DNA from: a candidate division WWE3 bacterium RBG_19FT_COMBO_53_11 | GTDB lineage: Bacteria; Patescibacteriota; WWE3; 9FT-COMBO-53-11 | Assembly: GCA_001772805.1 (NCBI GenBank) | Contig: MEUW01000001.1 | Span: forward strand, 1 to 55,126 | Length of the DNA: 55,126 nt | Reading direction: 5' to 3' | Part shown: piece by piece, positions 1-55,126 of the stretch | How the letters are laid out: every line of letters begins with the position of its first letter | Position numbering within the stretch: position 1 is the first letter of the stretch | Notes under the pieces: model-generated | Told to the model about the DNA's origin: nothing | What the model saw: the letters and a program-made list of their open reading frames with translations, nothing else | Database searches by the model: none | Position numbers and translations under genes: made by a program

Positions 1-219
1 GCCTCGATCTACGGCGCGACGGCGGCGGCCTTCTGCGACGAGGTCTCCTGTGAAAGATTGGCGGAGGAAGTGACCGAGAAGGTTAGAGGCTGGCTGAAGG
101 GCAAGAGGTCCGTAGATTCTTCCGAAATTCGTGAACGCGTCAAGGCGGAATTGGCGGCCCGAAACGAAGAGATCCTCTTCTTTTACGACCGTCACCTTCC
201 CAATCTTAGGAAGCTTTAA
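1..219 (+). CDS. C-terminal end of an ATP-cone-like protein (5' end outside the window)
   Basis: The frame is open from base 1 to a TAA at 217-219, giving 72 residues. It is rich in Glu, Lys and Arg. The helical pattern AEEVTEKV..WL followed by VDSSEIRERVKAEL and a final YDRHLPNLRKL resembles the end of an ATP-cone nucleotide-binding module, as in NrdR or the N-terminus of class I/III ribonucleotide reductases. There the usual pattern is a helix, then SSEIxxxVxxEL, then a tyrosine-containing last helix. This is only a resemblance. The catalytic or DNA-binding part lies outside the window, so the full protein cannot be named. Confidence 0.45.
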   Translation, partial: ASIYGATAAAFCDEVSCERLAEEVTEKVRGWLKGKRSVDSSEIRERVKAELAARNEEILFFYDRHLPNLRKL

Positions 220-290
220 CCCGGAGCGAGCGCAGTGCGTGGTTCGACCCTGCTCACCACCTTGAGCGCAAGTCGAAACGGTCGAACGGG

Positions 291-319
291 TTGACTTATT
301 TTCCACCCCGCCTTATATT
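291..319 (+). promoter_or_regulatory. Sigma70-type promoter for the 354-1065 gene pair
   Basis: TTGACT at 291-296, a 17-nt spacer, then TATATT at 314-319. It lies 34 nt before a start codon with a strong Shine-Dalgarno. The stretch around the -10 (a CCACC-rich spacer then CCTTATATTT) is nearly the same as in the promoter at 5051-5079, so the two transcription units may be co-regulated. Confidence 0.65.
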
Positions 320-353
320 TGGGACAGCAAGTTAATCCGAGAAGGAGGGAACG

Positions 354-776
354 ATGTTGCCTGGGCAAGGCCAAACGGTGATGTACCGGCCAACGTATCT
401 TTCTCCCCGCCAAGGGACCCTGCTGGGTCTCATCTGGATTGCGGTTCAGAAGAACCGCGAGCGGGAACAGGGAGCATGCGTGGAAACCGGTCTTTTGGGG
501 GATTTGATCTTTACCGCGCAGAGTCGGGGGTTGATCAGTCCCGCCGCTCATTTCCGGTTCGATGATGCCTCTCTGCCCTGCTTGGAGGCGCCGAATCTGC
601 GCCACGCGCTTCAGGCGTTGAAAGAAGCCGGTTTCCTTCACGTCCCTGAAACGGGGGGGACGATCGGCTTCCTGGGGACGACCTTTTTTGATCTTCCCAC
701 CGGAGTCTTTCGCTACCTCAACGTCTTCGGCTTCGCCGATCTGGTTGAGGAGTTCACAGGAGGAGAGCGTGACTAA
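354..776 (+). CDS. Protein of unknown function, first gene of a two-gene operon
   Basis: 140 residues, not recognised. The ATG is preceded by AAGGAGGGAACG, a strong Shine-Dalgarno at ideal spacing, and by a good promoter, so the gene is very likely real. There is no signal peptide or membrane segment. The middle (about residues 45-110) alternates short helices and strands (GDLIFTAQSRGLISP, then LRHALQALKEAGFLHVP, then a beta-like TIGFLGTTFF). This could be a winged-helix or similar small fold, but that is a guess from pattern only. The stop overlaps the next gene by 8 nt, which implies translational coupling. Confidence 0.7.
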   Translation: MLPGQGQTVMYRPTYLSPRQGTLLGLIWIAVQKNREREQGACVETGLLGDLIFTAQSRGLISPAAHFRFDDASLPCLEAPNLRHALQALKEAGFLHVPETGGTIGFLGTTFFDLPTGVFRYLNVFGFADLVEEFTGGERD

Positions 777-1065
777 GCAACTGCCGTTGCCGCAGATGCA
801 GCAGAAGCTGGAGGAGCTCTTCATCTTCATCAGCGATTTTGCCTTGCGCAAGAGCAATTTCGCGATGGAGGTTCGAATCGCCGCCGCCCAGGCTTCGGCG
901 CAGATCGCCGGCGTGCTGTTGGGGATCCGCGAGCTCAATCTGTTGGGAATGCTTCCCGGTCCCGATCCGGACGACTTTGATCACTCACCCAGCGGTGAGG
1001 AAGATCCTGGTCTGGACGGAGACGGGTTGGATCTGGATGAGGGATTCGATTCCGAACCGGAGTGA
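769..1065 (+). CDS. Small protein with an acidic tail, second gene of the operon
   Basis: 98 residues from a GTG start. The GTG is chosen because CAGGAGGAGAGC lies just before it and because it overlaps the upstream gene by only 8 nt. A longer reading from 688 would run deep inside that gene. Residues 1-60 look like two amphipathic helices (LPQMQQKLEELFIFISDFALRK..). Residues 65-98 are strongly acidic (repeated DPD, DGDGLDLDEG). Function unknown. An acidic tail on a helical body is common in small chaperone-like or nucleic-acid-mimic proteins, but nothing here proves that. A terminator follows at once. Confidence 0.68.
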   Translation: MTKQLPLPQMQQKLEELFIFISDFALRKSNFAMEVRIAAAQASAQIAGVLLGIRELNLLGMLPGPDPDDFDHSPSGEEDPGLDGDGLDLDEGFDSEPE

Positions 1066-1075
1066 TTCTGTTCCT

Positions 1076-1106
1076 AAGGACTCTTGAACTCCAAGGGTCC
1101 TTTTTC
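1076..1106 (+). terminator. Rho-independent terminator after the 354-1065 operon
   Basis: An 11-bp stem (AAGGACTCTTG / CAAGGGTCCTT, one G-U pair) with a 5-nt loop, followed by a T-run broken by one C. It starts 10 nt after the stop codon. Confidence 0.85.
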
Positions 1107-1125
1107 TTTTTTGCTAAAGCAAAAA

Positions 1126-1196
1126 CTAGGTCGCCTCAGGCGACCGTTCATTTCCTCGGAATGCTAGGTCCGGCGAATCCGGGCCGTCCTTTTGCT
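1126..1196. repeat. Intergenic palindrome mosaic, copy A
   Basis: Contains a GGTCGCC..GGCGACC palindrome, then CCGTTCATTTCCTCGGAATG, then a GTCCGG..CCGGGC-like stem ending in CCGTCCTTTT. The part from CCGTTCATT to CGTCCTTTT recurs at 53209-53258 with a different palindrome swapped into the same frame (AGCTCGCATCGCGAGC). It sits between the terminator at 1106 and the mnmA start. Confidence 0.75.
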
Positions 1197-1211
1197 GTTA
1201 AACTCAAATCT

Positions 1212-2408
1212 ATGAAGCGATCAGAAAACAAACCGATTCGCGTTGCGGTTGGGATATCGGGTGGGGTAGACTCCGCCGTCGCCGCGGCGCTGCTGAAAGA
1301 GCAGGGCTACGAAGTCATTGGCGTGCATTTGTATTGCTACGACGAAGGCCCTTACTGCACCTCGCCGGAGGATCGCAAGGCGGCCGTGCGAGTGGCTAAG
1401 CATTTGGAGATCCCGATTTTGGTTTGGGACTTGCGCCGAGAATACAAAGACAAGGTCATCAAGTATTTTTTCGCCGAATACAAAGCCGGCCGAACCCCCA
1501 ACCCGGACGTCGTCTGCAACCGCGAGATCAAGTTCGGCTTGTTTATGGAAAAGGCGCTTCGCGAGCTCAAGGTGGATTACGTTGCGACCGGCCATTACGC
1601 GAGGGTAGTTGAGAGCTCGGAGTTCATAGTTCATAGTGGGAGGAAAGATGATCCATCTACGAACTACGAACTAATAACTAAAGCTGCGAGGCAGCGCTAC
1701 TCGCTTTTGCGCGGGGTCGATGAAAGCAAGGATCAAAGTTACTTCTTGTATACTTTGACGCAAAAACAGCTTGAACACATTTTGTTTCCGATCGGAGCGT
1801 ACAAAAAGTCAAAGATACGACAGCTGGCTCGGGATTTCAAATTGCCGAATTACTCCAGAAAAGAGAGTATGGGAGTTTGTTTCATCGGGCCGGTACCGAT
1901 CGCCAAGTTCCTCCGTGAGAACTTGCCGGCGAAGGTCGGTTCGGTGGTCAACTCAAAAGGCGAAATCATCGGCGAGCACGACGGCGTTTGGTTCTTTACC
2001 GAGGGCCAGCGGCACGGTTTTCGAATCTTTCCAGCCAAAGGCTGGTCCGCCTCTGGTGGAAAACCAACCGGCTTGCCGCTCTACGTCATTGGCAAGAATG
2101 TGACGACCAACACGATCATCGTCGGGCGCGGAGAAGAGTCGAAAGTGAAGCAATTTTTGGTCGAAAATCCGCACTGGGTTGTTCGGCAAAAGGCAAAAGG
2201 TAAAAGGCAAAAAGTGGGAATCAGAATAAGGCATTTGGGTGAAATCATGCCCGCAACCATTTTGCCTCTTGATTCGAAACTACTAGCTACAAGCAACAAG
2301 TTACTGGCTAGGTTGGCGGAGCCAACCTTTGGTGTGGCCCCCGGCCAGTCCGCAGTCTTCTACCGAGGGAAGGAAGTCATCGGTGGTGGGATAATCGCTT
2401 CTAAATAA
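1212..2408 (+). CDS. mnmA: tRNA-specific 2-thiouridylase MnmA
   Basis: Adds sulfur to C2 of the wobble uridine in tRNA-Lys, -Glu and -Gln, using ATP and a relayed persulfide. The PP-loop motif SGGVDS is at residues 16-21. Cys102 lies in NPDVVCN and Cys223 in GVCFIG, the two reactive cysteines of the family. Length is 398 residues, slightly above the usual 360-370. The excess comes from three in-frame low-complexity insertions: DNA 1606-1682, 2185-2214 and about 2277-2311. Each is made of the short repetitive words also found between genes. The ATG at 1212 is chosen because the conserved protein begins right after it; TAAACT at 1199-1204 suggests a leaderless transcript. A longer upstream frame to 1062 would run through the terminator and repeat. 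Confidence 0.95.
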   Translation: MKRSENKPIRVAVGISGGVDSAVAAALLKEQGYEVIGVHLYCYDEGPYCTSPEDRKAAVRVAKHLEIPILVWDLRREYKDKVIKYFFAEYKAGRTPNPDVVCNREIKFGLFMEKALRELKVDYVATGHYARVVESSEFIVHSGRKDDPSTNYELITKAARQRYSLLRGVDESKDQSYFLYTLTQKQLEHILFPIGAYKKSKIRQLARDFKLPNYSRKESMGVCFIGPVPIAKFLRENLPAKVGSVVNSKGEIIGEHDGVWFFTEGQRHGFRIFPAKGWSASGGKPTGLPLYVIGKNVTTNTIIVGRGEESKVKQFLVENPHWVVRQKAKGKRQKVGIRIRHLGEIMPATILPLDSKLLATSNKLLARLAEPTFGVAPGQSAVFYRGKEVIGGGIIASK

Positions 2409-2410
2409 AA

Positions 2411-2583
2411 GGTGCTCGCTGCAAGCTCGCATTCCCTTAACACTATTTGACGCCCTCAAATAGCTAGCTTTGGAACAAAGCGTCCAATTGTTTTCCGCCC
2501 TAAGGCGGGAACAAAGACGGCCGCCGTTGGCGACCTAGCTTCCTTCGGAAGGAGGCGCCTCGCTAACGCTCGGGTGCCTATTG
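2411..2583. repeat. Long composite intergenic repeat, copy 1 (partner at 42412-42516)
   Basis: Bases 2511-2583 match 42444-42516 over 73 bp with two differences by eye. Bases 2411-2443 also match the DNA just before the partner with a few changes. Between these two blocks copy 1 carries an extra 67-bp piece (2444-2510) made of two hairpins: CTATTTGA..TCAAATAG, and TTCCGCCCTAAGGCGGGAA. The latter has a relative at 35853-35870. This shows insertion of small palindromic modules into a larger repeat. Confidence 0.85.
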
Positions 2584-2645
2584 GACGCGATCGTAAGATC
2601 GTTAACACATAGATAGCCCCGCCCATTTCGCGGGGCGTCCTATTG
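2584..2645. repeat. Palindromic modules GACGCGAT-type and CTATTG-capped type
   Basis: First module: GGACGCGATCG taa GATCG. Second: an ATAG-capped GC hairpin (GCCCCGC 2616-2622 / GCGGGGC 2630-2636) followed by GTCCTATTGAC. Both types recur together at 53868-53940. The second type recurs at 35872-35906 with a different GC core. Confidence 0.75.
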
Positions 2646-2720
2646 ACTTCTGGCTCCGCTCAAGTTACAGTTGTGCGGTATGCGGGAATAAAAGAAACAA
2701 ATTCTTTTCACCCTTTTTGG

Positions 2721-2740
2721 GCCCCGCATGGGGCTTTTTT
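2721..2740 (+). terminator. Short terminator-like hairpin
   Basis: GCCCC GCAT GGGGC followed by TTTTTT. It lies 312 nt after mnmA in the repeat-rich spacer and could end transcripts running toward the 16S gene. Confidence 0.5.
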
Positions 2741-2792
2741 AATGGCATAGCCATTACCCTGAGCGCAGTCGAAGGGTGAAGTCCAAAGCACC

Positions 2793-2852
2793 TTGACAAT
2801 ATATTTTTTTCCAATCAATTCCAGTAATAGTGCACACAAAGGAGCACTATTC
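2793..2852 (+). promoter_or_regulatory. Putative 16S rRNA promoter region with a promoter-proximal hairpin
   Basis: A perfect TTGACA at 2793-2798 is followed by an A/T-rich spacer. The -10 is unclear: a 17-nt spacer gives the weak CAATTC. A hairpin AATAGTGC..GCACTATT (2827-2834 / 2845-2852) lies about where the transcript should begin. No other gene start lies between here and the 16S. Confidence 0.4.
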
Positions 2853-2913
2853 TGTTTCTTTCAAGAAACATCAATTTATGTTTCTGTCCGGAAACAACAA
2901 TTATTTAGTTAAA

Positions 2914-2934
2914 GAGCAAGAGCAAGGAAGGAAC
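2914..2934 (+). other. 5' arm of the pre-16S processing stem
   Basis: The 21 nt GAGCAAGAGC.. to ..GAAGGAAC are complementary to 4547-4567 over the whole length with one G-U pair. A helix joining both sides of the 16S gene is the usual RNase III substrate of a pre-rRNA. A GCGC AATT GCGC hairpin with T6 (2940-2957) lies between this arm and the mature 5' end. Confidence 0.85.
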
Positions 2935-2951
2935 GTCGAGCGCAATTGCGC

Positions 2952-4400
<1,449 letters not shown>

Positions 4401-4546
4401 CTAAGGAGTATCCAAAATTCTTGCATTCCAAGGCTTTTCTTCGTATGACCAAATGGGGGAAAGCGGGCAGGAATTTTAAGGATCTGGCTATCACGACGCC
4501 GGATCCATGGTTGAGTTTGGTGATTTGCTTTTAAAAATCACCGTTG

Positions 4547-4567
4547 GTTCCTTCCTTGCTCTTGTTC
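4547..4567 (+). other. 3' arm of the pre-16S processing stem
   Basis: GTTCCTTCCTTGC.. pairs with 2914-2934 to close the 16S precursor. The trailer 4401-4546 holds no recognisable gene. Confidence 0.85.
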
Positions 4568-4575
4568 TTCAAACA

Positions 4576-4606
4576 AAAAGGCCTCCGTTCTCGGAGGCTT
4601 TTTTGG
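4576..4606. terminator. Terminator of the 16S transcript, possibly bidirectional
   Basis: GCCTCC GTTCTC GGAGGC (4581-4598) followed by TTTTTT on the + strand. On the - strand AAAAA/TTTTT tracts also flank the stem, so it may end the convergent gene at 4635-4931 too. Confidence 0.88.
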
Positions 4607-4634
4607 TGTAATAGCGAAATTTACCGCGACTTAG

Positions 4635-4931
4635 TTAATAATCAACAGTCTCTTCACAAACAGATAAACCACTGGATTGATCAGTCTTACAATTTTTTCC
4701 ACACTCGAAATCGTCGCTGGGGTTACTTCTCTGTTGCTCAAGATTTATTCCCCATTCGATGCAAGAAGCCCGATCTTCAAATTGTGGACTGTAAATATAT
4801 TGATCCTCACAAACCAAGCAGCCATTGGGATAGAAAACACCTTGCCACGTGTCTTTTTTGATGAAAAAGAAATAAATTCCGAGGATAACTAAAATTATGA
4901 AAATGATAGCGCCACAACCTTCGTTCTCCAT
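4635..4931 (-). CDS. Small Cys-rich single-pass membrane protein, unknown function
   Basis: 98 residues. Residues 6-24 (CGAIIFIILVILGIYFFFI) form one membrane helix, followed by KK, so the rest may face outside or the cytoplasm. The soluble part has about eight cysteines in a patterned array (GCLVC, SCIEWG, FECGKNC, VCEE) that could form disulfides or bind metal. The ATG lies 8 nt downstream of the tRNA-Ile CCA end on the same strand, with no Shine-Dalgarno between. It is probably made from the tRNA transcript after 3' processing. I do not recognise a named family. A + strand frame on the opposite strand is judged a shadow. Confidence 0.72.
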   Translation of the reverse strand: MENEGCGAIIFIILVILGIYFFFIKKDTWQGVFYPNGCLVCEDQYIYSPQFEDRASCIEWGINLEQQRSNPSDDFECGKNCKTDQSSGLSVCEETVDY

Positions 4932-4939
4932 CGGTTTGC

Positions 4940-5016
4940 TGGTGGGCGAACCTGGATTCGAACCAGGGACCCCTGTCTTATCAGGACAGTGCTCTAACCA
5001 ACTGAGCTATTCGCCC
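4940..5016 (-). tRNA. tRNA-Ile(GAT)
   Basis: 77 nt with encoded CCA. Acceptor GGGCGAA / TTCGCCC, D arm GCTC/GAGC, anticodon loop CTGATAA in a CTGTC/GACAG stem (anticodon GAT), T arm CCTGG TTCGAAT CCAGG. In many bacteria this tRNA sits in the 16S-23S spacer. Here it lies beyond the 16S terminator and on the opposite strand. Confidence 0.97.
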
Positions 5017-5050
5017 TATCTTAAAAATGATACCACGCCTTTGCTGCCTC

Positions 5051-5079
5051 TTGACCTCATCTGCTTTCCACCTTATATT
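5051..5079 (+). promoter_or_regulatory. Sigma70-type promoter for the HAD gene at 5151
   Basis: TTGACC 5051-5056, 17-nt spacer, TATATT 5074-5079. The -10 region (CCACCTTATATTT) is almost the same as in the promoter at 291-319. Confidence 0.65.
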
Positions 5080-5103
5080 TAACTTAACCAAAACCACACG
5101 GAA

Positions 5104-5142
5104 GCCACCGCCTCTGGCGGGGCTCCGCTGAAAGCGGGAGGA
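5104..5142. repeat. Palindromic element also found inside argS
   Basis: Two back-to-back hairpins (CCGCCTCTGGCGG, then a CTCCGC..GCGGGAG-type stem) in the 5' leader of the HAD gene. The same two-hairpin sequence, starting CCACCGCCTC, lies in the coding part of argS at 26396-26431. The 3' end of the element supplies the GGGAGGAG Shine-Dalgarno of the next gene. Confidence 0.8.
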
Positions 5143-5150
5143 GAGATTCT

Positions 5151-5903
5151 GTGAACCTTTGGGTCTTCGACCTCGATGGTACGCTGATTACTTCGGGCAT
5201 TGACTACGCCCGGGCGGTTTTTCACTGGGAGCTGATGTTCATTAACAGGATGGAGCACCGGGCGCCGCACTACGATAAGTTCGTTCCGGATTTCCTGGGT
5301 CTTCTTCGAGAAAGCGAGAAGGAACTTTTCAAAACGATGCGGGCGCATCGGAAGCGTTTCCCCACCTCGATGGTCGAGGCCTATCGCGGTCTCTGTCGAA
5401 ACTTTGGGATGAGCGTCGATCCGGAGATCGAACGAGAGACCTGGGAAATCGGCGTGTCGGCCCTTTCCGAGGAAACCTACCGGAATCGGGGAATGCTGCC
5501 CGGGGCGGAAGAGGCGTTGGCGTTTCTGCAGGAAAGGGGTGACCTGATCTATTGCGTCACCGCTGGAGACCCCGTCGTGCAGTGGATGAAGTGGCGCGGC
5601 TACAACCTTCGCCGCTTCTTCCCTAGCCAGCGAGAGTACCGCGTGATTTGGTGGGACAAGTTGCGGACTCTGAAGAAGCTGCGGAAGCTTCATCGAGACA
5701 AGGCCGCGATCATGGTTGGGGACTCGATCGGCTCGGACCTGATTCCAGCTGCCAAAGCCGGCTACCTACCGATCTACATCCCGCACCCTTCGGTCTGGGA
5801 TCACGGGGAGTTGGAGAAAGAGCCTCCCCCAGGATCGCGGCGGTTCCTGCAGATCACCCAGATCGTATCAGAGTATCAAAGTCTGATCAGGCCGACCGGC
5901 TAA
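5151..5903 (+). CDS. HAD-superfamily hydrolase, paralogue 1
   Basis: 250 residues from a GTG start with GGGAGGAGA before it. HAD motif I is FDLDGT at residues 6-11 (Asp7 nucleophile, Asp9). Motif II is the Thr in CVTAGD near 143, motif III a Lys in WWDKLRTLKK, motif IV GDSIGSD near 190. A helical cap with RFPTSMVEAYRGLC lies between motifs I and II. Such enzymes usually remove phosphate from small molecules, but the substrate cannot be read from sequence. The closest relative in view is the next gene. It has its own promoter and terminator and therefore forms a single-gene unit. Confidence 0.85.
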   Translation: MNLWVFDLDGTLITSGIDYARAVFHWELMFINRMEHRAPHYDKFVPDFLGLLRESEKELFKTMRAHRKRFPTSMVEAYRGLCRNFGMSVDPEIERETWEIGVSALSEETYRNRGMLPGAEEALAFLQERGDLIYCVTAGDPVVQWMKWRGYNLRRFFPSQREYRVIWWDKLRTLKKLRKLHRDKAAIMVGDSIGSDLIPAAKAGYLPIYIPHPSVWDHGELEKEPPPGSRRFLQITQIVSEYQSLIRPTG

Positions 5904-5922
5904 CCCCGATCGGCTTTTTTTC
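5891..5922 (+). terminator. Terminator of HAD gene 1
   Basis: GCCGA / TCGGC stem (5891-5895 / 5910-5914), possibly with alternative CCGATCGG pairing, then T7. It overlaps the stop codon. The same design (GCCGAC..GGCTAACG..) ends the paralogue at 6819-6850, so gene and terminator were probably duplicated together. Confidence 0.85.
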
Positions 5923-5932
5923 TTCCCCCGAT

Positions 5933-5961
5933 TTGACAAATAAATAGACCTGTAGTAATCT
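5933..5961 (+). promoter_or_regulatory. Promoter for HAD gene 2
   Basis: TTGACA 5933-5938, 17-nt spacer, TAATCT 5956-5961. It lies directly after the terminator of HAD gene 1 and about 57 nt before the next start codon. Confidence 0.55.
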
Positions 5962-6018
5962 ATTTTTTAGTTCGTATCTGTTCGTTATTAACACAAAAAC
6001 CAAAGAAAGGAGGCCGAA

Positions 6019-6789
6019 ATGGCGCCACGCAAGCAGCCGCGCGTGTTCCTCTGGGACCTAGATGATACCCTGATGTGGACGTCTTGGGCATATTCGCGGG
6101 CTTTCTCGAAATTCCACGATTATCTCCTCGAACTGTTCGACTACCGGCTCATTGAGCTGCGCACGCTCGGTACTCTTTCCGAGCAGATTGACAAGGATCT
6201 CATCCGGGCCGAGAACCCCGATACGGGAAAGCCCTACGGCTACGGGATGGAACGCTTCCCCACATCGTTGGTGAAAACCTACGAGTGGCTTTGTGAACGT
6301 GGCTACGGCGAGTATCGAGAGTTGGTTGCCCGCCGGATCAAGATGATCGGCATGGAGGCCTTTGACCCGCTCGGCTATAAGCAGCAGGGTCTCGTGAAGG
6401 GCGCTAGAGAAACCCTGGATTACATCCGGGAACAGGGCGATGTTCAGATTCTCATCACCAAGGGCGAGGTGCTCGTACAGGATTACAAGATCGTCGCTCT
6501 TGACCTTGATCGCTGGTTTGGTGAAGAGATATACATCGTGGACTCCAAAAACAAGGGAACGTTTGAGGAGCATCAACGACGCTTTCCGGTAAGCCGGATG
6601 TACAGCGTGGGGAATTCATACCCATCGGATGTTCAGCCGGCGCTCGAGGCAGGAATCAGCGCCATTTACATCCCCTACTACACCTGGCTCGGAGAAGGGT
6701 CCGACGCTGAGGTTGACCCCGCGCGCGTTCTTCAGTTGCGAAAGGTTGATGAGATCATCGGCCTCTACAAGGCAGGAATCTTAGCCTAA
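6019..6789 (+). CDS. HAD-superfamily hydrolase, paralogue 2
   Basis: 256 residues, ATG with AAAGGAGGCCGAA. Motif I is WDLDDT (residues 12-17). Motif II is the Thr in LITKGE near 152. A Lys lies in the SKNKGTFEEH segment. The acidic loop is GNSYPSD rather than the GDSIGSD of paralogue 1, so the first Asp of motif IV is replaced by Asn while SD is kept. The cap repeats the RFPTSLVKTYEWLC signature. The two proteins align along their whole length, which points to an old tandem duplication. The changed motif IV may alter metal binding or substrate. The function is unknown beyond the fold. Confidence 0.84.
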   Translation: MAPRKQPRVFLWDLDDTLMWTSWAYSRAFSKFHDYLLELFDYRLIELRTLGTLSEQIDKDLIRAENPDTGKPYGYGMERFPTSLVKTYEWLCERGYGEYRELVARRIKMIGMEAFDPLGYKQQGLVKGARETLDYIREQGDVQILITKGEVLVQDYKIVALDLDRWFGEEIYIVDSKNKGTFEEHQRRFPVSRMYSVGNSYPSDVQPALEAGISAIYIPYYTWLGEGSDAEVDPARVLQLRKVDEIIGLYKAGILA

Positions 6790-6818
6790 CGGCCGGAGCG
6801 CTCGTCAGAGTTTGATCA

Positions 6819-6850
6819 AGCCGACTGGCTAACGCTAGCCGGCTTTTTTT
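6819..6850 (+). terminator. Terminator of HAD gene 2
   Basis: AGCCG..CGGCT stem with an inner GGCTA/TAGCC option, followed by T7. Confidence 0.85.
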
Positions 6851-6861
6851 GTTTTGTCTGT

Positions 6862-6867
6862 TATAAT
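6862..6867 (+). promoter_or_regulatory. -10 element TATAAT, probable leaderless start of rpsA
   Basis: A perfect TATAAT ends 9 nt before the rpsA ATG. Transcription should begin at or within about 3 nt of the ATG. There is no Shine-Dalgarno and no clear -35. Confidence 0.65.
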
Positions 6868-6876
6868 TCTCCCGTT

Positions 6877-7926
6877 ATGACCAATGATATGGGGGCGCTT
6901 TTGGAAAAAGCGGTGGCGAAAGTTCGACAGCTCAAACCGGGAGATGTCGTTGAAGGCATCGTCCTTTCCAAAGGAAAAGACGAAATCATTTTGAATGTCG
7001 GTGCGAAAGCCGAGGGTTTGGTGACCGGCCTCGAACTGGAAGATGAGGCCGAAACCGCGGCGAAGCTGAAACCCGGCGACAAGGTTTTGGCAACCGTGAT
7101 TCAATCCGAGGATAACCGCGGATTTATTCTTCTCTCCCTTAAAAAGGCGGAGATCGAGCGCGACTGGCGCGAAGCCGTGAAATCTTACGAGGAGGAAAAG
7201 ATTTTGGAAGTTGAGATTCTCGGCCCGAACCGCGGCGGGGTTGTGGCCCGCATGGGCTCACTGCGGGGTTTTATTCCCTTTTCCCACCTGGCTCTCGCCA
7301 ACAAAATGCTCGCAAATTCCGGAAAACTGGCCGGAAAAGTGGTCAAAGCCAAAATCATCGAGCTCAATCGTGACATTGATCGGCTGGTTCTCTCTGAGCG
7401 GGAGGCTTTGAGCAAGGGTGAGCGGGCGCAGGAGCAGACCGCTTTAGGCAAGATTAAGGTTGGGGAAAAATACGAGGGCGAAATTACTTCGGTTACGCCA
7501 TTCGCGGCTTTTGTTAAGTTCGGGGACTTTGAGGGGATGGTGCACGTTTCCGAGCTTTCTTGGGAGAAAACGGCGGATGCGACCAAGGTGGTTAAGGCCG
7601 GGGACAAGCTCTCGGTGGTGGTCACCGAGGTGAATCCGGAAGAAGGAAGAGTTATGCTCTCCCACCGCAAGACTTTGCCTAACCCCTGGGAGAAGATCGC
7701 CGAGAAGTACACCGTCGGTTCCAAGATCAAAGGAAAGGTGACAAAAATCGCCGATTTTGGCGCGTTTGTGGAGCTGGAACCCGGGATTGAGGGTTTAATC
7801 CACGTCACCGAAACCACCGGTCCGCTGTCCGAAGGGGATGAGGTGGAAGCCCGCGTGTTGGAAGTTGACCCCAAGAAACAGAAGATTGCCCTTTCCCTCA
7901 AAGCTGTCGGCGCCGCTTGGAGATAA
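6877..7926 (+). CDS. rpsA: 30S ribosomal protein S1
   Basis: 349 residues with four S1 RNA-binding OB folds, at about 19-90, 108-174, 192-264 and 277-345. Domains 3 and 4 carry the typical ITSVTPFAAFVKF and VTKIADFGAFVEL strands with the HVSEL / HVTET signature. S1 holds mRNA at the small subunit and helps unfold it. Four domains rather than six is common outside Proteobacteria. The ATG follows a TATAAT box by 9 nt without a Shine-Dalgarno, so the S1 mRNA itself looks leaderless. The 3' end is 7 nt from a convergent gene with no separate terminator visible. Confidence 0.95.
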   Translation: MTNDMGALLEKAVAKVRQLKPGDVVEGIVLSKGKDEIILNVGAKAEGLVTGLELEDEAETAAKLKPGDKVLATVIQSEDNRGFILLSLKKAEIERDWREAVKSYEEEKILEVEILGPNRGGVVARMGSLRGFIPFSHLALANKMLANSGKLAGKVVKAKIIELNRDIDRLVLSEREALSKGERAQEQTALGKIKVGEKYEGEITSVTPFAAFVKFGDFEGMVHVSELSWEKTADATKVVKAGDKLSVVVTEVNPEEGRVMLSHRKTLPNPWEKIAEKYTVGSKIKGKVTKIADFGAFVELEPGIEGLIHVTETTGPLSEGDEVEARVLEVDPKKQKIALSLKAVGAAWR

Positions 7927-7933
7927 CCCCTCG

Positions 7934-8785
7934 TCAACGTTTCTTGAAAGGCCGTTTCTTTACGAGGTTGCGGTAGTCTTTTAGGGAATCAATATCCGTT
8001 GTTTCGGACAGATTTACAAAATTGCCCCCTAACGCGCGTTTTTTACTAAGCGGACTGTGGATAAAACTGTGATAAAACTCCCAGAGCTTGCCCCGGCCCC
8101 CATTGTAAGCGTGGTCAAGGGCGCGGTAAAGATGATGAAGGATTTGGGGATGGTAATTTTTAGTAAAAGAGAGGGCAAAGATTTCGACCTGGGATTTTGA
8201 GCCGAAGACGGCGAACTCCTCCCGGCATAAAAGAACCAGATTTAGATCGGCTGGATCAAAGTAGACGTCGCCCAAAAGGATGGTGGTCCGATCTGTCCAG
8301 AGGGTCTTGGTGGAGAGCAGGGTTTCGAGGATAAATTGGTGTTTCGCAGGAACAACATGGGGATATTTATGGAGTTGGGGATGATGGGAAACGACGAGAG
8401 CGGATGGGACGCGATCAAGTTGATGTTCGATAAGGGGCTTTTTGTCGACCACTGCTAATTGCTTGAGCCCTTCCCCTTGCCAGCGTACTCCTTCGCCGGC
8501 GGCGAGAGTAATCAGGAGGTGGTTGGGCGACTTTTCCCGAATGGCTTTGATTTTAGCCGGGGAATCTGCCAGGCGAAAAGTTTCCGTAAATTCGGGGCTA
8601 GTGTACTTAGGTTTTTTGATTAGAGTGAAGCGGAGATCCTTTATGTTTTCCGATAAATAGTTTAGAGGAGTGGTAAAAATTTCATACACTCCAATAAGGC
8701 GGGCATAGGTTTTCTGTCTCCCATCTTCTGAATGTACCAGTAAATTCACAGCCGATTTGGCGGTTTTGATAATGGTGGGGTGCAT
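7934..8785 (-). CDS. Nucleotidyltransferase-like protein (MobA/sugar-phosphate NTP-transferase type)
   Basis: 283 residues. Around residues 90-127 it reads LITLAAGEGVRWQGEGLKQL, then KPLIEHQLDRV. That is the LAAGxGxR..K.L..KPLIEH signature of NTP transferases that make NDP-sugars or modify molybdopterin. The central part keeps an LLGDVYFD segment where such enzymes bind metal. The first 85 residues are an extra domain I do not recognise. The substrate cannot be assigned. A TAGACT hexamer (8793-8798 on the other strand) 7 nt upstream of the ATG suggests a leaderless mRNA. Confidence 0.7.
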   Translation of the reverse strand: MHPTIIKTAKSAVNLLVHSEDGRQKTYARLIGVYEIFTTPLNYLSENIKDLRFTLIKKPKYTSPEFTETFRLADSPAKIKAIREKSPNHLLITLAAGEGVRWQGEGLKQLAVVDKKPLIEHQLDRVPSALVVSHHPQLHKYPHVVPAKHQFILETLLSTKTLWTDRTTILLGDVYFDPADLNLVLLCREEFAVFGSKSQVEIFALSFTKNYHPQILHHLYRALDHAYNGGRGKLWEFYHSFIHSPLSKKRALGGNFVNLSETTDIDSLKDYRNLVKKRPFKKR

Positions 8786-8845
8786 TTCATGTAGTCTACC
8801 AGCCCTGCAGGTATCTAAGGAAAGGTTCGTCGGCGCCGCTTGGTG

Positions 8846-8985
8846 CTAATTTGGAAGTTGGAAGTTAGAGGTTAGAAGCTAGATATTGAGATTAGAAATT
8901 GGAAGTTGAATCAGATCAAATATTTCCACATCCCACTTCAAATTCCAGCTTCGCAATTCTCATTTCCCACTTCGTCTACCAGTGT
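8846..8985. repeat. Low-complexity word repeat, inverted
   Basis: The left half is a run of GGAAGTT / GAAGCTAGA / GAAATTGG words. The right half holds the complementary CCACTTC / AATTCCAGCTTC words. The two halves can form an imperfect long hairpin. The same vocabulary occurs in several coding regions as insertions. It separates the divergently oriented transferase and radA genes. Confidence 0.7.
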
Positions 8986-8997
8986 TAAACTAAATCC

Positions 8998-10296
8998 GTG
9001 CCTAAATCTAAAGTTCTCTTTGTTTGTAGTGAATGCGGCGGAGAGCACCTGCGCTGGCAGGGGCAGTGTCAGTTTTGTCGGGAGTGGAATACATTAAAAG
9101 AGATTAGTAATCAGGGATCAGTGAACAGAGGGGAGGCAAAGAAACCGAAAAAGCTGTCCGAAATCTCCCAGACTTCTGTCTTACGGCTCCTGACTGACAT
9201 CGGGGAGTTTGATCGGGTTTTGGGCGAGGGAATCGTGCCCGGTTCGGCGGTTCTGCTCTCCGGCCCTCCGGGAATCGGCAAGTCCACCCTGCTTTTGCAG
9301 GTCGCCGAAAAGATCGGCCAGAAAAGCCCGGTGGTTTACGTTTCCGGCGAAGAATCCGAAGAACAGATCGCGGGGCGGGCGGAGCGGTTGGGGATCGCCG
9401 CCGATAATCTCTATTTCCTCGCCCAAACCGATTTGGAACTGATCCTTTCTGAGCTTTCCGAAATGAGCAAATTAGGGTTGGTCGTGGTGGATTCTCTCCA
9501 GACCACGACTTCCGAGAATGTCACCGGATCTTCCGGCTCGCCATCCCAGCTCAAGTACGCTGCCGCCCAGCTGACCAACTTTGCCAAAGCCCAAAACGTG
9601 CCGGTCATAATGACTGGGCACGTCACCAAAACCTTTGCGATCGGGGGTCCTAAATTCTTGGAACATATTGTGGACGTGGTTTTGGCGTTTGAAGGAGATA
9701 AGTTCTCTTCCCTTCGGGTTCTGCGGTCGCAGAAAAACCGGTTCGGCGCGACTTCCGAAGTAGGAATCTTCGAAATGGGGAAGAAGGGTTTGGAGGAGGT
9801 CACCGATCCTTCCGCCGCTTTTCTCAAGCATCATCGTTCTTCTCCCGGCTCGGCGCTGATGGTGGCGTTGGAGGGCACCCGCCCGCTTTTGCTGGAGATT
9901 CAGGCGCTGACCTCTTCAACCTCCTACGCTTATCCCAAGCGCACTACCCAGGGAATTGCTTCCAAGCGGGCTCTCCTGATTCTGGCGGTCCTGGAGAAAT
10001 ACGGGCGTATCAGCCTTTCCCGTTCGGATATCTTCATCAAAAGCTCGCTGGGAATGCGGGTTTTTGAACCTGCCGCGGATCTGGCGATTGCAGTCGCGGT
10101 GGCGTCCGCCCGGCTCAAGAAGCCCATTCCTCCCAAGCTCTGTTTCTTCGGGGAAGTGGGACTAAATGGGCAAATCAAGTTCGTCACCGGGGAGGAGGAG
10201 CGCCGCAAACACGCCAAGAAGCTGGGTTTAGAGGCCGTCGGAGCCGATGAGTACCCAACCGTGACCGAATTGCTCGCTTCGCTTTTTTCCGCTTAA
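8998..10296 (+). CDS. radA: DNA repair protein RadA (Sms)
   Basis: 432 residues from GTG. RadA is a DnaB-like, RecA-fold branch-migration helicase acting in recombination and, in competent bacteria, in integration of incoming DNA. The zinc finger is Cys10, Cys13, Cys24, Cys27. Walker A GPPGIGKST is at 89-97, a GHVTK segment follows, and the family marker KNRFG is near 245. A Lon-type C-terminal domain closes the protein. The linker at about 36-50 (SNQGSVNRGEAKK) is encoded by a repeat-like AGTAATCAGGGATCAGTGAA stretch. The GTG is supported by TAAACT at 8986-8991, 6 nt upstream, and by the zinc finger starting at residue 10. Confidence 0.95.
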   Translation: MPKSKVLFVCSECGGEHLRWQGQCQFCREWNTLKEISNQGSVNRGEAKKPKKLSEISQTSVLRLLTDIGEFDRVLGEGIVPGSAVLLSGPPGIGKSTLLLQVAEKIGQKSPVVYVSGEESEEQIAGRAERLGIAADNLYFLAQTDLELILSELSEMSKLGLVVVDSLQTTTSENVTGSSGSPSQLKYAAAQLTNFAKAQNVPVIMTGHVTKTFAIGGPKFLEHIVDVVLAFEGDKFSSLRVLRSQKNRFGATSEVGIFEMGKKGLEEVTDPSAAFLKHHRSSPGSALMVALEGTRPLLLEIQALTSSTSYAYPKRTTQGIASKRALLILAVLEKYGRISLSRSDIFIKSSLGMRVFEPAADLAIAVAVASARLKKPIPPKLCFFGEVGLNGQIKFVTGEEERRKHAKKLGLEAVGADEYPTVTELLASLFSA

Positions 10297-10413
10297 AGAT
10301 GCTTTTTACCGGAAATTTTCTCCAGATATCAAATACTATAGGAGGAGTTGATTCTTGCATAGTCATTAACTATAAGGTATACTTAAGCTCGAAGTTCTTT
10401 ACAACTATAAGAC

Positions 10414-10442
10414 TTGACAAGCCCATCTCAGCTTGCTAAATT
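10414..10442 (+). promoter_or_regulatory. Strong sigma70-type promoter upstream of a hairpin array
   Basis: TTGACA 10414-10419, 17-nt spacer, TAAATT 10437-10442. The expected start (about 10449) is only 2 nt before the stem GAGCGAGC at 10451, so the RNA would begin with a hairpin. Confidence 0.65.
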
Positions 10443-10450
10443 ACCAATTA

Positions 10451-10485
10451 GAGCGAGCTTTGGGCAGGGGCTCGCTCTCTTTTTG
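10451..10485 (+). terminator. Terminator-like hairpin at the transcript 5' end
   Basis: GAGCGAGC (10451-10458) / GCTCGCTC (10470-10477) followed by TCTTTTT. As it sits within about 35 nt of the predicted start, it may act as an attenuator or as a protective 5' hairpin rather than as the end of a gene. Confidence 0.6.
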
Positions 10486-10534
10486 TGCCTGTTTTTCAGG
10501 CGCAAAAAGTTAGCGATCTGTGGGATCGCGTCCT
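10480..10534 (+). other. Two further hairpins in the leader of the 10678 gene
   Basis: First TTTTTGTGCCTG / CAGGCGCAAAAA (10480-10491 / 10497-10508, loop T5). Second GCGATC / GATCGC (10513-10518 / 10524-10529) followed by GTCC and T6. The first stem uses the T-run of the preceding terminator, so the two cannot both form fully. This is the usual logic of an attenuation switch. No sensor or leader peptide was recognised. Confidence 0.5.
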
Positions 10535-10594
10535 TTTTTGCCTTGTTCTTTTTGGGGTTGAAATTTTGGACGCCCGTGTTACTCTTGAGAGTTA

Positions 10595-10639
10595 GAGAGT
10601 AATCAGACTCCAACGCAAGTTGGGTTCTGATCGACTCTC
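10595..10639 (+). other. Long GNRA-capped hairpin before the 10678 gene
   Basis: GAGAGT..ATCAGA..CCAAC pairs with GTTGGGTTCTGAT..ACTCTC around a GCAA tetraloop (10615-10618). A T5/A5 stretch follows. It lies 39 nt before the start codon and does not cover the Shine-Dalgarno. Confidence 0.6.
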
Positions 10640-10677
10640 GTTTTTAAAAACCAAATCTATTGACCAAGGAGGTCAAC

Positions 10678-11691
10678 ATGGCCGAGAAAAAGGCCGACCC
10701 GTCCGGCGTTTCCACCACGGTGGTTCGCCAGACAGTGAAGAATTCCTCGATCTTAATTCTGTTGCAGATCAAGTTCGAGGAATGGCAGAAGGCCCGCGAG
10801 GGCAAGCGCTTTAAGCGTAAGATGGATCGGGCGAAGGCGGTCAAGGCTTTGGGGATTACCCCTAAGGCCGCGCCCAAGCCGAAGGCGAAGGCGCCGGCCC
10901 AGCCCCCCGTCCCTGCCGACCCCAAGAAGGGTCGGAAGGTGAATTGGGTGGTGATCTTGCTTGTGGTCTTTCTCTTGCTGGCAGCGCTCGGCGCGTTTTT
11001 GACGTTGTGGTATCTAACCCAGCCTTCGACTGAAGGGAATTCTCTTCCTCCGACAGGGTCGCCGACGCCGACTGCGGTTCTTGTGCCAACGGTTGTCTCG
11101 ACTTCGGTCGATGAACCGACCTTCCTGGTGTCCGAGGATATCCACCTCGTGGTGAACACTCTTCAGCTGGACACCAACTACGGTATCTGGCGCCGCTTGC
11201 CGGGTGTGGAGGTGATCATTTCCATCAGCCGGGGCGGAGACCCCTTGGAAGGGGAGCGGAAAACGGAATTAGTTTTCCGCGACGGCGTGGAAGTTGCCCT
11301 TTGGGAGGGAGATGTTTCTCCCGAATATTGGGTGAGCGTCACACCGCCTCTCGGTTGTGCTGTTTGGACGCTGGGGACGGACTCGGATGGGTGGAACTTG
11401 GTTCCTGTCGAGTTTGCAGGACAGACACTCGTCTACAATTTCCTGATCGTTTGCGATGTGGCTCCAGTTTCGGCTTCGCCGACTCCGGTCGTGCCTGCAA
11501 GCACGCCGGTCCCGACGAATCCGCCTGGGCCGACGCCGGTTCCGCCGACGGATGTTCCGCCGACAGACCCGCCTCCGTCGCCAGAGCCGACTAAGGTGGA
11601 CTGCAACTGCGAAACTCCGGTTTCGCCCTTGCCTTCCATCCCGGCTCCGACGGAATGGTCACCGACGCCTGTTTCTACTCCGGTTCGGTGA
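10678..11691 (+). CDS. Single-pass membrane protein with a Pro/Thr-rich outer tail
   Basis: 337 residues; the ATG has AAGGAGGTCAAC. Residues 1-87 are basic and Ala/Pro/Lys-rich (cytoplasmic). Residues 88-111 (NWVVILLVVFLLLAAL..) span the membrane. Residues about 112-250 form a soluble, probably beta-rich domain (LVSEDIHLVVNTLQLD.., VEVIISISRGGD..) containing two cysteines. Residues about 255-337 are a low-complexity stalk of PTP/PPTDPP repeats that includes a CNC motif. A Pro/Thr stalk is typical of proteins that reach through a cell wall. There is no sorting signal. Function unknown. Confidence 0.8.
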   Translation: MAEKKADPSGVSTTVVRQTVKNSSILILLQIKFEEWQKAREGKRFKRKMDRAKAVKALGITPKAAPKPKAKAPAQPPVPADPKKGRKVNWVVILLVVFLLLAALGAFLTLWYLTQPSTEGNSLPPTGSPTPTAVLVPTVVSTSVDEPTFLVSEDIHLVVNTLQLDTNYGIWRRLPGVEVIISISRGGDPLEGERKTELVFRDGVEVALWEGDVSPEYWVSVTPPLGCAVWTLGTDSDGWNLVPVEFAGQTLVYNFLIVCDVAPVSASPTPVVPASTPVPTNPPGPTPVPPTDVPPTDPPPSPEPTKVDCNCETPVSPLPSIPAPTEWSPTPVSTPVR

Positions 11692-11709
11692 CGAGAGCGA
11701 GAGTGTGGA

Positions 11710-11750
11710 CCCAGCACCTTTGAGCGCAAACTCAAGGTGCTGGGCTTTCC
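11710..11750 (+). terminator. Terminator of the 10678 gene
   Basis: CCCAGCACCTT..GAG pairs with CTCAAGGTGCTGGG (11710-11744), followed by CTTTCC. The T-run is poor but the stem is long. Confidence 0.7.
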
Positions 11751-11796
11751 TAAGCAATTCAGTTATCTGGATGATTTAGGATAGTTACCCAGCCTA

Positions 11797-11824
11797 TTGA
11801 CAACTATAGGATTCGGGGTATGAT
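11797..11824 (+). promoter_or_regulatory. Promoter of the LPDTG protein, leaderless geometry
   Basis: TTGACA 11797-11802, 16-nt spacer, TATGAT 11819-11824. The -10 overlaps an upstream in-frame ATG (11820), so the true start must be the ATG at 11835, 10 nt beyond the -10. Confidence 0.7.
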
Positions 11825-11834
11825 TAGAGAAGTT

Positions 11835-12479
11835 ATGAAAAGCTGGAAAGTTTTGTTCGCAACAATTTTAGTTACCCTGGGGTTGGTTGCAGCTCCGCTT
11901 TTTAATGCGACTTCTGCCGATATCGTCGTGGACGGCGATCTTTCCGTAAATAAGGCCACCGCTAAGCGGGGCGATGTTCTCACTTACAACTTTAGGGTTG
12001 AGAACAACACCGGAGTTCAAATTGGCGATATCCTTCTAGTTCCCGGCCGTCAAGCGGATGGTCATGCTTTTTCACCTTATGTTGACTATGTTCCCGGATC
12101 CACTTTTTGGAAAGACAGCCTGGGTGGCAGCGGTGGTCCGATTGATGACACTTGGGTTACTTTGGGTGGTCCCGATCATCCCGATAAGGTTTTGAACGTC
12201 GGTAAACTTAACGACGGAGAGTGGTTGGAGGTTACCTTTCAAGCCGAAGTAAAGGCCGACGCTCCGAACAACGCTTTGGCGGAATCAATTGTCCACTTCT
12301 TCCCTAACGCGGATACCGCCGGGATTCAATGCGCCGCCCAGACAACCGTAAAGGTCGGTGAGGTTTTGGGAGCGGAGACGCTTCCTGACACTGGAGCGGC
12401 GGATGTGTTAGTTATCTCTGGTTACTTGGTTTACCTGGGAGTCTTGCTCCGCAAGGTCAAACTGTACCGTTATCTCTAA
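11835..12479 (+). CDS. Secreted surface protein with LPDTG sorting signal (sortase substrate)
   Basis: 214 residues. A signal peptide covers residues 1-28 (MKSWKV..LVTLGLVAAPLF..TSA). The mature part is a beta-sandwich-like domain (LSVNKATAKRGDVLTYNFRV, then ENNTGVQ), reminiscent of DUF11-type repeats of surface proteins. At 183-187 is LPDTG, followed by a hydrophobic stretch (about 190-206) and the basic tail RKVKLYRYL. That is a textbook cell-wall sorting signal. The sortase at 27468-28160 is the only sortase in the window. The start at 11835 rather than 11820 is chosen because the earlier ATG lies inside the -10 box. Confidence 0.85.
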   Translation: MKSWKVLFATILVTLGLVAAPLFNATSADIVVDGDLSVNKATAKRGDVLTYNFRVENNTGVQIGDILLVPGRQADGHAFSPYVDYVPGSTFWKDSLGGSGGPIDDTWVTLGGPDHPDKVLNVGKLNDGEWLEVTFQAEVKADAPNNALAESIVHFFPNADTAGIQCAAQTTVKVGEVLGAETLPDTGAADVLVISGYLVYLGVLLRKVKLYRYL

Positions 12480-12480
12480 A

Positions 12481-12560
12481 AAGTAGCAAGTTGCGAGTAG
12501 CTAGTAGCTAGTTGGGAGCGGAAATTCCTAACTACTAATTACTTGAAACTAATCATTGCT
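12481..12560. repeat. Low-complexity GTAGCTAGTAG word repeat
   Basis: AGTAGCAAGTTGCGAGTAGC..TAGTAGCTAGT followed by the inverse words ACTACTAATTACTTG. The same words occur in the L10 leader (44786-44885) and inside leuS and mnmA. Confidence 0.7.
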
Positions 12561-12579
12561 GATGTGCTATTATCAGATC

Positions 12580-12760
12580 GGGTAGGCAACTAGGGGCAGT
12601 GGTTGTCTACCCATTAGATCGCTCGGGTTTCTAAGTTCTCGCCCCGCGGACTCGCTTCCGCCTCAGGCGGATCGCGAAATCTTTCTCAAAGCACGGGGTC
12701 GTAAGCTTTCGCTAGCTCAAACATCGCGGGGTCTGCGCTTTCTCGAAACCCTCGCTGTTG
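12580..12760 (+). other. Structured leader upstream of rho
   Basis: Starts with GGGTAGGCAAC / GTTGTCTACCC (12580-12590 / 12602-12612). It sits 7 nt after TATTAT (12568-12573; TTGAAA at 12543-12548, 19-nt spacer), so the RNA would begin at the hairpin. A second, long stem joins about 12622-12648 (CTCGGGTTTC..CGCCCCGC) with about 12727-12756 (GCGGGGTC..GAAACCCTCG). It encloses a CCGCCTCAGGCGG hairpin and a partly duplicated GGGGTC segment. rho genes are often autoregulated through their leaders, so a control role is plausible but unproven. Confidence 0.5.
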
Positions 12761-12779
12761 TCAACTAATAACTATTTTC

Positions 12780-13994
12780 ATGGAAGAACAAATCCAACCT
12801 TCGTCTGAATATCCCCGATCCCGTCCTTATCGCGAGAACGGCTACGCGCGCCGGAACGGCGGCGAAGACCAGCCCTATCGGGGCGAAACAATCTCGGTGG
12901 GAGGGGTCCTTGAGATTTTGGCCGATTATGGCGTTTTGCGTTCCGAAGTCGAGCAAGAGGGAGATCTCCCCTCCGACGTTTATGTTTCCCTTTCGCAGAT
13001 CCGCCGGTTGGACCTGCGGATGGGCGATACGATCGAAGGGATCGCCCGCCCGCCTAAAGAAGGGGAGCGGTATCTCTCGCTCTTGAAAGTCGTCAAAGTG
13101 GCCGGAATGACGCCCGAGGAAGCCCAGAAGCGGCCGCGGTTCGATCGACTGACCCCGATCTTCCCGAACGAATGGATGAAGTTGGAAACCGATGAGGCCC
13201 CCCTTTCCACCCGTTTGATTGATCTTTTTGCACCGATCGGCAAAGGCCAGCGCGGAATGATTGTCTCCCCGCCCAAAGCCGGAAAAACCTGGCTGCTTAA
13301 AGATATCGCCAACGGCATTACCCTCAACCATCCCAAAGTTAGGATAATGGTCGCCCTGATCGGGGAGCGTCCCGAGGAGGTGACCGACATCTCCCGTTCA
13401 GTCAAGGGGGAGGTTTTTTCCTCCAACTTTGATGAGACCGGAGAGGACCAAGTTCGGATCGCCGAGACGTGTTTGGAGAAAGCCAAGCGCGCTGCGGAAG
13501 CCGGAGAGGACGTGGTGATTTTAATGGATTCTTTGACCCGGGCTGCCCGGGCCTACAATCTGGTCGTGCCACCTTCGGGGCGGACGCTGTCCGGCGGTTT
13601 TGACCCGATTGCGCTCTATCCTCCCAAACACTTTTTTGGCGCCGCCCGGAACTTCGAAAATGGCGGATCGCTGACGATTATCGCGACTGCGCTGGTGGAC
13701 ACGGGCTCCCGGATGGATGACCTCATTTACGAGGAGTTCAAAGGGACCGGCAATATGGAACTGCATTTGGATCGCAATTTGGCCGAACGTCGCATCTACC
13801 CCGCGATCAACATTGTTAAGTCCGGCACGCGCCATGAGGAGCTTCTCTTTGACAAGACGATGCTCGAACAGATTTATACGCTTCGCCGGATGGTTGACAC
13901 GCTCGGCGATCAAGCGACCGAGCTGGTCGTCAGCCGCTTGCGCAGGACCAAGAGCAACAAGGAATTTTTGTCTACCCTCAAAGAAGCCAAATAA
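12780..13994 (+). CDS. rho: Transcription termination factor Rho
   Basis: 404 residues. Hexameric RNA-dependent ATPase that ends transcription. A short basic N-terminus is followed by the cold-shock-like RNA-binding domain (about 36-108, starting ISVGGVLEILADYGVLR). The RecA-type motor has P-loop SPPKAGKT (about 162-169), a GERPEEVTD segment, DSLTR and a Q-loop region SGGFDP. All catalytic parts look intact. There is no long insertion, unlike in many actinobacterial Rho proteins. No Shine-Dalgarno is visible before the ATG. Close Rho-independent terminators in the window show that both termination modes are used. Confidence 0.96.
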   Translation: MEEQIQPSSEYPRSRPYRENGYARRNGGEDQPYRGETISVGGVLEILADYGVLRSEVEQEGDLPSDVYVSLSQIRRLDLRMGDTIEGIARPPKEGERYLSLLKVVKVAGMTPEEAQKRPRFDRLTPIFPNEWMKLETDEAPLSTRLIDLFAPIGKGQRGMIVSPPKAGKTWLLKDIANGITLNHPKVRIMVALIGERPEEVTDISRSVKGEVFSSNFDETGEDQVRIAETCLEKAKRAAEAGEDVVILMDSLTRAARAYNLVVPPSGRTLSGGFDPIALYPPKHFFGAARNFENGGSLTIIATALVDTGSRMDDLIYEEFKGTGNMELHLDRNLAERRIYPAINIVKSGTRHEELLFDKTMLEQIYTLRRMVDTLGDQATELVVSRLRRTKSNKEFLSTLKEAK

Positions 13995-14039
13995 AGGCCC
14001 TTAAGGTTGATTTTTCTCCTTTATTTTGCTAATCTTCCC

Positions 14040-14200
14040 TTGTCCCTAAATGCAACGCCCATTAAGGCGTTACCTGCCTCCAGGCAGGTTCCCTGCTCAT
14101 TTTTGTGCTTAAAAGGAGGTACTTCGCGTAAGCGAGTGACGAGCTAAAGCTCTAGCTTTCTTGCGAAAGGGCAACTCGAGCGCAAGCAAGGGACAGCACT
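14040..14200. repeat. Palindrome mosaic between rho and the M23 gene
   Basis: Contains AACGCCC att AAGGCGTT, then ACCTGCCTCCAGGCAGGT (14072-14089), an AAAAGGAGGT that looks like a displaced Shine-Dalgarno (14113-14122), ACTTCGCGTAAGCGAGT, and AGAGCTTTAGCT-type palindromes. A stop at 14145 blocks any longer N-terminus of the next gene from this displaced site. Confidence 0.65.
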
Positions 14201-14201
14201 T

Positions 14202-15410
14202 ATGGATAGGGCAGAAGAACGCCCTCCTTTATCCCTTTTGAACGGATCACAGCTCCGGCTGGGGTTAATGGAGGAGGGGAAAAAAGAAACTCTTATCGAG
14301 GATCTTTGGGCCTTTACCGGTTTATTTCCCACTTATCTTTTCCGGCGAGTTAGAGGTGTGCTCGCGGTTTTGTTTCGGACTGTTTTCTCCGGATTTACGT
14401 TAACTGAACAGCTTAAAAGCTGGCTTGCCCGGCTTTTTATCAGGAGAAAGGGCCAGCTGTCTTTCCCGTTTGCGCACGCGACTCTGGTCGGCGTTTCCAT
14501 CTCCCTCCTTGTTGTCACCGCCGGTTTGGGCGGCATTATTTTCAAAAAGCCCAAAACTTTTTCCTCGCTCAACCCATTTATTTTGGAAAACAAAACCGAG
14601 CTTAACACCGAGGAGTCCCAGCTTACTCGGGTTGAATCCTTCCAATACACGGTTGAAGAGGGTGAAGATCTTTACGAAATCGCCGCCAACTTCACCAGGA
14701 CTCCGGACGACATTGCTTCGGCCAACGACCTTAAAACCGGCAAAGACGGTTCCTACCGTATCTCTCCGGGCCAAGTTTTGACGATTCCTCCGCTAGAGGG
14801 ATTTTCCTACACAGCTAAATCAGGCGATACGGTGGAGAGTTTAGCCCGCCGCTATTCGGCCGATCCCCAGAGCGTGATTGAGCTTAATTATTTATTCGGT
14901 TCCTACAAGGCCGCTTTACCGGTTGGTAAGCAACTTTTTATCCCGACTCCGACTGGGGCGCAACTTACAGCCTCATCTTTGGAAACGGCCTTGGGGTCCT
15001 GCGGCCCGTTGGATCTCGGTTGGCCCACCAAATCCAAGTTAAAAATTGGCGATTTTACCTTTTCTCACCGCGCCATTGATTTTGCGGCTAACTTTGAAGA
15101 TCTCTATGCTCCGGCCGACGGGACGGTGGTCGCGGCCGGGGGCAATCCAGCTCCCTGCTTTTCTTTTGGCCCGTCCTGCAATTACGGTTATGGAGCATAC
15201 GTCTTTATCGACCTTGTTGGGGATGGGTATGACGGGTACCAAGTTCGATACGCGCATATTTCCAAGTGGCTTGTCGGGGTAGGACAAAAGGTTTCCAAGG
15301 GAGATATAGTGGCGGTTTCAGGTGAATCAGGAGTCGCTTACGGTCCGCATTTGCACTTTGAATTGCTTTGCAACGGCCAAAAGATTAACCCTCTCATCTT
15401 TCTTAAGTAA
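14202..15410 (+). CDS. LysM/M23 murein endopeptidase-like membrane protein
   Basis: 402 residues. Residues about 1-90 are cytoplasmic. Residues about 96-114 (VGVSISLLVVTAGLGGIIF) form a membrane anchor. Two LysM modules follow (FQYTVEEGEDLYEIAANFTR.. near 150-200 and FSYTAKSGDTVESLARRYS.. near 205-250), which bind peptidoglycan glycan strands. The C-terminal M23 zinc peptidase domain (about 275-402) has the first metal pair in HRAIDFA and the HLHF motif near the end. The enzyme would cut peptide cross-links of the wall outside the membrane. The ATG has only a weak AAGGGA upstream. It lies directly after rho but is separated from it by a repeat mosaic. Confidence 0.9.
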   Translation: MDRAEERPPLSLLNGSQLRLGLMEEGKKETLIEDLWAFTGLFPTYLFRRVRGVLAVLFRTVFSGFTLTEQLKSWLARLFIRRKGQLSFPFAHATLVGVSISLLVVTAGLGGIIFKKPKTFSSLNPFILENKTELNTEESQLTRVESFQYTVEEGEDLYEIAANFTRTPDDIASANDLKTGKDGSYRISPGQVLTIPPLEGFSYTAKSGDTVESLARRYSADPQSVIELNYLFGSYKAALPVGKQLFIPTPTGAQLTASSLETALGSCGPLDLGWPTKSKLKIGDFTFSHRAIDFAANFEDLYAPADGTVVAAGGNPAPCFSFGPSCNYGYGAYVFIDLVGDGYDGYQVRYAHISKWLVGVGQKVSKGDIVAVSGESGVAYGPHLHFELLCNGQKINPLIFLK

Positions 15411-15421
15411 TTAAATAAAAA

Positions 15422-15448
15422 AGGACGGGCTTTATTTCCGTCCTTGTT
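15422..15448. terminator. Convergent terminator
   Basis: GGACGG / CCGTCC stem (15423-15428 / 15438-15443) with A-rich and T-rich flanks on both sides. It serves the M23 gene and overlaps the end of the - strand gene. Confidence 0.75.
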
Positions 15449-15845
15449 CGATGCGTTTCTTAATCTTTTTGAACCCTCTCTCGCTCTTGACTGTTAGAAG
15501 CTGAAACAGGAGACCTCTTTGTTCAGGGGTCCGCTTATTATCCGGAACCCAAACCAAAATCGCCCCCGCGCCTCCGCTTTTGACAAACGGCAGCCCGAGC
15601 TTCTTCGCCCACCCCAGTGCCTGGGAGTAAGCCTGCTGGTAGGATTTCCCGAAGTGGAAGATGACATTACCCCCTTCTCCTCCCTGCATGAACCCTCGGC
15701 TCTTGAACCAATCAACGGAGCATCTCCATTCGGTATTCCACCTGCCCCCTTGATGCCAACTGGCGCTTACCAGCATGATGTGAGGTTTGCTTTCAATCTC
15801 CTCGTACTCGGAACTCTCACAGTCAAGTTCACGATTAACATGCAC
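15432..15845 (-). CDS. Small protein of unknown function
   Basis: 137 residues. Support comes from AAAGGAGGGGACC before the ATG on the - strand and from a shared terminator. The middle is rich in aromatic and Gly residues (SASWHQGGRWNTEWRC, VIFHFGKSYQQAYSQA, GWAKKLGLPFVKSGGAGAIL). The C-terminus is basic. No signal peptide or membrane segment. I do not recognise the family. The pattern YSQALGWAKKLGLPFVKSGG suggests a compact alpha/beta fold. Confidence 0.65.
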   Translation of the reverse strand: MHVNRELDCESSEYEEIESKPHIMLVSASWHQGGRWNTEWRCSVDWFKSRGFMQGGEGGNVIFHFGKSYQQAYSQALGWAKKLGLPFVKSGGAGAILVWVPDNKRTPEQRGLLFQLLTVKSERGFKKIKKRIEQGRK

Positions 15846-15903
15846 GGTCCCCTCCTTTTCTTGACTGGGAGTAGTTTAACATCCTATTATTCGATTCTGT
15901 TGG

Positions 15904-15909
15904 TATAAT
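15904..15909 (+). promoter_or_regulatory. -10 element of the tRNA-Ala cluster
   Basis: TATAAT 11 nt upstream of the tRNA-like sequence at 15920. No convincing -35 at standard spacing. Confidence 0.5.
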
Positions 15910-15919
15910 TAATTCGCTT

Positions 15920-15980
15920 GGGGCTGCCGCGCTCGACGCGGACATTTAATGGGGAAGTGCAATCCTTCCCGGCTCCACCA
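15920..15980 (+). ncRNA. tRNA-like mini-RNA with acceptor and T arm only
   Basis: Acceptor GGGGCTG (15920-15926) pairs with CGGCTCC (15970-15976), followed by A and CCA (15977-15980). The T arm GGAAG TGCAATC CTTCC (15953-15969) has canonical 5-bp/7-nt geometry and directly abuts the acceptor. The loop differs from TTCRANY only by G for the second T. In place of D arm, anticodon arm and variable loop there is one hairpin, CCGCG CTCGA CGCGG (15927-15941), and an ACATTTAAT linker. Total 61 nt. It could be a decayed tRNA or a functional tRNA mimic. The acceptor resembles that of tmRNA, but no tmRNA body is present. Confidence 0.5.
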
Positions 15981-15985
15981 GATTG

Positions 15986-16061
15986 GGGGCCATAGCTCAG
16001 TTGGTAGAGCGCATACATGGCATGTATGAGGTCAGGGGTTCGACTCCCCTTGGCTCCACCA
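15986..16061 (+). tRNA. tRNA-Ala(GGC)
   Basis: 76 nt with encoded CCA. Acceptor GGGGCCA / TGGCTCC with a G-U at the third pair, anticodon loop ATGGCAT (GGC) in CATAC/GTATG, T arm AGGGG TTCGACT CCCCT. Confidence 0.96.
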
Positions 16062-16128
16062 GGATTCTTAAGGGGTCTGGACGGCTCGGCTAGCGTCGAA
16101 CATCTAACAAGGCCCTCGCTTGAAGCTC

Positions 16129-16191
16129 GGGCCTGTAGCTCAGTTGGGACGCGATGCAATCGCATCGCTAGCTTTCCCGCGTTGCGGGAAA
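16129..16191 (+). pseudogene. 5' tRNA fragment interrupted by palindromic elements
   Basis: 16129-16147 is GGGCCTGTAGCTCAGTTGG, the acceptor 5' strand and D stem of a typical tRNA. It is then cut inside the D loop by GACGCGATGC..GCATCGCTAGC (16148-16172) and a second palindrome TTTCCCGC gtt GCGGGAAA (16173-16191). No matching 3' acceptor (CAGGCCC) or T arm is found before the next tRNA. Confidence 0.65.
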
Positions 16192-16216
16192 TGAGAGTGC
16201 TCCGCTCCTTTTGCCT

Positions 16217-16291
16217 GGGGACGTAGCTCAATGGTAGAGCGCCGCATTCGCATTGCGGAGGTTGTGGGTTCAAATCCCATCGTCTCCACCA
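16217..16291 (+). tRNA. tRNA-Ala(CGC)
   Basis: 75 nt with encoded CCA. Acceptor GGGGACG / CGTCTCC, anticodon loop TTCGCAT (CGC) in CCGCA/TGCGG, T arm GTGGG TTCAAAT CCCAT. Confidence 0.95.
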
Positions 16292-16292
16292 C

Positions 16293-16337
16293 TTTTGCTT
16301 AGCAAAAAGCTAGGTCGCCTTGGGCGACCTTTCTTTT
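16293..16337 (+). terminator. Double hairpin after the tRNA-Ala genes
   Basis: CTTTTGC tta GCAAAA (small) followed by AGGTCGCC ttg GGCGACCT (16312-16330) and TTCTTTT. The second stem is a member of the GGTCGCC palindrome family, here placed so that it works as a terminator. Confidence 0.7.
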
Positions 16338-16362
16338 AAACATCTAATTATTTGAGGAATAT

Positions 16363-18333
16363 TTACTTGGCTTTAAGCTCGTCGAGGATCTTCTTGGCTT
16401 CTTCGTAACCTTCAACTTGAGGATCGGATAATTTCAAAGCCGTTTCCAGTTCTTGGATTGCCAGTACCTTATTACCCAGTTCCCGGTAAGTACGTCCGAG
16501 ATTGTAGTGGGCGTTGGCGAAGTCCGGTTTCAGATTTATCGCGGCGCGAAACTGTTCCTCCGCAAGATCGTATTCTGCCAACTGGTAATAGAGTCCTCCG
16601 AAGCCTACCCGAAGGAGAGGATTAAAGAGGTCCAGCCCAACCGCCTTCTGATAGGAATCGGCAGCCCACTGTTCGGCGTCTTGGGCAACCCCGATCAGCG
16701 AGCGATAGATTTGAGCCAGGTTCTCCCAACTTCCGGCGTTGAGGGGGTTGAGATCGGTGGCGACACGCGCTTCGCTGATGGCTTGGGCAATCAGCTGTTT
16801 GATTTGCTGTTGATCTTCCTCGGTGGGATTTTCTTTCTTGGCAAGTTCGTTCGCTGTGAGAAAGCTGGTTTGGGAAAGTGAGAGGCGGTAGGAAGATTGC
16901 CACGGAAGCTTGGACGTGCTTTTAACCTGGTCGCTGTAAACTTGCGCTAGACTATTGCCAGTGCGCGACCTTCTTTGAAGGTACTCCGCGGTGTAGGCGC
17001 GGTATACCCAAACGAGTTCGAGGACTCCTACAATCAAGATTACGAGAAGGGGAAGGGCATACTTCCAGCCCTTCTTAACCATATTCGTTCCAGCGCCCGG
17101 TTCTGTCCTTGGTGAGATTGTTCCTGCGGCGAACATAAGGAGGCCTGCCGTCAAAATCGTGGCGTTAGTGAAAAAGAAACCAATCAAAACGGCCCCGGCC
17201 AGAGAAAGAGTTTCCCATCCTTTTCTTCGCACGGTTTCTCTAACAACAACTGTGATCAATATCAACCATGCCAGGATCCCGATAATCCCTTCTTCCGCGA
17301 AAGAGAGAAGGTACTCGTTGAAGGGCTTGTCAAAACGAATCGTCCAGAGTTGAGTCTGGTTGAAACGCAGCGGCTTGTAGCGGGTAAAGTCCAACAGAAA
17401 CGTAGAAGGGCCCGATCCCCAGAACGGCTTTTGGCGGAAAGAGGTGGCGGAAACCGACCAGGAGGTGCCGAGGTCCAACGTAATCTCTTTAGGGAAATCT
17501 TGGTTGAGAAAAGTTGTTTTTCCAAAAAGCGGAGGAACCAGAACCGCAATGGCAAAGACGAGCGCGGCGCCGAAAGATGCGGCGAGGTGAATCTTGTGAT
17601 TTCTCAGCGTTTCAATTGGCGATGTTAGGATTGCAAGTAGCACGCTGGCGGCAAATGCGACCCAGCCAGGAACGCTTCCCAGCAATGCAAGGGTAGCCGC
17701 GAAGAAAGCTAAGTCTGTCGCTAAGGCAATCTTTACCCAGCGGTTTTGAGAGGTGAAGATTTCTTTCCCTATCATTCCGGAAACCGCGCCGAGAAAGACG
17801 GCGAGGATCGTCGGTGATCCCAACGGAGTAAAGGTGGGGCGGTTGGACCAGTCCTGCCCAAGCCAGTTCGCGCCAAAATACTGTGGCCAAATCAGCAATG
17901 CCCCCAGCGTTGCTGAGGTGAAAAGCGCTACCAGCGCCTTACGGAGTGTTTTCCCGTCGATGTGCCAGCTGACTAAGAAGTAAAGGGCGGTGAGGATCGT
18001 AACCGAGAAAAGCGAAGGATGCCAGCGGGCGTATTGCCCGATGATCGACGTCAGGTAGTTGTCCGAGAAGACAGTAGAAACCAGACTGGCGAGCCAGAAC
18101 GCAGTGACAGGGAGGTCAAACGGCGAGCGGCGGATTCCTAGATCCCCGGTTAGCGCGGCTTTGATTCCCCACGCTAATGCACCCAGTGTCACTGCGAGGG
18201 AAAGAAGGATCAGTTTATTGAACTCGTAGAACTCTACTGTGATCGGTAGAAAGAACAACGGCAACAAAAAAGCCAACCCGACGATTTCGAGGTTAATGAA
18301 CTTTTCTGCCCATTTCGCAATGATTTCGCGCAT
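16363..18333 (-). CDS. O-antigen ligase-like membrane protein with C-terminal TPR repeats
   Basis: 656 residues. About the first 450 contain many membrane helices (AFLLPLFFLPITVEF, then LILLSLAVTLGALAWGI, and more) with a large loop holding GSGPSTFLLDFTRYKP. That layout is typical of O-antigen ligase/polymerase (Wzy/WaaL-type) proteins, which polymerise or transfer lipid-linked glycan outside the membrane. The last 150 residues are TPR repeats (YDLAEEQFRAAINLKPDFANAHYNLGR..). The upstream ATG at 18345 has no Shine-Dalgarno. I prefer the ATG at 18333, because TACTAT (18344-18349, - strand) lies 10 nt before it. The substrate glycan is unknown. Confidence 0.82.
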   Translation of the reverse strand: MREIIAKWAEKFINLEIVGLAFLLPLFFLPITVEFYEFNKLILLSLAVTLGALAWGIKAALTGDLGIRRSPFDLPVTAFWLASLVSTVFSDNYLTSIIGQYARWHPSLFSVTILTALYFLVSWHIDGKTLRKALVALFTSATLGALLIWPQYFGANWLGQDWSNRPTFTPLGSPTILAVFLGAVSGMIGKEIFTSQNRWVKIALATDLAFFAATLALLGSVPGWVAFAASVLLAILTSPIETLRNHKIHLAASFGAALVFAIAVLVPPLFGKTTFLNQDFPKEITLDLGTSWSVSATSFRQKPFWGSGPSTFLLDFTRYKPLRFNQTQLWTIRFDKPFNEYLLSFAEEGIIGILAWLILITVVVRETVRRKGWETLSLAGAVLIGFFFTNATILTAGLLMFAAGTISPRTEPGAGTNMVKKGWKYALPLLVILIVGVLELVWVYRAYTAEYLQRRSRTGNSLAQVYSDQVKSTSKLPWQSSYRLSLSQTSFLTANELAKKENPTEEDQQQIKQLIAQAISEARVATDLNPLNAGSWENLAQIYRSLIGVAQDAEQWAADSYQKAVGLDLFNPLLRVGFGGLYYQLAEYDLAEEQFRAAINLKPDFANAHYNLGRTYRELGNKVLAIQELETALKLSDPQVEGYEEAKKILDELKAK

Positions 18334-18487
18334 TGACCCATCCATAGTAGTGCTTTTTTTCAGTTTCAGTCAAGTACTTCAGTCCGAAGAGGCCGCTATT
18401 TGAGTGCGATTTGAAAAATCGCTGGCAATCTAAGGGCTTCATCTAAGCTCATCATTGTTCAATTGAAGATGGATTATCTTTCTGTAG

Positions 18488-19108
18488 TCAAAAGAACTTT
18501 TTTAAATCCTCTAGAGAGCTAACCTTGATACTGCCTGCGGGGGAGGGTGAATCGTTGTCACGATTGATAGTAAAGACCTTTACTTTATGGTTAAGAAGGA
18601 CTCGGGCAACGTCCTCGCGGTCATCTACGAAATAAACTTTTTTGCTGGGAAGCTTATCCAAAACTTCTTTGGTGCGAGTAGCCTTGAAAGGAGGAAAAAC
18701 GAAAATATACCTCTTCTCAAAAAACTTCTCCAACCCCGAGAAAGTGAGCTTTGAGATCTGAAAGGAACGCGGCCCTTGGGAGAAAATTCCCAAAATCGCT
18801 TTGTCCTTCAAATATTTAAGAGTCGGTACGGCATCCGAAAAAACGGAATCCCGGAAGAAATGGGGTTTAAAGAAGCCCCTCTCCAAAACGCCTTTGCGTT
18901 TGGAAAATTCTTCCGCCGAACCTAAAATAAGATATCCTAGAGCATAGAGCTCAGGTTTAAAAGCGGTACGAAACCCTTCCCAGTCACCATTGAAAATTTT
19001 CCGGCCTAGAATTTTAAACTTCATCAAAAGATGGCGGCCGATCAACGGAGCCAGCTTCCGATTGTTGATTAAGGTGTGATCAATATCGAAGAGAATTATC
19101 GGACGCAT
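18488..19108 (-). CDS. HAD-like hydrolase
   Basis: 206 residues. Motif I FDIDHT at residues 7-12, Ser of motif II in IFSQG, Lys of motif III in the FKATRTKEV region, motif IV VDDREDVA. A helical cap lies between motifs I and II. It is not closely related to the pair at 5-6.8 kb (no RFPTS cap signature). The substrate is unknown. TAAAAT 8 nt before the ATG suggests a leaderless mRNA. The 150-nt gap to the gene at 18333 holds only a GCGATTT gaaa AATCGC hairpin. Confidence 0.8.
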   Translation of the reverse strand: MRPIILFDIDHTLINNRKLAPLIGRHLLMKFKILGRKIFNGDWEGFRTAFKPELYALGYLILGSAEEFSKRKGVLERGFFKPHFFRDSVFSDAVPTLKYLKDKAILGIFSQGPRSFQISKLTFSGLEKFFEKRYIFVFPPFKATRTKEVLDKLPSKKVYFVDDREDVARVLLNHKVKVFTINRDNDSPSPAGSIKVSSLEDLKKFF

Positions 19109-19170
19109 TGGTGTTCATTTTATCCAGAGAAGAAAAGAATGTCAAAGTCTAAAATGGTATCCTTCGAAAG

Positions 19171-19959
19171 ATGGGTAAATTCCTAAGAAAGCTGAAGATT
19201 TATATTAGGCTAACGCGTTGGGAAGATTACTTCACTTTCACGCAACTCGTTTTCGGTTTTCTTTTAGCTAGGAATTTCGTCATATCCGGAGAGGATGAGG
19301 TTCTTTTGATAAAAACAATTTTTGTGTTGGCGCCACTGCTGTATGGCGGCATTTACACGCTCAACAACATTGTGGATGCAGATCTCGACCGGCTCAACCC
19401 CAAAAAAGCGGACCGGCCCATTCCGGTCGGTGAGATCACCAAATCCCAAGCCGGGCGGATCTCTGCAATCCTAATCTCCGCCGGCATTCTAGGCGCATAT
19501 CTTGTAGATCTGCGAGTTTTTTACATGGCGATTTCTTTCCTGGCAATCAACATCGTTTACACGTTTTGGGCAAAACACGTTCCATACCTGAGTATTGTTG
19601 TCAACTCCATTACCCACCTGTTACGGCTTCTTTTTGGTATGTGGCTTGCCGGTAGTTTCCAATACGGCTACGTTGCCTTAGTTTTCGCCTTGGGACTCAT
19701 CAACGGAACTGTCTTCCGCTACATAAAGGAGATTAAGGAAGGGGCAATTGAGGCAAGACCGGTCCTTAGGTTTTATAAGCTCAAGTCGCTTTGGGCCATT
19801 TTCTACCTCGTCCTCGCAGGCATCGGTTTATTCGTGGTCTTTGGCAGGCCTTGGGAAAAGGCAGTTGGGTTGTTCTTCATTGCGATGCATCTATTTAACT
19901 CCATCGGATATTTCCGCAGCCAAAAGATCAAACGTTTGATCGATTTCTCCTGGCGTTGA
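19171..19959 (+). CDS. UbiA-family prenyltransferase
   Basis: 262 residues, with about eight membrane helices. The first Asp-rich site NNIVDADLDRLNPKKADRP (about 69-87) fits the NxxxDxxxD..RP signature that binds Mg-prenyl diphosphate. The second site is weaker (RYIKEIKEG region near 183-191, with Glu instead of Asp). UbiA enzymes attach a polyprenyl chain to an aromatic ring or sugar phosphate. In wall-building bacteria one branch makes decaprenylphosphoryl-5-phosphoribose. The acceptor here is unknown. TATCCT (19158-19163) 7 nt before the ATG suggests a leaderless mRNA. Confidence 0.85.
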   Translation: MGKFLRKLKIYIRLTRWEDYFTFTQLVFGFLLARNFVISGEDEVLLIKTIFVLAPLLYGGIYTLNNIVDADLDRLNPKKADRPIPVGEITKSQAGRISAILISAGILGAYLVDLRVFYMAISFLAINIVYTFWAKHVPYLSIVVNSITHLLRLLFGMWLAGSFQYGYVALVFALGLINGTVFRYIKEIKEGAIEARPVLRFYKLKSLWAIFYLVLAGIGLFVVFGRPWEKAVGLFFIAMHLFNSIGYFRSQKIKRLIDFSWR

Positions 19960-19995
19960 GCCAAATAACAGTTATCGGACTATTTCTATACATCA

Positions 19996-20027
19996 TTATA
20001 GGACCACAATAGCATTTGTTCCTATAA
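19996..20027. repeat. TTATAGGA inverted repeat
   Basis: TTATAGGA (19996-20003) and TCCTATAA (20020-20027) flank a 16-nt loop, between the UbiA gene and leuS. CTATAGGA-like words also occur at 10337 and 11805 near other promoters. It could be an operator or a weak terminator. Confidence 0.45.
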
Positions 20028-20115
20028 CCAGGCCGTTTCAGAGTAATTACTGCCACGTCAAGAAAAACTAGTGTTGCGTGAAACAATAGCGGCTCGTTCT
20101 GCTATGATTTTCCTG

Positions 20116-22689
20116 ATGTCTTTCGACCATTCCAAAATTGAACCCAAATGGCAGAAATACTGGGAAAAAGAGAAACTCTACCGGGCAGAGGATTTTGCGA
20201 AGAATCCCAAGCAATATATCCTGATTGAGTTTCCGTACCCTTCCGGCGAACGGCTGCACGTCGGCCACGGGAGGAGCTACTGCTGCCTCGATACGGTGGC
20301 GCGCCTCAGGAGAATGCAGGGAAACAACGTCCTCTTTCCGATCGGTTGGGATGCCTTCGGGTTGCCGGCGGAGAACTATGCGATTAAGACCGGGATCCAC
20401 CCTTCCATCACGACCAAGGAAAACATCGCCAATGCGAAGAAACAGGCCCAATCCTGGGGTCTTTCCTTCGACTGGGAGCGCGAGATCAACACGACCGATC
20501 CAGATTACTACAAGTGGACCCAATGGATCTTCCTTCAGCTCTACAAGAAGGGTTTGGCTTACAGGGCCGAGATTCCCGTCAATTGGTGTCCCAAAGACAA
20601 AATCAATCTGGCCGATGAAGAGGTGATTGCCGGCAGGTGTGAGCGCTGCGGTACTCCCGTGACGCGGCGAACGCAGAGCCAGTGGATGCTCAAAATCACG
20701 GCTTACGCCGATCGGCTGATCGATGATCTTGAGTCGGTGAATTACCGGGAGGATATCAAAGCTCAGCAGATCAATTGGATCGGCCGATCGGAAGGGGCAA
20801 TCATTAAATTCGAAATCCTAAATCCTAAATCCGAAACAAATTCAAAACGTTTAGAAATTCGAAAGGAGGCGGTCGAAGATCGCTATCTCCGCAGAGCGGA
20901 GGCGAAATTCGAAATTCCCGTGTTTACAACACGGGCTGATACGCTCTACGGGGCGACATTTTTGGTTTTATCTCCAGAAATGGGGCGAAACTATTTGGAG
21001 AAACTCCCAAGCGAAAAGAGAAAAGAGGTCGAAGATTACATCCTGAAATCCCTATCCAAGTCGGAGCTTCAGCGGCAGGAGGAGCTAAAAGAAAAGACCG
21101 GAGTTTTTACCGGAGTTTATGCCCAACATCCCCTTACGGGAGAGAAATTGCCGGTTTGGGTGGCGGACTTCGTTCTTTCGGGATATGGGACCGGCGCGAT
21201 CATGGCGGTGCCGGCTCACGATCAGAAAGACTTCGAGTTTGCCAGAAAGTATGATCTCCCGCGCAAAGAGGTGATCAAAAATGAGAAAGAATCAAAATTT
21301 CCCAATGAGGCTTTTGAAAGAGGGGGAACCTTGATTAATTCCGCCCAATTTGATGGTTTGCAGTCTAAAGATGCGATTGATAAAATTACCCAATTTTTGG
21401 TACAGAAAAAATCAGCTGAGAAGACCGTGGATTACAAACTTCGCGACTGGGTTTTCTCGCGCCAGCATTATTGGGGAGAACCAATTCCCATCGTCTATTG
21501 CCGCAATTGTTGGGAGGAAAAAAGCGAAAAACAGAAAAAAGAAGCCCGAGAGGGGTATGAGTTCAGTAAAATTGATGGCAAAGAGTACGCCGTAGTGCCA
21601 GTATCTGAAGCGGACTTGCCGGTTAAGCTCCCTTATGTTGAGAATTACAAACCTACCGAAACGGGGGCATCCCCGCTCGCCGGCATCAAAAAATGGGTCG
21701 AAACCCCCTGTCCTATCTGTAATTCGCAGTCGATAAGAGAGACTGATACGATGCCGAACTGGGCCGGCTCCTCCTGGTACTACCTGCGCTATCCGGATCC
21801 GAAGAACGATAAAAAGTTCGCCGATCCCGATAAACTGAAATACTGGATGCCGGTGGACTGGTATAACGGCGGAATGGAACACACGACTCTGCATTTGCTG
21901 TATTCCCGCTTCTGGTACAAGGTGTTGTCAGATTTGGGCTTGGTTCCAACCAGAGAGCCGTATGCCCGACGTACTTCCCACGGGGTAGTTTTGGGACCGG
22001 ATGGGCAGAAGATGAGCAAATCGCGCGGAAACGTAGTTAACCCTGACGAAGTTGTGGCCGAATTTGGTGCCGATACCTTCCGGATGTACGAGGCCTTTAT
22101 GGGGCCGTTTGATCAGACGATTGCGTGGGATCCGAAGGGGGTCTTGGGAGTAAGGAGATTTCTGGACAAGGTTTGGAAATCCCACCAAGAGATAATCGGA
22201 AATAAGCAACCCGCAACCAGCAACGAACTGCAGCGGCGGCTGCATCGGCTCATCAAGAAGGTGGAAGAGGATGCACTGAATCTCAAATTCAACACCGCGG
22301 TCGCGGAAATGATGAAATTCATCAACGAAGTATCGAGTAGCGAGTATCGAGTAGCGAGAGAAGACTGGAAACTGTTCTTGAAAGTTTTGGCGCCGTACGC
22401 CCCGCATTTGGCCGAAGAGCTCTGGCACGGCCTGGGCGAGGGCGAAAGCATTCACCGCCAGTCTTGGCCCCAATACGACCCCAAAATGATCGTCGAGGAA
22501 AAAGTGACAATCGTTGTTCAGGTGGACGGAAAAATGCGGGGGAAGTTGGAATTGCCGGCGGGGACGCGGGAGGTTTCCGTGACCGAATTAGCTGCTGATC
22601 TGGACTCCGTCAAACCCCATTTTTACGGGAAGAAAGTTGCAAAAACCATTTTTATCCCCGATAATCTCATTAACTTCGTTACGAATTAG
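20116..22689 (+). CDS. leuS: Leucyl-tRNA synthetase
   Basis: 857 residues from the ATG at 20116. Charges tRNA-Leu. The HIGH motif is HVGHG (within RLHVGHGRSY) and the KMSKS motif is present as GQKMSKSRGN. The CP1 editing domain has TRADTLYGATF. A CERCG zinc knuckle is kept. Three in-frame insertions are made of intergenic-type words: DNA about 20806-20918 (flanked by duplicated KFEI, and holding a CTCCGC aga GCGGAG palindrome), 22196-22235 (NKQPATSNEL), and 22322-22360 (EVSSSEYRVARED). The start is chosen because conserved sequence begins there and TATGAT (20103-20108) lies 7 nt upstream. An earlier TTG at 20071 is less likely. Confidence 0.95.
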   Translation: MSFDHSKIEPKWQKYWEKEKLYRAEDFAKNPKQYILIEFPYPSGERLHVGHGRSYCCLDTVARLRRMQGNNVLFPIGWDAFGLPAENYAIKTGIHPSITTKENIANAKKQAQSWGLSFDWEREINTTDPDYYKWTQWIFLQLYKKGLAYRAEIPVNWCPKDKINLADEEVIAGRCERCGTPVTRRTQSQWMLKITAYADRLIDDLESVNYREDIKAQQINWIGRSEGAIIKFEILNPKSETNSKRLEIRKEAVEDRYLRRAEAKFEIPVFTTRADTLYGATFLVLSPEMGRNYLEKLPSEKRKEVEDYILKSLSKSELQRQEELKEKTGVFTGVYAQHPLTGEKLPVWVADFVLSGYGTGAIMAVPAHDQKDFEFARKYDLPRKEVIKNEKESKFPNEAFERGGTLINSAQFDGLQSKDAIDKITQFLVQKKSAEKTVDYKLRDWVFSRQHYWGEPIPIVYCRNCWEEKSEKQKKEAREGYEFSKIDGKEYAVVPVSEADLPVKLPYVENYKPTETGASPLAGIKKWVETPCPICNSQSIRETDTMPNWAGSSWYYLRYPDPKNDKKFADPDKLKYWMPVDWYNGGMEHTTLHLLYSRFWYKVLSDLGLVPTREPYARRTSHGVVLGPDGQKMSKSRGNVVNPDEVVAEFGADTFRMYEAFMGPFDQTIAWDPKGVLGVRRFLDKVWKSHQEIIGNKQPATSNELQRRLHRLIKKVEEDALNLKFNTAVAEMMKFINEVSSSEYRVAREDWKLFLKVLAPYAPHLAEELWHGLGEGESIHRQSWPQYDPKMIVEEKVTIVVQVDGKMRGKLELPAGTREVSVTELAADLDSVKPHFYGKKVAKTIFIPDNLINFVTN

Positions 22690-22744
22690 CAAAGAGTTCG
22701 TAGCACGTGGTTCATAGTCCCAGATTTTTCCTGCCTTACTAGAT

Positions 22745-23101
22745 ATGTTTCGATTCGAAGAACTGGACGTCTATCAAAAGGCATTAGAGGTCGGCAAGCT
22801 AGTTTTTGAGGCTACGGAAAAGTGGCCCCGAGATTATGCATTTAACTTGACCGACCAGATTCGACGTTCCTCACTTTCAATTTCTTTGAACATAGCTGAA
22901 GGAAGCTCACGTTCTAAAGCGGATTTTAGACGTTTCCTTGATATTGCGCGAGGATCTTGTTATGAGTGTATTCCTATTTTGCAGATAGCACATCAGCGGA
23001 GTTTACTTTCTGACGAGCAGTTTGAAGAATTTCATTCACGTTTGACTGAGCTTTCTCGGATGCTGAGCGGCTTAAAGAAGAGCGTTCTATCTATGAACTA
23101 A
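22745..23101 (+). CDS. Four-helix bundle protein (S23 / rRNA intervening-sequence type)
   Basis: 118 residues. The pattern [12 protein letters not shown]..., then [20 protein letters not shown], then [12 protein letters not shown] is diagnostic of the small four-helix bundle family. It was first seen in 23S intervening sequences and is now found alone in many bacteria, often beside mobile or repeated DNA. Its biochemical role is unknown. Both flanks (22690-22740 and 23085-23110) carry GTTCATAGT / CTATGAACTAAGAACTATG words like those inserted in mnmA. Confidence 0.93.
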
Positions 23102-23106
23102 GAACT

Positions 23107-23487
23107 ATGAACTCAATGCTCGAAAAGCATCGGCAAACTTTAATTTTGCTTCTTTCGGTTTTAATCATCGCGGGTTCGGGTGTTTCTTTGGGTTTTGGGA
23201 TCGCCGAATTGTCTAAGTCTTCCTCGCCGCTGCAGACTTCCGGTTTTGAGAAAGTTGCGCCGAGCGATTTGGGAACAGCGAAGCCCCAACCTTCGCCGAT
23301 TAACATCAATGCCGCTCCGGCGATGGATTTGGAGTCCTTGCCTGGGATCGGATCAGTCATTGCTCAGAGGATTATTGACTATCGAAAGAAGAACGGTCCT
23401 TTTAAAACTATCGCCGAGATCCAAAACGTTTCCGGCATCGGTTCGGTGACTTACGCGAAGCTCAAGGACCAGGTTACGGTGGAATAA
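23107..23487 (+). CDS. comEA: ComEA-like DNA-binding competence protein
   Basis: 126 residues. An N-terminal membrane anchor (residues 11-32, LILLLSVLIIAGSGVSLGF) is followed by a short linker. Two helix-hairpin-helix motifs then follow (INAAPAMDLESLPGIGSVIAQRI, ending NVSGIGSVTYAKL). In transformable bacteria ComEA binds incoming double-stranded DNA outside the membrane and hands it to the ComEC channel. The stop overlaps the ATG of the comEC part by one base (TAATG), so the genes are translationally coupled. Confidence 0.92.
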   Translation: MNSMLEKHRQTLILLLSVLIIAGSGVSLGFGIAELSKSSSPLQTSGFEKVAPSDLGTAKPQPSPININAAPAMDLESLPGIGSVIAQRIIDYRKKNGPFKTIAEIQNVSGIGSVTYAKLKDQVTVE

Positions 23488-24389
23488 TGGATTTTCTGGA
23501 AGGTTTGCGCGAAGCAATCGCCGAATTTGTCCGATCGGGGTTGCCCGAACCCCACTCTTCCTTGCTTTTGGGAATGATTTTGGGAATCAAGTCCGGCTTT
23601 CCGCCGGATTTTTATGAAGCTCTGCGCGTGACCGGTACTTTGCACGTGGTGGTGGTTTCGGGATTTAACATAACGGTCATTACGAATACGCTGGCCCGCG
23701 CATTGGTCTTTATCCCGCTTAGAGCCCGGGTTTTTGTCACTCTGGTATTCGTGACTGCTTTTGTCCTGCTAGTAGGGCCCAATCCTCCCGTGGTAAGGGC
23801 GGCTTTAATGGGTTCAATTGCACTGATTGGGACGATTTTAGGGCGGCAGAGTGACGCTCTACGCGCTTTTCTGCTAGCTGTTTTAGCCATGTTAATTTTC
23901 AAACCGTCTTGGGCCGGGGAGCTGAGTTTTCAACTGTCTTTCCTTGCCACCTTGGGACTAATCTTGGTCTTACCAATGTTTGATCGGATTGTGCCGGGGA
24001 AAGGATTCTTGCGAGCGGACTTTCTGACCACGATTTCGGCCCAAATTCTGGTATGGCCGCTCTTAGCTTACCGGTTTGGGGCGGTTTCGGTACTTTCCCC
24101 GGTCGTAAACGCCCTTATTTTGTGGACAGTTCCCATTATTACTTATATCGGCCTGGCTACAGCCACAATCGGATTGGTTATCAGGAGCATAGCTAACTTG
24201 ATATTAGTTCCTGCGAGGGTATTTTTGGATTACTTTATCTGGATTGTGGGACGTTTTTCGGCGCTTAAATTTGGCTACTTTGAAATATCTCCGTTCTCTT
24301 TCTTAGCTTTGCTCCTGTATTTCGGGGTTTTAGGAGGAGGATTATGGTTTCTTTACCAGGGATCAATCGGAAAACAACTGAAAAACTGA
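23487..24389 (+). CDS. comEC: ComEC channel domain (competence domain only)
   Basis: 300 residues, very hydrophobic. It has the competence-domain signature (LLLGMILGIKSGFP, GTLHVVVVSGFNI, ALMGSIALIG, then AGELSFQLSFLATLGLI). It lacks the N-terminal OB-fold part of full-length ComEC. The nuclease-like domain is encoded by the next, overlapping frame. ComEC forms the inner-membrane pore for single-stranded DNA entry. Confidence 0.92.
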   Translation: MDFLEGLREAIAEFVRSGLPEPHSSLLLGMILGIKSGFPPDFYEALRVTGTLHVVVVSGFNITVITNTLARALVFIPLRARVFVTLVFVTAFVLLVGPNPPVVRAALMGSIALIGTILGRQSDALRAFLLAVLAMLIFKPSWAGELSFQLSFLATLGLILVLPMFDRIVPGKGFLRADFLTTISAQILVWPLLAYRFGAVSVLSPVVNALILWTVPIITYIGLATATIGLVIRSIANLILVPARVFLDYFIWIVGRFSALKFGYFEISPFSFLALLLYFGVLGGGLWFLYQGSIGKQLKN

Positions 24390-25219
24390 TTTTAGGAGTT
24401 CTTTTAGGAGTCTTTTTCCTAATCTTTTGGACGCTAGAACCGCGTTTCTCAGCCTATTTATCTGGAGGGGAAGGACTTTTGATCCGCTTCTACGACGTGG
24501 GGCAAGGAGATGCGATTTTGATTGAGAAAGGGACGACCCAAATCCTGATAGACGGGGGCCCGAACGATCGTATTTTGAGCTACCTGGGGCGGGATTTACT
24601 CCCGTGGGACCGGGAAATTGAGCTCCTGGTTCTCACTCATCCCCATGCCGACCATTTAACCGGCCTTATTCCCGTAATTGAGCGCTACAAAATTGATCGG
24701 ATCCTCTATTATCCGAGCGTTTACGACACCGCCGGCTATCAAAAGTTCCAAGAGTTGGTTAAAAAAGAGGGCGCTGAGGTTCTTTTTGGAAAAGAGGATG
24801 CCCAAATTAGCGTTGGGGAATTCTTCTTTCAGATACTTTGGCCAACTGCTAACTTTCACAGTGTCAACCCAAACAATGAGTCGGTCGTAATGCTTTTGGA
24901 TTATCAAGAATTTGAAACTTTACTCCTGGGAGATGCAGAGAAAGAGGTCCAGTCGCAACTGATTATCAAAGATGACGTCGAGGTGATAAAAGTCGGGCAC
25001 CACGGTTCAGCAAATGGGAGCTACGAACCTCTTTTGCGCACAGTATCGCCAAACCTGGCGGTGGTCTCGGTCGGGGCGAGAAATCAATACGGCCACCCCC
25101 ATCAGCAAACGCTTGATCTATTTGCTAAGTTCGGGATACCACTCCTGATAACCGATTTGAATGGAACGATCACGGTGCGGAGCGACGGGCATAATTTTTG
25201 GTATGATACTGAAAGATGA
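24344..25219 (+). CDS. ComEC metallo-beta-lactamase domain as a separate protein
   Basis: 291 residues. One membrane helix (about 13-31, EKLILGVLLGVFFLIFWTL) is followed by a metallo-beta-lactamase fold with VGQGDAILIE, THPHADH (zinc ligands), a LLGDAEKE segment and VGHHGSANGS. In other bacteria this is the C-terminal domain of ComEC and is thought to degrade the non-transported strand. Here it overlaps the channel gene by 46 nt in another frame and has its own TTAGGAGGAGGATT Shine-Dalgarno. It is thus a true split gene rather than a sequencing error. It overlaps argS by ATGA. Confidence 0.92.
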   Translation: MVSLPGINRKTTEKLILGVLLGVFFLIFWTLEPRFSAYLSGGEGLLIRFYDVGQGDAILIEKGTTQILIDGGPNDRILSYLGRDLLPWDREIELLVLTHPHADHLTGLIPVIERYKIDRILYYPSVYDTAGYQKFQELVKKEGAEVLFGKEDAQISVGEFFFQILWPTANFHSVNPNNESVVMLLDYQEFETLLLGDAEKEVQSQLIIKDDVEVIKVGHHGSANGSYEPLLRTVSPNLAVVSVGARNQYGHPHQQTLDLFAKFGIPLLITDLNGTITVRSDGHNFWYDTER

Positions 25220-26916
25220 GAATAGAAATTGAAGACGCCGTCAAAAAGGCCGTCCAAGAACTTTATCGCTTAGAACTCGCTTCCCCTTTGGAGCACCCGA
25301 AACAGGAGAGTTTTGGCGATTTTGCTTCCCCCGCGGCGTTGGAAGTCGCCCGCCAAACCGGCAGTGATCCGTTGGAGATCGCTTCTCAGCTCAAACTCAA
25401 GCTTGAAGATGATTTAAAGGATTTGATTGAAGAGATTCAGGTCGAAAAACCGGGCTTCCTTAATTTTTGGCTTAAAGATCAACTCTTGCTGGAGGAATTG
25501 GGCCGAATTGCGAAGGGGGCCGACCGCTACGGCTCCTTGGATCTAGGGAAGGGTGAAACCATCATCATCGATTACTCCGCCCCCAACATCGCCAAGCGCT
25601 TTGGGATTGGCCACCTGCGCTCGACCGTAATCGGGCAGGCGCTCTACAACCTGTATAAGTTTTCCGGATACAAGGTGGTCGGAGACAACCATTTGGGAGA
25701 TTGGGGAACACAATTTGGCGCAATTCTGCGCCAAGTAAAATCTAAGAATTTGAATGTTAAAAATTTAAACGTTGATAAATTAGAGGAACTTTATGTCGAT
25801 TTTCACCGAGAGGCGGAACAAAATCCCAAGCGGATGGAAGAAGCGCGGGAGTGGTTCCTCAAGCTGGAGAGCGGGGATAAGGAGGCGCGGGAGATTTGGC
25901 AGGAAGTTATCGATGCGTCAAAGAAAGAATTTGACCGGATTTATGCTCTTCTCGGGGTGGGATTCGACTACGCCTACGGAGAGAGCTTCTACGAAGATAA
26001 GATGCCGGAAGTGATCGCCGAAGTCCGGAAAAAGGGATTGGTAAAGAAGAGCGACGGGGCCGAGATTATTGAGTTTCCGAACCTACCGCCGGCGATTCTG
26101 GTTAAGAGCGACGGGGCCACCACTTATTTTACCCGCGATTTGGCGACGATTAAGTTTCGGATTGAAGAGTGGAATCCGCAAACGATCATCTATGAAGTTG
26201 GATCGGACCAAAAGCTACACTTTCAGCAGGTCTTCGAAACCGCTCGAAAATTGGGTTGGGCGGACGGGCGGGAGTTTGTGCATGTGGCGCACGGGCTGAT
26301 TCGCTTCGCCGAAGGCAAACTATCCACCCGCCGCGGACAGACGGTTAAATTGGAGGATGTTTTGGAAGAAGCAATCGCGCGGGCGAAGAAATTGACCACC
26401 GCCTCCGGCGGGGCCCCGCAGAATGCGGGGGCGGGCAGAAATGAGGACATCGCGCGAGCGGTTGGGGTGGGAGCGCTTAAATACTTCGATCTCTCGCACC
26501 AGCCTCAAACCGATATTATCTTCGAATGGGAAAAGCTCTTTTTAATGGAGGGGAACAGCGCACCGTATCTCCAGTATACATACGCTAGAGCCAAATCAGT
26601 TTTGGCGAAAGCTAAAACTGACAACCCATTAGCCATGAGTCATGAGCCATTAGCCAGCGAAGCAGAAGCCCCGCTTCTGCGCTGGCTCTACCGTTTCCCG
26701 GAAGTTGTTCAAGACGCGGGGCGGAACTACTCTCCCAACCTGCTTTGCAATTACCTTTTTGAGCTGGCCCAGCGCTTTAACAGCTTCTACGCCGCCGCGC
26801 CGATTCTCAAGGCCGAAGAAAATAAAGATTTGCGGCTTGCCTTAACTTCCGCGACCGCGCAGGTGCTAAAGAATGGTCTGACGCTTTTGGGGATTGAAAC
26901 GCTGGAGCGGCTTTAA
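25216..26916 (+). CDS. argS: Arginyl-tRNA synthetase
   Basis: 566 residues. The HIGH-like motif is GIGHLRSTVIG after a DYSAPNIAK segment. The KMSKS region reads GKLSTRRGQTV, as in many ArgRS without the second Lys. A C-terminal DALR anticodon-binding domain is present. In-frame insertions: SKNLNVKNLNVDKL (DNA 25737-25785), ASGGAPQNAGAGRN (26396-26440, the same palindromic element as at 5104-5142), and DNPLAMSHEPLASE (26625-26660). The ATG overlaps the upstream gene by 4 nt, so argS is the last gene of the comEA-comEC operon. The 3' end overlaps convergent ndk by 4 nt. Confidence 0.95.
   Translation: MRIEIEDAVKKAVQELYRLELASPLEHPKQESFGDFASPAALEVARQTGSDPLEIASQLKLKLEDDLKDLIEEIQVEKPGFLNFWLKDQLLLEELGRIAKGADRYGSLDLGKGETIIIDYSAPNIAKRFGIGHLRSTVIGQALYNLYKFSGYKVVGDNHLGDWGTQFGAILRQVKSKNLNVKNLNVDKLEELYVDFHREAEQNPKRMEEAREWFLKLESGDKEAREIWQEVIDASKKEFDRIYALLGVGFDYAYGESFYEDKMPEVIAEVRKKGLVKKSDGAEIIEFPNLPPAILVKSDGATTYFTRDLATIKFRIEEWNPQTIIYEVGSDQKLHFQQVFETARKLGWADGREFVHVAHGLIRFAEGKLSTRRGQTVKLEDVLEEAIARAKKLTTASGGAPQNAGAGRNEDIARAVGVGALKYFDLSHQPQTDIIFEWEKLFLMEGNSAPYLQYTYARAKSVLAKAKTDNPLAMSHEPLASEAEAPLLRWLYRFPEVVQDAGRNYSPNLLCNYLFELAQRFNSFYAAAPILKAEENKDLRLALTSATAQVLKNGLTLLGIETLERL
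26396..26431. repeat. Palindromic element inside argS (partner at 5104-5142)
   Basis: Same two-hairpin sequence as in the leader of the HAD gene: CCACCGCCTC, then a GGCGGGGC middle, then CCGC..GCGG. It encodes a Gly/Ala/Pro-rich loop between conserved ArgRS segments. Confidence 0.85.
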
Positions 26917-27458
26917 ACCAATTCGTCTTCCTTGAACCAGAGTTTGATTTCTTCCTTGGCTTCCTCCACCGTCCCGGAGGCGTGGACGAGATTTTGGACG
27001 GCGCGTTTCTCTCGATTCGCCAGGATTGAGGAATCCACGGAGTAATCGCCGCGGATTGTTCCGGCCTCGGCCGTGGAAGGGATGGTTTTGCCAACGAGCC
27101 GGCGGACGTTTGCGACGGCGTGGTTCCCTTCCAGAACGAAAGCAATCACCGGTCCGCGGGAGAGAAACTCCATGTTCCACCGGCGGATTTGCGTTCCGAT
27201 TTTCACCGGGTCATCCGTCCCCAGCTCCTTAATTGGATCCAGTCCATTTTCGGCGTAGTTTTCCAGAGTTTTCATTCCCATCGAGCGTAGGAAATCGGTT
27301 TTGTCAGGATAGTGATGTGAAACGAATTCTTCGGTGACGGTTAGGGTTTTGGACCCGACGATTCGGAGTCCGGACCGTTCAAAGCGGGCGAGAATCTCTC
27401 CGACGAGCCCTCGCTCGACGGAATCGGGCTTGAAGACAGTCATGGTGCGTTCAGCCAT
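26913..27458 (-). CDS. ndk: Nucleoside diphosphate kinase
   Basis: 181 residues, about 40 more than the usual 140. It transfers phosphate between nucleoside tri- and diphosphates through a phospho-His. It has MTVFKPDSVERGLVGEILARFE at the start and TIRGDYSVDSSILANREKRAVQNLVHASG near the end. The catalytic His lies in NLVHASG (usually N-IHGSDS). The extra length is an insertion of about 35 residues around LRSMGMKTLENYAENGLDPIKELG, as found in archaeal-like and CPR forms. TAAGAT (27465-27470, - strand) 6 nt before the ATG suggests a leaderless transcript. Confidence 0.93.
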   Translation of the reverse strand: MAERTMTVFKPDSVERGLVGEILARFERSGLRIVGSKTLTVTEEFVSHHYPDKTDFLRSMGMKTLENYAENGLDPIKELGTDDPVKIGTQIRRWNMEFLSRGPVIAFVLEGNHAVANVRRLVGKTIPSTAEAGTIRGDYSVDSSILANREKRAVQNLVHASGTVEEAKEEIKLWFKEDELV

Positions 27459-27467
27459 CGCTTAATC

Positions 27468-28160
27468 TTAGCGCAACTCGGCGGTGATAATCATCCGGTT
27501 CAGCGCCACTCCCGGGGGATCACAGGTTTGGAGAGTCAGGTGTGGAGTGGCAAAAGTTCGAGTGAGGGGTTTGGTATCAAATCCGGAAACGACTTGCTTA
27601 TCGGTGACGTAGTAATCGAACCTTTGTCCTTTGTAGAAAACCACGATCCGGTCTCCTTTATCGAGCTTGCGGAGCAGGTTGAATACTCCGGAATAGGGGC
27701 CAAAGTTCCAAAAATCCAGCGAGGAATGGGCGAAGAGATAAGCGTTGCCGATCTGCCCGGGCTTGGCAGTTCCTTGGGCGTGTGCCACGCCGGTTTCCAG
27801 CGCTTTGAGGTAGGCGCGCTTGTCGGTGACCGAAACATTTGCGATCACAGGAGCGTTCACGCCGATTTTCTCGATCACGATCCCGAACTGCGTAGATTTG
27901 GGGGTAACTTTCAGGGGGGTGGGCTGGGCGAGAAGGGCGGCAAAAGGACTGACCGCGGGCGGCTCCTCTTCTTTGATTTCGTCCACGGTGAAAGTCTGCC
28001 CGCGGATTTTCCAATAGGCATACAGCGCTTCTTGCTGGATAATATCCCAAAAAGAGAGAAGGGAATAAAAGATCGCCCCTAGGATTAGGGCGTTGGAAAG
28101 CATTTTAATGGCAAAGACTTTCCAGTCGATGCGGCGGATTTCTTCGGCTAGATCGAACAT
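27468..28160 (-). CDS. Sortase
   Basis: 230 residues. Membrane-anchored transpeptidase that cuts LPxTG-type signals and joins the protein to the wall. A membrane helix spans about 18-40. The catalytic triad is His145 (YLFAHSS), Cys213 (TLQTC) and Arg222 (ALNRM), each in the usual context. The ATG lies 4 nt after the CCA of tRNA-Pro on the same strand with no Shine-Dalgarno. The mRNA probably starts where the tRNA is cut off. Its likely substrate in view is the LPDTG protein at 11835-12479, 15 kb away. Confidence 0.92.
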   Translation of the reverse strand: MFDLAEEIRRIDWKVFAIKMLSNALILGAIFYSLLSFWDIIQQEALYAYWKIRGQTFTVDEIKEEEPPAVSPFAALLAQPTPLKVTPKSTQFGIVIEKIGVNAPVIANVSVTDKRAYLKALETGVAHAQGTAKPGQIGNAYLFAHSSLDFWNFGPYSGVFNLLRKLDKGDRIVVFYKGQRFDYYVTDKQVVSGFDTKPLTRTFATPHLTLQTCDPPGVALNRMIITAELR

Positions 28161-28164
28161 TAGC

Positions 28165-28239
28165 TGGTCGGGGTGGGCGGATTTGAACCGCCGACCTCTC
28201 GCACCCGAAGCGAGCGCTCTACCGCTGAGCCACACCCCG
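28165..28239 (-). tRNA. tRNA-Pro(CGG)
   Basis: 75 nt with CCA. Acceptor CGGGGTG / CACCCCG, anticodon loop TTCGGGT (CGG) in CTCGC/GCGAG, T arm CGGCGG-type stem with TTCAAAT loop. Confidence 0.95.
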
Positions 28240-28418
28240 ACGAAGTAATGAGTCGGGGGGCATGGTCCTTGCGCTTAGCAAGGCCTTACACCCCGAGGAA
28301 CGCAGTGACGAAGGGGTGCTAGGTTCACCTAATAGGTGAGCTGTCCACCCCGACGAACGTGGTGACACTGTATAATTGGACGCGATTTAAGACCAATCGC
28401 TAGCAGTTATCCTTACGG
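28240..28418. repeat. Repeats derived from the tRNA-Pro 5' end plus palindromic modules
   Basis: The tRNA-edge sequence CACCCCGACGAA (28231-28242) is echoed as CACCCCGAGGAACG near 28290 and CACCCCGACGAACG near 28345. Between them are a CTTGCGCTTAGCAAGG hairpin and a TTCACCTAATAGGTGAG hairpin. A GGACGCGATTT..AATCGCTAGC module follows (about 28379-28404). Confidence 0.65.
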
Positions 28419-28424
28419 TATAAT
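28419..28424 (+). promoter_or_regulatory. -10 element of tRNA-Arg
   Basis: TATAAT 12 nt before the mature tRNA. No good -35. Confidence 0.5.
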
Positions 28425-28435
28425 TGTAACAGCTC

Positions 28436-28512
28436 GCCCCCGTAGCTCAATTGGATAGAGCAAACCCTTCCTAAGGGAGAGATTGCAGGTTCGAGTCCTG
28501 CCGGGGGTACCA
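28436..28512 (+). tRNA. tRNA-Arg(CCT), with a weak anticodon stem
   Basis: 77 nt with CCA. Acceptor GCCCCCG / CGGGGGT (G-U closing pair), D arm GCTC/GAGC, T arm GCAGG TTCGAGT CCTGC. The anticodon loop TTCCTAA gives CCT. The anticodon stem AACCC/GGGAG has only three G-C pairs plus A-A and A-G mismatches. An alternative CCCTT/AAGGG pairing would shrink the loop to 3 nt. Confidence 0.85.
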
Positions 28513-28650
28513 GTTGTTTCTTCATTGATCAACTACTCTAAGTGTTTGATTTACCTCGCATTCCAAAAAAAGTACTTATTTCTCACAGACGTTGGTCTGC
28601 CAATCGTTGACTGTTGCAAACCGGGGTCAGATAGTTTATATTTCGGATGA

Positions 28651-30351
28651 ATGCTGGCACGTCTAAAGAAACTGTCGCTGGTTGCCAAGTTAATCTTCAC
28701 ATTACTTGCAGAACTGGTAGTTTTGGTGATTATTTATACGGCCACGTCTTCTGCAAATTTTGTTTTAGGCCCTTCAAATCTAGTTAACGGCAGTTGTACA
28801 GCTGATAACACTCCCACGCTTACGGTTAACCCCAGCGGCGTTGCGAGCTTTAAGTTCCAAGTTGATGACAGCGCCGGCTTTTCCTCTCTTCTAGTTGATT
28901 ATCAGACATTGCAGAATTCCTTCACCGTTGGGCAAGCTTTGGGAGCGGGAACTTATTTAACAGGGAGCCCGGGGCAAACGCTCGCGGATGGTAACTACTA
29001 TTGGAGGGCTAAGACAACGGAAACTCCCGATTGTGGTGTTTGTGACGGGCAGGTGACTAGGCTTACTTTAAGATACGATGGTGACCGTACAACCCAGGTT
29101 AAAGTGAAGCAAAGATCCGACGGCCATGTTGTGTTTGAGGATACCGTCACACCTGGTGAGCTTTTCTCATTTTCTGGAACATGGGTGCACGGCGTCCTTG
29201 GCCCATCAATTAATATTTATGTTCGCGATGCCGGGTGTAGTGGGGGCGGTGATGACGATGGCGATAACGGTAGTTGTACATGGCAACAGCAGACGTCAAT
29301 TCACACTAGCTGTTCCGCCCCAATTGGCCCGGGGCTAGTAAGCGGTGATTTTACGGTCATTGCGGGAGAGAGCAGAAACGGCGGGTCTCTCTGCCCTCTA
29401 AATGGCGGGGACGGTGAGGAGGAGATTATTATTGCCAATTCCGGGAACGTGGCTTTCCGGGTTGATACCACCCCACCTACAAAGCCCTGTACGCCGGCAA
29501 GTACCTCCGGGCTTGGGGACAGCACCCCGACTTGGGCCTGGAACGCTTCAACCGACGCAAGTTGCGGTCTTAACAGCCCTGCCTACACCGTAGGTTGGTC
29601 TCAGGATCAAACGTTTGGATCCGGTGTTTCTTCTGCCACCACAAATACTAACTCCTTCACCCACCCCACCGAGCTTTCTAACGGTACTTGGTACTTCCGG
29701 GCCAAAGCAGTTGATGTTGTGGGCAACGAGTCAGACTACTGTACCGGTTCTACACAAATCTGCGTGGGTTGCGGTGGAACCAACCCTCCAACAGATGGTA
29801 ACGGAGGAAACGGCGGGAATGGCAATCCTACCAATGGTAACGGGCAAGAAGAAGAGAAAACCTTCGATCTGGTAGTAAGAACGGTAAATGATAACGATGA
29901 TAGCCCGATAGCAGGCTGCGGTTGTATGCTGTTCTCCGATCCGCGATTTAGTATTAGTGATGAGAACGGTGAGTGTTTCTTTGGAGATGTGGGGGTAGGG
30001 GATCATAGGATCGTCTGCACTTGTGGGGAGCAAACTCGCGAGACGATGACTACTATTACTGGGAATGAGCCGCTGACGCTTGCTTTTGTTCCATTCGGTG
30101 CCGAGGGTACAGGGAAGACGGATTCGACTCTTGTTTCTTCGTCATGCTCTGCTTGTCAAAGAGAATTTCTTAACTTACTGTCTCGAGGTTTGGGTGTGTT
30201 GTGGTTGATAGCAATTGGGGAGATTTTGCTGCTGCTGCTGCTCCTTTTGTTCTTGCTCTATCTTATTCTTTCTCGCAGGAGAAGGAGAAGGGACCACTCA
30301 AAACAAGAAGAGAATAAGAGCGGTATCCTCAGCCTCGATAGACAAACCTAG
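28651..30351 (+). CDS. Cys-rich exported surface protein, membrane-anchored at both ends
   Basis: 566 residues. An N-terminal hydrophobic segment (about 13-34) serves as signal or anchor. The outside part holds two copies of a fibronectin/Ig-like module that ends in GNYYWRAKT (about 100-125) and GTWYFRAKAVDVVGNES (about 345-362). A TTPPTKPCTPASTSGLGDSTPTWAWN-type segment precedes the second. It has about 25 Cys, Gly/Asn/Asp-rich linkers (GGNGGNGNPTNGNG) and a carboxypeptidase-regulatory-like piece near 410-470. A C-terminal helix (LLLLLLLLFLLYLIL) is followed by RRRRRR. No LPxTG. Probably an adhesin or host-contact protein. TATATT 8 nt before the ATG. Confidence 0.8.
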   Translation: MLARLKKLSLVAKLIFTLLAELVVLVIIYTATSSANFVLGPSNLVNGSCTADNTPTLTVNPSGVASFKFQVDDSAGFSSLLVDYQTLQNSFTVGQALGAGTYLTGSPGQTLADGNYYWRAKTTETPDCGVCDGQVTRLTLRYDGDRTTQVKVKQRSDGHVVFEDTVTPGELFSFSGTWVHGVLGPSINIYVRDAGCSGGGDDDGDNGSCTWQQQTSIHTSCSAPIGPGLVSGDFTVIAGESRNGGSLCPLNGGDGEEEIIIANSGNVAFRVDTTPPTKPCTPASTSGLGDSTPTWAWNASTDASCGLNSPAYTVGWSQDQTFGSGVSSATTNTNSFTHPTELSNGTWYFRAKAVDVVGNESDYCTGSTQICVGCGGTNPPTDGNGGNGGNGNPTNGNGQEEEKTFDLVVRTVNDNDDSPIAGCGCMLFSDPRFSISDENGECFFGDVGVGDHRIVCTCGEQTRETMTTITGNEPLTLAFVPFGAEGTGKTDSTLVSSSCSACQREFLNLLSRGLGVLWLIAIGEILLLLLLLLFLLYLILSRRRRRRDHSKQEENKSGILSLDRQT

Positions 30352-30454
30352 AGTTTGGGCCCCCCCTTTATTTATTGCAAACTTTCTTTAGCTAGACAAA
30401 GTGTCACCTAATACGCTATTGTATTTATGTAATTTGGAAAGGTGGTGAATTAAT

Positions 30455-30781
30455 TTGCCAAAAGTTTCTCAGAAACAAATCAAGGGTGAAGAGCGGCTCG
30501 TCCAAAATTTTTGGGAGGATATCAACGTCGTCTCCCCGGCCGAGCGAATGTCTTACTTCGAGCACCTTCTTACCCCGACCGAGATTATGATGCTTGCCAA
30601 AAGGGCCGCAATTTTCAAGGACCTAATCAACAAGCGCTCTTACACCGAGATTTCGGGCGAGTACGGAGTGGGGGTGAACACGATCAGTCGGCTTTCCAAC
30701 ACTCTGCACCAGGCCTTGCCGGATTTCATTGTGATCCTGACCAAGCTCAGCACGAAGGAAGGTAAGAAGGGCTGGTTCTGA
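30455..30781 (+). CDS. TrpR-like regulator (YerC/YecD family)
   Basis: 108 residues from a TTG start with GGAAAGGTGG upstream. It has the LLTPTEIMMLAKRAAIFKDLI.., then SYTEISGEYGVGVNTISRLS helix-turn-helix of the TrpR superfamily, YerC/YecD branch, found in many Gram-positive and CPR genomes. DNA-binding repressor; the ligand and targets are unknown. It abuts the convergent PEGA gene end-to-end. Confidence 0.88.
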   Translation: MPKVSQKQIKGEERLVQNFWEDINVVSPAERMSYFEHLLTPTEIMMLAKRAAIFKDLINKRSYTEISGEYGVGVNTISRLSNTLHQALPDFIVILTKLSTKEGKKGWF

Positions 30782-31885
30782 TCACCGTAAGCTAATCCCG
30801 TAGAGGTTCGCGGGTGATTTAGAGGAGATCGAGGTGACAATAATCACTTGGGCGAGATCGGTGGAGGAGAGGGCTACTTTCTCTCCGAGCGTTCCCGAAA
30901 AGATCTCCCGCTGGTTGCTTCCGTCCAGATCCATTATCGAAACCGTATTTCCTGCCACGACGATAAAGTTTTGCGAATTTGCCAGCCAGAAGAGCTTGAG
31001 ATTTTTATCCTCGGTTTCGAGGATTTTCAGGTTAGTTTCCTCACCGACCGGAAGCGGATCGGTGAAGTTCGCCACCCAGAATTGCCGTTTTCCTCCTTCG
31101 CTTTTCTCGTAGAGAAACTTGTTCTCATCGGGGGACCAAACGCTCGCCATGGTTAGGGCAAGGTCTTTGAATTCGTCCGGAATTCCCAGAGTTTTTACCG
31201 CTTCGGCGCGTTGTTCCATAATCAGGATTTGCCACCGGGCTCGCAGGACGGCGACGTTATCGACTTTTGTCGCGGTTGCTCCGGTCTGGGTAGGGAAGAG
31301 ACTGCTTTTGCTTCCGGCAATAAGAAGAATTTGATCCTCGTTGGGGGAAAACTCAATCTTGGTGACTTTAGAGAAAAGAAAATCATCGGTTTCTTGAGCG
31401 ATCTTTTGGGGTCGGGTGCGCAGGAAGCCCAGGAACGGGTTATTGAGTGGAAGGAGAAAAAGCGTATCCCCGCTCAAGAAAGCGGCTTTCGTTCCGGAGG
31501 CGGAAGGTGTGACCAGCTTAGCCCCATTTTGAGTGATCGCTTTGAGCGAGGGGGAGATCGGGGGGAGAATCACGGTGACGCCGGTAATCAGTTCTTCCTT
31601 AACCTCCACATCCTCCTCCCAGCTTAAGTACCCTTCTTTTTCGATTTTCAGGTGGTAGGTCTTGGGTTTGAGACTGCCGAGGGTGAAATCGGTCGCCCCG
31701 GCCAGTTCTTCGTCCAAGAATACTTTGGCCCCGTCGGGAACGGATTTGACCAGGATCATCCCGGTTTTCGCGAACCCGCCTTGGCCCAAATCCAACCGGA
31801 AGCCGGAAGCATAAAGTATAATTCCGGCGGTGATCGCGATCATGATCGCTAATATTCCGAAAATCGTCCAAGGGTTGTTGCGCAT
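30782..31885 (-). CDS. PEGA-domain protein with a beta-propeller-like region
   Basis: 367 residues. A membrane helix at about 7-26 (TIFGILAIMIAITAGIILYA) is followed by a PEGA domain (about 40-107: GMILVKSVPDGAKVFLDEEL.., ending GYLSWEEDVEV). The remaining 250 residues have repeated WSPDENKFLYE / EFSPNEDQILLI blades, as in TolB-like propellers. It is probably anchored with the propeller outside. PEGA domains occur in surface-layer and envelope proteins. The ATG at 31885 is preferred over TTG at 31888. A perfect TATAAT (31892-31897, - strand) ends 6 nt upstream, one of the clearest leaderless starts here. Confidence 0.85.
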   Translation of the reverse strand: MRNNPWTIFGILAIMIAITAGIILYASGFRLDLGQGGFAKTGMILVKSVPDGAKVFLDEELAGATDFTLGSLKPKTYHLKIEKEGYLSWEEDVEVKEELITGVTVILPPISPSLKAITQNGAKLVTPSASGTKAAFLSGDTLFLLPLNNPFLGFLRTRPQKIAQETDDFLFSKVTKIEFSPNEDQILLIAGSKSSLFPTQTGATATKVDNVAVLRARWQILIMEQRAEAVKTLGIPDEFKDLALTMASVWSPDENKFLYEKSEGGKRQFWVANFTDPLPVGEETNLKILETEDKNLKLFWLANSQNFIVVAGNTVSIMDLDGSNQREIFSGTLGEKVALSSTDLAQVIIVTSISSKSPANLYGISLR

Positions 31886-31954
31886 CAAACTATTATAGAA
31901 CAGTCGTTAGTCATTAGGCAGTAGTCGGTAGGACGCGATAGAATAGACAGGTAA

Positions 31955-34069
31955 ATGGCGTTTTTTACCCGCTTTCGCCAACTACTGTCTAATGGCTCCT
32001 GGCTACTGGCTTTGCTAGTCTTTTCGACAATCTTTGAGCGTCTCAACGTTTTTGTTCCATCCATGGATTTTTCTTTGAAGCTTTCCTTGCTTATCCTGCC
32101 GATTGCGGGTTTGGTGCTCTTGCTCAAGAAACGCTTAACCTTCAACCCCACTTTCCTGTTCCCGGCGCTGGCGGCGGCGGTTTTAACGGAGATTTTGTCG
32201 ATCATCTTTTCTTTTGACCGTTTCCAGAGCTTGCAGGTTGTGGTTTTACACCTGCTGATGATCAGCCTGTTCTACCTGATTGTCTGGAGTGTACGGAGCG
32301 AGCGAGGACTGGATCGGCTGGTTTGGGCTTGGGGGGTTGGAACCGGCACGGTTTCCTTACTGGGAATCTGGCAATTCTTCCGCTATGCTTGGGGAGCGGA
32401 TCCGACCCTTTTCTTTGAAAGCTGGTTTTCGGCCAAAACTCTTCCCGTGGATACATTTATCCAGTCGCTTTACGGGTTGTTGAGCTGGCAAACGCGGCAT
32501 TCTTTGGGGATGGCCGACCATTTTTTGCGGCCGCCCTCCACTTTCATCGATGTTTCCACCGGCGCTTCGTTTGTCGGTATTTTCCTGATCTTAGGATTGG
32601 GTTGGTTTCTGAGTTGGAAGAGGGAGGATCGACGACGGGTGTTAATAGGGGCGCTGATGGTAATTGCCTCTCTTTACTTTATAATTACGGTTTCCCGGAG
32701 TGCAGCGCTGGGTTTGGTCGCGGGAGTGGGCGTCTTCTCCTACCTTTATTTTAAAGATCGAATTAACACTAAGATCCTCAAATCTCTTATTACCACCGGG
32801 GCGTTGGCGATTTTGGGGGCGGGGATCGTCTTCAGCATCACAACCCAGCGCTTGGGATCAACCTTGAATCGGCTAACCTACGCCCAAGATGCTTGGCAGA
32901 TGTTTATTAAAAATCCTTTATTTGGTGTTGGGGTAGGCAACTTTGAGCCATACTGCATGAGCATCTTGAACCCCGGAAGCCCGGCTTGCTATTCGCATTC
33001 TATCTTTCTGACTTGGCTGGGGGAGATGGGCATTCTTGGTTTGGCGGTGAACCTCTTTCTCGCCGCCGTCCTAATCTACTTTCTTCACCGTCTTTTCGAT
33101 AGACTGGGGCGCGAAAATGTTTGGAAATGGCGAATTGCGGGGCTACTCTCGGCCTACGTCGCTCTGCTCGCAGCGAACTTGTTCCACGCGCATTACGGCC
33201 TCGACTTTACTTGGGTTTTGCTTGGTTTGGCGGTCGCCGGATATTATTCCGCGAAAGCGGAATATTACAACCGAGCAGAGCGAGGGCAGTACTACCTCAC
33301 AAAAAATTCGAAATCAGAAGTTCAAAATTCGAAGTTGGACATTCTGGGCGTCAAAATTGACGACGTTGCGATGGAAGAGGCCGTTGAGCGGGTCAAGGGA
33401 TTCTTCAAATCCGGTCAAAAGGCTTATGTAGTCACGCCGAACTCTGAGATGATCATCGCCGCACGAAAGGATAAAGAATTTAATTGGGTACTGAATCAGG
33501 CTGATCTGGCGGTTCCCGACACTGCAGGACTGGTTTGGGCCTCCCGAATCTGGGGTACTCCTCTAAAAGAGCGGGTAGCGGGAACGGATCTTTTTGAGCG
33601 GCTTTGCGAGGAAGCGGCCCGCCGGGGTGGGCGGGTGTTTTTCTTGGAAGGGCCGGAGGGTTTGCGCTCCGGCGCCATCGCGGCGGAGAATCTTAAGAAG
33701 CGATATCCCAAGCTAACGGTGGCTGGGACCGCGGTTGCCGCCTACGCTGACGAGAAAGAGGCAACGGCGGCGATCAAAAGTGCTAGCCGCGGCCGCGAGA
33801 TCGATTTTCTGTTTGTCGCCTACGGCCATGGGCGGCAGGAGCAGTGGATTGCGCGCAATTTGCCTAAAATTTCGGTCAAAGTGGCGGTGGGGATTGGCGG
33901 GGCGCTCGATTTTGCCGCCGGAGCGCAAAGGCGCGCGCCTACCCTTATTCGCCGCTTAGGATTTGAATGGCTTTACCGACTGGTCAAACAGCCGTGGCGA
34001 ATAAAACGCCAGCTCACTCTTTTGCCCTTCATCTTTTTGACCTTCAAGGAATCGTTTAAGAGAATCTAG
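31955..34069 (+). CDS. Fusion of O-antigen ligase/polymerase-like and WecG/TagA/CpsF glycosyltransferase
   Basis: 704 residues. Residues 1-about 435 have about ten membrane helices and the O-antigen ligase loop (GVGVGNFEPYCM..ACYSHSIFLTWLGEMGILG). Residues about 465-704 are a WecG/TagA/CpsF GT26 domain: VTPNSEMIIAARKD, then ADLAVPDTAGLVWASRIWG, RVAGTDLFERL, and YGHGRQEQWIARNLP. GT26 enzymes add a sugar (often N-acetylmannosaminuronate or N-acetylmannosamine) to a lipid-linked acceptor. The join (about 448-464, TKNSKSEVQNSKLD) is encoded by AAATTCGAAAT-type repeat words (DNA 33298-33345). This suggests that repeat insertion removed a stop and fused two genes. TAGAAT 10 nt before the ATG. Confidence 0.88.
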   Translation: MAFFTRFRQLLSNGSWLLALLVFSTIFERLNVFVPSMDFSLKLSLLILPIAGLVLLLKKRLTFNPTFLFPALAAAVLTEILSIIFSFDRFQSLQVVVLHLLMISLFYLIVWSVRSERGLDRLVWAWGVGTGTVSLLGIWQFFRYAWGADPTLFFESWFSAKTLPVDTFIQSLYGLLSWQTRHSLGMADHFLRPPSTFIDVSTGASFVGIFLILGLGWFLSWKREDRRRVLIGALMVIASLYFIITVSRSAALGLVAGVGVFSYLYFKDRINTKILKSLITTGALAILGAGIVFSITTQRLGSTLNRLTYAQDAWQMFIKNPLFGVGVGNFEPYCMSILNPGSPACYSHSIFLTWLGEMGILGLAVNLFLAAVLIYFLHRLFDRLGRENVWKWRIAGLLSAYVALLAANLFHAHYGLDFTWVLLGLAVAGYYSAKAEYYNRAERGQYYLTKNSKSEVQNSKLDILGVKIDDVAMEEAVERVKGFFKSGQKAYVVTPNSEMIIAARKDKEFNWVLNQADLAVPDTAGLVWASRIWGTPLKERVAGTDLFERLCEEAARRGGRVFFLEGPEGLRSGAIAAENLKKRYPKLTVAGTAVAAYADEKEATAAIKSASRGREIDFLFVAYGHGRQEQWIARNLPKISVKVAVGIGGALDFAAGAQRRAPTLIRRLGFEWLYRLVKQPWRIKRQLTLLPFIFLTFKESFKRI

Positions 34070-34072
34070 GAT

Positions 34073-34102
34073 CCGTTATAGTATATCAGTATGCTATAAG
34101 GG
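34073..34102. repeat. TTATAGTATA palindrome
   Basis: TTATAGTATA TCAG TATGCTATAA, arms complementary with one G-U. Related to the perfect palindrome at 52957-52985. Lies between two convergent genes and may act as a weak terminator. Confidence 0.55.
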
Positions 34103-34105
34103 TCC

Positions 34106-35782
34106 CTAAATCGCATACAGTTTCCGGTAATCTTCAAGCATTCTCTTAGCATGGAAACGGGTGCCACAGGATCGGAGGGACTCTTTGACCATTTTTAACC
34201 ATCCTTGGGGAAGTCCCCCCTCGCGTTGGTAATAATTAGGGATAATCTGTTCTTCCAGCAAGCGGTAGACGTTTTCGGCATCGGGAGGATTCAGCTCCCA
34301 GCCGTTAGGTACGCCGTCAGACGGTCCGGCTTCGTAGCCTTCCGCCCACCATCCATCTGGACTGGAAGCGTTGAGGGCGCCATTAAAGACGGCCTTCATT
34401 CCGCTGGTGCCGCTGGCTTCCCAACCGACCACCGGCGTGTTCAGCCAGACGTCGGCGGCGGTGAGAAGATTTTTCGCCAGCGAGAGACCGTAATTGGGGA
34501 AGTAGATCAGGTGCCCCTCCAGACGCGGATCACGGCTAGCGTCAATAACTTTTTTCACATACCCTTGTCCCTGTGGATCTTCGGGGTGAGCTTTTCCGCT
34601 CATCAGCAGATACACGGGTTGATCGCGGTTGACGAGAATTTTGGCGAGCCGATCCAAATCCGAGACCAGTAAGGTGGGCTGTTTGTATTCGGTAAACCGG
34701 CGTGCCCAAACCAAAACCAGCGCTTTTGGATCAAAGCGGCGCTTGTCATAGGCCAGGTGGGCGATAGTTTCGGCGGCGCTTCTTTTGGCTTGGAACTTGG
34801 CTTCCCAGAGGGTTTTATCGGGAGTGTCTTCGTTGATTTCCTCCAACTCTTTAGCGCTCCAGCGGGGGCCGTAAACGGCGTTGGTGACGTAGGTTAAGGG
34901 AAGATCACCGATGAATTTCCAAAGTTCCCGGGAAACGTCAAAGTGCTTGCGGCTGACGGCGTTGATTGCGCGGGCGTGGCGCATCGCAAATACGGTTAGC
35001 GAGAAGATTTCCTCGCCGTTCCATTCGCGTTTTCCGAGCTCCCAAATCTCTTCGGTATTTACGTCTAATCCGTTGAAGAGCGCGTTTAACGCAAAGGAGA
35101 TTTCTTCCCGGCTGAATTTGCTTTCGGCGCCGGCGACGGGAGTGTGGGTGGTGTAGATCGTTTCGGCTTTGACTTTCTCGCGGGCTTCAGCCAACGGCAT
35201 CCCTTTCTCTAAGTTCTCCCGCAAGCGCTCCATTATATTGAAAGCGCCGTGATCGTCGTTGATCTGCCAGACTTCAATCGGCAGCGCGAGTTTGCGAGCG
35301 GCCCGGACGCTGCCGACCCCGAGAATCAGATCGTCGACCAGATGCGGTGCCCAGACCCGTTCGTAAAGCCGATCGGTGAATTTGCGGTCTTCAGGAGTGT
35401 TCTCGGGGATGTTGGCATCGAGAAGAAACAGGTGACTGGGTGATTGGCTGCTTGGCTGATTGGGGGGGACCACATCCTTGCGCCAAACCTTAAGCTTGAC
35501 GGTGTGGTCAACGACGGGGATTTCGACCGTTTCTCCCGTATCGATTAAGCCGGCTTTAACCGGATCAATCTGCTCGTAGAAGTGCTGCTGCTTCCCTTCC
35601 GAGTCAACTTTTTGCTGGAAGAATCCCTCTTTGTATAAAATGCTGATGCCGCAGAGCGGAAACTGGCTTTCGGCGGCTTGGTAGAGCATGTCCGCCGCCA
35701 GGATTCCTAACCCGCCGGCGTAGGTCGGCAGGTCGTCGGAAAGGGCGAATTCGGAACTGATATAAGCGACCTTTGGTTCCAT
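34106..35782 (-). CDS. Alpha-glucan phosphorylase (GT35)
   Basis: 558 residues; the short form found in archaea and many bacteria. Releases glucose 1-phosphate from the ends of alpha-1,4-glucan using pyridoxal phosphate. The N-terminus reads VAYISSEFALSDDLPTYAGGLG. A glucan-site region has INDDHGAFN and TTHTPV. The PLP Lys lies in EASGTSGMKAVFNG. An insertion PPNQPSSQSPSHL (DNA 35431-35467) is made of GATTGGCTGCTTGG words. The start at 35782 fits the conserved N-terminus and TATTCT (35789-35794, - strand), 6 nt upstream; an ATA/ATC-rich upstream extension is unlikely. It is divergent from glgA. Confidence 0.93.
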   Translation of the reverse strand: MEPKVAYISSEFALSDDLPTYAGGLGILAADMLYQAAESQFPLCGISILYKEGFFQQKVDSEGKQQHFYEQIDPVKAGLIDTGETVEIPVVDHTVKLKVWRKDVVPPNQPSSQSPSHLFLLDANIPENTPEDRKFTDRLYERVWAPHLVDDLILGVGSVRAARKLALPIEVWQINDDHGAFNIMERLRENLEKGMPLAEAREKVKAETIYTTHTPVAGAESKFSREEISFALNALFNGLDVNTEEIWELGKREWNGEEIFSLTVFAMRHARAINAVSRKHFDVSRELWKFIGDLPLTYVTNAVYGPRWSAKELEEINEDTPDKTLWEAKFQAKRSAAETIAHLAYDKRRFDPKALVLVWARRFTEYKQPTLLVSDLDRLAKILVNRDQPVYLLMSGKAHPEDPQGQGYVKKVIDASRDPRLEGHLIYFPNYGLSLAKNLLTAADVWLNTPVVGWEASGTSGMKAVFNGALNASSPDGWWAEGYEAGPSDGVPNGWELNPPDAENVYRLLEEQIIPNYYQREGGLPQGWLKMVKESLRSCGTRFHAKRMLEDYRKLYAI

Positions 35783-35852
35783 GGATTTAGAATAGCGAAT
35801 AATACTAGCGATGACAATCGCGTCCAAGGAAATAAGAAAATACTAGGGAATT

Positions 35853-35906
35853 TTTTCCGCCCTCAGCGGAACAATAGGTAGCCCGCTTTAGGCGGGCGTC
35901 CTATTG
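35853..35906. repeat. Palindromic pair upstream of glgA
   Basis: TTCCGC cctca GCGGAA, then the capped element CAATAG GTAGCCCGC..GGCGGGC CTATTG (35872-35906). Relatives are at 2490-2510, 2612-2643 and 53893-53938. Confidence 0.75.
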
Positions 35907-35915
35907 ACACTGGCT

Positions 35916-36133
35916 TATAATAACTGCTACGGTTCCTGCAGAGGAAGGGAGTTGATTCTTCGCTAGCACGTTTCAAAATAAAATAGATTTGCGGCGCTCG
36001 TTTCCCATCATTTGTTGGGAGGAACCTGTCGCTAATCAGAATCTGCCCAAGATCGTTCGTTTCTGCCCCCCAGGCCTCGAATGCGGAACTCCGCCCGTTC
36101 GAGGCCTTATCTTTATGCGATAATATTTTTGGC
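35916..36133 (+). promoter_or_regulatory. glgA upstream region: possible promoter and structured leader
   Basis: TATAAT at 35916-35921. Downstream, GGTTCCT (near 35931) can pair with AGGAACC (near 36022). A 9-bp perfect stem GGCCTCGAA / TTCGAGGCC (36073-36081 / 36098-36106) encloses GCGGAACTCCGC. Then follows TAATAT (36121-36126), 7 nt before the glgA ATG. So there may be two starts: a long structured leader and a leaderless one. Confidence 0.45.
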
Positions 36134-37717
36134 ATGCTGGAGACCAAAACCACAACCTTTCTGGAGCCTTTGACCAAACTGATCCCGTTGAGCCATCCGG
36201 GCGCTTCCCTGCGGGTGATGATGGTTCTGCCGGAGGTTTTCCCCTACGCTTCGGTCGGGGGAGTTTCCCGAGTGGGAGCTTATCTGGCCCGGGAGCTGGT
36301 CAAGATGGAACACGATGTCCGCATCTTTATGCCCAAGTACGGGTTCATCGACGAGGAGAAGTACCCGCTGGAAATGGTCGTCGAGGGACTCAAGGTTTAC
36401 ACCGATACCGAGGGCGACGGGCCCAAAGAAATAGTTTGCAATGTCAAAACCCATATGAGCGAGGACGGCGTCCGGACCTATTTCCTGGAGAACATGGAGT
36501 ACTACGAACAGCGCGCCAATGTTTACGGCTACTCCGACGATCCGATCCGTTTTACCCTTCTCTCGCGTGCTGTGTTTGAATTCTTACGTCATTTCGAATG
36601 GAAGCCGCAGATTATTCACGCCCACGATTGGCAAACCGGCGCCGTGCCCAATTTCCTCAGAACCACTTACAAAAAGAGTGCCGATTTATCGGGAATTGCG
36701 AGCATTTTCACGATCCACAACCTTTTCTACCAGGGGATGTTTGACCACCGCCAAGTTTCGGAGTTGGACTTTGATGACGGGAAATCCCGCATCGGCTCTC
36801 TTTTTTCCGATCAACTCAAAAAGAAGAACTTTATGAAGCGCGGCATTATTTATGCTGACGCGGTCAACACCGTTTCCGAGTCCTACGCCCGCGAGATCCT
36901 GACCCCCGAATATGGGGAAGGTTTGGATCGCCTGCTTTTAGAAGTGCGCTCGAAGCTGTTTGGAATTACCAACGGTTTGGACTACGAAGATTACGACCCC
37001 GAAACCGACCCGCTCGTCCCCAAACCGTACAATTTCCATACGATAGGTCGTAGAGTCATAAACAAGAGAGCTCTCCAAAAAGAGTTCGGTCTTCCTGAGG
37101 GAGAGCAGCATTTCGTAATCGGGATGGTCTCGCGGCTGACCGAGCAAAAGGGCCTCGACATTCTTTTGGAAGCTCTGCCTTCCTTTCTCTCCGAACTTGA
37201 TGCCCAGTTCATTGTGGTGGGCGGCGGGGATGAAAAATACGTCGGCGGATTGCGTGCGCTGCAGAAGCGTTTTCCGAAACAGGTCGGATCGCACTTGATG
37301 CTCAACTTCACCCTGCCGAGATTGGTTTATGCGGGGGCGGACGTCCTGACGATTCCTTCCCGCTTCGAGCCGGCGGGTTTAACCCAGCTGGAGGCGATGC
37401 GCTACGGCTGCGCCCCGATTGTGCGCAAGACCGGAGGGCTCGCCGATAGCGTGACCGATTTGGATATCTCCGGCGAGACCGGAACGGGATTCGTCTTCGG
37501 CGAATATACTCCCTGGGCGCTCTATGGTTCATTGGTCCGTGCTTACGAAAACTTTCATCATCCCAAAGTTTGGGCGGGATTGGTCAAGCGGGCGATGCAG
37601 GCGGACTTTTCGTGGAAAGCGGCCGCCCGCCACTACGCCGATCTTTACCGCCGGGCGATCCAAATGAAGGAGAAAGAGGCGAAAGGGCCGGTTCGATTGG
37701 CGTCGCTTGAAGAATGA
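36134..37717 (+). CDS. glgA: Glycogen/starch synthase (GT5)
   Basis: 527 residues. Extends alpha-1,4-glucan from a nucleotide-glucose. The GT-B fold starts at about residue 26 (LRVMMVLPEVFPYASVGGVSRV). An IIHAHDWQTGAVPNFL segment, FTIHNLFYQGMF and the C-terminal site PSRFEPAGLTQLEAMRYG are intact. The usual Lys of KxGG that contacts the sugar nucleotide is Ser here (ASVGGV), which could shift donor choice. About 25 residues precede the conserved part. It overlaps the next gene by ATGA and heads a + strand glucan operon. Confidence 0.93.
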   Translation: MLETKTTTFLEPLTKLIPLSHPGASLRVMMVLPEVFPYASVGGVSRVGAYLARELVKMEHDVRIFMPKYGFIDEEKYPLEMVVEGLKVYTDTEGDGPKEIVCNVKTHMSEDGVRTYFLENMEYYEQRANVYGYSDDPIRFTLLSRAVFEFLRHFEWKPQIIHAHDWQTGAVPNFLRTTYKKSADLSGIASIFTIHNLFYQGMFDHRQVSELDFDDGKSRIGSLFSDQLKKKNFMKRGIIYADAVNTVSESYAREILTPEYGEGLDRLLLEVRSKLFGITNGLDYEDYDPETDPLVPKPYNFHTIGRRVINKRALQKEFGLPEGEQHFVIGMVSRLTEQKGLDILLEALPSFLSELDAQFIVVGGGDEKYVGGLRALQKRFPKQVGSHLMLNFTLPRLVYAGADVLTIPSRFEPAGLTQLEAMRYGCAPIVRKTGGLADSVTDLDISGETGTGFVFGEYTPWALYGSLVRAYENFHHPKVWAGLVKRAMQADFSWKAAARHYADLYRRAIQMKEKEAKGPVRLASLEE

Positions 37718-38916
37718 TCTGGGCGCCTTTCCTCCATCTCTACCAACCCCCAACCCAGTTTCCGGCGGTGCTCCGAAAAATTGCCGAAGAATCGTACGAG
37801 CCGCTGGTCTCTTTCTTAGAACGAAATCCGCGGGCCAAGATTACCTTAAACATCAACGCTTCCTTAACTTCTCAGCTGAGCGAGCTCGGTTTTGAGGATG
37901 TGCTTTCCGGTATTCGGAGCTTAGCCGAAAAGGGGCAGGTCGAACTAGTCGGATCAGCGGCTTTCCACCCGCTTCTTTCCCGGATTCCTTTCTCCGAAAT
38001 CAGCCGGCAGGTCCGGTTGAACGAGGAGATCAACCGGGAGTTTTTGGGTGAGGTCTATAAGCCCCGCGGTTTCTTTCCTCCCGAGATGGCCTACTCCAAG
38101 AAAGTCGGTGACGCCGTCGCGGAGCTGGGATATGAATGGATTCTGGTGGAGGATGCCTGTTCCTCGGTTCAGCCCTTGAGTTTTGACAAGGTTTACCGGT
38201 TGGATAAGCTAAATCTGGCAGTTTTCTTTCGTCATCGTAAACTTTCGATAGCAATTGCTTTCAACCAGGTCCAAAACGCGGATGAGTTTGAGGCGCTGGC
38301 GAAAAAGGAACTTAAGGAAGGCGATTTTATCCTGACCGCCTTGGACGGGGAGACTTTTGGTCACCATCACAAGGATGGTTTTGCGATCCTTGAGGGATTG
38401 TACGGCAAATTCGAGAGCGTGACGATTTCTGAGCTGGTTTCCCGATATCCAAAGGGAGAAGAGAACGATCCGATGGAGTCGACTTGGGCGGCGACCTCCC
38501 AAGATTGTAAAAAGGGAGCGATCTATCCGCGCTGGGATCATCCCGGCAGTCTTTTGCACCCCAAGCAGTGGGAACTCTACCGCTTGGCGCTGACGGTGGT
38601 AGGCGGTTACGTCCACCAGGTTCCGGCGAAAGCGCTGGACGGGAAGATCAAAGATCACCTCACGCCCGAACAGCGGAAGTGGATCAAGGCCCGCTTCTTG
38701 CTGGACCGCGCCCTGCACTCCGACCAGTTTTGGTGGGCATCACATAATCCGCACTGGCATCCGGCGATGGTCGAAAGGGGAGCGGATCTCCTGCTGAAAG
38801 CGATTTTGGGCACCCCCGAGGTTTCGGAGTCGGAGATCACTCGCGCCAAGGAGCTTTATCATGAAATTGTGACCGAGGGGGTCAAGCTTTACGGCACCGA
38901 GCCGGTTATCGGATAG
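37714..38916 (+). CDS. GH57 family glycoside hydrolase, copy 1
   Basis: 400 residues. (Beta/alpha)7 barrel of GH57, whose members include alpha-amylase, 4-alpha-glucanotransferase and branching enzyme. It has HLYQPPTQ at 8-15, GSAAFHPLL, GFFPPEMAY (candidate nucleophile Glu) and LDGETFGHHHKDG (candidate acid/base region). It aligns with the gene at 40081 along its whole length. Translationally coupled to glgA. Whether it trims, transfers or branches glucan cannot be told from sequence. Confidence 0.9.
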   Translation: MIWAPFLHLYQPPTQFPAVLRKIAEESYEPLVSFLERNPRAKITLNINASLTSQLSELGFEDVLSGIRSLAEKGQVELVGSAAFHPLLSRIPFSEISRQVRLNEEINREFLGEVYKPRGFFPPEMAYSKKVGDAVAELGYEWILVEDACSSVQPLSFDKVYRLDKLNLAVFFRHRKLSIAIAFNQVQNADEFEALAKKELKEGDFILTALDGETFGHHHKDGFAILEGLYGKFESVTISELVSRYPKGEENDPMESTWAATSQDCKKGAIYPRWDHPGSLLHPKQWELYRLALTVVGGYVHQVPAKALDGKIKDHLTPEQRKWIKARFLLDRALHSDQFWWASHNPHWHPAMVERGADLLLKAILGTPEVSESEITRAKELYHEIVTEGVKLYGTEPVIG

Positions 38917-38920
38917 AACC

Positions 38921-40039
38921 GTGTCAGGAGATGAAATTCGGAAAGCAGAAGAAATTGCGAAGAGAGATCTGCGCGCCTGTTACGAAAACGAAGGAATTAT
39001 AGCCGGTCGACACCACTTCACAGACTACTGGGCTCGCGATGGCCTCTTTGCCGCCCTCGGTTCATTGGCAATCGGGGACGAGGAGATCGTGAGGAAAGAA
39101 ATCGAATTGTTCTTTTCTCACCAGCGGGCGGATGGACTTATCCCTTATCGAATTATGCGGGGACCGGTTTCTATTGGGAAATATTTGGGTCGGACGACCC
39201 GCGTATATGAAAATCCCCGTCCCACTTACCGGTTAAGAGGTATTGGTGCCGAAGTTTTGGACGGCACGACACTCTCCTTATTAATTCTGGGAGAACTGGC
39301 GGAGAGGGGATGGAGAGAAGCCTCCAAGTTCGCTAAGCCGGTGGAAAAAGCGCTGGCCTATCTCGAAGGGAGGGAGAAAGATGGCCTCCTGCAGGACGGT
39401 TTAATGGCGGAATGGAACGATAGCACTTATAAGAGAGGGGCCCTTCTTTACTCGAACGCGATTTACTGGAGAGCTCTAGGGAGTTTAGCGAGTTTGGAAG
39501 GCATAGGGTTATTGAGCAGAGAAAATTTGCTCGCGAAGCAAAAGTTCTTGGCCCGGCGTATTAGAGATAAACTTTGGAACGGCCGTTTCTTTTCGGACTG
39601 GTACGATTGGAAGAGACAGGATTACTTTAATTCTTTTTGCAACCTTCTTTTAGTAGCTTGGGGTTTTACCACCGATGAGGAGGCGGAAAAGATTCTCTCA
39701 GAAGCGGAAAAATCTCAAATTTCATTTACGGTGGAGAACGTTGCTCCTTGGTATCCGTGGTGGAGGGTAGATGTTACCAACAGAATTATTGGGCTGCCGG
39801 ATTATCATAATGCCCTTCTTTGGTGGCAGCCCGGCATCGCCTACGCCGTAGCTTTGGCGCATGAAGGAAGAAAATCCGAGGCCCGGCAGCAGATGCTGCT
39901 AATGAGCCGACAAGCCTTGAAGTATGGCGGTTTCTATGAATGCTACGAAAGAACGGGGCTACCGGTAAAGAGATTGGTTTACAAGGCTGAACGTCCTTTC
40001 GCTTGGGCAGCGGGAATGTTTCTGTGGGCAGTTGATTAG
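38921..40039 (+). CDS. Glycogen-debranching-type glucosidase ((alpha/alpha)6 barrel)
   Basis: 372 residues from GTG. It has HHFTDYWARDGLFAALGSLAIGD and FFSHQRADGLIPYRI near the start, a MAEWNDSTYKRG middle and an LLWWQPGIAYAVAL end. These fit the amylo-alpha-1,6-glucosidase/GH63/GH15-like toroid that removes branch points from glycogen. There is no separate transferase domain. It lies 4 nt after the GH57 gene, so the two are one operon. The Shine-Dalgarno is weak. Confidence 0.82.
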   Translation: MSGDEIRKAEEIAKRDLRACYENEGIIAGRHHFTDYWARDGLFAALGSLAIGDEEIVRKEIELFFSHQRADGLIPYRIMRGPVSIGKYLGRTTRVYENPRPTYRLRGIGAEVLDGTTLSLLILGELAERGWREASKFAKPVEKALAYLEGREKDGLLQDGLMAEWNDSTYKRGALLYSNAIYWRALGSLASLEGIGLLSRENLLAKQKFLARRIRDKLWNGRFFSDWYDWKRQDYFNSFCNLLLVAWGFTTDEEAEKILSEAEKSQISFTVENVAPWYPWWRVDVTNRIIGLPDYHNALLWWQPGIAYAVALAHEGRKSEARQQMLLMSRQALKYGGFYECYERTGLPVKRLVYKAERPFAWAAGMFLWAVD

Positions 40040-40080
40040 ACCTTCGGTTAGTTGTTCGAAATCGGCTATACTTTAAGAGA

Positions 40081-41415
40081 ATGATTTGGGCTAATTTTCT
40101 CCATTTTTACCAGCCGCCGACCCAGAAGAAAATTTGGGTGGATCGGATTACGGAAGAATCCTACCGGCGGGTGCTTAAAGGATTGCTCGACCACCCCGCG
40201 GCGCGGGTGACTCTGAATATCAACGGGGTTTTGCTCGACCTTTGGGAAGAGTTTGGCCACAAGGATGTGATCGAGATGGTCGGCCAACTTCTGGATCGAG
40301 GTCAGATCGAACTGACCGGTTCGGCGAAATTCCATCCCCTCTTGCCGACAATCCCCGAAGACGAGATCAAGCGGCAGATCGAACTGAACGCCGTTACCCT
40401 GAAGAAGTACTTCGGTGATTACCAACCAAAGGGATTTTTCCCGCCCGAGATGGCCTACGACTCGGTTGTGGCGAAAGTGGCGAAGGAGATGGGATTCTCA
40501 TGGATTATTGCCGAAGAGCTTTCATATCCCGGTAAAGTAGCTTACGACCGTATCTACCAGGATCAGGAAACCGGAATAACGCTCTTCTTCCGGGAGCGGG
40601 AAACTTCCTACAAGATTCTCTCCGGCCAGTTGGGGACCGACCGCCTTTTCCTGGAGGCGCTTGGAGCACGGGTCTGGAAGAACGAATATCTGCTGACGGC
40701 GATGGACGGGGAGACTTTTGGCCATCACCGGCCGGGAATGGATCGGGCGCTGATGGAACTTCTCTCCCTTGAAGCCGTGCCGACCGTTCTGATCTCCGAA
40801 CTTCCGGAGAAGTTCCCCCAGGTGGAGAAGGTATCGCCCCGTCCCTCGACTTGGGCTTTAATGGAAAAGGACCTGGAGAAAAAGGTGCCGTTCGCCCGCT
40901 GGGATGATCCTGATAATGAGATTCACAAGACGCAGTGGGAGCTGACCGAACTGGCAATTAAGACCGTTCGGAATTCGAAAGATCCGGGTAAATCCCGGGA
41001 AATGCTGGATCGGGCAATCCATTCCGACCAGTACTGGTGGGCTTCGGCGCGGCCGTGGTGGTCGTTGGAAATGATCGAGCGGGGGGCGTTTGAGCTTAAA
41101 GAAACGATTTCGATGGTGCCGGCCGCAGCGGACGAAATTAAGCAAAAGGCCAAGGATCTTTACTTCTCAATTATCACCACCGGCTTTGCTTGGCAACGCG
41201 AAGGGCGAGTCGAGGAGCTGGCGAAAGTCGAAGATGAAGAAATTCGAATGCATACCGACTCCGCTCTCCCCGGCTTGCCCAAAGAAGAGATCGAAAAAAT
41301 GATCAAACACCTCGAAGATGAGATGGAAGAGGTGACCCGCAACCGCGAATTCGAGCGGGCGGCGTTGCTGCGGGATCGAATTAAAGAGCTTGATAATTAC
41401 GTTAATCAGAAATAA
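40081..41415 (+). CDS. GH57 family glycoside hydrolase, copy 2, with a C-terminal UVR-like motif
   Basis: 444 residues. The same GH57 signatures as copy 1: HFYQPPTQ, GSAKFHPLL, GFFPPEMAY, MDGETFGHHRPGMD. The extra 45 residues at the C-terminus (EIEKMIKHLEDEMEEVTRN..EFERAALLRDRIKEL) match the UVR coiled-coil motif of UvrB, UvrC and ClpC, a protein-protein contact module. This may tether the enzyme to a partner. TATACT (40067-40072) 8 nt before the ATG suggests a leaderless start, so this gene may be expressed separately from the operon in front. Confidence 0.9.
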   Translation: MIWANFLHFYQPPTQKKIWVDRITEESYRRVLKGLLDHPAARVTLNINGVLLDLWEEFGHKDVIEMVGQLLDRGQIELTGSAKFHPLLPTIPEDEIKRQIELNAVTLKKYFGDYQPKGFFPPEMAYDSVVAKVAKEMGFSWIIAEELSYPGKVAYDRIYQDQETGITLFFRERETSYKILSGQLGTDRLFLEALGARVWKNEYLLTAMDGETFGHHRPGMDRALMELLSLEAVPTVLISELPEKFPQVEKVSPRPSTWALMEKDLEKKVPFARWDDPDNEIHKTQWELTELAIKTVRNSKDPGKSREMLDRAIHSDQYWWASARPWWSLEMIERGAFELKETISMVPAAADEIKQKAKDLYFSIITTGFAWQREGRVEELAKVEDEEIRMHTDSALPGLPKEEIEKMIKHLEDEMEEVTRNREFERAALLRDRIKELDNYVNQK

Positions 41416-41490
41416 TGTCTCACTCTAGTCTATGCTGGGTTGGGGGATTGATAGTTGCCAAAAATTATAATTCTAAAGACTTAACCAACA

Positions 41491-42414
41491 ATGTTTGAAA
41501 ACATTTTCACGAAAGAAAAATTCGAACCGCAAAAGTTCTTTCGAAAAGGCCCGAGGGTATATGTAATTGGCGGCCGCTTGCAAAGAAATGGGGGATTGGA
41601 AGCGGTTTTCAAGTCCCCGTTTCACAGCGACCAAACCCTTACTAATCTTCATTTGCGACGCGAGGCGTTTTTTTTGCAGTCCGCACCGGCAGACCTTCAA
41701 AAATTCCTTCCCGCGATCTACGATTTCGGTCAAGACGGCGGCGGACGGTTCTGGTATTTGGTGGAATGGGTTAAGCCCGGCAAGCCGCAAACAAGCGGAA
41801 AGAGCGACTTTGTGATTGTGGATAACTTCTTTACCCAAGGTAACCTAATTTGGTGTTTAAACACGCTCGCTGCGCTTCGGCGTATATCTGGAGATATTCC
41901 GGCTGGATTTGCGAAAGAGATCGCTAAAACCGGTTATAGCCTGAAAGACTACCGGGGAATGATGGAACCGTTGGGCAGAAAGTTTTTTGACCGAAAAGTG
42001 CTCGCTGCGGTCAAAAAACTTTTGGACGCCGCCGAATCGATTTATGACCGTGCCAATCGGACTACGATTACTCACCATGAATTCTACGGCTCGCAGATTT
42101 TGAGCAGCGGAAAGACCTTCAAATTGGCCGACTGGGAAAACGTAGGTTGGGGAAATCCCCTGCGCGATTTTACTTCGCTGTGGATTCGGGCGTACGAGCA
42201 CCCCGCTTGGCAAAAGAAGTTTTTGGAAGGTTTTAGAAAGGACTTGCGCATCAGTCCGGGGGAGTTTGAGGTTTTATTCGGGGTGGAGAAAATCCTCCAA
42301 AATTTCGGGAACCTCACGCTCTTCGGCCACTCTCGTTTATCGGAGGAGGTCTCCCGCAAGAAGAAAGCAGTGGAATTTTTACGCCGGTGCGTACTGGAAG
42401 TTGTGGGAGGATAG
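41491..42414 (+). CDS. Phosphotransferase-like (APH/choline-kinase fold) protein
   Basis: 307 residues. ITHHEFYGSQILSSGKTFKLADWENVGWGNPLRDF (about 195-230) corresponds to the catalytic loop plus metal site of APH-type small-molecule kinases (usual HxDxxxxN..DWE.A..G.P..D). The first position after HH is Glu instead of Asp and the Asn is replaced by Gln, so activity is uncertain. The N-lobe is short. The substrate is unknown. Next to the glucan cluster it could act on a sugar, but that is only context. Confidence 0.65.
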   Translation: MFENIFTKEKFEPQKFFRKGPRVYVIGGRLQRNGGLEAVFKSPFHSDQTLTNLHLRREAFFLQSAPADLQKFLPAIYDFGQDGGGRFWYLVEWVKPGKPQTSGKSDFVIVDNFFTQGNLIWCLNTLAALRRISGDIPAGFAKEIAKTGYSLKDYRGMMEPLGRKFFDRKVLAAVKKLLDAAESIYDRANRTTITHHEFYGSQILSSGKTFKLADWENVGWGNPLRDFTSLWIRAYEHPAWQKKFLEGFRKDLRISPGEFEVLFGVEKILQNFGNLTLFGHSRLSEEVSRKKKAVEFLRRCVLEVVGG

Positions 42415-42516
42415 GTGTTCGCGGCAGGCTCACATTCCTTAACACAAAGACGGCCGCCGTTGGCGACCTAGCTTCCTTCGGAAGGAGGCGCTTCGCTAAC
42501 GCTCAGGTGCCTATTG
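42412..42516. repeat. Long composite intergenic repeat, copy 2 (partner at 2411-2583)
   Basis: Begins at the stop of the preceding gene. Bases 42444-42516 match 2511-2583 with two differences by eye. It lacks the 67-bp piece inside copy 1. It includes GACGGCCGCCGT, TCCTTCGGAAGGA and GCTAACGCT palindromes and ends in GTGCCTATTG, which supplies the -35 of the secE promoter. Confidence 0.85.
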
Positions 42517-42568
42517 ACTTTCCTGATTAATAGCCCTAAGATTTACTTGACTCTGCGCGCAAAGAGTC
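42514..42568 (+). promoter_or_regulatory. secE promoter followed at once by a terminator-like hairpin
   Basis: TTGACT 42514-42519, 17-nt spacer, TAAGAT 42537-42542. The predicted start (about 42549) is the first base of GACTCT (42549-42554) / AGAGTC (42563-42568), followed by TTTTTTATTTT. The secE ATG is 12 nt beyond. The -35 is provided by the end of the repeat. Confidence 0.65.
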
Positions 42569-42580
42569 TTTTTTATTTTG

Positions 42581-42766
42581 ATGGAAAAGGTTTTTGGTTT
42601 CTTAAGAGAATCTTGGACGGAACTGAAGAAGGTGGTCTGGCCGAGTCGCCGGAAAACCGTCCGATTGACGGTCGCGGTGTTGGTGATCACTTTCGGCGTC
42701 GCCGGCTTTACGGCAGTGTTAGACTACTTTTTTAGTCGGATGTTGAATTTGTTGGTCGAAAGATAA
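42581..42766 (+). CDS. secE: Preprotein translocase subunit SecE
   Basis: 61 residues, the usual size of the short bacterial SecE. FLRESWTELKKVVWPSRRKT is the conserved cytoplasmic amphipathic helix, followed by one membrane helix (VAVLVITFGVAGFTAVLDYFF). It stabilises SecY in the translocon. Position before nusG-rplK-rplA is the standard order. ATG chosen over the TTG 3 nt upstream. No Shine-Dalgarno; a U-run hairpin precedes. Confidence 0.95.
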   Translation: MEKVFGFLRESWTELKKVVWPSRRKTVRLTVAVLVITFGVAGFTAVLDYFFSRMLNLLVER

Positions 42767-42812
42767 ACAATGGACGGCCGAGCGAAACGACCTAGAATTT
42801 TAAAGAAATAAA

Positions 42813-43340
42813 ATGTTGGAACTACACTGGTATGTTGTACATACTTACTCGGGGCACGAACAGAAGGTGGCGGATGCCCTGAAACAGAGGCTGGAGGCCT
42901 TCGGCCTCAAGGAACAAATTACCGAGATTCTCGTCCCGACCCAGGAGAAGATTGTGATTGATGCCGGCAAGAAAAAAACCATCCGCGAACGGCTTTTCCC
43001 GGGTTACGTGATGGTGCGGATGATCCTGACCGACGAGACCTGGGGAGTGGTGCGCAACACCACCGGTGTGACCGGGTTTGTCGGAGCGGGGGCCAAACCG
43101 ACGCCTCTTCCGGCGCATGAAGTGGATGCAATCCTCAAGTTCACCAAGCTGGAAGCGCCCAAGTTTGAGCTCAAGTTCAAAGTGGACGAAACGGTCAAGG
43201 TAATCGATGGGCCGTTCACCGATTTTCTGGGTAAGGTCGATGAGATCGACGAAGAAAAAGGTAAAGTCAAGGTCTTGGTTTCGGTTTTCGGAAGAGAAAC
43301 CCCAATTGAGTTAGACTTTTTGCAAGTTTCAAGGCTATGA
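42813..43340 (+). CDS. nusG: Transcription termination/antitermination factor NusG
   Basis: 175 residues. The NGN domain starts HWYVVHTYSGHEQKVADALKQR and the C-terminal KOW domain has VKVIDGPFTDFLGKVDEIDEEKGKVKVLV. It links RNA polymerase with Rho or the ribosome. Length is typical. A 46-nt spacer after secE. Confidence 0.96.
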   Translation: MLELHWYVVHTYSGHEQKVADALKQRLEAFGLKEQITEILVPTQEKIVIDAGKKKTIRERLFPGYVMVRMILTDETWGVVRNTTGVTGFVGAGAKPTPLPAHEVDAILKFTKLEAPKFELKFKVDETVKVIDGPFTDFLGKVDEIDEEKGKVKVLVSVFGRETPIELDFLQVSRL

Positions 43341-43404
43341 TGAAACGCAGCAAAAAGCTAGGTTTCCGAAGGAAGCCGCCTCTTCTCCAAGTTAGAAGAC
43401 TCTA

Positions 43405-43827
43405 ATGGCTAAGAAAGTTAAAGCGACGCTAAAACTAAACATTCCGGCCGGGGAAGCTACTCCCGCCCCGCCGATCGGTCCCGCGCTGGGTCAGCACGGC
43501 GTGGCGATTATGGATTTCTGCAAGGCCTACAACGAAAAGACATCCGGTTTGAAAGGACAGATTATTCCGGCGGTGGTGACGATCTATGGGGATCGCAGCT
43601 TTACCTTTGTGACCAAAACTCCGCCCACTGGGGCGTTAATCAAGAAAGCGGCAGGAGTGGAAAAGGGCTCCGGCGTGACCCCAAAAGAGAAAACCGGCAA
43701 GATCACGCGCCAACAGGCGCGAGAGATTGCGGAACAGAAAATGGTGGATCTGAATGCCAAGGATATCGAATCCGCCATCAAAATCATCGAAGGCCAGGCG
43801 CGAAGTATGGGGATTGACGTCGAATAA
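43405..43827 (+). CDS. rplK: 50S ribosomal protein L11
   Basis: 140 residues. [23 protein letters not shown] is the hallmark N-terminus. The C-terminal rRNA-binding domain (about 70-140) is complete. It lies 2 nt before rplA. The spacer after nusG (43341-43404) contains a truncated AAAAAGCTAGG..TTCCGAAGGAA palindrome. Confidence 0.97.
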
Positions 43828-43829
43828 TC

Positions 43830-44705
43830 ATGGGCGGAAGAAAACCCAAAATCATTTCAGCTGAAGAAGTTGTGCCTGCCGGCAAGCAGGAAACTCCAAA
43901 GCCTCAAACCGGGGAAGGAAAGAAAGAACCCGACAATCGAGCATCAGAGAGATTGCTAGGTTCGCGCAGCGAGCCGTCGAAAAAGGTTAAGAAATCCGTT
44001 TCTAACCGTCAAAAAAAGGTTCGGGGCAAGAAATACCAAGAAGCCAAAAAGAAAGTTGAGTCTCGCGTTTACCCCGTTACGGAGGCAATTAAACTCGTGA
44101 AAGGAACTTCCACGACCGAATTCGACGCGGCGATTGACGTGCACATCAATCTTGGTCTCAAAAAAGATAAGGCCGAACAGCAGCTCCGCAGTTTTCTGGC
44201 GCTTCCCTACGGCACCGGAAAATCGGTGAAGGTGCTGATCTTCGCAGATGGTTCCGCAGCGAAAGAGGCCTTGGAAGCCGGGGCGGATCAGATCGGAGAC
44301 GATGCCGTAATTGAGAGCATCGCCCAGGGCAAGCTTCCCGATGCGGACGCCGTGGTCGCCACGCCCGCCTTTATGCCCAAGCTGGCCCGGATTGCCCGCT
44401 TTTTGGGGCCCAAAGGCCTAATGCCAACACCAAAGGCCGGAACGGTGACGGAGAATCCGGCCGAGTTGGTCGGCCAGCTAAAGCAGGGAAGGGTGGAGAT
44501 TAAGACCGAAGCCGCGCCGATTGTGCACCTCTCCATCGGAAAAGTTTCTACTCCCGATGAAAATCTCATTGCTAACCTCAAGGCGATCGTTTCGGAGATT
44601 AATCGCCTCAAACCGCCGAAAGTTCAGGGCAATTACATCTTGGCGGTTTTTCTGGCCCCGACGATGGGACCGAGCGTCAAGGTGGATCTTGCGAGTTTGA
44701 CATAG
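43830..44705 (+). CDS. rplA: 50S ribosomal protein L1 with a long N-terminal extension
   Basis: 291 residues against about 230 in most bacteria. The conserved L1 protein begins near residue 66 (GKKYQEAKKKVESRVYPVTEAIKLVK) and includes FLGPKGLMPTPKAGTVT. The first 65 residues are low-complexity and basic. They contain VPAGKQ, encoded by the palindrome GTGCCTGCCGGCAAGCAG (43872-43889), whose close relative lies in the L10 gene. No other in-frame start matches a normal L1 N-terminus, so the extension may be real. Confidence 0.94.
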   Translation: MGGRKPKIISAEEVVPAGKQETPKPQTGEGKKEPDNRASERLLGSRSEPSKKVKKSVSNRQKKVRGKKYQEAKKKVESRVYPVTEAIKLVKGTSTTEFDAAIDVHINLGLKKDKAEQQLRSFLALPYGTGKSVKVLIFADGSAAKEALEAGADQIGDDAVIESIAQGKLPDADAVVATPAFMPKLARIARFLGPKGLMPTPKAGTVTENPAELVGQLKQGRVEIKTEAAPIVHLSIGKVSTPDENLIANLKAIVSEINRLKPPKVQGNYILAVFLAPTMGPSVKVDLASLT

Positions 44706-44722
44706 ATCGGGTATAGTATAAG
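44697..44722 (+). promoter_or_regulatory. Possible internal promoter for rplJL
   Basis: TTGACA (44697-44702) overlaps the L1 stop codon. TATAGTATAA follows at 44712-44721. Spacing to TATAAG is only about 14 nt, so this is weak. Confidence 0.35.
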
Positions 44723-44723
44723 T

Positions 44724-44785
44724 CATCCGAAGACAGTGGGGGTCCCGAGCGTAGTCGAGGGGCTTAATCATCCCGCCGAGGAATT
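44724..44785 (+). promoter_or_regulatory. L10 leader (ribosomal protein L10-L12 autoregulation element)
   Basis: CATCCGAAGACAGTGGGGG..CTTAATCATCCCGCCGAGGA has the conserved CCGAAGACAG and CCGCCGAGG segments of the known L10 leader kink-turn. Free L10(L12)4 complex binds it to repress rplJL. It sits where expected, between rplA and rplJ. Confidence 0.8.
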
Positions 44786-44885
44786 GATAGTAGCGAGTTG
44801 CGAGTAGCAAGTAGCTAGTATTTTCTCGGCGCGAGCCGAGTTTTTGTTTAACTTGATACTCGCCACTAGTTACTGGCTACTAATT
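44786..44885 (+). terminator. Attenuator hairpin of the L10 leader, flanked by word repeats
   Basis: CTCGGC GCGA GCCGAG TTTTT (44825-44845). Its left arm is also complementary to GCCGAG in the leader (44775-44780), giving a terminator/antiterminator choice. The hairpin is embedded between GTAGCGAGTTGCGAGTAGC words (44786-44822) and their inverse (44849-44885), so a repeat pair has been inserted around it. Confidence 0.7.
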
Positions 44886-44891
44886 ATTGCA

Positions 44892-45506
44892 ATGGTTAAC
44901 GAGGCCGTGCCTGCCGGTAGGCAGAAAAAAGTTCAACAAGTTGAAGAGCTAGCGAAAGAAGCCGCCGAGTCGGGAGCGGTGGTGTTCTCCGATTATTCCG
45001 GATTAACCGTGGCGGAGATGTCTGAACTCCGCAAGAAACTGGCGGTGCTCGGCGCCGATTTGCGGGTAGTGAAAAACACTCTTCTTGGTCTGGCTTTGGA
45101 AAAAGCCGGACTTCGCTCCGAGAAGCTAGCGAGTTCGGATCGTGTCCTTTCTTCCGAAGAACTGGAAGGGCCGACCGCAGCGCTTTTCTCCCATTCGGCC
45201 GATCCGATCGAGAGCATCAAAGTCCTGGTCTCTTATCTCAAGGAAAAGGCCAAGGGGGAGGTCAAGTTTGGATTTTTCTCCGCCAAAGGCGGGCCCGCCT
45301 CGGGCGGGGAGATGACCTTAATGGCTGCGGAGGGGTTTGCCGAACTGGCGATGCTTCCCGGTAAACTGGTATTGCAGACCCGGTTAGTATCACAACTCTC
45401 GGCCCCGATATACAAACTAGCGTATGTGTTGTCAGCCCAGCAACAGAAGTTGGTAATGATTTTCGATGCAATCGCGAAAACGAAGGGGGGTGTTGCTAAT
45501 GGCTGA
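44892..45506 (+). CDS. rplJ: 50S ribosomal protein L10
   Basis: 204 residues from the ATG at 44892. Builds the base of the L12 stalk. Core [35 protein letters not shown] is typical. Residues 6-11 (VPAGRQ) come from GTGCCTGCCGGTAGGCAG (44907-44924), a palindromic insertion also present in L1. The C-terminal part binds L12. The last 8 nt overlap rplL. About 25 residues longer than common L10. Confidence 0.94.
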
Positions 45507-45939
45507 AGAAATTAAAGAAGAGAAAAAGGAAGTAAAGGAAGTTAAGCTTTCCAAGAAAGCCGGTGAGATTTTGAAAGCGGTGGAGGAGCTGTCGGTTTTG
45601 GAATTGAACGAGTTGGTTAAAGCTTTGGAAGATAAGTTTGGGGTTTCCTCGGCTCCGGTGGCAATGGCCGCTCCTGCGGCAGGTGCTGCTCCGGCCGGCG
45701 GGGAGGCCGCTCCGGCGGAAGAGAAGGCCGCATATGATGTCGTCTTGACGGATTCCGGGGCTAACAAAATTGCGGTGATCAAGGCTCTCCGAGAGCTTAA
45801 CCAGAACTTGGGATTGGCGGAGGCCAAAGGGATCGCCGATAATCCAGGTAAACCGATCTTAGAGGGGGCAAAGAAAGAAGACGCAGAAGCCGCGAAGAAG
45901 AAGCTGGAAGAAGCGGGCGCGAAGGTTGAGCTTAAGTAA
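45499..45939 (+). CDS. rplL: 50S ribosomal protein L7/L12
   Basis: 146 residues. The N-terminal dimerisation domain ([26 protein letters not shown]) is joined by an Ala/Pro hinge ([17 protein letters not shown]) to the C-terminal factor-binding domain ([33 protein letters not shown]). There is an extra Lys/Glu-rich N-terminus of about 18 residues. The start overlaps rplJ and has a GGGGGGTG purine stretch upstream. Confidence 0.96.
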
Positions 45940-45949
45940 GAATCCTCGC

Positions 45950-46025
45950 TTTGCTCGGAATCTTGGAACGGATCAAACCGTTAACGTCTAAGGGCGTTGC
46001 TCGCCTTAGGCGAGATAATACCTTT
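45950..46025. repeat. Small palindromes after rplL
   Basis: ATTCC-GAGCAAAG type inverted words, AACGGATCAAACCGTT, then CTCGCCTTAGGCGAG (near 45993-46007). The latter belongs to the TCGCC..GGCGA family. No good U-run terminator. Confidence 0.5.
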
Positions 46026-46046
46026 CGCTAAAGATCAAGACCGTCT

Positions 46047-47744
46047 TTAAATAGTTTCCCTTCGTTTCAGGGCCGTGATCGGTTTCTTCTTCACGGCAAT
46101 TGGGAATTTTAGGATTTCGGTTTCTTCCGCGATGGCTATTTCACTACCGTCGTAATATCCGCTCTGATCGATTCTTTCCCAATCGAACGAGGCAACGAGG
46201 ATTTTGTATTGCCCCTTTGGTGCCACAAACTGATACCGGCCCTGTTCGTTCGTGACCCGCCGCTTGATAAGTCTTCCCGATTCGATTTCAATCAGGGAAA
46301 GCGCGACTGCTTCTACGGGATTTCCAACCTCGTCCTTGACAATTCCCCAGGTTCTTTCAGTTCTAACGGTCCCCCCCGTAATGAGCGAGAGGGTGACAAC
46401 GTAGAAACCCGCGACTAATTGATTGTAGATGGTCGGGGCGGCGATGTAAGCGATGCCGGAGAGAACCAGACCGCCGATGAGAATCAACATGTTGGCAGCC
46501 GGTCCGTGTCTCCTAAAGATCCGTTGGACTAGCGCGCCCTCCGCGATTTCTTTCGGATCAAGTGGGATACTCGATTTTACGACGGGTTGATTCTCGACAA
46601 TTTCGATTGCTCCCCCGCGGTAGATGTGGTCGTATTCGCCATCTTTTTCTCCCACGACCTTTTGGGAGGGAAAAGCGTACCCCGCCTTTAGGGCCTCCAA
46701 TTTGTATTTCCCGGGGCGGGTAACGAAGGAGAACGCTCCGGATTTTCCGGTTATTTCCATATCGACAAAACTTCCGGCCTCGTTCAGCAGTCGGACCAAT
46801 CCGCCTGTAAGAGGGTGCTTGGTGAAAGAATCGTAAAGGACTCCCCAGGGCTTCTTCTTACCCCGCTTAAATAGGAGCGGCCATAAGGGGATTCGGATGA
46901 GAGCATAAAGGTATCGGGTGGCGAGCAGTAACAAGTCTCCCGCAGTAAACAAGCCGGCTTGGAGCATAATTCCGAGCAGGGCGAGCGGCACCACGGCTTT
47001 CGATACCATATCGGCTACAGCCTTGACTGATTCCGGAAGGTTTTGAATTGCTGCGATGAGATCTCCGAAGACCTGCCCAATCTGCTCAATAATTTGAGAT
47101 ACTATCCCTCCGGGAGCGATTTCAAAGTAGAGTTCTTGGCTCTTCTGGCTGGTTTCTCCGGAGACGTTCGCCACAGCACTGCTTGTGTAGTTTCCCCCCT
47201 CAAGCGCATCGATGGTGATTTCCCACGATCCCGAAGTTGCGTCGGCGATACTACTAAATGTTTGGTCATACCCTTGGTCGGAGGTTAGATTAACGCTTAC
47301 CGTGGCGCCGGGGTAGCTGAATCCGATGAGCTTGACCGAGTTTTCTGGCAACCCGTCCTCTTCTTTGGAGACCAAGGTGGGCGGTAGAACCTTGTTACTC
47401 AAGGAGGTTCCTGGGATTAGGATCTTGTTGGTTACTCCGGCCTCGTCTACGGCGTATATATAGAGGTTCCCCACGTCCGTACTTTCCGCTTCAAAGGTAA
47501 AGTTCACCAGTCCTTTGCCGTCCAGCTTAGCTACGGCTTGGATCTCTTCGGCTCCGTTTTCGACGATCACTTCCGACCAGGGAGCGGTTTTGACGTTAAT
47601 AATGGAGATGGTCGTATCTCCTTGAATGTTGGAAAATAGAGTTCCAACCCCTTCCCCTCTGGTTTGGGCGAATGTTAATTCGGATAGGAACAAAAGGAAC
47701 AAGAAGAACGAGAGGACGATGAGGGTTCGGGCAAGCTTGCGCAT
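46047..47744 (-). CDS. Large exported membrane protein with carboxypeptidase-regulatory-like domains
   Basis: 565 residues. Signal peptide 1-26 (LIVLSFFLFLLFLSELTFAQ). Residues about 40-205 are beta-rich Ig-like modules (SIINVKTAPWSEVIVENG, and GATVSVNLTSDQGYDQTF). Two hydrophobic blocks (about 245-275 and 430-465) cross the membrane. Between and after them are two CarboxypepD_reg-like folds (GLVRLLNEAGSFVDMEITGKSGAFSF, and GIVKDEVGNPVEAVALSLIE). It is divergent from the fibre gene and shares a 40-nt promoter region with it. Function unknown; likely part of an envelope assembly. Confidence 0.75.
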   Translation of the reverse strand: MRKLARTLIVLSFFLFLLFLSELTFAQTRGEGVGTLFSNIQGDTTISIINVKTAPWSEVIVENGAEEIQAVAKLDGKGLVNFTFEAESTDVGNLYIYAVDEAGVTNKILIPGTSLSNKVLPPTLVSKEEDGLPENSVKLIGFSYPGATVSVNLTSDQGYDQTFSSIADATSGSWEITIDALEGGNYTSSAVANVSGETSQKSQELYFEIAPGGIVSQIIEQIGQVFGDLIAAIQNLPESVKAVADMVSKAVVPLALLGIMLQAGLFTAGDLLLLATRYLYALIRIPLWPLLFKRGKKKPWGVLYDSFTKHPLTGGLVRLLNEAGSFVDMEITGKSGAFSFVTRPGKYKLEALKAGYAFPSQKVVGEKDGEYDHIYRGGAIEIVENQPVVKSSIPLDPKEIAEGALVQRIFRRHGPAANMLILIGGLVLSGIAYIAAPTIYNQLVAGFYVVTLSLITGGTVRTERTWGIVKDEVGNPVEAVALSLIEIESGRLIKRRVTNEQGRYQFVAPKGQYKILVASFDWERIDQSGYYDGSEIAIAEETEILKFPIAVKKKPITALKRRETI

Positions 47745-47784
47745 CTATGTTGACATATAGCATTTTTGCTATCATCAATGCTAG
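47745..47784. promoter_or_regulatory. Compact divergent promoter with a palindrome
   Basis: The 40 nt between the two ATGs hold TATATG (47754-47759, - strand, 9 nt before the left ATG), TATCAT (47770-47775, 9 nt before the right ATG) and the palindrome ATAGCA ttttt TGCTAT-like at 47757-47772. Both genes would be leaderless, and a bound regulator could control both. Confidence 0.55.
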
Positions 47785-49527
47785 ATGTCTGCCCCTGCCC
47801 AGGGTCCGATCACTCTTTATGCGCCGAGACCGGTCTCGGTGAGGATGTTTCCTCCGAGCGTTCGTCCCGGCTTTAGATCCAAACTTAAAACTCTCCTTTC
47901 CGTTTTAATTGTTTCCGTAGTCGTGATTGGGATTTACCCGTTTGCCGATGATGTCTGGGGAGTGATTACTCAAGGGGGAAGCTCGGTTACCTTAAATAAT
48001 GTCTTAGACGAGAACTTTAACCTCTCCCTTGATGGGTACCTCGAAGGTTCCCAGCTGATCTCAACTACATCCGGTTCTAATCCTTTGTTAGTTGAGAGTT
48101 CCGATCTAGTCGAGAACCTTAACGCCGATCTTTTGGACGGTCAGCATGGAAGCTACTATCTAAATGAAAGCGACCTTAATTGGGACGATCTCGCTGGCAA
48201 GCCAAGTGTAATTTCCTCGCTGGATGGTGTCACGAACGATAGCGGAAACATCGATTTTTTGGCCGGGGCAAACGTGACGATTACCCCCGACAATGTTGCC
48301 AACACCATCACAATCGCCGGTTCGGAGGGCGTCGACGGTTGGTTAGATGATGGGGCAGTAGTGCGATTGGAAACGGCGACCGATAAAGTTGGAATTGGGA
48401 CTATCAGTCCTGACGGGACTCTTCATGTCCAGACCGGCAGTGCCGGAGCCGTCACAGCCCACGCGTTCTATGACGATTTGGTGGTCGAGAATGCGGGAGA
48501 TGCCGGTATCAGTATTTTAACTCCGAATGCCTCTTACGGTGGATTAATCTTTGGCTCCCCATCCTCCAACATTCGAGGATGGATCAAGTATTACGGTACC
48601 TCCAATACTCTTCAATTTGGCCAAAATGGCAGTGACCACATGTGGTTGACGGACTCGGAGCTGGAGTTTCAACAGGCTACGGGTATCTCTACCACTTCCG
48701 GCGATTTAACCCTTGACCCATCCGGCAACGTTTTCATCCCTAGTGATTTGAGTTTGGCCGGCACGGCTTCGATCGTCGGGCCGGTAGACTCCACCGCTTT
48801 TGAGATTGGAAATTCCGCTACCGAAGGCGGAAATGTCGAAATTTTTAGAGATGCCTCAGGCAACCGCCAAGTTTTCATCGATGCGGATGCCGCAGAAACC
48901 TCGGTTGGGACTACTTTGTACGGAAGATTGCAGGTTGGTTCCACCGCCGCAGTTATTCTTCAGGGCAATAACGGTACGATTGCAACTTCAACCGGGGATT
49001 TGACGCTCAATCCGGCTGGATCAGCCAACGTCCATTTGGACGCCAGCACAAAGCTAACGATCGGAACCAGCGATCGGCTGCAAATTTACCATGACACCAG
49101 CGGGCACATTATTAATTCTTTTAATGCGCTTGAAATCCAGAATACGGCGGCGTCTTCGGTAGTTTATTTGCGGACCTACAACAATGCATCGCAGTGGGTC
49201 GGGCTTAATTTGTACGGAGCGCTTCAAGCAGTTGTTGTTAATGAGGATAGCTTGGATGTTGACTTCCGGGTGGAGGGCAATAACGACGCCAATCTCCTTT
49301 TTACCGATGGCGGGAACGATCGAGTGGGGATTGGGACGGCAACTCCCGGTCAGAAGCTGGAGGTTAACGGCGGGGTACGGCTCAACACGGCGACCGCCCA
49401 GCCGACTTGCGACTCCTCCGCGCGCGGTACGCTCTGGTTTACCCAGGGGGGAGCGGGAGTTAAAGATGAATTGGAAGTTTGCGCGAAAGACGCCGGCGAT
49501 GCCTACGCTTGGCGTACCATTTACTAA
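47785..49527 (+). CDS. Phage-tail-fibre-like surface protein, copy 1
   Basis: 580 residues. A cytoplasmic N-terminus (MSAPAQGPITLYAP) is followed by one membrane helix (about 34-52), so the rest faces outside. Then VITQGGSSVTLNNVLDENFN, NADLLDGQHGSYYL (a motif of phage tail fibres) and repeated VGIGTISPDGTLHVQ / VGIGTATPGQKLEVN units typical of trimeric fibre shafts. Beta-helix-like repeats of STTSGDLTLDPSGNV type lie in between. The C-terminus is short and ends DAYAWRTIY, with no chaperone domain. TATCAT 9 nt upstream of the ATG. Confidence 0.85.
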   Translation: MSAPAQGPITLYAPRPVSVRMFPPSVRPGFRSKLKTLLSVLIVSVVVIGIYPFADDVWGVITQGGSSVTLNNVLDENFNLSLDGYLEGSQLISTTSGSNPLLVESSDLVENLNADLLDGQHGSYYLNESDLNWDDLAGKPSVISSLDGVTNDSGNIDFLAGANVTITPDNVANTITIAGSEGVDGWLDDGAVVRLETATDKVGIGTISPDGTLHVQTGSAGAVTAHAFYDDLVVENAGDAGISILTPNASYGGLIFGSPSSNIRGWIKYYGTSNTLQFGQNGSDHMWLTDSELEFQQATGISTTSGDLTLDPSGNVFIPSDLSLAGTASIVGPVDSTAFEIGNSATEGGNVEIFRDASGNRQVFIDADAAETSVGTTLYGRLQVGSTAAVILQGNNGTIATSTGDLTLNPAGSANVHLDASTKLTIGTSDRLQIYHDTSGHIINSFNALEIQNTAASSVVYLRTYNNASQWVGLNLYGALQAVVVNEDSLDVDFRVEGNNDANLLFTDGGNDRVGIGTATPGQKLEVNGGVRLNTATAQPTCDSSARGTLWFTQGGAGVKDELEVCAKDAGDAYAWRTIY

Positions 49528-49555
49528 CCATGAATAGTTTTGCTAACATAAATTA

Positions 49556-51964
49556 ATGTCTGTCCCTGCCCAGGGTCCGATCACTCTTTATGCGCCGAAA
49601 CGGAATTTGCCGATTGAAGTTCCGGCGCGAATCATTGGCAAAAAGCATTTCCACTTCCGCTCCAAACTCAAGGTTATCCTTCCCGTTCTACTCTTTTCGG
49701 GATTGATTGGCGGAATTTACCCGTTTGTGGATGATGTTCGGGCTGTGCTTACTCAAGGTGGTAGTGCCGTGACGCTTGACGCCGTTTTAGATGAAAACTT
49801 CAACCTTTCGCTGGCGGGGAACTTAGAAGGATCCCAGCTTATCTCGACCACTACCGATTCCGTTCCGTTGGTTGTTAACAGCACTGAGCTGGTTGACGAT
49901 CTCAACGCCGATCTGTTGGACGGCCAGCACGGCAGCTATTATCTTGATTCGCTTGGTTCGCCATGGACGGACGCTGGCTCATTTCTTTATCCGACTGGGG
50001 GAGAGGTTTTGGGAGATCCTTCGGGAAGTTCGAGTAAAATCGCCGGTATTTATCTGGGGGACTCCTCACCCCTCAAATTTGGGACAAGCGGTGTTTCCTT
50101 CTCGCAATCCGCTTCAACGCTCTCCGTAACACAAGGGAACAATAAAATAAACTTCGATTCCAGTACATTGATTATCGACGGCGCAAACGACCGCGTGGGG
50201 ATTGGGGTAGCCCCTGAGAGTATGTTCCACCTTCGTTACGAGGATAACGCGGGATCACAAACCTCCCTCAAGGCGGGTTTGTTTGAACTTAACCTTAATG
50301 CCAATGATGCTGACCCGTTTACCAGTTACTACACTGCCGTTCAAGGGCGTTCCCGGTACTACGGATCGGATACAGGGGGGTTCCCGGAAGATATTGGCCA
50401 TGTGCGGGGTGTTTTCGGCTCGGCCTTCAATTACGGTACGGGTACGCTCTACGCTTCCGCGGGTGTGGAAGGATCGTCCTTTGTTGCTTCCTCGGGTGAC
50501 ATTACCGAAGCCAGCGGTGTCACCGGCGTAGCGGGTATCACCCCCGGCAGTTCCGGATCGATTGACAGGGCGATCGCCTTTTACACTCCCGGAATCCAAA
50601 ACTCTTCGACGGGGACGATTAATGAAGCTTACGGCTTGTTGGTAGGAGGCCTGGATGGAGGTGGAGCAGTTAACAACAACTACGGAATATTCATCGAAAA
50701 TCCGGCGTGTGCCGGCTGCACCAACATTTGGTCACTATATTCGGAAGCCGGCGACAACTATTTTGGTGGAAACGTGGAGGTCGGGGATGTCTTAACGATT
50801 AATGAATTAATCAAAACCACCAATACCGATGCCAACGCAATTAATATGTACAACAACGGCGTCAGCTTGGATTCCTATCTTAACTTGGCGATTAACCTTG
50901 ACAACGACGACAACGACTCGGATGAGGCCTTCGTAATTGCGACTAACGGTGGATCGACCGAACTTTTAAGGGTTGAGGAGAACCAACTCGTTTCTACCCC
51001 CCCGATCTTCTCCACCGACGGGTTATTCGCCGGTACCGCTACGGGTACCCTTGGTTACCTTAGTGCGATGGAAGATTACGGTGCTGACGGTTTAGTCCGT
51101 TTGGTCGATACCAACACTGACGACGATTCCGGATACCAAGTTCTTCGCATTGGTGTAGGTACCGACTCTTCCGGTACAGACACTCGGTTTATCTCCTTTT
51201 ATGCTGATGCCACCGATGAAGCCGACGGGACCGGGGTCGGCAACATCCATTTGAATGACGGGGATGTGGTTTATGATACCGGTGGGGCGGACTATGCGGA
51301 GCACGTGGCCGTTTCCCAGTCGGTTAGCCAGGGTGATTTGATTTCGCTCACTTCTTCCTTGGGTAAGAAAGCATCCTCCGGGGAAAGGGTGATTGGGGTA
51401 GTTTCCGATACGGCGGGATTTGTCGGTAATTCTGACTACGAAAGGGCGGATGAAGGAGGGGCAATAGTTGGTTTCTTAGGGCAAATTAAGACCAAAGTGG
51501 CTGGGGATATTAAGCCCGGCGACCAAATTGCCGCTTCGGAAATTCCCGGTGTTGGTACTAAAGCGACCGAAAAGGGTCCCATTGTTGGAATTGCCTTGCA
51601 GTCCCACAGCGGTTCGGAAGTTTCCAAGATTAAGGTCTTTGTGAACCCGGGTTGGTGGGATCCCGGAACCGTAATTGCGAGCGGAGGAGGCATTCCTGGA
51701 GATCTTAAAGTTGACAGTGTGGAAGCCACGAAAGGTGTTTTTGACAAACTAACTTCTGCGGTATCGGCGGTGATTGAGAGCCTGAGTGTAAAGGTTGCCG
51801 AAATTGCTTCCGCCGTCATTGAAAATCTTAAAGTTAAGTTCTTAACGATTGGAGAAAGTTCGACCCCGACCGGTATCACAATATACGATAGAGCAACCGG
51901 AGAGCCTTACTGCGTCTCTGTTGTTGACGGAGAGGTAGCAACCGAAGCCGGAATTTGTGAGTGA
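49556..51964 (+). CDS. Phage-tail-fibre-like surface protein, copy 2, with a G2-peptidase-like end
   Basis: 802 residues. The first 120 residues are almost the same as copy 1, also at DNA level at the 5' end (about 45 bp with few changes), so the N-terminal anchor was duplicated. The fibre part differs. From about 577 (GGADYAEHVAVSQSVSQGDLISL) to 700 it resembles peptidase G2/IMC-type autocleaving chaperone domains of phage fibres. A helical segment follows, rich in VSAVIESLSVKVAEI (coiled-coil), then a small Cys-containing end. TAACAT 6 nt before the ATG. The 3' end overlaps convergent rpmB by 58 nt. Confidence 0.85.
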   Translation: MSVPAQGPITLYAPKRNLPIEVPARIIGKKHFHFRSKLKVILPVLLFSGLIGGIYPFVDDVRAVLTQGGSAVTLDAVLDENFNLSLAGNLEGSQLISTTTDSVPLVVNSTELVDDLNADLLDGQHGSYYLDSLGSPWTDAGSFLYPTGGEVLGDPSGSSSKIAGIYLGDSSPLKFGTSGVSFSQSASTLSVTQGNNKINFDSSTLIIDGANDRVGIGVAPESMFHLRYEDNAGSQTSLKAGLFELNLNANDADPFTSYYTAVQGRSRYYGSDTGGFPEDIGHVRGVFGSAFNYGTGTLYASAGVEGSSFVASSGDITEASGVTGVAGITPGSSGSIDRAIAFYTPGIQNSSTGTINEAYGLLVGGLDGGGAVNNNYGIFIENPACAGCTNIWSLYSEAGDNYFGGNVEVGDVLTINELIKTTNTDANAINMYNNGVSLDSYLNLAINLDNDDNDSDEAFVIATNGGSTELLRVEENQLVSTPPIFSTDGLFAGTATGTLGYLSAMEDYGADGLVRLVDTNTDDDSGYQVLRIGVGTDSSGTDTRFISFYADATDEADGTGVGNIHLNDGDVVYDTGGADYAEHVAVSQSVSQGDLISLTSSLGKKASSGERVIGVVSDTAGFVGNSDYERADEGGAIVGFLGQIKTKVAGDIKPGDQIAASEIPGVGTKATEKGPIVGIALQSHSGSEVSKIKVFVNPGWWDPGTVIASGGGIPGDLKVDSVEATKGVFDKLTSAVSAVIESLSVKVAEIASAVIENLKVKFLTIGESSTPTGITIYDRATGEPYCVSVVDGEVATEAGICE

Positions 51965-52143
51965 CGGTTATCCTTATGCTTTTCACCGCTCCTCTGTTCC
52001 TTAATGCACGATGTACAGAACCAGTTTCCTAGGTATTTTTGGAGATTGGGACGGAACTTTCTATTTGAGCTTTTTTTAGAGTGGGCGGGAACATTGTGCC
52101 CGAATCGTGTGCCTTTCCCGCAATTGAAACAGATTTTTGCCAT
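51907..52143 (-). CDS. rpmB: 50S ribosomal protein L28
   Basis: 78 residues. AKICFNCGKGTRFGHNVPAHSKKSSNRKFRPNLQKY fits the L28 core. It has two CxxC-type pairs (CFNC, CTSC), the zinc-binding form. The last 20 residues (QIPASVATSPSTTETQ) are non-conserved and lie in the overlap with the fibre gene. The ATG at 52143 gives the family-typical MAK start. Confidence 0.88.
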   Translation of the reverse strand: MAKICFNCGKGTRFGHNVPAHSKKSSNRKFRPNLQKYLGNWFCTSCIKEQRSGEKHKDNRHSQIPASVATSPSTTETQ

Positions 52144-52176
52144 AGTATTTCGCAATTCGACGCGATCGGTTTACGA

Positions 52177-52241
52177 TCGCTATCAATCTTGCTAACGCTC
52201 GATTGAACGCTTTCGCTATCAATCTTGCTAACGCTCGATTG
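52177..52241. repeat. 29-bp tandem direct repeat
   Basis: TCGCTATCAATC..CGCTCGATTG occurs at 52177-52205 and again at 52213-52241, 7 nt apart. Each copy holds a CAATC..GATTG inverted pair and the GCTAACGCTCG word found in the 2.5 and 42.5 kb repeats. A GACGCGATCGG..CGATCGC module precedes it. Confidence 0.85.
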
Positions 52242-52272
52242 TAACACACGGGAGAAATGGTAATCTGAATCA

Positions 52273-52884
52273 ATGCAATTTTCTCCCGAAGAAATCCGCG
52301 ACTTAATTAAGGCCTGGGCGGCAATCTCGCTGGCGATCGCAATCGCGATTTTAGGTTTCGATTCCCTCGCCACCTTGGGATTGCCGGTCCTGATCCGCGC
52401 TTTTGCGATTTATTCTCTTACGGTTGGTGTTTCTTTCATTGCGCACGAGATCTTCGGGCACAAATTCTTGGCCCAGCGCTATCACCTCTTTGCCGAATTC
52501 CGCGCCGATGATATGCTTCTGCTTTTAGCGGTTCTCCTCTCGTTTACCGGTTTTGTCTTTGCCGCTCCCGGGGCGGTCGTGATTGGGGGAGTAACCCGGA
52601 TTAATACCTATGGGAAAATAGCTTCGGCCGGACCCTTGGTAAATATTCTGTTGGCGCTGTTTTTCGGATTTCTTGCCCGCGCCGGAATCTCTTTAGTCCT
52701 TCCGCTCTACGATACTCAAGGGATCGATTTAATCTCTTCCAGTTATCAGATTAACGCTTGGCTGGCGCTCTTCAATCTCCTTCCTTTGGGAATCTTGGAC
52801 GGGGCAAAGGTACTGGCTTGGAACCGGAAGGTTTGGCTGGTTTTGATCTCAATGGCCGCTGCCCTCTTCTTCGGAGTTATTTGA
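52273..52884 (+). CDS. M50-like site-2 protease family membrane protein
   Basis: 203 residues with about five to six membrane helices. The first metal site reads AHEIFGHKFLAQRYHLFAEFRADD and the second NLLPLGILDGAKVLAW (NxxPxxxLDG). This layout is that of M50 intramembrane zinc proteases, which cut membrane-bound regulators. The canonical HExxH has one extra residue here (H58-E59-I-F-G-H63). TAATCT (52261-52266) 6 nt before the ATG suggests a leaderless mRNA. Confidence 0.85.
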   Translation: MQFSPEEIRDLIKAWAAISLAIAIAILGFDSLATLGLPVLIRAFAIYSLTVGVSFIAHEIFGHKFLAQRYHLFAEFRADDMLLLLAVLLSFTGFVFAAPGAVVIGGVTRINTYGKIASAGPLVNILLALFFGFLARAGISLVLPLYDTQGIDLISSSYQINAWLALFNLLPLGILDGAKVLAWNRKVWLVLISMAAALFFGVI

Positions 52885-52956
52885 TCGCTTCCCCTTTATT
52901 TAATTGATTACGTTGTTCCTTAGTAACTTGGCGAAAATATCAAGGTTCTCGAGTTC

Positions 52957-52985
52957 TATTATAGTATATTATGTATACTATAATA
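52957..52985. repeat. Perfect AT-rich palindrome
   Basis: TATTATAGTATA ttatg TATACTATAATA, 12-bp arms without mismatch. Relatives at 34073-34102 and, in part, 44712. It contains -10-like TATAAT on both strands and could be an operator or a bidirectional promoter site. Confidence 0.7.
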
Positions 52986-53024
52986 ATCAGTATTTGCCAT
53001 TCTCTATCTGCTATTATTAAATTG

Positions 53025-53182
53025 CCTACCTGGTTCGTTTGGCCGGTGAGCGATTCCGCAAACCTGCTTTGCAGGGACCCTCAATCGCTTCGATCCACGG
53101 ATCGGAACTGCGGGGACCCACCTTATCTTGCGTGGGATCAGCTCAGCTAAAAGCGCCGACGGCCGGGTGGGTTCCTTTTTTT
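53025..53182 (+). ncRNA. Candidate structured RNA with terminator, unidentified
   Basis: About 155 nt. The ends pair (CCTACCTGG 53025-53033 with CCGGGTGGG 53163-53171, G-U allowed). Inside: GAGCGATT/AATCGCTT (53048-53055 / 53083-53090) topped by CCTGC ttt GCAGG (53063-53075), then CGATCC ac GGATCG (53091-53104), then CCCAC..GTGGG (53117-53121 / 53132-53136). T7 follows the last stem. TTGCCA (52994-52999) and TTAAAT (53017-53022) could be its promoter. GGACCCACC can also pair with GGTGGGTTCC, an alternative terminator. There are no open frames or known RNA signatures. 6S RNA is worth testing. Confidence 0.5.
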
Positions 53183-53189
53183 CGTAGGA

Positions 53190-53260
53190 AAAACTAATAA
53201 GCGAAGCGAGCCGTTCATTCCCTCGGAATGCTAGAGCTCGCATCGCGAGCCGTCCTTTTT
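53190..53260. repeat. Intergenic palindrome mosaic, copy B of the 1126-1196 repeat
   Basis: GCGAAGCGAGCCGTTCATTCCCTCGGAATGCTAG, then AGCTCGCATCGCGAGC, then CGTCCTTTTT. Same frame as copy A but with another GC palindrome. Confidence 0.75.
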
Positions 53261-53262
53261 AC

Positions 53263-53772
53263 CTATTTCTTCTTAAGCTGATCTTCGAGTTGGCGTTCGA
53301 TCTCCTCCTGATTAAGAGGTTCAAGCATCTTCTTAATTTCGGGGTCGCGGGTCACGTCAACACCCATTTTTTTAAGGACTTCAGCCAGGATTTTGAGGAT
53401 CTTGGTATTCTCCTGTTCGGTGATGATGTCAATCTGCAATCCCATTTCCTCCCGCAAACTGTTGATTCGCTCCTGCCGGTTTTGGGTAATCAGGACGAAG
53501 ATTGCCAAGATAATCGCCTCCAGTGAGACCGTCGTAGTCAGGAAAATGTGCGGAAACGGGTCAAACGGCTTTAGACCGGGTATTACTCCCGAGTTGAGCG
53601 CGATCCAAGTGCCGAATAAAGAGAGGTTGAAAATCAGGAACTCTATCGTTCCGAAGATCGCGACCAGCCGATCTTCCAGTTTTTCGATCCAGGAGCGCCG
53701 AGCGCGGACCTTGGCCTGAATGCTTTCAATGGCGGTTTGAATTGTCAGGCGCCGGCCATGCTGATTGGGCAT
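53263..53772 (-). CDS. DUF1003 membrane protein
   Basis: 169 residues. The central GTIEFLIFNLSLFGTWIALNS, then DPFPHIFLTTTVSLEAIILAIFVLITQNRQ is the DUF1003 core with two membrane helices and a short loop. The C-terminal 65 residues are charged helices (QEEIERQLEDQLKKK). Function unknown. TAGAAT (53782-53787, - strand) 9 nt upstream of the ATG suggests a leaderless start. Confidence 0.92.
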   Translation of the reverse strand: MPNQHGRRLTIQTAIESIQAKVRARRSWIEKLEDRLVAIFGTIEFLIFNLSLFGTWIALNSGVIPGLKPFDPFPHIFLTTTVSLEAIILAIFVLITQNRQERINSLREEMGLQIDIITEQENTKILKILAEVLKKMGVDVTRDPEIKKMLEPLNQEEIERQLEDQLKKK

Positions 53773-53799
53773 TTCAAGGGCATTCTAGCAATCTTGGAG

Positions 53800-53940
53800 A
53801 TTTAGCGTTGGGGGATTGATTAATGCTGCGCATTAACAAATAGTCGCCTCGCTACGCTCGGGGGACTATTGGACGCGATCGTAAGATCGCTAGCAATAGA
53901 TAGGTCGCCTAAGGCGACCGTCCTATTGGCAGTCCTTACC
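53800..53940. repeat. Palindromic mosaic between two - strand genes
   Basis: TTAATGCTGCGCATTAA palindrome, AGTCGCCTCGCTACGCTCGGGGGACT, GGACGCGATCG taa GATCGCTAGC, then the capped CAATAG..GGTCGCC taa GGCGACC..CTATTG element (53893-53938). Confidence 0.75.
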
Positions 53941-53945
53941 GGACG

Positions 53946-54509
53946 CTAAATATACTTTAAATCACTTACTACCCAGATACCCCCGTGATAGTGATTTTTC
54001 AATGCAGCAAGTAAATCGTTCAGTAAAACTCTCCGCGCGAGTTTGTACTGGGGTTTAGGATCACGCAATGTTACGCTTTCCTCTTCTACCTCTTCGATAA
54101 GCGAGGCATGTCCCCACGATCCTTCCCTGTGGTAAAGAAGTGGAGAATTGAAACACACTAGCAAATCATTTCCTTTTCCAATATTTTCTAACAAGAATTT
54201 CTTAAATTGTTTGGTTGACAAAAATCTCTTTGCCGAAAAGTATTTTTCATGCAGGGGAAAACCGTGGCGTTTAAAAAAGGCCGTAAGAGAGTATTTTTTA
54301 AGATCTATCCGCGTTCCCCATCCTGATTTTGGTTTCAGGCCTCTATGGGACTTTGGCAGAAGGTACCGATCCTTGGGTGGCAGAACGACTCCTAAATCAT
54401 AAGCAATATCTGTTTGTCCAAAAATGGGCATTTTCCTTCGGCGCAAAATCATCTGCACGCACGCCGGAACGCAACAGTACGGTTTTTGGGATATGTGGGT
54501 GTATTTCAT
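53946..54509 (-). CDS. C39-like papain-fold peptidase
   Basis: 187 residues from the ATG at 54509. QKPYCCVPACVQMILRRRK at the start resembles the QxxxYCGPA catalytic Cys motif, with Cys13 as likely nucleophile and Val in place of Gly. The His lies in WGHASLIEEVEEE and an Asp in VTLRDPKPQ. There is no transporter domain. It could be a free processing or wall peptidase. A frame continues upstream to 54710, but that part is unconserved-looking and the peptidase motif starts here. No clear Shine-Dalgarno or -10. Confidence 0.72.
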   Translation of the reverse strand: MKYTHISQKPYCCVPACVQMILRRRKMPIFGQTDIAYDLGVVLPPKDRYLLPKSHRGLKPKSGWGTRIDLKKYSLTAFFKRHGFPLHEKYFSAKRFLSTKQFKKFLLENIGKGNDLLVCFNSPLLYHREGSWGHASLIEEVEEESVTLRDPKPQYKLARRVLLNDLLAALKNHYHGGIWVVSDLKYI

Positions 54510-54873
54510 CGGCCCGAAGTACTTGTTAAAGGGTAGGATGGCAGTTCTTAACGGGTGCAATTGGACGGGTTGCTTCGCAAACCTAGCAATTCCCGATGGC
54601 GCCTGAATTGTAACATTTTGGAGAACGGCTAACGAACCGTTTTGCGTGCCTGTTTGGAGTAATACCTGAAGCGGGGTTAGTTTCGGGGAATTGCGGAAAA
54701 AGAGGGGCAAGTGGACCTAGGCCCTCCCGATCCCGTAATCACGGTCTCACCCTCCGGAGAAATGAGACAGGATCTGATGGTCTTGTTTTTGAGTCTTCAG
54801 TTTCTCTATATTGTAGTTGAACCTGGAAATTCTTGGTCTGCGGTCCGACTCGGGCTGTTTTTTGCGTAAACAA
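54510..54873. other. Region without a confident gene
   Basis: Holds an AACGG..CCGTT hairpin with T4 (54624-54644), a CCCGTAATCACGG-type palindrome near 54733, and a weak promoter (TTGTTT 54783-54788, 18 nt, TATATT 54807-54812) for the last gene. A - strand frame up to 54710 could be an N-terminal extension of the peptidase. Confidence 0.4.
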
Positions 54874-55126
54874 ATGCGAAAGCCGCTGAAGAAAATAATT
54901 AAAAATCTCTGGAAAAACAGGAACCGAATTTCGACGGTGGCCCTTTCCTTGGTCCTCACGGTCTTTTCCGCCTTTTATTTTCCCAATCCGGCTTACGCTT
55001 TAACTTGGAGCCAATCCAACACCGACGGGTTCGGGGACGTTAGCAATTCCGTCGTGTATTCCCTGGCTACCTACGGGGGAAACCTCTACGCCGGGACCTA
55101 CAACTTCGGCGGCGCGGAGGTCTGGG
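54874..55126 (+). CDS. N-terminus of a secreted protein (runs off the window)
   Basis: 84 residues are visible. Basic start MRKPLKKIIKNLWKNRNR, hydrophobic core (TVALSLVLTVFSAFYF) and PNPAYA before a likely cleavage site: a signal peptide. The mature part begins ALTWSQSNTDGFGDVSNSVV and then YSLATYGGNLYAGTYNFGGAEVW. That resembles the first blade of a beta-propeller with SL..Y.G.LYAGT repeats. The remainder is outside the window. Confidence 0.75.
   Translation, partial: MRKPLKKIIKNLWKNRNRISTVALSLVLTVFSAFYFPNPAYALTWSQSNTDGFGDVSNSVVYSLATYGGNLYAGTYNFGGAEVW

Follow-up and report, generated by a model that had tools for sequence, protein, structure and literature searches.

A two-hairpin palindromic element in argS and other genes of a WWE3 bacterium, probably a dispersed repeat that has moved into coding sequence

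Introduction

The arginyl-tRNA synthetase gene (argS) of candidate division WWE3 bacterium RBG_19FT_COMBO_53_11 contains, in frame, a palindromic sequence that recurs in the leader of an unrelated gene. This raises the question of whether repeats found between genes also enter conserved coding sequences, and whether argS is a good place to see it. The initial annotation considered the argS copy the clearest proof of such movement. The DNA analysed, hereafter the window, is a stretch of 55,126 nucleotides (contig MEUW01000001.1, positions 1-55,126). The argS sequence probably belongs to a non-autonomous palindromic repeat that is dispersed in several branches of the Patescibacteria and has moved into genes; other genes prove to be cleaner examples of the process.

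The element and its copies in the genome

The element consists of two adjacent GC-rich hairpins of about 42 bp (AGCCACCGCC-loop-GGCGGGGYCCCGC-loop-GCGGG), and the aligned copies, 36-42 bp in length, give stems of CCGCC-loop-GGCGG followed by CCGC-loop-GCGG. The copy in argS (26393-26434, + strand) and the copy in the leader of a HAD-family hydrolase gene (5102-5143, + strand) were both confirmed. They had been described as near-identical, which is slightly strong wording for two sequences that share 31 of 37 bases (84%). A covariance model of the element, R1, detects eight full copies in the whole genome (E 3e-11 to 2e-14, with seven of the eight forming the training set); the argS and HAD-leader copies each score E 1.6e-14, the argS copy being among the training sequences. 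Outside the training set are the copy at C10:34731 and the single copy in one genome of the same family (G001), the latter with E 6e-11; E-values for such untrained copies lie near 1e-11.

Sorted by location and frame, the eight full copies are intergenic, in leaders, or in frame in argS, a P-type ATPase and a VirB4-like ATPase, and the sites that they occupy within a genome are unrelated to one another, some in intergenic DNA, some immediately before start codons and some in the reading frame of conserved genes. Two are intergenic (C17:3862 and C10:34731), one lies upstream of lepA (C21:67420), and one precedes an ATG (C18:10894). The P-type ATPase copy (C15:5246) encodes KATASGGVPQDAGN, and an opposite-strand copy (C12:6686) is in frame in the proline-rich N-terminal tail of a VirB4/TraG-like ATPase (PAFSGAPPEAVV). 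The C-terminus of a signal peptidase is encoded by a partial copy (C9:17688); the names lepA and signal peptidase, where they go beyond the Pfam matches, are our reading of the sequence. A further match, in SufC (C10:6998), is presumably a chance similarity to ordinary SufC sequence.

Other repeats are also present. A second family, ATTGCAACCGAGC-n-GCGAGGACAGCACT, matches 22 times in a sample of 255 kb, parts of which overlap one another, with sites at window position 33266 (in the gene at 31955-34069), at 12899, 13291 and 13479 of L275 and at 7383 of L273. It is found in frame as IATEQSEDST three times in one ORF of C13 and as YYNRAERGQYY in the window gene at 31955-34069, and it also overlaps the likely start of lepA. 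A 73-bp direct repeat with palindromic stretches (window 2511-2583 and 42444-42516, 97% identical) is likely one of several intergenic repeat families.

The argS copy

The host gene, argS (25216-26916, + strand), encodes a 566-residue arginyl-tRNA synthetase (Pfam PF00750, PF05746 and PF03485; PDB ArgRS matches to E 6e-106). The in-frame peptide given in the initial annotation, ASGGAPQNAGAG, is correct; codons 26395-26436 specify residues T394-G407, TTASGGAPQNAGAG. In the predicted structure this segment is a loop between the helices at 379-396 and 406-426, with pLDDT of 66-73. Among aligned relatives the linker at this site varies from 3 to 56 residues (median 22), and G001 and the other aligned relatives have unrelated linkers, so that the segment is not conserved. 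The window protein has 23 residues here, a net change of +1 over the typical 22.

As judged from the alignment and the predicted structure, the element occupies a naturally variable ArgRS loop, and argS is the less clean case of insertion. Because the net change is only one residue, a history of replacement is needed: the element may have been inserted into an ancestor with a short linker (about 10 + 13 residues), or it may have been inserted and the old linker lost. Further copies in this genome and across the phylum, together with the lack of conservation of the argS segment, support the broader claim that intergenic and leader palindromes move into genes. The distinction of being the clearest case passes from argS to ribosomal protein L10, tRNA-guanine transglycosylase (TGT) and the P-type ATPase.

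Other linkers in these synthetases may also derive from repeats. The 56-residue linker at the same site in a Blackburnbacteria argS (L096) is possibly another repeat-derived insertion. A second linker in the window argS (26611-26664; TDNPLAMSHEPLA, CATTAGCCATGAGTCATGAGCC) also seems to derive from a repeat, and the ArgRS model has its lowest confidence there (pLDDT 58); G001 ArgRS has a linker that is similar to it, but different.

In-frame copies in other genes

Compared with its closest two homologues (48% and 44% identical), the P-type ATPase is longer by about 12 residues where the element lies, between TGESAPVTK and the conserved MVFMGT motif. R1 also has matches (E <= 1e-4) in 21 of 380 sampled Patescibacteria genomes, or 20 of 379 when the source genome is set aside. 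Most of these copies are intergenic, and one genome (G313) alone contains 13. In-frame copies occur in DNA primase (DnaG) of G067 (ITASGGTPQNAVA), TGT of G102 (LTANGGTPQNAVA), release factor 2 (RF2) of G093 (TTASGGVPPTV), a CAP-domain protein of G169 (ITAVGGTPPKAVA) and a GT4 glycosyltransferase of G109 (PAAGGTPPDGG). The TGT and DnaG copies, which belong to another family, encode nearly the same peptide.

The TGT gene provides a filled and an empty site. The element is present in G102 and absent from its congener G067 (76% identical) and from three other family members, and the DNA alignment of the two congeners contains a single 36-bp gap with conserved flanks, equivalent to +12 residues. 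This pair, the one gene for which congeners with filled and empty sites were compared, is the best evidence, by alignment, for in-frame insertion of the same element as in argS. Against PDB homologues the net change is only +6 residues in TGT and +4 in RF2, because those distant proteins differ in loop length there.

A sister two-hairpin palindrome, TCCGCCAAAGGCGGGCCCGCCTCGGGCGGG, lies in frame (45279-45308, + strand) in rplJ, which encodes ribosomal protein L10 (44844-45506, + strand; start codon uncertain, Pfam PF00466 on a longer ORF), with an Rfam L10 leader just upstream at 44709-44855. It is a 30-bp insertion of exactly 10 residues that is absent from all 19 relatives, G001 included; the site is flush in every one of them, and the DNA comparison with G001 displays an empty site. 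Among indels of at least six residues in 101 ORFs screened against a sample of G001, the L10 insert was the strongest folding outlier (z -4.5).

One phase, giving a TAxGGxPxxAVA-like peptide from either strand, accounts for eight of the nine interior coding copies (p about 0.001 against equal phases, for nine copies and a pattern that was seen before it was counted). The sole exception is a membrane-protein-like ORF of G174. ORFs at L285, L297, L298, L312 and L313 were excluded: in these, the element is at the end of the likely gene or beyond it, or the ORF itself is doubtful. The near self-complementarity of the element means that both strands can encode the same kind of peptide.

How the element may spread

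Under the preferred explanation, the element would be copied to other sites, probably in single-stranded hairpin form, through an enzyme that acts in trans or through template switching during replication. Most coding insertions would be lost, and the survivors would be those that are multiples of three and lie in tolerant loops or tails; the surviving phase would give a small, flexible Gly/Ala/Pro peptide. No transposase was found linked to the element, and the sole Y1 transposase gene found in the genome is flanked by a different palindrome, with no copy of the element within the 3.3 kb read around it. Target-site duplications were lacking in five of the six copies examined; the argS copy has a 6-bp flanking repeat whose spacing of 50 bp would break the frame.

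These observations also suit a possible, if rather unlikely, alternative in which there is no mobile element as such and occasional template switching or gene conversion between hairpin-rich sequences, without a dedicated enzyme, generates the copies. The lack of a linked transposase and of target-site duplications favors it, as do the several unrelated short repeat families in the genome that behave alike and a net length change that differs from gene to gene, whereas the ends and length of the element, constant across families in the copy alignment, and the clean unit in TGT argue for a discrete element. The two explanations differ in the enzyme only, and most of the evidence is common to both.

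A wider reading of the dispersed-element explanation is held tentatively and at somewhat less than even confidence: that very short coding palindromes, tuned in sequence so as to do no harm when translated, keep entering essential enzymes in frame throughout the phylum and are spread by a trans-acting enzyme. Their harmlessness would follow from mostly open frames and one preferred phase that yields a flexible linker, and their targets would include ArgRS, DNA primase, RF2 and TGT, as well as L10 via the sister family.

Viral spread was considered and rejected: the two-hairpin pattern, searched for in 2.9 million viral contigs, gave two chance matches, both to the same GC-rich phage gene.

Leader copies and translation

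The HAD-leader copy (5104-5140) ends with GGGAGGAG (5136-5143), after which 7 nt separate it from the GTG start codon, at 5151, of the hydrolase gene (5151-5903, + strand; Pfam PF00702), and this octamer is a putative Shine-Dalgarno sequence. The leader copy at C18:10894 has GGAGGAGGG before its ATG, and the G001 copy, in the leader of a patatin gene, has GGAGGAGGAG. In these three leaders, which belong to unrelated genes in two species, the GGAGG-type 3' end lies 6-8 nt before the start codon, and the purine-rich 3' end of the element (GGAGGAG) may serve as the Shine-Dalgarno sequence. The initial annotation proposed that one sequence acts as peptide, RNA hairpin and translation signal; this is a fair description of the family, but not of any single copy. 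Both the Shine-Dalgarno role and the RNA hairpin are predictions from the sequence.

It is very unlikely that the element is instead a functional RNA hairpin that partly hides the Shine-Dalgarno sequence in leaders, with the argS copy as an internal regulatory structure and not a mobile insertion. The position of three leader copies directly before start codons in two related species is consistent with such a role, as is the fact that the C18 and G001 copies have their first GGAG paired within hairpin 2. Coding copies, however, lie at unrelated positions in unrelated genes on either strand, and the argS copy folds no better as RNA than its dinucleotide shuffles (z -0.54). Covariation speaks neither for nor against RNA function because the stems are nearly invariant among copies. 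Convergence is scarcely credible: Gly/Ala/Pro-rich loop peptides are common and the element is GC-rich, so that linkers and simple hairpins might resemble one another by chance, but identity spans 37-42 bp, a 19-base core expected 0.08 times in the window at <=3 mismatches was found twice with none, and the strong scores of untrained copies, the near-identity of the TGT and DnaG peptides from another family and the count of two viral hits, both in one phage gene, stand against it.

Relation to known palindromic elements

The nearest parallels to this probable dispersed element are the Rickettsia palindromic elements (RPE-1 to RPE-3 and others) and the Wolbachia palindromic elements, dispersed palindromes that occur both between genes and in frame in unrelated, often essential genes and that, as here, have no known transposase (PMC3767692, PMC10969869). 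RPEs are 100-150 bp in length and are found in frame in genes at tolerated, solvent-exposed positions (PMC3767692, PMC10969869). The present element has in common with them a palindromic form with eight full copies in one genome and in-frame insertion in preexisting functional genes. Unlike the RPEs of Rickettsia and Wolbachia, it measures 36-42 bp, belongs to the WWE3 group of the Patescibacteria, and comprises two adjacent hairpins with an unrelated consensus. It works like an RPE, and by length and host it is not one. We know of no RPE leader copy described as supplying a Shine-Dalgarno sequence.

REP sequences are palindromes of 20-40 bp with many copies, mostly intergenic and some inside genes (PMC3733652). 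The element resembles the GTAG- or CGTC-tagged REPs associated with RAYT transposases in being a short palindrome found both between and within genes, but the GTAG or CGTC tag is absent from its 25 aligned copies. An origin by a REP/RAYT system is not supported, on this ground and on that of the different palindrome that flanks the Y1_Tnp gene. That gene, which is Y1/RAYT-like (G000:C3, L217, about 1370-2030), has GTCAACCCC(A/T)GGGGTTGAC palindromes on both sides and is possibly a REPtron of its own.

MITEs are longer, at 70-300 bp (PMC3733652). Like ERIC or the Coxiella QMITE1, the element is non-autonomous and dispersed, and such elements sometimes form translational fusions (PMC10969869). 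MITEs differ in that they carry terminal inverted repeats shared with a parent IS and are flanked by target-site duplications, and no such duplication was found here.

Conclusions

Until now, coding palindromes were mostly regarded as peculiar to Rickettsia and Wolbachia, and no report of elements of this sort in Patescibacteria was found in the open-access literature, of which coverage was incomplete. That they also occur in a distant phylum of streamlined bacteria, where the unit is 36 bp and congeners show a filled and an empty site, suggests that the phenomenon recurs in bacteria with small genomes. How intergenic repeats may give rise to new protein loops becomes directly testable. For annotation, unusual inserts in the core proteins of Patescibacteria may be repeat-derived rather than functional.
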